The notes under the pieces were generated by a model. It worked only from the letters and a program-made list of their open reading frames with translations, was not told the origin of the DNA and ran no database searches. 33,143 nucleotides of DNA, from NCBI GenBank assembly GCA_022340245.1, contig JAJDOI010000126.1, forward strand, positions 1 to 33,143, read 5' to 3'. The translations under genes and the position numbers were made by a program. The stretch is from Thiogranum sp. (GTDB lineage: Bacteria > Pseudomonadota > Gammaproteobacteria > DSM-19610). Every line of letters starts with the position of its first letter. The first letter of the stretch is position 1. This document shows, piece by piece, positions 1 through 33,143 of the stretch.

Positions 1-822
1 ATCGAAGGCGTGCTGCACGAGTATTCGGCCATTGAGGGCGTGCAGGAAGACGTCATGGAGATCATGCTCAATCTCAAGGGCGTGGCGCTGAAGATGTTCA
101 ATCGCGAGGCGGCCACCCTCAAGTTGAGCAAGAAAGGTCCCGGACCGGTGACCGCAGGCGACATCAGCCTGGATCACGATATCGAAATCGTGAATCCCGA
201 CTATGTGCTTGCCAACCTCACCCAGAGCGGTGAGCTCAACATGACCCTGAAGGTGCAGATGGGACGCGGCTATGAGCCGGCAACCATACGCGCCGAGCGA
301 AGTGACGAAGGCAACCCGATCGGTTCGCTGCAGCTGGACGCCAGCTATACACCAGTTAAGCGGGTGTCCTATAACGTCGAGGCAGCGCGCGTCGAGCAGC
401 GCACCAACCTGGACAAGCTGATTATCGAGATCGAAACCAACGGCACCCTCGACCCGGAAGAGGCCATTCGTCATTCGGCCACCATTCTGCAGGATCAGCT
501 CTCGGTATTTGTCGATCTGCAGGGTAAGGAAGAAGTCCATACGGAAACCCGCGAAGCCGACATCGACCCGATTCTGCTGCGCCCGGTCGACGATTTGGAG
601 TTGACTGTCAGGTCGGCTAACTGTCTGAAAGCGGAAAGTATTTATTTTATCGGCGACCTCATTCAGCGTACCGAGGTGGAACTGCTGAAGACCCCGAACC
701 TGGGGAAGAAGTCGCTGACCGAAATCAAGGATGTGCTCGCATCGCGTGGCCTGTCACTGGGCATGCGCCTGGAGAACTGGCCGCCGGCAGGTCTCAAGGA
801 AAGCGAAAAGCAATCCGCCTGA
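1..822 (+). CDS. rpoA: DNA-directed RNA polymerase subunit alpha (5' truncated)
   Basis: The alpha subunit scaffolds RNA polymerase assembly, and its C-terminal domain contacts UP elements and activators. The window opens inside the gene: frame 1 reads [10 protein letters not shown], which lines up with about residue 61 of the E. coli protein, so roughly 60 N-terminal residues are missing and 273 remain. The rest of the N-terminal assembly domain is visible ([25 protein letters not shown]), then an acidic linker, then the alpha-CTD starting at [19 protein letters not shown] and ending LENWPP. The alpha-CTD DNA-contact segment ([14 protein letters not shown]) is intact. It is followed 67 bp later by rplQ, the usual end of the alpha operon. 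Identification is by direct recognition of conserved segments; only the left boundary is artificial. Confidence 0.98.
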
Positions 823-842
823 GCCGGGATTTTTGAATCGTG

Positions 843-861
843 CCCGCTGCTTCGCAGCGGG
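843..861 (+). promoter_or_regulatory. GC-rich hairpin in the rpoA-rplQ intergenic region
   Basis: An 8-bp perfect stem (cccgctgc / gcagcggg) closes on a 3-nt loop, 21 bp after the rpoA stop and 28 bp before the rplQ start. No T-run follows, so it does not look like an intrinsic terminator. A role in mRNA processing or in adjusting L17 relative to alpha is inference only. Confidence 0.5.
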
Positions 862-889
862 TGATTGACTTAAACGTAGGTAAACAAAA

Positions 890-1285
890 ATGCGTCACCG
901 TCAAAGTGGACGAAAACTGAATCGCAACAGCAGCCACCGCAAGGCCATGTTCCGTAACATGGCGGCCTCGCTGCTGGACCATGAAGTCATCAAGACGACG
1001 CTGCCCAAGGCCAAGGAATTGCGCCGGGTCGCCGAGCCGTTGATCACCATTGCCAAGAGTGACAGCGTTGCCAATCGTCGTCTGGCGTTCAATCGCCTGC
1101 GTGACCGCGACGTGGTGACCAAGCTGTTTAATGAACTGGGCCCGCGTTACAAGGACCGCCCCGGCGGCTACCTGCGTATTCTGAAAATGGGATTCCGCTC
1201 CGGTGACCAGGCGCCGATGGCGCTGGTGGAACTGGTCGATCGTCCTGCGGGTGAGGTCGAAGAGTCCGAGGCCCCTGCGGAGTAG
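890..1285 (+). CDS. rplQ: 50S ribosomal protein L17
   Basis: L17 is a structural protein of the large ribosomal subunit. The 131-residue product begins [20 protein letters not shown], the family signature, and continues with [19 protein letters not shown] and [20 protein letters not shown], as in the E. coli protein (127 aa). It has a slightly longer acidic tail ([10 protein letters not shown]). The ATG at 890 is preceded by a modest purine tract (taggt) about 8 nt upstream, and it gives the exact family N-terminus. It is the last gene of the alpha operon here: a strong intrinsic terminator begins 21 bp after its stop. Confidence 0.98.
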
Positions 1286-1306
1286 GCTGCGCGCTCAACG
1301 GGTCAG

Positions 1307-1332
1307 AAAAGCCGGGCTTTGCCCGGCTTTTT
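1307..1332 (+). terminator. Rho-independent terminator after rplQ
   Basis: An 11-bp stem (aaaagccgggc / gcccggctttt) closes on a TTT loop and continues into a short T tract, just after the rplQ stop. The A-tract on the left arm makes it potentially bidirectional. It separates the ribosomal operon from the accessory genes to the right. Confidence 0.9.
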
Positions 1333-1375
1333 CAATGCGCCGTTACCGCCGGGCCGGCTGCGCTATCATAGTCCC

Positions 1376-2107
1376 ATGATCGCGACCTTTACCGACTTCG
1401 GCGGCAGCGGGCCCTACCTGGGGCAGGTGCGGGCGGTGTTGCATGAGCAGGCGCCCGGCGTCGCGGTCGTTGATCTGTTTCCGGACCTGCCGGCGTTCAA
1501 TGTTCAGGCCGCGGCTTACCTGTTGCCGGCCTACAGTCAGTACTTGCCGCGGGGCTGCGTCTGCTTCTGCGTGGTCGATCCCGGTGTCGGCAGTGACCGG
1601 GCCGCCGTCGCGGTTAACGCCGACGGACGCTGGTACGTCGGTCCGGACAATGGTTTGCTTTCCCAGGTGGTTCGTCGCGCATCCAGCGTGACTGCTTTTG
1701 AAATCACCTGGCGGCCCGAAGGGCTGTCTGCGAGCTTTCACGGCCGGGATTTGTTCGCTCCGGTGTGTGCGATGCTGGCGGGTGGCGGGAATGTCCCTGG
1801 CCAGCCGATCGATCCCCGGACCCTCCTGTTCGCCGACTGGCCGGCGGATCTCTGCCAGGTCGTGTATGTCGACCGCTACGGCAATGCCATGACCGGGTTA
1901 CGCGCGGAACAGCTTTCCCCCCGCTCCTGCATTGAAATTGCCGGAGTGCGCTGTGAGCGGCGGCTTACCTTCGGCGAGGCGGGATCGCAGAGCCCTTTCT
2001 GGTATGCGAATGCCAACGGCCTGGTCGAAATCGCAGTCGCGAATCGCAGCGCGGCGGGCGCCCTGAATCTGGGGATTGGCGACACTTTTGAGGTAACGCG
2101 GCAGTAA
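1376..2107 (+). CDS. SAM hydrolase / SAM hydroxide adenosyltransferase family protein (DUF62)
   Basis: Members of this family (DUF62, related to fluorinase and chlorinase) use an activated water to split S-adenosylmethionine into adenosine and methionine. The 243-residue product starts MIATFTDFGG, the family N-terminus. It carries the Asp-Arg-His set in the expected places: Asp68 and Arg75 in VVDPGVGSDR, and His122 in SFHGRDLFAP. GPDNGLL (about 89-95), DRYGNAM and the C-terminal PFWYANANGLVEIAVANRSA are also typical. The ATG at 1376 is chosen because an upstream in-frame start would lie in the rplQ terminator. No Shine-Dalgarno is obvious, and a -10-like TATCAT (1364-1369) ends only 6 nt before the ATG, so a leaderless transcript is possible but unproven. 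The physiological role is not settled by the sequence. Confidence 0.88.
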   Translation: MIATFTDFGGSGPYLGQVRAVLHEQAPGVAVVDLFPDLPAFNVQAAAYLLPAYSQYLPRGCVCFCVVDPGVGSDRAAVAVNADGRWYVGPDNGLLSQVVRRASSVTAFEITWRPEGLSASFHGRDLFAPVCAMLAGGGNVPGQPIDPRTLLFADWPADLCQVVYVDRYGNAMTGLRAEQLSPRSCIEIAGVRCERRLTFGEAGSQSPFWYANANGLVEIAVANRSAAGALNLGIGDTFEVTRQ

Positions 2108-2133
2108 CAGTCTGTGTGTATAATTGCCCCTCA

Positions 2134-2176
2134 AGCGTGCCTGCAGCGGGTGAAATGACACTTTTTAAGGCACGCT
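2134..2176 (+). repeat. Inverted repeat (9-bp stem) with an upstream TATAAT
   Basis: The arms agcgtgcct (2134-2142) and aggcacgct (2168-2176) are perfectly complementary across a 25-nt spacer. A perfect -10 hexamer TATAAT lies at 2119-2124, but I find no convincing -35 at 16-18 bp. A transcript starting about 2131 would begin with this hairpin. It could be the 5' end of a leader for the small gene at 2283, the 3' end of the SAM-hydrolase mRNA, or a small RNA. There is no T-run that would make it a clear terminator. Confidence 0.4.
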
Positions 2177-2225
2177 CCCTGCGGTAACAATACCCAACTC
2201 GTTGATAACAATTACTATGGCGGAT

Positions 2226-2241
2226 TGGCCGGGATTTTGCT
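2226..2241 (+). promoter_or_regulatory. Candidate sigma-54 (-24/-12) promoter
   Basis: The 16-mer TGGCCGGGATTTTGCT fits the RpoN consensus TGGCACG-N4-TTGCW with only two mismatches. The diagnostic GG (2227-2228) and GC (2239-2240) are exactly 10 nt apart. Transcription would start near 2252, about 30 nt before the GTG of the small exported protein. Such promoters need an enhancer-binding activator, and I cannot identify its site upstream. Confidence 0.6.
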
Positions 2242-2282
2242 AGATTAGAATCAGCTTATATGCTTAACGAAAGGGGAATGTC

Positions 2283-2531
2283 GTGAAAAATCTCGTGTCA
2301 GGGGCAGTGCTTTCCCTGCTCCTGTTGGGTTCCATGCCGGTTTCCGCGTCAACTCTGAACGCCGATATGAGTGTTGCCAAAACCGCCGTTCTCGTTAGCG
2401 AGCCGGCCCGGCTTGAGGCGCCGATCTTCAAGGCAGGTGGCATTCTCAACCTGCGTGGCGCCAACATTTTCTGGGTGCTCGGCGGGGGGCTGGTTGCCGT
2501 CAGTCTGCTAGCGAGACGCATCTCCTCCTGA
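2283..2531 (+). CDS. Small exported protein with C-terminal membrane anchor, unknown function
   Basis: I do not recognise a family. The 82-residue product has an N-terminal signal peptide (MKNLVSGAVLSLLLLGSMPV, with likely cleavage after about VSA, residue 22), a short polar middle, and a C-terminal hydrophobic helix (FWVLGGGLVAVSLLA, about 63-77) followed by RRISS. The hydrophobic-helix-plus-arginines ending resembles sortase or exosortase-type C-terminal sorting signals, but there is no PEP motif directly before the helix (an SEPARLEA lies about 20 residues upstream). The GTG at 2283 is the start: AAGGGGA (2271-2277) is well placed, and the nearby ATG at 2278 meets a stop after one codon. 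It lies behind a sigma-54-like promoter, and its last 24 bp overlap the opposite-strand tlpA-like gene tail to tail. Confidence 0.65.
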   Translation: MKNLVSGAVLSLLLLGSMPVSASTLNADMSVAKTAVLVSEPARLEAPIFKAGGILNLRGANIFWVLGGGLVAVSLLARRISS

Positions 2532-3149
2532 GCCGGGTTTTGCTGCATCGCTCGCATCGCGGGCGAGCAGCGCACGGACAATTTTCCGTACCTCGGGATG
2601 GTCAAAATCGCGTCCGCCGACGGCGCGGTAAACAGTCCTGCCCCGCTTGTCGATCAGCACCGTGGTCGGCAGACCTTTCACCCCGTATGCCTGCGAAACC
2701 TTGCTGTCGTGGTCGAACAGAATAGGGAAGGTGGGAAATACGCTCAGTTGACCAGTGTAGGCAAATACGTGATCCGGTGTTTCGAATTCGTTGACGGCGA
2801 GCACCACAAAGCCGGATTTTCCCAGGTCCTGATAGATGGACTCCATTGACGGGATTTCGCGTCGGCAGGGCGGACACCAGGTGGCCCAGAAGTTCAGCAT
2901 AATGACCTTGCCGCGGTAGGCGCTCAGCGAGTGCGCTTTCTCGTCCATGTCTTTCAGCGTGAAATCCGGCGCCGGTTTGGGTGTTTCGAGCCTGGTGAGC
3001 TCGTGGCTGAGTTCGGGTGACGGCAGTTCCGCGCGCGCCGCGCCGGCGGCTGCCAGCAGCGGCCACAACACGGCGGCGACCAGGGCCGGCCAGCTAGCGG
3101 CGGGGTGCCTTGGCCGGTGCGCAGCGCAGGTCTTCAAAGGTGCCTTCAT
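2508..3149 (-). CDS. TlpA/ResA-like periplasmic thiol-disulfide oxidoreductase
   Basis: This is a membrane-anchored or secreted thioredoxin-fold protein of the AhpC/TSA-Redoxin (TlpA-like) group, which usually reduces disulfides in exported proteins or during cytochrome c maturation. The 213-residue product has an arginine-containing N-terminus and a hydrophobic segment (about 21-39) ending AAGAARA, a signal peptide. The thioredoxin domain follows: APDFTLKDMD, then the active site WCPPC (Cys92, Cys95), and the cis-proline loop GLPTTVLID (Pro161). The start at 3149 is preceded by AAGGAAAG about 5 nt upstream; longer in-frame starts lack this and would add a non-hydrophobic leader. It overlaps the upstream secreted-protein gene by 56 bp, which suggests co-transcription. 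The substrate is unknown. Confidence 0.88.
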   Translation of the reverse strand: MKAPLKTCAAHRPRHPAASWPALVAAVLWPLLAAAGAARAELPSPELSHELTRLETPKPAPDFTLKDMDEKAHSLSAYRGKVIMLNFWATWCPPCRREIPSMESIYQDLGKSGFVVLAVNEFETPDHVFAYTGQLSVFPTFPILFDHDSKVSQAYGVKGLPTTVLIDKRGRTVYRAVGGRDFDHPEVRKIVRALLARDASDAAKPGSGGDASR

Positions 3150-3678
3150 ACGTCTTTCCTTGCTGGGACCAAGTGTAGTGTAGCGCAACCGGTGTGCCGG
3201 GCGGCAAAGGCAGCGTGGTAAAGCCCTGGCTCCAGTCGCCGGGCGCAAAGGTCTGGTCATCGGGCAACAGTGACCAGCGGAATGCCACACCCATGTCCTG
3301 CCACTGCTTCAGCCATTCGGTCTTTGTCTTGATGGGGTGGGCCTGGCCATCCCCGGTAAGGTAACGCCAGTCGGCCACCCGGTAACTCAACGGCTGGTCG
3401 GATTCGTTTTTGATAATGGTGCCGAAGATGCAGTAACCGGCCATCAGCTCCACGACCTCCTCGGGCAGGCCCCGGGCGCTGTAGACTGCGCGCACGTAGT
3501 CCGGCAGCAACTGGATGAACTGCAGGCTGAATCCGGGTTGCCGGGCTTTCCACGACAGCAGGCCACTGGTGTCGTCGGTGAACACCTGAACCTCGTCGGC
3601 GAATGCAGGCACTTGTACGGTGCACCCGAGCAGCAGAATGAGTCCCGCCAGGCGGGACGCGGTGGGAAATACGATCAT
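3094..3678 (-). CDS. Secreted or lipoprotein of unknown function
   Basis: I do not recognise a family. The 194-residue product starts MIVFPTASRLAGLILLLGC, a signal sequence that could be processed as a lipoprotein (LLGC, cysteine 19) or by signal peptidase I after the later VPAFA, before DEVQVF. The mature part has no membrane helix and looks like a small beta-rich extracytoplasmic domain, including IIKNESDQPLSYRVADWRYL and LPPGTPVALHYTW. Such segments resemble the ligand- or partner-binding beta-sandwich domains of periplasmic proteins, but that is only an impression. Longer starts upstream are possible but would bury the signal peptide. It is followed by the TlpA-like gene with a 56-bp overlap, so the pair may act together on an exported substrate. 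Confidence 0.65.
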   Translation of the reverse strand: MIVFPTASRLAGLILLLGCTVQVPAFADEVQVFTDDTSGLLSWKARQPGFSLQFIQLLPDYVRAVYSARGLPEEVVELMAGYCIFGTIIKNESDQPLSYRVADWRYLTGDGQAHPIKTKTEWLKQWQDMGVAFRWSLLPDDQTFAPGDWSQGFTTLPLPPGTPVALHYTWSQQGKTYEGTFEDLRCAPAKAPRR

Positions 3679-3802
3679 GTGCCCATAGTAGCCGAAACGC
3701 CGCCAAACCCGAACGGCTTTGTCAAATCCTCGCGGACTTTCTGTGGTTTTCGCGGGCCTCATGGCTAACGAAAACTACGCTTGCCGTGCGGTCCCGCCGG
3801 GT

Positions 3803-6652
3803 TCAGGCGGCGTCCGTGTCCGATGTCCGGCGCTCGCGTTCGAGTACCGGCCTGAGAAAATGTCCGGTATGTGAATGCGCCTGTCTGGAGACCTCTTCGG
3901 GTGTGCCCGTGGCGATGATTTCGCCACCGCCGTTGCCGCCTTCCGGGCCCAGGTCGATAACCCAGTCGGCGGTTTTGATGACATCCAGGTTGTGTTCGAT
4001 CACGACCACGGTGTTGCCGTGGTCGCGCAGGCGGTGCAGCACCTTGAGTAACTGCTCGATATCGTGGAAGTGCAGACCGGTGGTCGGTTCATCCAGAATA
4101 TACAGGGTTTTGCCGGTGTCGCGCTTGGACAGTTCGCGCGACAGTTTGACCCGCTGGGCCTCGCCGCCCGAGAGCGTCGTGGCGTTCTGGCCGAGCTTTA
4201 TGTAGGACAGTCCGACATCCAGCAGGGTGTTCAGTTTGCGGGCGATCACCGGAATGGCGCTGAAGAATTCCGCGGCGTCTTCCACCGTCAGGTCCAGCAC
4301 TTCGTGGATATTCCTGCCCTTGTAGCGGATATCCAGGGTTTCGCGGTTATAGCGCTTTCCCTTGCAGACGTCGCAGGGTACGTAAATGTCCGGCAGGAAG
4401 TGCATCTCCACCTTGATCACGCCGTCGCCCTGGCAGGCTTCACAACGTCCGCCTTTGACATTGAAGCTGAAACGTCCGGGTTTATAGCCGCGCGAGCGTG
4501 CCTCCTGGGTGCCGGCGAACAGTTCCCGTATCGGTGTAAACAGGCCGGTGTAGGTGGCGGGGTTGGAGCGCGGTGTGCGGCCGATGGGGCTCTGGTCGAT
4601 ATCGACGATTTTGTCGAACAGGTCCAGCCCCTCGACAGCTGCATAGGGCGCTGGCTCGGTCGCGGCACCGTTGAGCTCGGCCGCGGCGATGCGGTACAGC
4701 GTATCGTTGATCAGCGTGGATTTGCCGGAGCCGGAGACCCCGGTCACACAGCTTAACAGGCCCACCGGTATCGACAGTTCGACATCCTTGAGATTGTTTC
4801 CGCGCGCGCCGCGGATCAGCAGCTGACGCCCGGGGTCGTTGGGCGTGCGCGCGGCAGCCCCCTGTATACGCCGTTGCCCGCTGAGATACTGACCGGTAAG
4901 CGATGCCGGGTCCTGTATCACCTGTTCGGGCGTGCCCTGTGACACGACCTTGCCGCCGTGCACGCCGGCGCCGGGGCCCATGTCGACTACATGGTCGGCG
5001 CTGCGGATCGCGTCCTCGTCGTGTTCCACCACGATGACGGTGTTGCCAAGATCGCGCAGATAGTTGAGTGTATTGAGCAGGCGCTGGTTGTCGCGCTGGT
5101 GAAGGCCGATGGAGGGCTCGTCCAGGATGTACATGACGCCCACCAGCCCCGCGCCGATCTGGCTGGCAAGCCGGATCCGCTGCGCCTCGCCACCCGACAG
5201 CGTGTCCGCGCTGCGCTCCAGGGACAAATAGTTCAATCCGACGTTGACCAGGAAGTCGAGGCGTTCACCGATTTCCTTGACGATTTTCTCCGCGATTGCG
5301 CCGCGCTTACCTGGCAGCTTCAGCTCGGCGAAAAAGCGGCTTGCGTCACCCACCGGCAACGTGGTGATTTCCGGCAGGGTCCGCCCGGCGACAAACACGT
5401 GGCGCGCCGAGCGATTCAAGCGGGTCCCCAGGCATTCCGGGCAGGCATGGGTGCTGAGATAGCGCGCCAGTTCCTCCCGCACCACGTTCGATTCCGTCTC
5501 CCGGTAACGCCGCTCCATGTTGCGCAGAACGCCCTCGAAGGGATGGTGCTTGACCTGTATGCCGTGGCGTTCGTTGAGGTAGCGGAATTCGATGACCTGT
5601 TTGCCGCTGCCGTAAAGAATGACCTGCTTTGCCTCGTCGTCGAGTTCTTCGAAAGGCGTTTCGATGTCGAAGCCGTAGTGGTCGGCCAGCGAACTGATCA
5701 ATTGAAAGTAGTAGGCGTTACGCCGGTCCCAGCCGCGCACCGCGCCGCCAGCCAGGCTGAGGTGCGGGTGGGCGACCACGCGTCGCGGGTCGAAACTCTG
5801 CTGCACGCCAAGGCCGTCGCAGGTGGGGCAGGCGCCCACCGGGTTGTTGAAAGAAAACAGTCTCGGTTCCAGTTCGGCGAGCGAGTAACCGCAGTGCGGG
5901 CAGGCGAACTTGGCGGAAAAGGTGATCTCGGCCTGGTCGTCCATGTTGACCACGCGGGCCAGGCCGTCGGCGAGCCGCAGCGCGGTTTCGAAAGACTCCG
6001 CCAGGCGCAGTTTGAGATCATCGCGCACCTTGAAACGGTCGACCACGACTTCGATATTGTGCTTGCGGCGCAGATCCAGGCCGGGGGCGTTGTCCAGCTC
6101 GACAACGTCACCGTCGATGCGGGCGCGTATGAAGCCCTGCGCGCGCAACTCATCGAGCAATCCGAGGTGTTCGCCCTTGCGTTCCTGTACCACCGGCGCC
6201 AGCAACATCCAGCGCGAGCCTTCAGGCTGTTCCAGAACCTGGTCGACCATCTGGCTGATGGTCTGGGCTTCGAGGGTGATGTCGTGATCGGGACACCGTG
6301 GCGTGCCGACGCGCGCGAACAACAGGCGCAGATAGTCGTAGATTTCGGTGATGGTACCGACGGTGGAGCGTGGATTGTGCGACGTGGATTTCTGCTCGAT
6401 GGAAATCGCCGGCGAAAGGCCCTCGATATGGTCGAGGTCCGGTTTCTCCATCATCGACAGGAACTGGCGCGCATAGGCCGACAGCGATTCCACGTAGCGT
6501 CGCTGGCCCTCGGCGTAAATAGTGTCGAAAGCCAGTGACGACTTGCCCGAGCCCGACAACCCGGTGATGACAATCAGCTTGTCGCGCGGCAGGTCCAGGT
6601 CGACGTTTTGCAGGTTATGCGTGCGTGCGCCGCGGATACGGATACTGTCCAT
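3803..6652 (-). CDS. uvrA: Excinuclease ABC subunit A
   Basis: UvrA is the damage-sensing ATPase of nucleotide excision repair; it dimerises, loads UvrB at lesions and leaves. The 949-residue product (E. coli 940) starts [19 protein letters not shown]. It shows the first Walker [13 protein letters not shown] (about 31-42), the zinc module [14 protein letters not shown] with CPTCDGLG, a first [12 protein letters not shown] signature, the second Walker [14 protein letters not shown], the zinc module CEACQGDG with [10 protein letters not shown], and a second [12 protein letters not shown] followed by [12 protein letters not shown]. No domain is missing. It is divergent from the MFS gene, with 73 bp between them. 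I looked for an E. coli-type LexA box (CTGT-N8-ACAG) in that gap and did not find one. Confidence 0.98.
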
Positions 6653-6681
6653 CTTGATTCCGGCTTAACATCGAACCTGCT

Positions 6682-6710
6682 ACTATACTGCGTTTCGCAA
6701 CCCTGACCAA
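6682..6710 (-). promoter_or_regulatory. Candidate sigma-70 promoter for uvrA
   Basis: On the minus strand, TTGGTC (6705-6710) and TATAGT (6682-6687) are separated by 17 bp, and the start codon of uvrA lies about 30 bp downstream of the -10. The -10 matches 5 of 6 positions and the -35 only 3 of 6, so this is a moderate candidate. Confidence 0.4.
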
Positions 6711-6725
6711 AAGGAATCCCTGTCC

Positions 6726-8120
6726 GTGAGCACAGACCTTGATGCCGCTGCAGGCATGAGCCGCAACGAGGTGCGTTCCGCCGCGTCCATGGCGGGCATT
6801 TATGCCCTGCGTATGCTGGGGTTATTTATGATCCTGCCGGTGTTCGCCCTGTACGCCGAAGACCTGCAGGGCGCGACACCGGCGCTGGCGGGCCTGGCTA
6901 TCGGCATCTATGGCATGACCCAGGCGCTGCTGCAGATACCTTTCGGCCTGGTGTCCGACAAGATCGGGCGCAAGCCGGTGATCATCTTCGGGCTGCTGGT
7001 GTTCGCCCTGGGTAGCACGGTGGCCGCCAGTGCCGACACGATTACCATGGTCATCGTCGGCCGCGCCCTGCAGGGTGCCGGCGCGATTGCCGCCGCTGTC
7101 ATGGCGTTGACCGCCGACCTGATCCGTGAAGAGCACCGCGTCAAGGCCATGGCGATGATCGGCATGAGCATTGGCGCTTCTTTTGCGCTGGCCATGGTCC
7201 TGGGGCCTGTGCTCAACACCTGGATCGGCGTGCCGGGTATTTTCTGGCTGACCGCCATTCTGGCGGTGGGCGGTATTGGCGTGATTGTCCTGATCGTGCC
7301 GACGCCGGCCGTGAGTCGCGTGCACCGCGACGCCGAGGCCGTGCCGGGGCAGTTTACCGCGGTGCTGCGTGATCCGCAGCTGTTGCGGCTCGACCTGGGC
7401 ATCTTCTGCCTGCACCTGATTCTCACTGCCAGTTTCGTGGTGCTGCCACTGGCGCTGCGCGACGTTGCCGGTCTGCCGGCTGCTCGTCACTGGGAGCTGT
7501 ATCTGCCGGTGCTGGTGATGTCTCTGCCGATGGCAATACCGTTCATTCTGCAGGCGGAAAAACACCGACGTATGAAACAGGTTTTTGTCGGGGCGGTGGC
7601 CGTCATCGCCATCGCCGAGGCAGGCCTCTCGCTGCTGCATGGGAGTGTGTTGAGCATTGCGCTGTTGCTGTTTGTGTTTTACTCGGCGTTCAACCTGCTC
7701 GAAGCCATCCTGCCGTCGTTGATCGCCAAAGTTGCGCCCCCCGACCGCAAGGGCACGGCGATGGGTGTCTATTCCAGTTCCCAGTTTTTCGGCGCCTTCG
7801 TCGGTGGATCGGTGGGCGGCCTGCTGCACGGGCGTTACGGACTGGGCTCGGTGTTCCTGTTCTGCGCCGCCGTGGCGCTGCTGTGGCTGCTGTTGGCAGT
7901 CACCATGAAGAGCCCGCGTTACCTGGGCACGCGGGTCCTGCGGATCGGTCCCCAGGACGCCGTCAGTGCCCACAAGCTCGCCGCGCAGATCACCGCGGTG
8001 CGCGGCGTAGCCGAAGCCGTGGTGATTGCCGAGGATCAGGTCGCCTATCTGAAAATCGACCAGCAGGCGCTGGACGAGACCGCCTTGCGAAGCTTCGCGG
8101 TGCCCGGCGCCGAGGCCTGA
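6726..8120 (+). CDS. yajR: MFS transporter with C-terminal YAM-like domain (YajR-like)
   Basis: This is a 12-helix major facilitator superfamily transporter of the inner membrane, most like YajR, a putative drug:proton antiporter whose natural substrate is unknown. The 464-residue product (E. coli YajR 454) shows ALRMLGLFMILPVFALYA in helix 1, the motif-A loop GLVSDKIGRKP (about 78-88), GRALQGAGAIAAAVMAL in helix 4 and SSSQFFGAFVGGSVGG in the C-terminal half. After the last helix comes a soluble tail of about 65 residues (from PRYLGTRVLRIG) with the length and beta-alpha pattern of the YAM domain. The GTG at 6726 follows AAGGA (6711-6715) by 10 nt; an ATG at codon 11 is an alternative. The uvrA-MFS-ssb order is the one I know from Pseudomonas. 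Confidence 0.85.
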   Translation: MSTDLDAAAGMSRNEVRSAASMAGIYALRMLGLFMILPVFALYAEDLQGATPALAGLAIGIYGMTQALLQIPFGLVSDKIGRKPVIIFGLLVFALGSTVAASADTITMVIVGRALQGAGAIAAAVMALTADLIREEHRVKAMAMIGMSIGASFALAMVLGPVLNTWIGVPGIFWLTAILAVGGIGVIVLIVPTPAVSRVHRDAEAVPGQFTAVLRDPQLLRLDLGIFCLHLILTASFVVLPLALRDVAGLPAARHWELYLPVLVMSLPMAIPFILQAEKHRRMKQVFVGAVAVIAIAEAGLSLLHGSVLSIALLLFVFYSAFNLLEAILPSLIAKVAPPDRKGTAMGVYSSSQFFGAFVGGSVGGLLHGRYGLGSVFLFCAAVALLWLLLAVTMKSPRYLGTRVLRIGPQDAVSAHKLAAQITAVRGVAEAVVIAEDQVAYLKIDQQALDETALRSFAVPGAEA

Positions 8121-8164
8121 ATCAAGGGCTTATCTCCCTGCCCGCCAACCAACCGGTATGCGGC

Positions 8165-8193
8165 GTGCCATTCGCGGCGTCAGCCGCTATCAT
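8165..8193 (+). promoter_or_regulatory. Candidate sigma-70 promoter for ssb
   Basis: GTGCCA (8165-8170) and TATCAT (8188-8193) are spaced by 17 bp, about 80 bp before the ssb start. Each hexamer is a partial match. No LexA-type palindrome is visible here either. Confidence 0.35.
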
Positions 8194-8236
8194 GAACGTC
8201 CTGTCACCTGACGATGGCATCAGTTACCCATTTACC

Positions 8237-8259
8237 CGGGGTCCAGGGATGTGACCCCG
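8237..8259 (+). promoter_or_regulatory. Hairpin in the ssb leader next to the ribosome binding site
   Basis: A 7-bp perfect stem (cggggtc / gaccccg) with a 9-nt loop ends 5 nt before the GGAGAG (8265-8270) used by ssb. Its position would allow it to influence ribosome access. Any regulatory role is inference. Confidence 0.4.
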
Positions 8260-8274
8260 TACGAGGAGAGCAAC

Positions 8275-8712
8275 ATGGCACGAGGTATCAATAAAGTTAT
8301 TCTGGTCGGTAACCTGGGCAAAGATCCGGAAGTGCGCTACATGGCCAATGGCGGGGCCGTCTGCAATGTCACGCTCGCGACCAGCGAGTCCTGGAAGGAT
8401 AAGCAGACCGGCGAGCAGAAGGACAAGACCGAGTGGCACAATATCGTGTTCTACCGTCGCCTGGCAGAGATAGCCGGCGAGTATCTGCGCAAGGGCTCGC
8501 AGGTCTATGTGGAAGGTAAGCTGCAAACCCGCAAATGGCAGGATAAAAGTGGTAACGACCGCTATACCACCGAAATCATCGCCGCGGAGATGCAGATGCT
8601 GGGCGGTCGCGGCGGTGGCGGCAGCGCCGATTTCGGCGGCTCGTCAGCATCGCAGGCGGCGCCCGCACCGGCCTCGGCGAGCGACGACTTCGACGACGAT
8701 ATCCCTTTCTAG
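8275..8712 (+). CDS. ssb: Single-stranded DNA-binding protein
   Basis: SSB coats single-stranded DNA in replication, recombination and repair, and recruits partner enzymes through its acidic tail. The 145-residue product has the OB fold ([69 protein letters not shown]), then a glycine, serine and alanine-rich linker, then the conserved acidic tip DDFDDDIPF. The ATG at 8275 gives the family N-terminus and has GGAGAG 4 nt upstream; the in-frame GTG at 8251 would add eight non-conserved residues. It is shorter than E. coli SSB (178 aa) only in the linker. It follows the YajR-like gene by 154 bp and ends at a strong terminator. Confidence 0.98.
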
Positions 8713-8740
8713 CCCCGTCCGGAGAACGCCTGATCAGGTT

Positions 8741-8773
8741 GCGCCCGCGTTTCAGCGGGCGCGTTTTCTTTCT
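8741..8773 (+). terminator. Rho-independent terminator after ssb
   Basis: An 8-bp GC stem (gcgcccgc / gcgggcgc) with loop gtttca is followed by gttttctttct. It lies 28 bp after the ssb stop and insulates ssb from the mra operon. A small palindrome, cctgatcagg (8729-8738), sits just before it. Confidence 0.9.
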
Positions 8774-9001
8774 CCCGCCTCTGATTCCTGCTGCATGCAC
8801 CCAATTCGGTTGATTTGCCAATAAAAAAGTTTTATGAGTTAGTGTATTTTACTCAAAAACTTATGCCGTATTCGAGAAATTCCCACCAACTCACTGATTT
8901 GCAATTTAAAGAGCTGATCAGCTGTTCTTATGATTGTCTCCCACCCCGGATGAACTGAGCTAAGTGACTGTCGTTAAAGCAGGAATTTCTGATTTCCCGG
9001 C
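8774..9001. other. AT-rich non-coding stretch between ssb and the mra promoter
   Basis: I see no credible gene here. Roughly 8811-8935 is far richer in A and T than anything else in the window. It holds an AT-rich hairpin (listed separately) and a perfect 12-bp palindrome agctgatcagct (8912-8923). It may be upstream regulatory DNA of the mra promoter, but nothing in the sequence proves that. Confidence 0.5.
8826..8863. repeat. AT-rich inverted repeat, possible minus-strand terminator-like hairpin
   Basis: The arms aaagttttatgagt and actcaaaaacttt-like sequence pair over about 13 bp with one bulged A (8834) and an 11-nt loop (8840-8850). Read on the minus strand, the hairpin runs into TTTTTTATT. 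No minus-strand gene upstream needs such a terminator, so a protein-binding or structural role is equally possible. Confidence 0.4.
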
Positions 9002-9031
9002 TTGACAGTGGGCCTGGACCCTCCCTATAGT
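9002..9031 (+). promoter_or_regulatory. mra (dcw) operon promoter
   Basis: A perfect -35 TTGACA (9002-9007) and a -10 TATAGT (9026-9031) are separated by 18 bp. Transcription would begin near 9038, directly before the MraZ repeats and about 53 nt upstream of the mraZ start. This is the best sigma-70 promoter in the window and the natural entry point for the division cluster. Confidence 0.85.
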
Positions 9032-9040
9032 GTCGAAAAG

Positions 9041-9075
9041 TGGGGTCAAGTGGTAAGAAGTGGCAAGAACTGGGG
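9041..9075 (+). promoter_or_regulatory. MraZ operator: four TGG-N2 direct repeats at 10-bp spacing
   Basis: TGGGG (9041), TGGTA (9051), TGGCA (9061) and TGGGG (9071) recur every 10 bp, in phase with one helical turn and separated by 5-nt spacers rich in A and G. Known MraZ binding sites are TGGGN direct repeats with 5-nt spacers in the leader of mraZ, which matches both motif and place. The site starts right at the predicted transcription start, which suits repression of the whole cluster by MraZ. Confidence 0.85.
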
Positions 9076-9090
9076 AAGGAGGGCGGCCGG

Positions 9091-9540
9091 GTGTTCCGTG
9101 GTGGGAGTTCAGTCAAGTTGGATGCGAAAGGGCGGCTGGCCTTGCCGACGCGCTATCGCGCCTTCATTACGGAGCGCTACGCCGGTCAGCTGGTGCTGAC
9201 GGTGCACACCGACGGCTGCCTGCTGCTTTATCCGCAGCCGGAGTGGGAAGACCTCGAACTCCAGTTGATCCGCACCCCCAACCAGGATCGGCGCACCCGT
9301 AACATGCAGCGGATGCTGGTCGGTTATGCCACCGAGGTGGAAATGGACGGTAACGGGCGCATTCTGATTGCGCCGCGGCTGCGTGAGTTCGCCCGACTGG
9401 ACAAGAGCGTGGCGCTGGTCGGTGTCGGTAAGAAATTCGAGATCTGGAATGAAGAAGCCTGGGAGCAGATCGGAAGCGCGTGGATGGAGGAAGACGCGGA
9501 AGGGGCTATGCCCTCACCGCTTGAGTCACTGACGCTTTGA
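9091..9540 (+). CDS. mraZ: Transcriptional regulator MraZ
   Basis: MraZ is a ring-forming DNA-binding protein that represses its own dcw operon. The 149-residue product (E. coli 152) has two SpoVT/AbrB-like halves. The first begins [22 protein letters not shown] and the second contains [20 protein letters not shown]; each carries the D-x-x-GR-[IL] element. [11 protein letters not shown] and [15 protein letters not shown] are also conserved. The GTG at 9091 reproduces the family start MFRG and has AAGGAGG about 9 nt upstream; longer in-frame starts would lie in the operator. The stop TGA overlaps the rsmH ATG by one base. Confidence 0.97.
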
Positions 9541-10469
9541 TGGGCGAGCAACACCGTCCGGTACTGCTCGATGAGGTACTGGACGCTCTGCAGGTTAAGC
9601 AGGACGGTTTGTACGTGGACGGGACCTTCGGGCGCGGCGGTCATGCGGCGGCAGTGCTGGAGAGGTTGGGGACGCAGGGAAGGTTGCTGGCCTTTGACAA
9701 GGATCCCTATGCCCTCAACTACGCGGCAGACCGGTTTGGCGACGAGCCGCGCCTGATCATGCGCGGCGGGAGTTTTGGGAACCTTCAATCGGTGGTGACG
9801 GAACTGGGCTGGCAGGGAAAAGTGGACGGGATACTACTGGACCTCGGGGTGTCGTCGCCGCAGCTGGACGATGCAAGTCGTGGTTTCAGTTTCCTCAATG
9901 ACGGTCCGCTCGACATGCGCATGGATCCGCACAGCGGTGTCAGCGCCGCCGACTGGCTGGCTGACGCCGGCGCCGAGCAGATCGCCGATGTGCTGTGGCG
10001 CTACGGCGAGGAGCGCCACTCGCGGCGCATCGCGCGCGCCGTTGTCGCCGCGCGCGCGGCGGATCCCATCCGCAGCACCCGGCAGCTCGCCGAACTCATC
10101 GCCGCTGCCGTGCCGGGTCGCGAAGGCAGGAAGCACCCGGCCACGCGCAGTTTTCAGGCCATCCGCATTTTTATCAACCGGGAACTGCAGGACCTGGAAA
10201 CCGTACTGCCGCAGACAGTCGACGTACTGGCCGCCGGCGGTCGGCTGGCGGTGATCAGTTTTCACTCGCTGGAAGATCGTCTGGTCAAACGCTTTATCCG
10301 CGATCAGCAGCGCGGTCCGCAGTTGCCGCCGGACCTGCCGGTTATGCCGCAGGCGTTTGCGCCGCGGCTGCGGGTGGTGGGTAAACCGGTGCGTGCCAGT
10401 GAACAGGAAGTGCGAAGCAATCCGCGGGCGCGCAGCGCCGTGTTGCGGGTAGCCGAGCGTGTCGCATGA
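9540..10469 (+). CDS. rsmH: 16S rRNA (cytosine(1402)-N(4))-methyltransferase
   Basis: RsmH (MraW) uses SAM to methylate N4 of C1402 in the decoding centre of 16S rRNA. The 309-residue product (E. coli 313) begins [17 protein letters not shown] and carries the SAM-binding motif [10 protein letters not shown] (about 26-35). [36 protein letters not shown] and the C-terminal [14 protein letters not shown] are diagnostic. The ATG at 9540 shares its A with the mraZ stop (TGATG), a coupled start; a TTG three bases upstream is a weaker option. Its own stop overlaps the ftsL start by 4 bp. Confidence 0.98.
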
Positions 10470-10729
10470 GGGCTGTGGTGTTGCCGCTGCTGTTGCTGGC
10501 GGTTGTCGCCACCGCGATATCGGCCGCCTACACCAAGCACCAGAGCCGCAAGTTGTTTATCGAGTTGCAGGAATTGCAAGAGCAGCGTGATGCCATGAAT
10601 GTCGAATGGGGCCAGTTACAGCTTGAACAGAGCACCTATACCACTCACGGGCGGGTGGAGGGTGCGGCGCGCGAGCGTCTCGGTATGCAGGTCCCCTCGC
10701 CGCAACAGGTGACGATCCTGCGTCCATGA
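10466..10729 (+). CDS. ftsL: Cell division protein FtsL
   Basis: FtsL is a bitopic inner-membrane protein that, with FtsB and FtsQ, activates the septal synthase FtsWI. The 87-residue product has only about three residues before its membrane helix ([19 protein letters not shown], about 4-22). It continues as a periplasmic leucine-zipper-like coiled coil ([20 protein letters not shown]) and ends in [19 protein letters not shown], the family C-terminal signature. E. coli FtsL (121 aa) has a longer cytoplasmic tail. It overlaps rsmH and ftsI by ATGA at both ends. The identification rests on position and architecture, because the family diverges quickly. Confidence 0.93.
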
Positions 10730-12438
10730 GCAGACCGGTTTCCATCAGTCGTGCCCGCCACCTCGTGCTGATCGGGCTGATGCTGTCGGGCTTTGCGCTG
10801 CTGGCCGGGCGCAGTGCGCAGTTGCAGTTGCTGGATAGCGACTTTCTCCAGGGGCAGGCCGACGCCCGGCATTTGCGCGTGGTTCAGGTACCCGCCCACC
10901 GGGGGATGATCACCGACCGGCATGGCGAGCCCCTGGCGATCAGCACACCGGTTGAGTCGGTGTGGGCAAACCCGCGGGAGCTGGTGGCAAGCCCCGGCGA
11001 GCTGGCGCGTGTGGCGGCGCTTCTGGGCACGAAGGCCGAGCAGATTCAGCGACTGCTGGGGCAACGCAAGGACCGCGAGTTTGTCTACCTGCGCCGTCAC
11101 ATGGCGCCGGACAAGGCGCAGCAGGTGATAGCGCTGGATATACCCGGTATCTATCTGCAGCAGGAATACCGCCGTTACTACCCCGCGGGCGAAGTTGCCT
11201 CGCACCTTATCGGGTTTACCAACGTGGATGACCGCGGCCAGGAGGGCCTGGAGCTCGCTTTCGACAAGTGGTTGAGCGGGGAAGCGGGCGCCAAACGCGT
11301 GGTCAAGGACGGCCGGCGCCACATTGTCGAGAACGTGGAAAACATTCGCTCCGCCCGTCCCGGCAAGTCGCTGGCGCTGAGTATAGACCGCCGGATCCAA
11401 TACCTCGCCTACCGCGAACTGAAAGCGGCGGTGCAGCAGCATCACGCGCATTCCGGTTCGATCGTGGTGCTCGACAGTCGCAGCGGCGAAGTGCTGGCGC
11501 TCGCCAACCAGCCTTCGTTCAATCCCAACAATCGCAGGCGCCTCACGGCCGACAAGCTGCGTAACCGTGCCATGACCGATGTCTTCGAGCCCGGCTCGAC
11601 CATGAAGCCGTTCGTTATTGCCGCGGCGCTGCAGAGCGGGCGTTATGTGCCCGCGACCCGTATCGACACCTCTCCGGGCCTGTTTCAGGTGGGTACGTAC
11701 ACCATCCATGACATGCACGACTACGGTGTTCTCGACCTGACCGGCGTGATCCGTAAATCGAGCAACGTCGCGGCCAGCAAGATCGCCCTGGCGCTGGACC
11801 CGCAAGACATCTGGCGGGGTTACTCCGAGGCCGGCTTTGGCGTGGCCACCGCCAGCGGATTTCCGGGAGAGGTCGATGGCTACCTGGCCGACTTTCATCG
11901 CTGGCGCGATATCGAGCGCGCCACGCTGGCTTATGGCTATGGCCTGTCGGTAACCAGTATGCAGCTGGCCGAGGCTTACAGCGTGTTCGCCAATGATGGT
12001 TACCGCGTGCCGGTGACCTTGTTGCGTCGCGGCGACGACGATGATGTGCACAAGCAGGTCGTGTTCCATCCCACGGTTGCCCGCTCGGTGCGCAAAATGA
12101 TGGAAGAGGTCGTCAAAGAGGGCGGCACGGCGCCGTTGGCCGCCGTCAGCGGTTACCGTGTTGCGGGTAAGACCGGCACGGTGCACAAGTCGGAAGCCGG
12201 CGGTTACGCCAAGCATCGCTACGTGGCGTTGTTCGCCGGGATGGCGCCGGCGAGCGACCCCCGGCTGGTTGTTGTCGTTGTGGTGAATGAGCCCTCCCGC
12301 GACGAGCACTTCGGTGGCCAGGTTGCCGGGCCGGTATTCTCGCGGGTTATGGCCGGTGCGTTGCGCCTGCTCAACATTGCGCCAGACGCCGAACCCCTGT
12401 TGCAGACCCGGCGTCCCGCGGCGGAGGGTCCGGCATGA
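10726..12438 (+). CDS. ftsI: Peptidoglycan D,D-transpeptidase FtsI (PBP3)
   Basis: FtsI crosslinks septal peptidoglycan with FtsW as its glycosyltransferase partner. The 570-residue product (E. coli 588) has a short cytoplasmic start and one membrane helix (about 12-30). The pedestal domain follows (VPAHRGMITDRHGEPLA), and then the transpeptidase. The catalytic motifs are in order: STMK with the acylated Ser291, SSN (345-347) and KTGT (482-485). YYPAGEVASHLIGFTN and the GLELAFDKWLSG segment are typical of class B PBPs. The ATG overlaps the ftsL stop by 4 bp, and its stop overlaps murE. Beta-lactams would target Ser291; no odd residue is visible near the motifs. Confidence 0.98.
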   Translation: MSRPVSISRARHLVLIGLMLSGFALLAGRSAQLQLLDSDFLQGQADARHLRVVQVPAHRGMITDRHGEPLAISTPVESVWANPRELVASPGELARVAALLGTKAEQIQRLLGQRKDREFVYLRRHMAPDKAQQVIALDIPGIYLQQEYRRYYPAGEVASHLIGFTNVDDRGQEGLELAFDKWLSGEAGAKRVVKDGRRHIVENVENIRSARPGKSLALSIDRRIQYLAYRELKAAVQQHHAHSGSIVVLDSRSGEVLALANQPSFNPNNRRRLTADKLRNRAMTDVFEPGSTMKPFVIAAALQSGRYVPATRIDTSPGLFQVGTYTIHDMHDYGVLDLTGVIRKSSNVAASKIALALDPQDIWRGYSEAGFGVATASGFPGEVDGYLADFHRWRDIERATLAYGYGLSVTSMQLAEAYSVFANDGYRVPVTLLRRGDDDDVHKQVVFHPTVARSVRKMMEEVVKEGGTAPLAAVSGYRVAGKTGTVHKSEAGGYAKHRYVALFAGMAPASDPRLVVVVVVNEPSRDEHFGGQVAGPVFSRVMAGALRLLNIAPDAEPLLQTRRPAAEGPA

Positions 12439-13961
12439 TGGCTGCCGAATCGCGGGCTCACGGGGTGCCATTGAACGTGCTGCTGGAGGGCTTTATGCTC
12501 GCAGACAGCTTGCCCGCTCTGGACGTCACGGGTCTGTCAAATGACAGCCGCGAGACGCAACCGGGTGACCTGTTTCTGGCGTGTCAGGGGCTGCGGGTAC
12601 ATGGCCTGTCGCACGCCCGGGAGGCACTGCAGCGCGGTGCCGCGGCGCTATTGTGGGAGCCGGACGTTGACCCGGCGCTGCAGGCTGTCGTCGCGCGGCT
12701 GTCCGTGCCTGCGCTGCCAGTTGCCGGTCTCGGTCAGAAGCTGGGCCGGATCGCGGACCGTTTCTACGGCCAACCTTCACGCGATATGCAGGTCATCGGT
12801 GTCACCGGTACCGACGGTAAAACCTCGGTGACGCATTTCATCGCCCAGGCGCTGAGCGATGCCGGGCAGGCCTGCGGCCTGCTGGGTACCCTCGGTTACG
12901 GGGTCTACGGCCGGTTGCAGCCGCCTACCCACACCACGCCCGACGGCTTGCGCCTGCAGGCCGAGCTTGCCCGGTTGCGCGATGCCGGCGTGAAGCGTGT
13001 CGCCATGGAAGTATCATCCCATGCCTTGCACCAGCGGCGCACCGACGGCACGGTGTTCGCCACGGCGGTGCTCACGCAGCTGAGTCGTGATCACCTCGAT
13101 TACCACGGCAGCGCCGAGGCATATGCTGAAGCCAAGCGACGGCTGTTTATCAGCGAGGGCCTGGAAACGGCGGTGCTCAATGTCGACGACGCGTTCGGAC
13201 GCGCACTCGCACACCAGTTGCATACGCAGCTGCAGCTTATTGCCTATGGTCACAACCGGGAACAGTGTGCGCGGGCCGCGGCGCACTGGATCGCGCTTGA
13301 GGAAGCGACACCGCGCGAGCACGGTATTGCGTTGCGTTTGGACTCCAGTTGGGGTGCCGCCGGATTCGAGGCGCCGGTGCTGGGAATTTTTAACGCCGAC
13401 AACCTGATGGCGGCACTGGGTGCCCTGCTGGCATCCGGGCTGTCGCTGGAAGCGGCGGTGCAGCGACTGGCAAAAGTCACAACCGTTCCGGGCCGGATGG
13501 AGTTATTCAGTCAACCCGGGACGCCGCGGGTGGTCGTGGACTATGCACACACGCCGCACGCGCTGGAGACCGCCCTGCAGGCGTTAAGACCGCACTGCAA
13601 GGGTGAGCTCATCTGCCTGTTTGGTGCCGGCGGCGACCGGGACCGCGGCAAGCGGCCGCAAATGGGCGCGGCCGCCGAGCGCTTTGCCGACCGCGTAGTG
13701 CTGACCAGCGACAATCCGCGCAGCGAACCGCCCGAACTCATACTCGAGCAGATCGCGGCCGGCTTTGAACAGCCGCAACGGGCGCAACGCATCCCGGATC
13801 GCGGGCAGGCCATCGACGAGGTGCTCGCCATGGCGGCAGCGGACGACCTGGTGCTGGTGGCCGGCAAGGGTCACGAGGATTACCAGCAGTTAGGCGACCG
13901 GCGTCTGGCTTTCAGCGACCGCGCACGGGTTGCGCAGGCGCTGCGGAGGCGCGCTGAATGA
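12435..13961 (+). CDS. murE: UDP-N-acetylmuramoyl-L-alanyl-D-glutamate--2,6-diaminopimelate ligase
   Basis: MurE adds the third stem residue to UDP-MurNAc-dipeptide in the cytoplasm with ATP. The 508-residue product (E. coli 495) has the ATP loop GVTGTDGKTS (about 122-131), the HTTPDGL substrate segment, MEVSSHAL, SRDHLDYHG and the C-terminal FGAGGDRDRGKRP. The recognition motif is DNPR (426-429, in SDNPRSEPP), the form used by enzymes that add meso-diaminopimelate rather than lysine, so the cell wall is of the DAP type. The start is the first of two adjacent ATGs and overlaps the ftsI stop by 4 bp. Confidence 0.98.
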   Translation: MMAAESRAHGVPLNVLLEGFMLADSLPALDVTGLSNDSRETQPGDLFLACQGLRVHGLSHAREALQRGAAALLWEPDVDPALQAVVARLSVPALPVAGLGQKLGRIADRFYGQPSRDMQVIGVTGTDGKTSVTHFIAQALSDAGQACGLLGTLGYGVYGRLQPPTHTTPDGLRLQAELARLRDAGVKRVAMEVSSHALHQRRTDGTVFATAVLTQLSRDHLDYHGSAEAYAEAKRRLFISEGLETAVLNVDDAFGRALAHQLHTQLQLIAYGHNREQCARAAAHWIALEEATPREHGIALRLDSSWGAAGFEAPVLGIFNADNLMAALGALLASGLSLEAAVQRLAKVTTVPGRMELFSQPGTPRVVVDYAHTPHALETALQALRPHCKGELICLFGAGGDRDRGKRPQMGAAAERFADRVVLTSDNPRSEPPELILEQIAAGFEQPQRAQRIPDRGQAIDEVLAMAAADDLVLVAGKGHEDYQQLGDRRLAFSDRARVAQALRRRAE

Positions 13962-15322
13962 TGACTATGCAGTTGTCCGAAGCGGCCGAAGTTCTGAAAG
14001 CGAGACGCGTGGGTGAAGATGTCATGTTTCACGGCGTCAGCACCGATACCCGCAGCCTGTCGCAGGGCAACCTGTTCGTTGCCCTGCGGGGCCCGCATTT
14101 CGACGGTCACAATTACCTCGATCAGGCCCGGCGCGACGGCGCGGCCGCCGCTGCCGTCAGCCAGCGGAGCACGGCCGAGCTGCCGCAGCTGCAGGTCGAG
14201 GACACCCGCCTCGCACTGGGCGAGCTGGCGGCTTACTGGCGCCGGCAGTTCGACATGCCGCTGATCGCCGTGACCGGCAGCAATGGCAAGACCACGGTAA
14301 AGGAAATGCTGGCGGCCATTTTGCACCGCTGTGGACAAACCCTGGTTACCCGGGGAAACCTTAACAACGATATCGGTGTGCCTCATACCCTGTTCCGTCT
14401 TGACGAGGAACACGCCTATGCAGTGGTGGAGCTTGGAGCCAATCATCCCGGGGAAATCGCTTACCTGACCGGTTTGGTGAAGCCTACTGTGGCGCTGATC
14501 AACAATGCAGGCCCCGCGCACCTGGAGGGTTTTGGCAGTCTCGAGGGCGTGGCCAGGGCAAAAGGCGAGTTGTTCGACTGCGCCGGGCCTGCGACGACCT
14601 GTGTGATCAACAGCGACGATGGCGCCGCCGCCATGTGGAAGACGCTGGCCGCGCCGCGTCCGGTGATCACTTTCGGGCTGGAGCCCGGCGCGGATGTCAG
14701 CGCCGAATGGCAGGGCGATATCAACAGCAGTGAGATTCGCCTGCATACCCCTGAAGGCAGCGCAACCACGCACATCGGGTTGCCCGGCCGGCACAACGTT
14801 ATGAATGCGCTGGCGGCAACCGCCGCGGCGCTGGCCGCCGGTGTCGACCTCGATGCCGTGGCCCGCGGTCTGCAGGATGCGCAGACCGTGCGCGGGCGTT
14901 GGGAGTCGCGCCCCGGCATCAAGGGTGCCCGCATAATCGACGACACCTACAACGCCAACCCGGCCTCGCTCGAAGCGGGGTTGGCGTTGTTGTCCGCGGC
15001 CGGCGGCGAAGCGTGGCTGGTCCTGGGCAATATGGGCGAGCTCGGGCAAAGCGGTGAGCAGCTGCACCGCGACATGGGCGAAGCCGCGCGTCGCGCCGGC
15101 ATCCAGCGGCTGTTTACCCTGGGTCGGCTCGCCGGTCTGGCTGCAGTCGGCTTCGGCAAGGGTGCCGCCGCGTTCGACAACGTCGACGATCTGGGTGCCA
15201 GTCTGCGGCCATTGTTGCGCGAGGGCGTTACCGTGCTGATCAAGGGTTCGCGCGCCATGCACATGGAGCGTGTCGTCGACATGCTGTGCGCAGCGGATGC
15301 GCCGCGGCAGGGGGATCACTGA
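13958..15322 (+). CDS. murF: UDP-N-acetylmuramoyl-tripeptide--D-alanyl-D-alanine ligase
   Basis: MurF attaches D-Ala-D-Ala to complete UDP-MurNAc-pentapeptide, using ATP. The 454-residue product (E. coli 452) has an N-terminal substrate-binding domain ([19 protein letters not shown]), the P-loop [10 protein letters not shown] (about 104-113), [24 protein letters not shown] and [12 protein letters not shown], then the C-terminal domain with [10 protein letters not shown] and LGNMGELG. The ATG overlaps the murE stop by 4 bp and its own stop shares a base with mraY. Nothing is missing. The long opposite-strand ORF here is a high-GC shadow. Confidence 0.98.
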
Positions 15323-16404
15323 TGCTGCTGTACCTGAGCGACTACCTGGCGCAGTACTACAGCGGCTTCAATGTCTTTCAGTACCTGACCTTGCGCGCCA
15401 TTCTCGGGGTGCTGACGGCGCTGATTATTTCTTTCATCGTCGGCCCGGTCATGATTCGCCACTTGAGTTTCCGCCAGATCGGCCAGCAGGTTCGCAACGA
15501 CGGGCCGGAATCGCACCTGTCCAAGGCCGGTACGCCGACCATGGGTGGGGCGCTGATCCTGGTGGCGATCGCCGTGGCCACCCTTTTGTGGGCCGACCTG
15601 GGTAATCGCTACATCTGGGTGGTGCTGATGGTGACGCTGGCGTTCGGCGCCATCGGCTGGGTGGATGACTACAAGAAGATCGTCTACGGCAACAGCAGGG
15701 GACTGTCGGCCTGGTCAAAGTACGGCTGGCAGTCGCTGGCAGCCCTGACCGCTGGCCTGTACCTGTTCTACACGGCAGAGTCGCCCGCCGAAACCCAGTT
15801 GATCGTGCCGTTTTTCAAAGACATTGCGCTGCCTCTGGGCGCCTGGTACGTGCTGGTGGTGTACTTCGTCGTGGTCGGGTCGAGCAATGCGGTGAACCTG
15901 ACTGACGGACTGGACGGACTCGCGATTTTGCCCACGGTGCTTGTCGCCGGCGCCCTGGCGGTGTTTGCCTACGCCACGGGTAATTTCAATATCGCCGGTT
16001 ACCTCGGCATACCCTTTATCCGCGACCTCGGTGAGGTGGTGGTTTTCTGCGGCGCTATGGTTGGGGCGGGGCTCGGCTTCCTCTGGTTTAACGCTTACCC
16101 GGCGCAGGTATTTATGGGCGACGTGGGTGCGCTTGCGCTGGGCGCGGCGCTCGGCATCGTGGCGGTGCTCACGCGCCAGGAACTGGTGTTTTTTATGATG
16201 GCCGGGGTGTTCGTCATGGAAACCGTATCGGTGATTCTGCAGGTCGCGTCATTCAAGTTGACCGGGCGGCGCATATTCCGCATGGCGCCGCTGCATCACC
16301 ATTTCGAACTCAAAGGCTGGCCGGAACCACGTGTCATTGTGCGTTTCTGGATTGTGACTGTGATCCTGGTGTTGTCCGGTCTGGCGACACTCAAGATTCG
16401 TTGA
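15322..16404 (+). CDS. mraY: Phospho-N-acetylmuramoyl-pentapeptide-transferase
   Basis: MraY is the ten-helix inner-membrane enzyme that makes lipid I by transferring phospho-MurNAc-pentapeptide to undecaprenyl phosphate. The product is 360 residues, the same length as the E. coli enzyme. Key signatures are [11 protein letters not shown], the aspartate pair in [30 protein letters not shown] and the histidine-rich [15 protein letters not shown]. The ATG at 15322 shares its A with the murF stop. After it the cluster shows its first real gap, about 115 bp to murD, and that gap contains a tiny membrane ORF. Confidence 0.98.
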
Positions 16405-16420
16405 CGAAAGGCAGGTAACG

Positions 16421-16495
16421 ATGGACGAGAAGGGTCAGATAGCAGTGGTGAGCGTGACTTTCGTGGTCATTGCCGTGTTGTTGGTGTTGATCTGA
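16421..16495 (+). CDS. Putative 24-residue single-span membrane microprotein
   Basis: I do not recognise this product. A complete ORF starts at ATG 16421 with a purine-rich AGGCAGGT 4-5 nt upstream and ends at TGA 16493-16495. It encodes MDEKGQ followed by an unbroken hydrophobic run of 18 residues (IAVVSVTFVVIAVLLVLI) to the last codon. The charged start and the hydrophobic end predict a short membrane anchor with the N-terminus inside. It lies 16 bp after the mraY stop and 24 bp before murD, in an operon where neighbours otherwise overlap, so it would be co-transcribed with them. It is too short for usual gene finders. Chance occurrence in spacer DNA is the alternative; the ribosome-binding site and the lack of any charged residue in the hydrophobic run argue against it. 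Confidence 0.5.
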   Translation: MDEKGQIAVVSVTFVVIAVLLVLI

Positions 16496-16519
16496 TCAGG
16501 GGCAGTTAGTCGAAGTTCG

Positions 16520-17887
16520 ATGTTAGCGGCAGAGCACTTAATGGAAACTGATTTACAGAGGGAACCCCGTACGCTGGTGGTCGGCCTTGGTGTGACCGGG
16601 CTGTCCTGCGCGCGCTTCCTGGTGAAGCAGGGCGTGGAGGTCGCGGTGACCGACACTCGCGACCAGCCGCCGGCAGTCGCGCGGATTCGCGAGGAGCTGC
16701 CTGATGTCGCCCTGTTCCTGGGTGGTTTTGACGCCGATATCTTCGCCCGTGCGCAGCGTGTCGTGGTCAGCCCGGGTGTGTCGCCGCAGCAGCCGCTGAT
16801 TGCCGCCGCACAACAGCGCGGTGTCGAGGTTATCGGTGATATCGAGCTGTTTGCGCGCAGCGTGACGGCGCCGGTGATTGCCATTACCGGTTCCAACGGC
16901 AAGAGCACCGTGACTACCCTGGTGGGGGAAATGGCCCGTCAGGCAGGCAAACAGGTGCGCGTCGGCGGCAACCTCGGCACCCCGGCGCTCGACCTCATCG
17001 AAGACCGCGAGCCGGACCTGTATGTGCTGGAGTTGTCGAGCTTTCAGCTCGAAACAGTTTCCAGTCTACGCTGTCGCGCGGCGGTGGTGCTCAATGTCAG
17101 TCCCGACCACCTCGATCGCTACGCTTCCATGGGTGACTATATTTGCGCCAAACAGCGTATCTATGCCGGCGCGGCTCTGCAGGTCGTGAATCGTGACGAT
17201 ACGCCGGCAGCGGCGCTGGCTGTCGGTGCCGGGCAGCTCGTGAGCTTCGGTCTGGATGAGCCCGGGGGAGCGCTCGACTTCGGTGTTGTCGGTACCGGTG
17301 CGGATGCGTGGATCGTACGTGGCAGTCAACGCTGGATGCCGGTGGCACAGTTGCGTATAGCCGGCCGCCATAACCTTGCCAATGCGCTCGCGGCGCTGGC
17401 GCTGGGCGATGCAGCGGGTCTCGACAAGCAGGCCATGCTGCAGGTGTTGCACGAATTTCAGGGATTGCCTCACCGCACCCAGTGGGTCGCCGAACACAAC
17501 AGTGTCGCCTGGTACAACGACTCCAAGGCCACCAACATCGGCGCAACCCTGGCCGCGGTACACGGCTTCGACGGGCCAGTGGTGCTGATCGCCGGTGGCC
17601 AGGGGAAGGGCGCCGACTTTGCGGAACTGGCCGCCGGTCTGGACAGGCGCGTGAAGGCGGTGGTACTGATCGGCGAGGCGGCCGAAGAAATACAGCAAGC
17701 CCTGGGCAAGTGCATGCCGACCCGTCGCGCGGACTCCATGCGGGCAGCCGTTCACCTGGCCGCGCAATTGGCGCAGGCCGGCGATCGCGTGCTGTTGTCT
17801 CCGGCCTGCGCCAGTTTTGATATGTTCGACAACTATCAGCATCGCGGCGCGGTGTTCATGCAGGCGGTGCAGGAGTTGCTGTCGTGA
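16520..17887 (+). CDS. murD: UDP-N-acetylmuramoylalanine--D-glutamate ligase
   Basis: MurD adds D-glutamate to UDP-MurNAc-L-alanine with ATP. The 455-residue product (E. coli 438) carries the N-terminal nucleotide-sugar fold VVGLGVTGLSCARFL, the P-loop AITGSNGKST (about 121-130), VGGNLGTPALDL, ELSSFQLE, LNVSPDHLDRY and the C-terminal NDSKATNIGATLAA and LLSPACASFDMFDNY. Two starts are possible, ATG 16520 and ATG 16541 (METDLQ), and neither has a strong Shine-Dalgarno. The second gives a tail closer to E. coli length, so the first seven residues are uncertain. Its stop overlaps the ftsW GTG by 3 bases. Confidence 0.96.
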   Translation: MLAAEHLMETDLQREPRTLVVGLGVTGLSCARFLVKQGVEVAVTDTRDQPPAVARIREELPDVALFLGGFDADIFARAQRVVVSPGVSPQQPLIAAAQQRGVEVIGDIELFARSVTAPVIAITGSNGKSTVTTLVGEMARQAGKQVRVGGNLGTPALDLIEDREPDLYVLELSSFQLETVSSLRCRAAVVLNVSPDHLDRYASMGDYICAKQRIYAGAALQVVNRDDTPAAALAVGAGQLVSFGLDEPGGALDFGVVGTGADAWIVRGSQRWMPVAQLRIAGRHNLANALAALALGDAAGLDKQAMLQVLHEFQGLPHRTQWVAEHNSVAWYNDSKATNIGATLAAVHGFDGPVVLIAGGQGKGADFAELAAGLDRRVKAVVLIGEAAEEIQQALGKCMPTRRADSMRAAVHLAAQLAQAGDRVLLSPACASFDMFDNYQHRGAVFMQAVQELLS

Positions 17888-19092
17888 GTCTCGCGCTACT
17901 GTTGCCTGATATGCCGGCACGTCGGGGCAATCATCTGCCACCACTGGATCTGGTGCTCGTCGCGGCGGTCACCGCGTTGTTCTCCATCGGTCTGGTGATG
18001 GTGACGTCGGCGTCGATGCCGGTGGCCGAGCGCCTGGGAGTCGGAACTTTCCATTTCGCCATTCGCCAGAGTATCTACCTGGGTCTTGGTCTGTTGCTCG
18101 GGCTCCTGGTGCTGCGCGTGCGCATGGCCATCTGGGAACGCGGCAGTCTGGCCTGTATCCTGTTCGCCATCCTGTTGCTGCTGGCGGTGTTGTTGCCGGG
18201 TGTCGGCATGGAGGTCAACGGTAGCAGCCGCTGGATCAATCTGGTCATCTTCCGCCTGCAGGTCTCGGAGCCTGCCAAGTTGCTCGCGCTGATTTACATG
18301 GCGGGCTACCTGGTGCGGCGCGGCGATGAAGTGCGGTACACGGGTGCGGGCTTCCTCAAGCCACTTGGGCTGCTGTTGATTGTGGCGCTGCTGCTTCTGC
18401 TGGAACCGGATTTCGGCGCCACCGTGGTGTTGATGACAACGGCGCTGGTGATGATGTTCATGGCCGGTGTCAGCCTGTGGAAATTCGGTGGCCTGATCGC
18501 CGCGGCGGGTGCCGCGTTCGCAACCCTGGCTATTACCTCACCCTATCGCCTGAATCGGCTGACGGCGTTTGTCGACCCATGGAACGACCCGTTCAATACC
18601 GACTTTCAGCTGACCCAGTCGCTGATTGCCATCGGGCGCGGGGAATGGTTCGGTGTCGGCCTCGGCGCGAGTATCCAGAAACTGTTCTATCTTCCCGAGG
18701 CCCACACCGATTTCGTGTTCGCCGTGCTGGCAGAGGAACTCGGTCTGGTGGGTATCCTGGTATTGCTGGGCCTGTACGCCCTGGTGGTGTACCGCGCTTA
18801 CCTGATTGCCGCCAGGGCCGAGCAGGGCGGCAACCAGTTTGCCGCCTACCTGGCCTATGGCATCGGCACCTGGCTGGGTATGCAGGCGCTGATCAACGTG
18901 GGCGTGAACACGGGGCTGTTGCCGACCAAGGGCCTCACCCTGCCGCTGCTCAGCTATGGCGGCAGCAGCATGCTGGTTACCTGTGTCGCCGTCGCACTGC
19001 TGTTGCGTATCGATTATGAAATGCGCTGCACGGTGAACAGCCTGGCGCCTTCCGGAACCGCTGTCGCGCGGCGGCGCAGGAAGCGGTCATGA
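17884..19092 (+). CDS. ftsW: Probable peptidoglycan glycosyltransferase FtsW
   Basis: FtsW is the SEDS-family glycosyltransferase that polymerises septal lipid II together with FtsI. The 402-residue product (E. coli 414) has about ten membrane helices. It carries NGSSRWINL and FRLQVSEPAKL after helix 3-4, LLEPDFGATVV, and the extracytoplasmic loop with AFVDPWNDPFNTDFQLTQSL, GRGEWFGVGLG and the catalytic aspartate 276 in EAHTDFVFA. The C-terminal end is LPTKGLTLPLLSYGGSSM followed by a basic tail (RRRRKRS). The start is GTG 17884, overlapping the murD stop (GTGA). Its position between murD and murG separates it from the paralogue RodA. Confidence 0.97.
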   Translation: MSLALLLPDMPARRGNHLPPLDLVLVAAVTALFSIGLVMVTSASMPVAERLGVGTFHFAIRQSIYLGLGLLLGLLVLRVRMAIWERGSLACILFAILLLLAVLLPGVGMEVNGSSRWINLVIFRLQVSEPAKLLALIYMAGYLVRRGDEVRYTGAGFLKPLGLLLIVALLLLLEPDFGATVVLMTTALVMMFMAGVSLWKFGGLIAAAGAAFATLAITSPYRLNRLTAFVDPWNDPFNTDFQLTQSLIAIGRGEWFGVGLGASIQKLFYLPEAHTDFVFAVLAEELGLVGILVLLGLYALVVYRAYLIAARAEQGGNQFAAYLAYGIGTWLGMQALINVGVNTGLLPTKGLTLPLLSYGGSSMLVTCVAVALLLRIDYEMRCTVNSLAPSGTAVARRRRKRS

Positions 19093-20168
19093 GGGAGAAA
19101 CGGCCTATGCTGATCATGGCCGGCGGCACCGGTGGCCACGTGTTTCCGGCGCTGGCTGTGGCCGAGCAGCTGCGTGCAGGGGGGTGGTCGGTGCACTGGC
19201 TGGGAACCCAGACGGGTCTCGAGGCACGCCTGGTTCCACCTGCCGGCATTCCGGTGCACTGGATCCGCGTGAAGGGGCTGCGCGGCAAGGGGTGGCTGCG
19301 CAAGCTGTCGGCGCCGCTGATGTTGCTGTGGGCGGTACTGCAGGCTGCCGCGGTGCTGATGCGGGTGCGTCCGGCCGCCGTGCTCGGTATGGGTGGCTTC
19401 GCCACCGGGCCGGGTGGCATCGTGGCCTGGCTGCTGCGCCGTCCGCTGGTGATCCACGAACAGAATTCAATCGCGGGACTGACCAACCGCCTGCTGGCGC
19501 CCTTTGCCAGTCGGGTGCTGGAAGCCTTTCCCGGCAGCCTCAAAAATGCCCGGCATACCGGTAACCCCGTCCGTGACAGCATCGCGCGCATGCCGTTCGT
19601 AGTCCCGGATATTCATGGCCGGCGTCCACGCCTGCTGGTTGTAGGCGGCAGTCTGGGCGCTGCCGCGCTCAACGAACTGGTGCCGCCCGCACTGGCGGGT
19701 ATCACCGCGGCGCAGCGTCCCGAGGTCTGGCACCAGACCGGACTGAAGCTGATTGATGCGGCACGCGCCGCCTATGCGCAGGCAGGCGTTGAAGCCAGGC
19801 TGGATGCTTTCATCGAGGATATGTCCGTCGCCTATCGGTGGGCCGATCTGGTGTTGTGCCGCGCGGGAGCCTTGACTATCGCCGAACTCGCCGCCGTCGG
19901 CGTGCCATCAATCCTGGTACCTTATCCGTACGCGGTTGACGATCATCAGACCAGCAATGCGCAATACCTGGTCGACGCCGGCGCTGCCGTGCTGTTACCG
20001 CAGTCGGACATGGACGTTGCACGTTTGCAACGCGAATTGGCGTTACTGCAGCAGCCGGAACAACTGGCCTTGATGGCCCGGCGCGCGCGCGACAGGGCGC
20101 TGACCGATGCCGCGCAACGTGTCGCGGCCGAGTGCGTTGCAGCCAGTGGCTGGCAGGAGGCGGCATGA
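19089..20168 (+). CDS. murG: UDP-GlcNAc--undecaprenyl-PP-MurNAc-pentapeptide GlcNAc transferase
   Basis: MurG converts lipid I to lipid II at the inner face of the membrane. The 359-residue product (E. coli 355) is a GT-B fold glycosyltransferase with the glycine-rich loop [16 protein letters not shown] near the start (about 10-25), [24 protein letters not shown] and TGNPVR in the acceptor half, and [34 protein letters not shown] and [17 protein letters not shown] in the UDP-GlcNAc half. The ATG overlaps the ftsW stop by 4 bp and the stop overlaps murC by 4 bp. Confidence 0.98.
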
Positions 20169-21616
20169 TGCCGGCGGTACAAAGACCAACGGTACAACCG
20201 GGCGCTATGGGACGCATTCGACGCACCCATTTCGTCGGCATCGGTGGCGCGGGCATGAGCGGTATCGCGGAAGTCCTGTTGAACCTGGGCTACGAGGTCA
20301 GCGGCTCCGACCTGCGCGAAAGCGCGGTAACGCGACGCCTGCAGGAGCAGGGTGCGCTTATCCATATCGGTCACCGCACCGCCAACGTGACGGGCGTCGA
20401 CGTGGTGGTGATCTCGAGCGCTGTGCACGAGGACAACCCCGAAGTGCTGGCGGCGCGGGCGCAGCGCATTCCGGTAGTGCCGCGCGCGGAAATGCTGGCC
20501 GAAATCATGCGCTTCCGTTATGGGATTGCGGTAGCCGGAACCCATGGTAAAACCACCACGACCAGTCTGATCGCCAGCCTGCTGGCCGAAGCCGGCTGTG
20601 ATCCGACCTTCGTCATCGGCGGGCGCCTGAACAGCGCCAACAGCAACGCACGTCTCGGCAGCGGCCGTTACCTGGTTGCCGAGGCCGACGAGAGCGATGC
20701 GTCATTTCTTTATCTGCAGCCGATGCTGGCGGTGGTGACCAATATCGACGCCGACCACCTGTCGACCTACGAAGGTGATTTCCAGCGCTTGCGCCAGACC
20801 TTTGTAGAGTTCCTCCACCACCTGCCTTTCTACGGGCTCGCAGTGGTCTGCCTGGATGATCCCAACGTGCGTGCCGTGCTACCGGAAATCACTCGCCAGG
20901 CCTGCACTTATGGCATCGACTCGCCGGCCGCGGATGTGCGTGCGGTGAACGTCCGTCAGGATGGTTTGCAGATGCATTTCGATGTGCACCAGGCGGGTCA
21001 CGGGACGTTACCGGTCGTCCTGAATATGCCCGGTCAGCACAATGTGCTCAACGCGCTGGCGGCGATCGCGGTAGCGCGGGAACTGGACATCGACACCGCC
21101 AGTATTCAGCGTGCACTGGAGACGTTTGCCGGCATCGGGCGTCGCTTCCAGGTCAATGGCGAGCTGACCATCGAGGACGGATCGGTGCTGTTTGTCGACG
21201 ACTACGGTCATCATCCGCGGGAAATTGCCGCGACGCTGGCCGCGGTGCGCGACGGCTGGCCGCAGCGCCGCCTCGTCACCGTGTTTCAGCCGCACCGTTA
21301 CAGCCGGACGCTGGACCTGTTCGACGACTTCGCGCAGGTGCTGGTGGATGCCGATCTGTTGTTGATAACGGAAGTCTATGCCGCCGGTGAAGAGCCTATA
21401 GCCGGCGCCGATGGACGCGCCCTGTGCCGCGCCGTGCGCGGACGCGGGCGTGTTGAGCCGGTTTTCGTAGATGATGTGGAAACCTTGCCAGGAGTATTGA
21501 ACAGCGTACTGCGCCCCGGCGATCTGGTGCTCACGCTGGGGGCCGGATCGATCGGCGCCGTCGCGGCCAGCTTGCCCGAAGCAATTGGTGCCATGCGGGC
21601 AGGGGGTGAGCAATGA
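20165..21616 (+). CDS. murC: UDP-N-acetylmuramate--L-alanine ligase
   Basis: MurC adds the first stem residue, L-alanine, to UDP-MurNAc with ATP. The 483-residue product (E. coli 491) has [19 protein letters not shown] near the start, the P-loop AGTHGKTTT (about 124-132), [30 protein letters not shown] and the C-terminal [14 protein letters not shown] and FQPHRYSRT. The ATG at 20165 overlaps the murG stop by 4 bp and is the coupled choice; a downstream ATG at codon 15 would also keep the domain. Its stop overlaps the 57-codon ORF by 4 bp rather than murB, which is unusual. Confidence 0.97.
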
Positions 21617-21786
21617 CCTCCCGCATCAAACAGCGTATGCACATCAGCTGCGGTGAGTCCTTGCACAGCCGTTGGCCGATAGCGGGCACACTACCGGCGT
21701 CGTCGACAGCCAGCCGGGGCAAGACCGCCGATACGCCGGGCAAGCGGCGCGCGGTGGGGCCTCGCGGTGCAGGGGGCAAATCATGA
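21613..21786 (+). CDS. Putative 57-residue basic protein bridging murC and murB
   Basis: I do not recognise this product. An open frame of 57 codons starts at ATG 21613, overlapping the murC stop as ATGA, and ends at TGA 21784-21786, overlapping the murB start as ATGA. It therefore fills the whole gap in a frame different from murB, with the same coupling seen at the other dcw junctions. The product begins [20 protein letters not shown], has no membrane helix, contains one cysteine and ends in a basic, glycine-rich tail ([15 protein letters not shown]). It looks disordered. It may be a real accessory peptide, a leader whose translation carries ribosomes to murB, or chance. Low complexity and the absence of a recognisable fold keep confidence moderate. 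Confidence 0.4.
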
Positions 21787-22682
21787 TGGCGTCTGAATCG
21801 ATGCCCGGTCTGCGTGGTGAACTGACCTCCGACGAACCGATGTCGGCACACACCAGCTGGCGCGCGGGCGGGCCGGCCGACCGTTGCTACCGGCCGGCGG
21901 ACCTGGATGATCTGCGGCAATTTCTCGCAAGCCTGCCGGAAGACGAAAAGCTGGTCTGGATCGGACTGGGTAGCAACGTGCTGGTGCGCGACGGCGGCCT
22001 GCGCGGCACCGTCATACTGCCCTTTGGGGCACTCAACGCGCTGGAACGTATCGATGCGCACGGCATACGCGCCGGTGCCGGTGTGGCCTGTGCCAAGGTG
22101 GCACGCTTCGCGGTACGCAACGGCCTGACCGGCGCCGAGTTTCTGGCCGGCATTCCGGGCACCATGGGCGGTGCCCTGGCGATGAATGCCGGCGCCTTCG
22201 GCGGTGAAACCTGGACGCTGGTGGAATCGGTCCAGACCGTTGATCACCGCGGCCGACTGCATACGCGCGAACGTGCCGAATACCAGGTCGGATACCGCAG
22301 CGCAGTCGGACCGGAAAACGAATGGTTCGTCTCTGTCGACCTGAAGTTACAGCCGGGCGATACCGCAAGCGCACAGGCGCGTATCCGCAGCCTGCTGGAG
22401 CGCCGTTCAGCCACCCAGCCGACGCAGCAGCCCAGCTGTGGTTCCGTGTTCCGCAACCCTTCGAACGATTTCGCCGCACGCCTGATCGAGGCTTGTGGCT
22501 TGAAGGGCGAACAGATCGGCATGGCGCAGGTTTCAGAAAAACACGCCAACTTTATCGTCAATCTCGGCGGGGCGAAGGCAGCCGACATCGAGGCGCTGAT
22601 ACGTTATGTGCAGGAATGCGTGAAACACAAGCACGGCGTGCGCCTGGAACCCGAAGTGCGGATCATCGGGGAGTTCGAGTGA
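21783..22682 (+). CDS. murB: UDP-N-acetylenolpyruvoylglucosamine reductase
   Basis: MurB is the FAD and NADPH-dependent reductase that makes UDP-MurNAc. The 299-residue product is of the shorter type II class (E. coli type I is 342 aa). Visible elements are AHTSWRAGGPADR (FAD-binding start), IGLGSNVLVRDGGLRG, GAEFLAGIPGTMGGALAMNAGAFGGE in two pieces, YRSAVG, the serine proton donor in SCGSVFRNP (Ser221) and the late glutamate in LEPEVRIIG. The ATG at 21783 has AGGGGG 6 nt upstream; a longer in-frame extension upstream is not conserved. Its stop overlaps the ddl GTG. Placing murB between murC and ddl is known in several proteobacteria but not in E. coli. Confidence 0.96.
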   Translation: MMASESMPGLRGELTSDEPMSAHTSWRAGGPADRCYRPADLDDLRQFLASLPEDEKLVWIGLGSNVLVRDGGLRGTVILPFGALNALERIDAHGIRAGAGVACAKVARFAVRNGLTGAEFLAGIPGTMGGALAMNAGAFGGETWTLVESVQTVDHRGRLHTRERAEYQVGYRSAVGPENEWFVSVDLKLQPGDTASAQARIRSLLERRSATQPTQQPSCGSVFRNPSNDFAARLIEACGLKGEQIGMAQVSEKHANFIVNLGGAKAADIEALIRYVQECVKHKHGVRLEPEVRIIGEFE

Positions 22683-23620
22683 CAGCAGGATTCGAAACAG
22701 CGGAAGATTTCGGCAAGGTCGCGGTTCTGCTGGGCGGGTGCTCGGCGGAGCGGGCCATATCGCTGAAAAGCGGTGATGCAGTGTTGCAGGCCTTGCGCCA
22801 GCGCGGTGTGGATGCGCACCCGCTGGACAGCGCCGACGAAGATTTTGTCAAGCGCCTGGAAAGCGGCGGGTTCGCCCGCGTGTTCAATGCGCTGCACGGA
22901 CGTGGCGGGGAAGACGGCGTGATGCAGGGGCTGCTGGAGCATCTGGGGTTTGCCTACACCGGCAGCGGGGTGCTGGGTTCGGCATTGGCGATGGACAAGC
23001 TGCGGACCAAGCAGCTCTGGCAGGGTGTCGGCCTGCCCACGCCGGCTTTCTGTGTCCTCAACGCGCAAGCCGATCTGCCGCAGGCTGCCAGCCAGGTCGG
23101 CTTTCCCATGATGCTCAAGCCGGTGCGCGAAGGCTCCAGTATCGGTATGAGCAAGGTGGATCACGAGTCCGGTCTGCAGCAAGCCTGGCAGGCTGCAAAA
23201 GCGTATGACAACGAGGTGCTGGCGGAGCGCTGGATCGAGGGGGCCGAATTTACGACGGCCATCGTCGGTGCCACGGCGTTGCCGCTGATCCGCCTGGAAA
23301 CGCCGCGCGACTTTTACGATTACGACGCCAAATACCAGGCCGACAGCACGCGTTACCACTGTCCCTGCGGATTGCCGCAGGACCAGGAATCGCAGCTCAA
23401 GGAGCTGTCGCTGCGGGCCTTCAGTGCAGTTGCCGCCAGCGGCTGGGGTCGGGTGGATTTCATGCTCGACGGCGCACAGCGTCCGTGGCTGATCGAAGTC
23501 AACACGGTGCCCGGCATGACCGACCACAGTCTGGTGCCGATGGCCGCCCGGGTGCATGGCTGGGATATGCCGGAGCTGGTGTGGCGGCTGCTGGAAACCA
23601 GCGCAGAGAAACGGGGTTGA
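22679..23620 (+). CDS. ddl: D-alanine--D-alanine ligase
   Basis: Ddl makes the D-Ala-D-Ala dipeptide used by MurF, via an ATP-grasp mechanism. The 313-residue product (E. coli DdlB 306) has VAVLLGGCSAERAISLKSG near the start, NALHGRGGEDGVMQG (about 70-84), YTGSGVLGSALAMDK, the ATP-grasp lysine in MLKPVREGSSIGM, and the magnesium and D-Ala site GRVDFMLDG and IEVNTVPGMTDHSLVP. The start is GTG 22679, which overlaps the murB stop and has GGGGAG 5 nt upstream; longer upstream starts run inside murB. The DdlB-type name fits its dcw position. Confidence 0.97.
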   Translation: MTAGFETAEDFGKVAVLLGGCSAERAISLKSGDAVLQALRQRGVDAHPLDSADEDFVKRLESGGFARVFNALHGRGGEDGVMQGLLEHLGFAYTGSGVLGSALAMDKLRTKQLWQGVGLPTPAFCVLNAQADLPQAASQVGFPMMLKPVREGSSIGMSKVDHESGLQQAWQAAKAYDNEVLAERWIEGAEFTTAIVGATALPLIRLETPRDFYDYDAKYQADSTRYHCPCGLPQDQESQLKELSLRAFSAVAASGWGRVDFMLDGAQRPWLIEVNTVPGMTDHSLVPMAARVHGWDMPELVWRLLETSAEKRG

Positions 23621-23622
23621 GG

Positions 23623-24393
23623 GTGGCGAGAAAGAAACTTCAGGCGCGGCGCAAACACGCTTTCCAGCCCGGATTCGGCTGGGTCAAGCCCGCGCTCGCG
23701 TTACTCACCGTGGCTGGCAGTGCGATCGGTCTGACGCTGATGCTGAAGTGGATGGAGGATCCGCAGCAATGGCCGGTGGGCAGTGTGCTCATCGAAGGAA
23801 AATTCCGGCACCTGCAGCAGGCGCAACTTCAGCAGGCTGTCGCACCGCTGGCCGCCTCCGGGTTCTTCGTGGTGGACGTCAGCGAAATCCAGGCACACCT
23901 GCAGGCGCTGGCGTGGGTCGACCAGGTATCTGTACGCCGCGTCTGGCCCGACGAGCTGGATATCGAGGTCCGGGAACAGCAGCCGGTCGCGCGCTGGGGG
24001 ACCGGCGGCTTCATCAATACGCGCGCCGAGGTGTTCCGGCCGCAACAGGTCCCGGAGCTGACCAGCCTGCCGATGCTGGATGGTCCGGAGGGCTACCAGC
24101 GGCGGGTTCTGGGTATGCACGCACGGATGCAGGCCCTGGTCAAACCGCTGGCGCTCGAGGTTGACCGTCTGAGTCTGGATGCGCGGCGTGCCTGGCGGCT
24201 GCGGCTGAGCAACGGGCTGACCCTCGAAGTAGGGCGTAACCATCCACTGAAACGTGTGGCGCGATTTGTAAAGGTCTACCCGGCCATTCTGGCCTCGGCC
24301 GAGGGCCGGCTGACGGCCGTGGATCTGCGCTACAGCAACGGTTTTGCGGCCCGCTGGCAAGCGCCGGAGACGGCGGTCGGGAAGTCCGGCTAA
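23623..24393 (+). CDS. ftsQ: Cell division protein FtsQ
   Basis: FtsQ is a bitopic divisome protein that links FtsA/FtsZ-side assembly to the FtsL-FtsB-FtsWI complex. The 256-residue product (E. coli 276) has a basic cytoplasmic start (VARKKLQARRKH), one membrane helix (about 22-42), and then a POTRA domain beginning WPVGSVLIEGKFRHLQQAQL with WVDQVSVRRVWPDELDIEV. The FtsQ beta-domain follows, with WGTGGFINTRAEVF and a C-terminal VDLRYSNGFAARW. The GTG at 23623 lies 2 bp after the ddl stop; a TTG six bases upstream is in frame and possible. The gene starts 16 bp before ftsA in the standard order. Confidence 0.96.
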   Translation: MARKKLQARRKHAFQPGFGWVKPALALLTVAGSAIGLTLMLKWMEDPQQWPVGSVLIEGKFRHLQQAQLQQAVAPLAASGFFVVDVSEIQAHLQALAWVDQVSVRRVWPDELDIEVREQQPVARWGTGGFINTRAEVFRPQQVPELTSLPMLDGPEGYQRRVLGMHARMQALVKPLALEVDRLSLDARRAWRLRLSNGLTLEVGRNHPLKRVARFVKVYPAILASAEGRLTAVDLRYSNGFAARWQAPETAVGKSG

Positions 24394-24408
24394 ACCGGAA
24401 GACAGCTT

Positions 24409-25644
24409 ATGGCAAAGAAATTCGAAAAGAACATGATCGTTGGACTGGATATCGGTACTTCCAAGGTGGTGGCGATCGTTGGTGAGATCGCCACCGACGG
24501 CGGTATCGAAATCATCGGTATCGGTTCGCATCCATCCAAGGGGTTGAAAAAAGGCGTGGTGGTGAACATCGAGTCCACCGTGCACTCCATTCAGCGCGCC
24601 GTGGAGGAAGCCGAGCTGATGGCCGGTTGCCAGATCCACTCGGTGTATGCGGGCATTGCCGGCAGTCATATACGCAGCCTCAACTCGCACGGCATCGTGG
24701 CCATACGCGACAAGGAAGTGACCCCGAACGATGTCGAGCGGGTAATCGATGCCGCGCGCGCGGTGGCCATTCCCGCCGATCAGAAAATTCTCCACATACT
24801 GCCGCAGGAGTTCGTCATCGACGACCAGGACGGCATCAGGGAGCCCGTGGGCATGTGCGGTGTGCGTCTTGAAGCCAAGGTGCACATGGTCACCGGTGCA
24901 GTCAGTGCCGCCCAGAATATCGTCAAGTGTGTGCGCCGTTGCGGCCTCGAAGTCGATGACATCATCCTCGAGCAGTTGGCGTCCAGCTATTCGGTTCTGA
25001 CCGAAGACGAAAAGGATCTCGGCGTCTGCCTGGTTGATATCGGTGGTGGCACGACCGATATCGCGATATTCACCGAGGGGTCGATCCGCCACACCGCGGT
25101 TATTCCCATCGCCGGCGACCAGGTGACCAACGATATCGCCGTGGCACTGCGTACCCCGACCCAGTATGCCGAGGAAATCAAGATCAAATACGCCTGCGCG
25201 CTGACGCAGCTTGCGGCCAGGGACGAAAGTATCGAAGTGCCCAGCGTCGGCGACCGGCCGCCGCGGCGCCTGGCGCGCCAGACGCTCGCCGAAGTGGTCG
25301 AGCCTCGTTACGAGGAACTGCTGACCCTGGTGCAGGCGGAGTTGCGCCGCAGCGGATTTGAAGACCTTATCGCCGCCGGCATTGTACTGACCGGCGGCAG
25401 TTCCAAGATCGAGGGATTGGTCGATCTGGCAGAGGAAGTATTCCACATGCCGGTGCGCCTGGGCGTGCCGCAGAGTGTGATGGGCCTGGCGGACGTGGTG
25501 CGTAACCCGATCTATGCAACCGGCGTTGGCCTGTTGCTGTTCGGTAGCCAGAATCGCGTTCAGCGGGCCTTCGAGGCTGACTTCGGGCGTGGCGTGCGCG
25601 GGGTCTGGGAGCGGATGAAGAGCTGGTTTCAGGGAAATTTCTGA
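24409..25644 (+). CDS. ftsA: Cell division protein FtsA
   Basis: FtsA is the actin-like ATPase that tethers FtsZ filaments to the membrane. The 411-residue product (E. coli 420) has the phosphate-1 segment VGLDIGTSKVVAIVGE (about 11-26), the SHIRSLNSHGIVAI 1C domain, the phosphate-2 segment VDIGGGTTDIAIF, and GIVLTGGSSKIEGL. It ends in an amphipathic helix VWERMKSWFQGNF, the membrane-targeting sequence. The ATG at 24409 follows the ftsQ stop by 15 bp with a GGAAG tract upstream. ftsZ begins 24 bp further on. Confidence 0.98.
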   Translation: MAKKFEKNMIVGLDIGTSKVVAIVGEIATDGGIEIIGIGSHPSKGLKKGVVVNIESTVHSIQRAVEEAELMAGCQIHSVYAGIAGSHIRSLNSHGIVAIRDKEVTPNDVERVIDAARAVAIPADQKILHILPQEFVIDDQDGIREPVGMCGVRLEAKVHMVTGAVSAAQNIVKCVRRCGLEVDDIILEQLASSYSVLTEDEKDLGVCLVDIGGGTTDIAIFTEGSIRHTAVIPIAGDQVTNDIAVALRTPTQYAEEIKIKYACALTQLAARDESIEVPSVGDRPPRRLARQTLAEVVEPRYEELLTLVQAELRRSGFEDLIAAGIVLTGGSSKIEGLVDLAEEVFHMPVRLGVPQSVMGLADVVRNPIYATGVGLLLFGSQNRVQRAFEADFGRGVRGVWERMKSWFQGNF

Positions 25645-25668
25645 GTTTAAACGAGAGGAGAGGTCGTT

Positions 25669-26823
25669 ATGTTTGAATTAATGGATTCGTACAGCCAGAA
25701 CGCGGTTATCAAGGTGCTGGGTGTCGGCGGCGGTGGCGGCAACGCCGTACAGCACATGGTCGAGGCGGACATCGAGGGTGTGGAATTTATCTGCGCCAAC
25801 ACCGATGCCCAGGCGCTGACCAGCATGGGCGCGCGCACCACCCTGCAGTTGGGCAGCAGTATCACCAAGGGCCTGGGTGCCGGCGCCAACCCGGACATCG
25901 GCCGTCAGGCGGCGATGGAGGATCGTGACCGCATCCATGACGTGATTGCCGGTTCCGACATGTTGTTTATAACCGCCGGCATGGGTGGCGGCACCGGTAC
26001 CGGTGCGGCGCCCGTCGTGGCCCAGATTGCCAAGGAACTCGGTATCCTGACCGTTGCCGTGGTCACCAAGCCGTTCCCCTTCGAAGGTGGCAAGCGCGGT
26101 GCCGTGGCCGACCGGGGTCTCAAGGAGCTGAGTCAGTACGTGGATTCCCTGATCACCATCCCGAACGAGAAACTGCTGTCGGTACTGGGCAAGGACGTCA
26201 GCCTGCTGAGTGCTTTCAAGGCGGCCAACAATGTGTTGCAGGGGGCAGTGCAGGGTATTGCCGAACTGATTACCCGGCCAGGCCTGATCAACGTCGACTT
26301 TGCCGACGTGCGTACGGTCATGGCGGAAATGGGTATGGCCATGATGGGTTCGGGTGTTTCGTCCGGGCAGGACCGCGCCCGCGAAGCCGCCGAGGCTGCC
26401 GTACACAGTCCGCTGCTGGAAGACATCGACCTGATGGGGGCGCACGGCATACTGGTCAATGTGACCGCCGGCCTGGACCTGTCGATTGGCGAATTCGAAG
26501 AAGTCGGTAACACAGTCAAGGAATTCGCGTCCCGCGATGCGACCGTGGTGGTCGGCACGGTTATCGACCCGGATATGCATGATGAATTGCGCGTCACCGT
26601 GGTCGCTACCGGGCTGGGCATGGGTGTGGAGCAGGTCGAGGAGAAGCCCGAGCCCGTGCAACTGGTGCAGCGCAAGAAGACCGGCGAAGTGGACTATGCC
26701 CAGCTGGATCGCCCGGCGGTTATCCGCAACCGGGCTGCCGGTGATCCGCTGCCCCCGCCACGGGTTTCCGACGATATGGACTACCTGGATATTCCGGCTT
26801 TTCTGCGGCGTCAGGCGGACTGA
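25669..26823 (+). CDS. ftsZ: Cell division protein FtsZ
   Basis: FtsZ is the tubulin-like GTPase that forms the Z ring. The 384-residue product (E. coli 383) has [15 protein letters not shown] at the start, NTDAQAL, the GTP signature GGGTGTG (106-112), the T7 loop [11 protein letters not shown] with the catalytic aspartate, and a short linker ending in the conserved C-terminal peptide [14 protein letters not shown], which binds FtsA and ZipA. The Shine-Dalgarno AGGAGAGG (about 25655-25662), 6 nt before the ATG, is the strongest in the cluster, fitting the high amount of FtsZ a cell needs. Confidence 0.99.
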
Positions 26824-26825
26824 CG

Positions 26826-26842
26826 CCGCCCGCCGCGGGCGG
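26826..26842 (+). terminator. GC hairpin after ftsZ
   Basis: A 7-bp stem (ccgcccg / cgggcgg) with a 3-nt loop starts 3 bp after the ftsZ stop. No T-run follows directly (a T5 tract appears about 14 nt later), so it is at best a weak or factor-assisted terminator or an mRNA 3'-end stabiliser. Confidence 0.4.
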
Positions 26843-26881
26843 AGAGGCTTGCCGGGTTTTTCCAGTCACGGCTGCGTTGGC

Positions 26882-26901
26882 GCCAGCCCTCACGGGCTGG
26901 C
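26882..26901 (+). terminator. Second hairpin between ftsZ and lpxC
   Basis: An 8-bp perfect stem (gccagccc / gggctggc) closes on the tetraloop tcac and is followed by ataatccc instead of a T-run. Together with the preceding hairpin it could reduce read-through from ftsZ into lpxC. Confidence 0.4.
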
Positions 26902-26962
26902 ATAATCCCTAGCCGGCATACAAATGAAGTACGGACTGGCATGGCGTGACGGGCGTGGACAG

Positions 26963-26990
26963 TTGTGGAGGAGGGGCGCCTGTTGATAAT
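26963..26990 (+). promoter_or_regulatory. Candidate lpxC promoter
   Basis: TTGTGG (26963-26968) and GATAAT (26985-26990) are spaced by 16 bp, giving a leader of about 55 nt before lpxC. The -10 overlaps a TTGATA-N10-TATCAA inverted repeat (26983-27004) that could serve as an operator. The -35 is only a partial match. Confidence 0.45.
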
Positions 26991-27050
26991 GCCCGAACTA
27001 TCAATTAACCAGAAAATGCCGGGCGGGCGCGTAGGGGCGCCGATAACATA

Positions 27051-27965
27051 ATGATTTATCAAAAAACTTTACGCAACGTCATCCGTGCGAAAGGGGTGGG
27101 GTTGCACACGGGCGAGCAGGTTTGTCTGACCATGAGACCGGCTCCACCGGACACCGGGATTATTTTCCGGCGGGTCGATCTGATACCGGCGGTCGAAATA
27201 CCCGCCAGACTCGAAAACGTCGCAGATACCCGGCTGTCGACCGCGCTGGGGCATGAAACGGTACGCATTTCCACCGTGGAACACCTGTTATCGGCCTTTT
27301 CCGGCCTGGGTATCGATAACGCCATCGTCGAGCTGAGTGCGGCGGAGGTCCCCATCATGGATGGCAGCGCCGGGCCGTTCGTGTTCCTGATCCAGTCAGC
27401 CGGCATCGAGGAGCAACCCGTGGCCAAGAGCTTTCTGCGCATCCGCCGACGCGTCGAAGTCAGTGACGGCGACAAATGGGCGCGTTTCCTGCCGCACAAG
27501 GGTTTTAAGGTCGGATTTACAATCGATTTCAGCCATCCGCTGTTCAGGGGTCGCCACACCCGCACCGAGATCGATTTCACGCGTACCTCGTTCGTGCGCG
27601 AGGTCAGCCGCGCACGCACCTTCGGCTTCATGCGCGATATTGAAAAGCTGCGTGAAGAGCGGTTGGCGCTGGGTGGCAACCTGGACAATGCCGTCGTACT
27701 CGACGATTACCGCGTGGTCAATGAAGACGGATTGCGCTACGACGATGAGTTCGTAAAGCACAAGGTACTGGACGCCGTGGGCGACCTTTACCTGCTGGGC
27801 TACAGCCTGATCGGTGCCTTTTCAGGTCACAAGTCCGGTCATGCCCTGAATAATCGCCTGCTGCGGGAACTGGTCCGGCAGGAGGATGCCTGGGAAATCG
27901 TCACCTTCGATGATCCCGCCACCACGCCTTCCTGGCTTGCCCGGCCGCTGACGATATCCGCCTGA
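27051..27965 (+). CDS. lpxC: UDP-3-O-acyl-N-acetylglucosamine deacetylase
   Basis: LpxC is the zinc-dependent deacetylase that commits UDP-GlcNAc derivatives to lipid A synthesis. The 304-residue product (E. coli 305) starts [20 protein letters not shown]. The catalytic glutamate 77 and zinc ligand His78 lie in [10 protein letters not shown]. The other zinc ligands are in [18 protein letters not shown], and the late active-site histidine is in [19 protein letters not shown] and [13 protein letters not shown] are also typical. The ATG at 27051 matches the family start, although no good Shine-Dalgarno precedes it, which suggests tight translational control. It converges with dciA with only 17 bp between the stops. 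Confidence 0.98.
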
Positions 27966-27982
27966 CCAGGCTTCAGAAAAAT

Positions 27983-28423
27983 TCAAATCGAGCGGGTTTT
28001 TGCCGCTAACCGCAACAGAGCTTCCTGCAGCGGCTGGTGGCTGATGGTTTGCGCGGTCTGCGACAGCAAGGTGGCGCTGCTCATCGAAAGCTGCATCGGA
28101 TCCGATTTAACAACCTGATTTTCAACGGTTTCTGGTTGAATTCTCAGGTCCACCGAACGGATGTCGAGGGCAAACTGGCATTTGAGTTGCTTAAGAAGAT
28201 CTGGAACGGCGAATCTCAGGCGCCCGGCCCAGGCCGGTGACGAGGTGCCGAGAACCAGGGTTTCGTTTCTCAGGTTCAACACCTTACAATGCGTAACCAG
28301 TTCGGCTGGCATTAACTGCAGCACAGCCTGTTCCAGACGCGACAATTTGCGCGCCCTTTCCAGTATCGGCAGGTCGGCCTGCTGGAGCAGCTGGGAGCAG
28401 GAAAAGGCGGTTTTGTGACGCAT
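27983..28423 (-). CDS. dciA: DciA family protein (DUF721), replicative helicase loader
   Basis: DciA-type (DUF721) proteins help load the replicative helicase DnaB in bacteria that lack DnaC or DnaI. The 146-residue product begins MRHKTAFSCSQLLQQADLP, has a helical N-terminal part (RLEQAVLQLMPAELVTHC) and then the DUF721 core: LRNETLVLGTSSPAWAGRLRF followed by a helix (PDLLKQL) and strand. The C-terminal third is low in recognisable motifs. The ATG at 28423 is preferred over an in-frame TTG 18 bases upstream, though neither has a clear Shine-Dalgarno. The location between lpxC and an M23 peptidase before secA matches known gammaproteobacterial order. Identification is by that context and the core motif rather than a profile search. 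Confidence 0.8.
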   Translation of the reverse strand: MRHKTAFSCSQLLQQADLPILERARKLSRLEQAVLQLMPAELVTHCKVLNLRNETLVLGTSSPAWAGRLRFAVPDLLKQLKCQFALDIRSVDLRIQPETVENQVVKSDPMQLSMSSATLLSQTAQTISHQPLQEALLRLAAKTRSI

Positions 28424-28456
28424 GGTTAACCAACAGAGCAAGGACCGTAACAGTCA

Positions 28457-29404
28457 ATGAACTTTTTACTCTACACGACGACATACGGCAAGTCGGGCAG
28501 CATTCAGCTGAATCGCCCGGGTTTCTGGGTGCCCGCCCTGCTGGGTGCATGTGCCTTGCTGTTGGGCGCGGCCGGGGCGGGTTACCTGCTCGCCGAGCCG
28601 GCCTCCGGGTTGTCCGCATCGACAACCGGCAGTGACGGCGTGCAGTGGCAGGCGGCCCTGAATGAACAGAAGCAGGAACTGGTGCAGGCGCGCGACGCCG
28701 CCCAGGACCAGCTGAATGCCCTCGCGGTGCGCCTGGGACAGATGCAGGCACAGATGCTGCGCGTCGAAGCGCTGGGGCAGCGGCTTGCCGAGGAGGCCAA
28801 GCTGGACAAGTCGGAATTCGACTTCGACCAGCTGCCGGCGCGCGGCGGCCCGGCCGAACCGGTTGCCGAAGAACAGATGGGCGGTGTGGACTTCATGCGT
28901 GCCCTGGACGATCTGGCGCTGCAACTCGACGACCGGGCCCGCCAGCTGGAGGTGCTTGAGCAGGTCGTCAGCCGGCGCCAGCTCAAGCATGCCATGTCGC
29001 CCGCCGGACGCCCCATACGCAAGGGTTGGCTGTCGTCTTATTTTGGCAAGCGTACCGATCCGTTCAATGGACGCCAGGAGATGCACAAGGGCATCGATTT
29101 TGCGGGTCAGATGGGTTCGGATGTGCTCGCCACCGCTGCCGGTGTCGTGACCTGGGCGGGCAAGCGCTACGGCTACGGCCGGCTGGTCGAGATCAACCAC
29201 GGCGACGGCATCTCTACCCGCTACGGGCATTGTGAAAAGATCCTCGTCAAGGTCGGACAGAAGGTCAAGCAGGGCGAAAGGATCGGACTCATGGGTTCGA
29301 GCGGTCGTTCCACGGGCCCGCACGTGCACTACGAAGTGCTCAAGGACGGCCGCCAGATCAACCCGGCCAAGTATGTCCGCGTCGGCCGCCAGTCCGCGGG
29401 CTGA
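28457..29404 (+). CDS. Membrane-anchored M23 family metallopeptidase
   Basis: M23 (LytM-domain) enzymes cut peptide crosslinks in peptidoglycan or, when degenerate, activate amidases. The 315-residue product has a short cytoplasmic start, a membrane helix (about 24-46), a coiled-coil region (about 65-115 and 150-178), and a C-terminal LytM domain. Zinc ligands appear complete: His210 and Asp214 in MHKGIDF, and His291 in HVHYEV, with His258 and His289 as the other catalytic histidines. A complete metal site predicts an active enzyme rather than an EnvC/NlpD-type activator. The start has AAGGAC about 9 nt upstream and is only 33 bp from the divergent dciA start, so the two share a promoter region. 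The conserved neighbourhood with secA does not imply a joint function. Confidence 0.9.
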   Translation: MNFLLYTTTYGKSGSIQLNRPGFWVPALLGACALLLGAAGAGYLLAEPASGLSASTTGSDGVQWQAALNEQKQELVQARDAAQDQLNALAVRLGQMQAQMLRVEALGQRLAEEAKLDKSEFDFDQLPARGGPAEPVAEEQMGGVDFMRALDDLALQLDDRARQLEVLEQVVSRRQLKHAMSPAGRPIRKGWLSSYFGKRTDPFNGRQEMHKGIDFAGQMGSDVLATAAGVVTWAGKRYGYGRLVEINHGDGISTRYGHCEKILVKVGQKVKQGERIGLMGSSGRSTGPHVHYEVLKDGRQINPAKYVRVGRQSAG

Positions 29405-29478
29405 AATCACGATTTCTTAACACCCCCTTGAATTTCCGGGGGGAAATCCCGGCGCGCTGTCACGCGCGTCGCAAAAAT

Positions 29479-29507
29479 CTGCTACAAAGGCGCATATACG
29501 GTATCAT
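29479..29507 (+). promoter_or_regulatory. Weak candidate promoter for secA
   Basis: CTGCTA (29479-29484) and TATCAT (29502-29507) are spaced by 17 bp, about 50 bp before the secA start. The -35 match is poor. The 153-bp gap between the M23 gene and secA contains no secM-like ORF; the only open frame there is eight codons long. Confidence 0.3.
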
Positions 29508-29557
29508 GCCGTCTTTCCGTACAGACCACTGAATCAACTGACTCTCACGATATCGCC

Positions 29558-32269
29558 ATGGTTTCTTCCCTGCTCCGCAAGGTATTCGGCAGCCGCAACG
29601 AACGCATACTCAAGCGCCTGTCAAAATCCGTTAACAAGATCAATGCGCTGGAACCCGAGCTGCAGAAGCTCAGCGACGACCAGCTGAAAGCGAAGACTGA
29701 CGAGTTCCGCCAGCGCTATCAGGACGGCGAAACGCTCGACCAGTTGCTGCCGGAGGCCTTCGCCGTGGCGCGCGAGGCCTCGCAGCGTGTGCTCGGCATG
29801 CGACATTTCGACGTGCAGCTGATCGGCGGCATGGTACTGCACGAAGGCAAGATCGCCGAAATGCGTACCGGCGAAGGCAAGACCCTGGTGGCCACCCTGT
29901 TTGCCTATCTCAATGCCCTGTCCGGCAAGGGTGTGCACGTGGTGACGGTCAACGACTACCTGGCGCGCCGCGATGCCGGCTGGATGGGCAAGCTGTATGG
30001 CTTCCTCGGTATGACCACCGGGGTGGCGATCGCCGGTATGAGTCACGATGAGAAAAAGGCAGCCTACGACTCGGATATTACCTACGGCACCAATAACGAA
30101 TTCGGTTTCGACTACCTGCGCGACAACATGGCGTTTCGCATGGAAGACAAGGTGCAGCGCGAACTCAACGCGGCCGTGGTCGACGAAGTCGATTCCATCC
30201 TGATTGACGAGGCGCGCACGCCGCTGATTATTTCGGGTCCGACCGACGACAATTCCGATCTCTACCTGGTAATGAAAGACCTGGTGCCGAAGCTGGTAAA
30301 ACAGGAAGAGGAGGACGGGCCGGGCGACTACAGTGTCGATGAAAAACAGAAGCAGATTCATTTGACCGAGGACGGTCACCAGCATGTCGAGGAACTGCTG
30401 GAAAAGGCCGGCTTGCTGAAGGAAGGCCAGAGCCTGTACGACGCCGCCAACCTGATGCTGATGCATCACCTCAACGCCGCGCTACGCGCACTGGCCCTGT
30501 ACCACAAGGATGTCGAGTACATCGTCAAAGACGACCAGATAGTGATCGTCGACGAGTTCACCGGCCGCACCATGCCCGGGCGGCGCTGGTCGGAGGGTCT
30601 GCACCAGGCGATGGAAGCCAAGGAGGGAGTGAAGATCCAGAACGAAAACCAGACACTGGCTTCGATCACTTTCCAGAACTATTTCCGCCTCTACGGCAAG
30701 CTTGCCGGCATGACGGGTACCGCCGATACCGAAGCCGCCGAGTTCGAACAGATTTACGCCCTGGAAGTGGTGGTCATCCCCACCAACCAACCGATGATCC
30801 GCGACGACCGCGGTGACCTGGTGTTTCTGACCGTCAAGGAGAAATTCGAAGCGGTGGCTGAGGACATTCGTGACTGCCGGCAGCGCGGACAGCCGGTGCT
30901 GGTCGGTACCACCTCCATCGAAACTTCGGAGTACCTGTCCAAACTGCTCAACAGCCAGAAGGTCGAGCACGAAGTCCTGAATGCCAAGCAGCACGAACGC
31001 GAGGCGCAGATCGTGGCGCAGGCGGGCCAGCCGGGTGCCGTCACGATTGCCACCAACATGGCGGGACGCGGCACCGATATCGTGTTGGGCGGCAGTCTGG
31101 ATGCCGAACTCGCGGGCCTGGAAAGTCCGGACGAGCACACCGTCGCGCGCATCAGGAAAGACTGGCAGCAGCGTCATCAGCAGGTACTGGATGCCGGCGG
31201 CCTGCATATTGTCGGCACCGAGCGCCACGAGTCGCGGCGTGTGGACAACCAGCTGCGTGGTCGTTCCGGCCGCCAGGGCGATCCCGGTTCCAGCCGCTTC
31301 TACCTGTCGCTGGAAGACAACCTGATGCGTATTTTCGCCTCGGAGCGTGTTTCCGGGTTGATGCAGAAGCTGGGTATGCAGGAAGGTGAAGCCATCGAGC
31401 ACCCGTGGGTGAGCAAAGCTATCGCCAATGCGCAGCGCAAGGTGGAAGCGCACAACTTCAATATCCGCAAGAACCTGCTGGAATTCGACGACGTCGCCAA
31501 TGATCAGCGCAAGGTGATCTATGAGCAGCGCAACGAGCTTATGGCAAGCGACGAAGTGTCGGAAACCATCAAGGCGATTCGTGAAGATGTGGTCAACGAC
31601 GTCGTTGACAATTACATACCGCCGGGCAGTCTTGATGAACAGTGGGACATTTCCGGTCTGGAATCGGCCATCGAGACCGAGTTCGCCCAGAAGTTCGACA
31701 TTCAGGGGTGGCTGGACGCCGACCACGAACTGCACGAGGAAACCCTGCGCGCCAAGATCCTTGACGAGCTGGTCAAGGCCTACGAGGCCAAGGAGCAGCT
31801 GACCGGCGCTGAAACCATGCGCCACTTCGAGAAGTCAGTGATGCTGCAGGTGCTCGATCAGACCTGGAAAGAGCACCTGGCCGCCATGGACTATCTGCGC
31901 CAGGGGATTCACTTGCGCGGCTATGCGCAGAAGAACCCCAAGCAGGAATACAAACGCGAAGCGTTCGAAATGTTTACCGCTCTGCTGGACCGTATCAAGC
32001 TGGATGTGGTCGGCATCCTGGCCAAGGTGCAGGTGCGTACCGAGTCCGATGTGCAGGCCGTCGACGAACAGCGCCGCGCGCGTGCCGAGATGGAATATCG
32101 TCACGACGAAGCCAATGTCATGCAGGAAGCCGGGGCTGTGGATGCCGACGCTGTAACGGATGAGCACGTGCAGCCGTTCGTGCGCGACGGGCGTAAGGTC
32201 GGTCGCAATGAACGCTGCCCCTGCGGTTCGGGCAAGAAGTTCAAGCACTGCCACGGTAGACTCAGTTAA
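29558..32269 (+). CDS. secA: Preprotein translocase ATPase subunit SecA
   Basis: SecA is the motor that drives unfolded preproteins through SecYEG. The 903-residue product (E. coli 901) has the helicase nucleotide-binding domain with [13 protein letters not shown] (102-114, Walker A), [13 protein letters not shown], the DEAD-like [20 protein letters not shown], and [15 protein letters not shown]; then [16 protein letters not shown], the [20 protein letters not shown] arginine-finger stretch and the helical scaffold. It ends in a zinc-binding tail [14 protein letters not shown] (Cys887-His899 region) that binds SecB and phospholipid. The ATG at 29558 starts [16 protein letters not shown], close to the family start. 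No secM precedes it. Confidence 0.99.
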
Positions 32270-32351
32270 ATAACCGGTGTTCTCTGCGCTATCTGCGGGC
32301 AAAGACCGGTTTATTGCACCCGGAATCATGAATAATCGGACAGCAAGAACG

Positions 32352-32431
32352 GTAGGTTGGGCCGAGCACAGCGAAACCCAACAGTCTGCTGCGGCTTCTT
32401 GTTGGGCTTCGCTGTGCTCGGCCCAACCTAC
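32352..32431. repeat. REPIN-like inverted repeat element
   Basis: Two 32-nt arms (32352-32383 and 32400-32431) are complementary with a single mismatch (A32376 against C32407), around a 16-nt loop. Each arm begins, on its own strand, with GTAG followed by a shorter inner repeat (gttggg ... cccaac). GTAG at the foot of a hairpin is the hallmark of REP sequences mobilised by REP-associated tyrosine transposases, and a mirrored pair is a REPIN. No such transposase is in the window. At this site it may also act as a two-way transcription terminator for secA and anything entering from the right. Confidence 0.75.
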
Positions 32432-32466
32432 GTGGTTCGCGGACGGAGAGAGAGTGAGTCGCACGT

Positions 32467-33143
32467 ATGCCCATTGGTTATTCCCGCCTGCCTGATCTGT
32501 TGCCGGTCGCCGGCATGCGCCTCGCGGCAGTTGCCGCGGGTATCCGCTACCAGGATCGGGATGACCTTGTGGTCGTGGAGATTGCCGCCGGCGCCGACAC
32601 CGCTGCAGTGTTTACCCGCAACGCTTTCTGTGCGGCACCGGTGAGCGTTGCCAGGGAGCACCTCACGGATGCAATGCCGCGTTATCTGGTGATCAACAGC
32701 GGTAACGCCAACGCGGGCACCGGCCCGGGCGGGCTAGAGGACGCCAGACAGAGCTGTCTTGCACTGGCCCGGCTGGGCGGCTGCGAGGCACACGAGGTGT
32801 TGCCGTTTTCCACCGGCGTGATCGGCCAGCGGCTGGCGGTCGATCGACTGCAGGCGGCGCTGCCTGCCGCGCTCGCGGCGTTGTCCGCTGACGGCTGGAC
32901 TGCTGCGGCCAACGCCATCAAGACCACCGACACGGTCGCCAAGGGGGTGTCCACCACCCTGGAAATTGAAAATCGAAACATCACCATCACCGGGATTTGC
33001 AAAGGCGCCGGAATGATCCGTCCCGATATGGCAACCATGCTGGCGTATATCGGCACCGATGCCGGCGTTGATGCGACGGCCCTGCAGCAGTGTCTGCATG
33101 CCGCGGTGGAGCGTTCTTTCAACCGCATCACCGTCGACGGTGA
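32467..33143 (+). CDS. argJ: Bifunctional glutamate N-acetyltransferase / amino-acid acetyltransferase (3' truncated)
   Basis: ArgJ moves the acetyl group from N-acetylornithine to glutamate in the cyclic arginine pathway; some members can also use acetyl-CoA. The window ends after 225 codons, so the gene is cut at the right edge. The start MPIGYSRLPDLLPVAGMRL is followed by FTRNAFCAAPVSV, LVINSGNANAGTG, LPFSTGVIGQRL, TTDTVAKG and KGAGMIRPDMATMLAYI. ArgJ self-cleaves before the threonine in MATML to expose its nucleophile, and that site is intact. Family members usually have an acidic or hydrophobic residue at the NAIKTTD lysine position (often methionine), a minor oddity. The ATG at 32467 has a GGAGAGAG tract 12-18 nt upstream. 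Confidence 0.96.
   Translation, partial: MPIGYSRLPDLLPVAGMRLAAVAAGIRYQDRDDLVVVEIAAGADTAAVFTRNAFCAAPVSVAREHLTDAMPRYLVINSGNANAGTGPGGLEDARQSCLALARLGGCEAHEVLPFSTGVIGQRLAVDRLQAALPAALAALSADGWTAAANAIKTTDTVAKGVSTTLEIENRNITITGICKGAGMIRPDMATMLAYIGTDAGVDATALQQCLHAAVERSFNRITVDG

Follow-up and report, generated by a model that had tools for sequence, protein, structure and literature searches.

A conserved short gene between mraY and murD encodes a predicted membrane microprotein in two groups of Gammaproteobacteria

Introduction

CydX is a small single-transmembrane (TM) subunit encoded in the operon of its membrane complex. KdpF, likewise a single-TM peptide, joins a membrane complex with which it shares its operon (PMC3618439). 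MgtR of Salmonella, a single-TM peptide of 30 aa encoded in the mgtCBR operon, binds MgtC by an Ala-coil, i.e., via the heptad-spaced small residues A10/S17/A24, and promotes MgtC degradation by FtsH (PMC6813294). Such peptides act by binding to a membrane protein encoded in their own operon, whose stability or activity they alter (MgtR, PMC6813294; KdpF, PMC3618439). A membrane protein acting on MraY is known from phages: the phiX174 lysis protein E acts near Phe-288 in helix 9 of this enzyme (PMC11812184).

Here, we analyze a short open reading frame (ORF) in the dcw cluster of Thiogranum sp., contained in a stretch of 33,143 nucleotides analyzed as a whole (contig JAJDOI010000126.1, hereinafter the window), and its homologs in related genomes. 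Few bacterial operons have been studied as intensively as the dcw cluster; our search of open-licence papers found no description of a small protein at mraY–murD, which is not proof of absence. The ORF represents a real, new, lineage-specific microprotein family in this cell-wall operon; that it is coding is close to certain.

Results

The ORF and its genomic context

The gene order of the dcw run in the window is mraZ, mraW, ftsI, murE, murF, mraY, murD, ftsW, murG, murC, murB, ddl. The upstream gene mraY (15325–16404, plus strand) ends with a stop codon at 16402–16404, and the downstream gene murD (16520–17887, plus strand; PF21799, PF08245, PF02875) begins with the ATG at 16520, so that 115 nt lie between them. 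The microprotein gene of 24 codons occupies positions 16421–16495 of the plus strand, and its translation is MDEKGQIAVVSVTFVVIAVLLVLI followed by TGA, with a polar head at residues 1–6 and a predicted single TM helix at residues 7–24. The gene ftsW (17884–19092, plus strand; PF01098, 351.8 bits) belongs to the same operon. An alternative in-frame ATG of murD is present at 16541. Elsewhere in the window, a SAM hydroxide adenosyltransferase gene (1319–2107) immediately follows that of ribosomal protein L17.

The ORF had been proposed in a first-pass annotation as complete inside the 115-bp gap, and its start, stop, translation, and coordinates all proved exact. The plausible Shine–Dalgarno sequence that had been claimed corresponds to AAGG (16408–16411) and AGGT (16413–16416) on the plus strand, 4 to 12 nt ahead of the ATG; the claimed charged hexapeptide is MDEKGQ, and the 18 residues following it up to the stop are indeed uncharged. 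The accompanying statement that nearly all dcw junctions overlap holds for murE/murF, murD/ftsW, ftsW/murG, and murG/murC, but not for murF/mraY, which are 2 nt apart, nor for murC–murB, with a gap of about 55 nt.

Distribution of the peptide

The junction was located via MraY in 56 relatives, MraY homologs being found in 53 of the 56 genomes. Two groups are considered below: the window's family, i.e., Thiogranum-like Gammaproteobacteria (20 genomes; Thiogranum is assigned to Ectothiorhodospiraceae in NCBI taxonomy), and a second order (11 genomes). Every genome of the family (20/20) has a homolog of 24–27 aa at mraY–murD, e.g., MDEKSQIAIVGVTFVVIAVVLVLL (L003), MDEKSQIVLVGLTFAVIAVLLVIL (L006), MHEKDQMAIVGVTFVVITILLMLL (L011), and MDVRSQMAIVGVTLAVISLVLLVVV (L019). 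The profile search yields a single strong match in each of these 20 genomes, at 48–59 bits, vs. 14 bits for the next best match. Outside the family, the scan of the class (369 genomes) adds two matches that are weaker but clear, and each lies at mraY–murD. In the second order, the peptide is present at mraY–murD in 10 of the 11 genomes, e.g., MDLRIQMKIVGLTFLLMSLLWLVL; one diverged form, MDLRWQFGVVAILFLGMGLVFWVM, is missed by the profile, and we infer its homology from its position, which is the same, and its length of 24 aa. Both carrier groups together have the peptide in 30 of 31 genomes, in a single copy per genome.

The sole second-order genome without the peptide, G389 (L110), has lost the gene; hence, the peptide is not indispensable in this order. 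G389 has a short mraY–murD gap and the longest MraY branch of the second order (0.45). A comparable short hydrophobic ORF is absent from about 80 mraY–murD junctions of other gammaproteobacterial families, and the scan of the phylum (398 genomes) gave no further convincing match. In the MraY tree, based on a small outgroup sample and with several forks open, the family and the second order form one clade (92/85), for which one gain and one loss suffice.

In two members of a close outgroup family, L128 and L129 (MraY 79–80% identical), 114–118 nt separate mraY from the MurD nucleotide-binding motif; this stretch lacks a hydrophobic ORF and is possibly a relict. Long, poorly conserved N-terminal extensions of murD, or uncertain murD starts, are seen in the same gap in L018, L149, L153, and L173, which come from other families.

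Coding evidence and selection

Lack of conservation of the start, the stop, or the hydrophobic stretch in relatives, or indels that shift the frame among them, had been named in advance as marks of a spurious ORF, and none of these is seen. The start codon is ATG in 30 of 30 homologs, the length is 24–27 codons, all 30 have an unbroken hydrophobic run with no charge past position 8, and no indel among the homologs compared shifts the frame. Inside the ORF, gaps in the DNA alignment occur only at the 3' end; the flanking sequences cannot be aligned. Shine–Dalgarno 4-mers at −18 to −5 precede 28 of 30 homologs, compared with 17 expected when the same bases are shuffled.

The first-pass annotation had suggested looking for a conserved peptide with synonymous-biased substitutions in related gaps. 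Changes are mostly synonymous, and purifying selection is evident from the codon model: omega is 0.115 for the family, 0.295 for the second order, and 0.149 for all sequences; omega = 1 is rejected with 2ΔlnL of 160, 24, and 185, respectively, the loss in log-likelihood being 80, 12, and 93 units. Differences at codon positions 1, 2, and 3 are in the ratio 797:269:1509 (family pairs). Given this rejection and the profile scores in all genomes of the family, the ORF is far beyond chance. It provides a clear example of a very short gene with a single origin, retained by selection, and the claim of a membrane microprotein is well supported by the conserved start, length, and hydrophobic run along with this selection.

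The open frame could in principle be incidental to a conserved RNA element or a regulator site, and one terminator-like stem does lie inside the ORF in the window; however, RNAalifold yields a consensus of 6 pairs and only −1.5 kcal/mol, Rfam gives no match, and third codon positions are free to vary, so that this explanation is scarcely credible.

Among relatives, the ORF is found in each of the three possible frames with respect to mraY; therefore, initiation is independent of mraY, and readthrough from, or fusion with, MraY is ruled out. Two possible sources of the peptide were rejected as well, its scores being no better than those of shuffles both for the last MraY helix (p 0.13) and for the MurD N-terminus (p 0.73).

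Peptide anatomy

With 24–27 aa and one hydrophobic helix, the peptides fall within the size range of single-pass microproteins (less than about 50 aa). Position 6 is Gln in all 30 homologs, and Val10, Thr13, and Phe14 are nearly fixed. Positions 7, 10, 14, 17, and 21 form a heptad stripe with 3-4-3-4 spacing (Ile/Met7, Val10, Phe14, Ile/Met17, Leu/Trp21). Conservation at these a/d positions exceeds that at the remaining ones (p ~0.002, with the positions picked after viewing the columns and relatedness ignored by the test). Small residues are found at position 11 in 29/30 and, similarly, at position 18 in 29/30. Conservation tracks a helix of 100 degrees per residue (moment p 0.007–0.014 in a permutation test that ignores relatedness), which suggests that the helix uses one of its faces to pack on a partner. 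In the second order, most members have Arg4 or Lys8, and by the positive-inside rule these residues suggest an N-in topology for this order, the family members being less clear; membrane insertion of the peptide with its N-terminus inside is the predicted arrangement.

The same pattern bears on a possible role of the ORF in cis, whereby translation of the short frame would pass ribosomes from mraY to murD, set the MurD level, or tether the mRNA to the membrane, with the peptide itself of little function. In some relatives (L010, L013) the stop codon does lie 2 nt before the next ATG, as such a device would have it. Yet amino acids are conserved on one helix face while synonymous change is free, the distance to murD is variable, and the other junctions, some 80 in number, do without such an ORF; a cis role is accordingly improbable.

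Similarity to known families

Searches of Pfam, PHROGs, and PDB gave no significant match to the peptide, and no relative was found in the phage, plasmid, and viral collections. In NCBIfam, a resemblance to MgtR (NF033229) stays below the threshold, the best match having 17.7 bits (E = 0.0025) against a curated cut-off of 35. It is confined to two of 27 members, L096 and its near-identical twin L097, both from the second order. L096 (1501–1572) aligns to the model over 17 residues, 8–24 on 7–23, with Gly11 and Ser18 falling on Ala10 and Ser17.

These searches, together with the genomic context, also concern the idea that the operon harbors a membrane-active toxin, either resembling type I toxins or descended from a lysis peptide of a phage. 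Such toxins are similar in size and hydrophobicity, and MraY is inhibited by a membrane protein of phage phiX174, protein E (PMC11812184). A toxin would, however, sit oddly with a stable single copy within an essential operon, with the absence of a promoter-like site nearby on either strand, and with the lack of relatives in phage records, plasmids, and viral contigs; we consider this origin very unlikely.

Discussion

The reading that we rank first, with about an even chance, is that the peptide is a single-pass inner-membrane microprotein and, as a small subunit, assists or regulates a co-expressed membrane protein, with MraY as the first candidate. The peptide would be translated from the dcw mRNA right after MraY, and its lone helix would pack on a TM helix of the co-expressed membrane protein via the heptad stripe, with the small residues 11 and 18 beside the stripe and the invariant Gln6 at the membrane edge. 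The putative partner may be stabilized, inhibited, or activated. In the sequences read, the ATG of the microprotein gene is 7–28 nt past the mraY stop, often with the Shine–Dalgarno sequence touching the stop; because of this closeness, translational coupling with MraY is predicted, and MraY is ranked first and FtsW, two genes on, second among the candidate partners. Coupling would fix the ratio of the peptide to MraY.

Comparison of MraY from carriers and non-carriers identifies no residue that cleanly separates the groups, and hence lends no positive support to MraY as the partner; the only carrier-linked site is weak, Ala146 (in the trimmed sequence), present also in 3 of 11 non-carriers. 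This is one of the observations consistent with a rival view, in which the peptide is a true membrane microprotein but interacts with FtsW, with a different divisome protein, or with itself as a homo-oligomer, the gene being at mraY–murD only by origin. The coding evidence serves this reading equally well, ftsW is 1.4 kb downstream of the ORF in the same gene run, and the left-handed heptad stripe would also suit a homodimer. That the gene stays next to mraY may be due to no more than the stable organization of the dcw cluster. On the other hand, in all carriers read, the ORF follows the mraY stop closely, which suggests that its translation is coupled to MraY synthesis, and we regard a partner other than MraY as possible but somewhat doubtful.

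Returning to MraY, we tentatively consider, as one joint proposal held with less than even confidence, that the peptide is an undescribed lineage-specific integral subunit of MraY, a single helix setting the activity or stability of the lipid I-making enzyme, and that it is the cell's own equivalent of phage protein E, acquired in a single event by the common ancestor of two gammaproteobacterial orders. Binding to MraY, if it occurs, would make the peptide a natural modulator of an essential antibiotic target that does not come from a phage.

The earlier suggestion that the peptide modulates MraY or FtsW is plausible by analogy with the described systems. Like MgtR, it is an operon-encoded single-helix peptide beside membrane-protein genes; unlike MgtR, it is found in another operon (at mraY–murD in all 30 carriers, not with mgtC/mgtB) and has other partner genes. 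Compared with the Ala-coil of MgtR, the peptide has small residues at positions 11 and 18 (29/30 each), while the third, position 25, would be past the end of most members. The likeness of L096 and L097 to MgtR is a parallel rather than membership in this family, and is probably convergent. KdpF and CydX are similarly operon-encoded single-TM peptides of about 25–40 aa, but they belong to other operons, and Pfam and NCBIfam give no sequence match. Protein E of phiX174 differs in being viral, larger, and lytic, with no match of the peptide in phage or viral collections; still, as a small membrane protein acting on MraY, it provides a precedent for such control.
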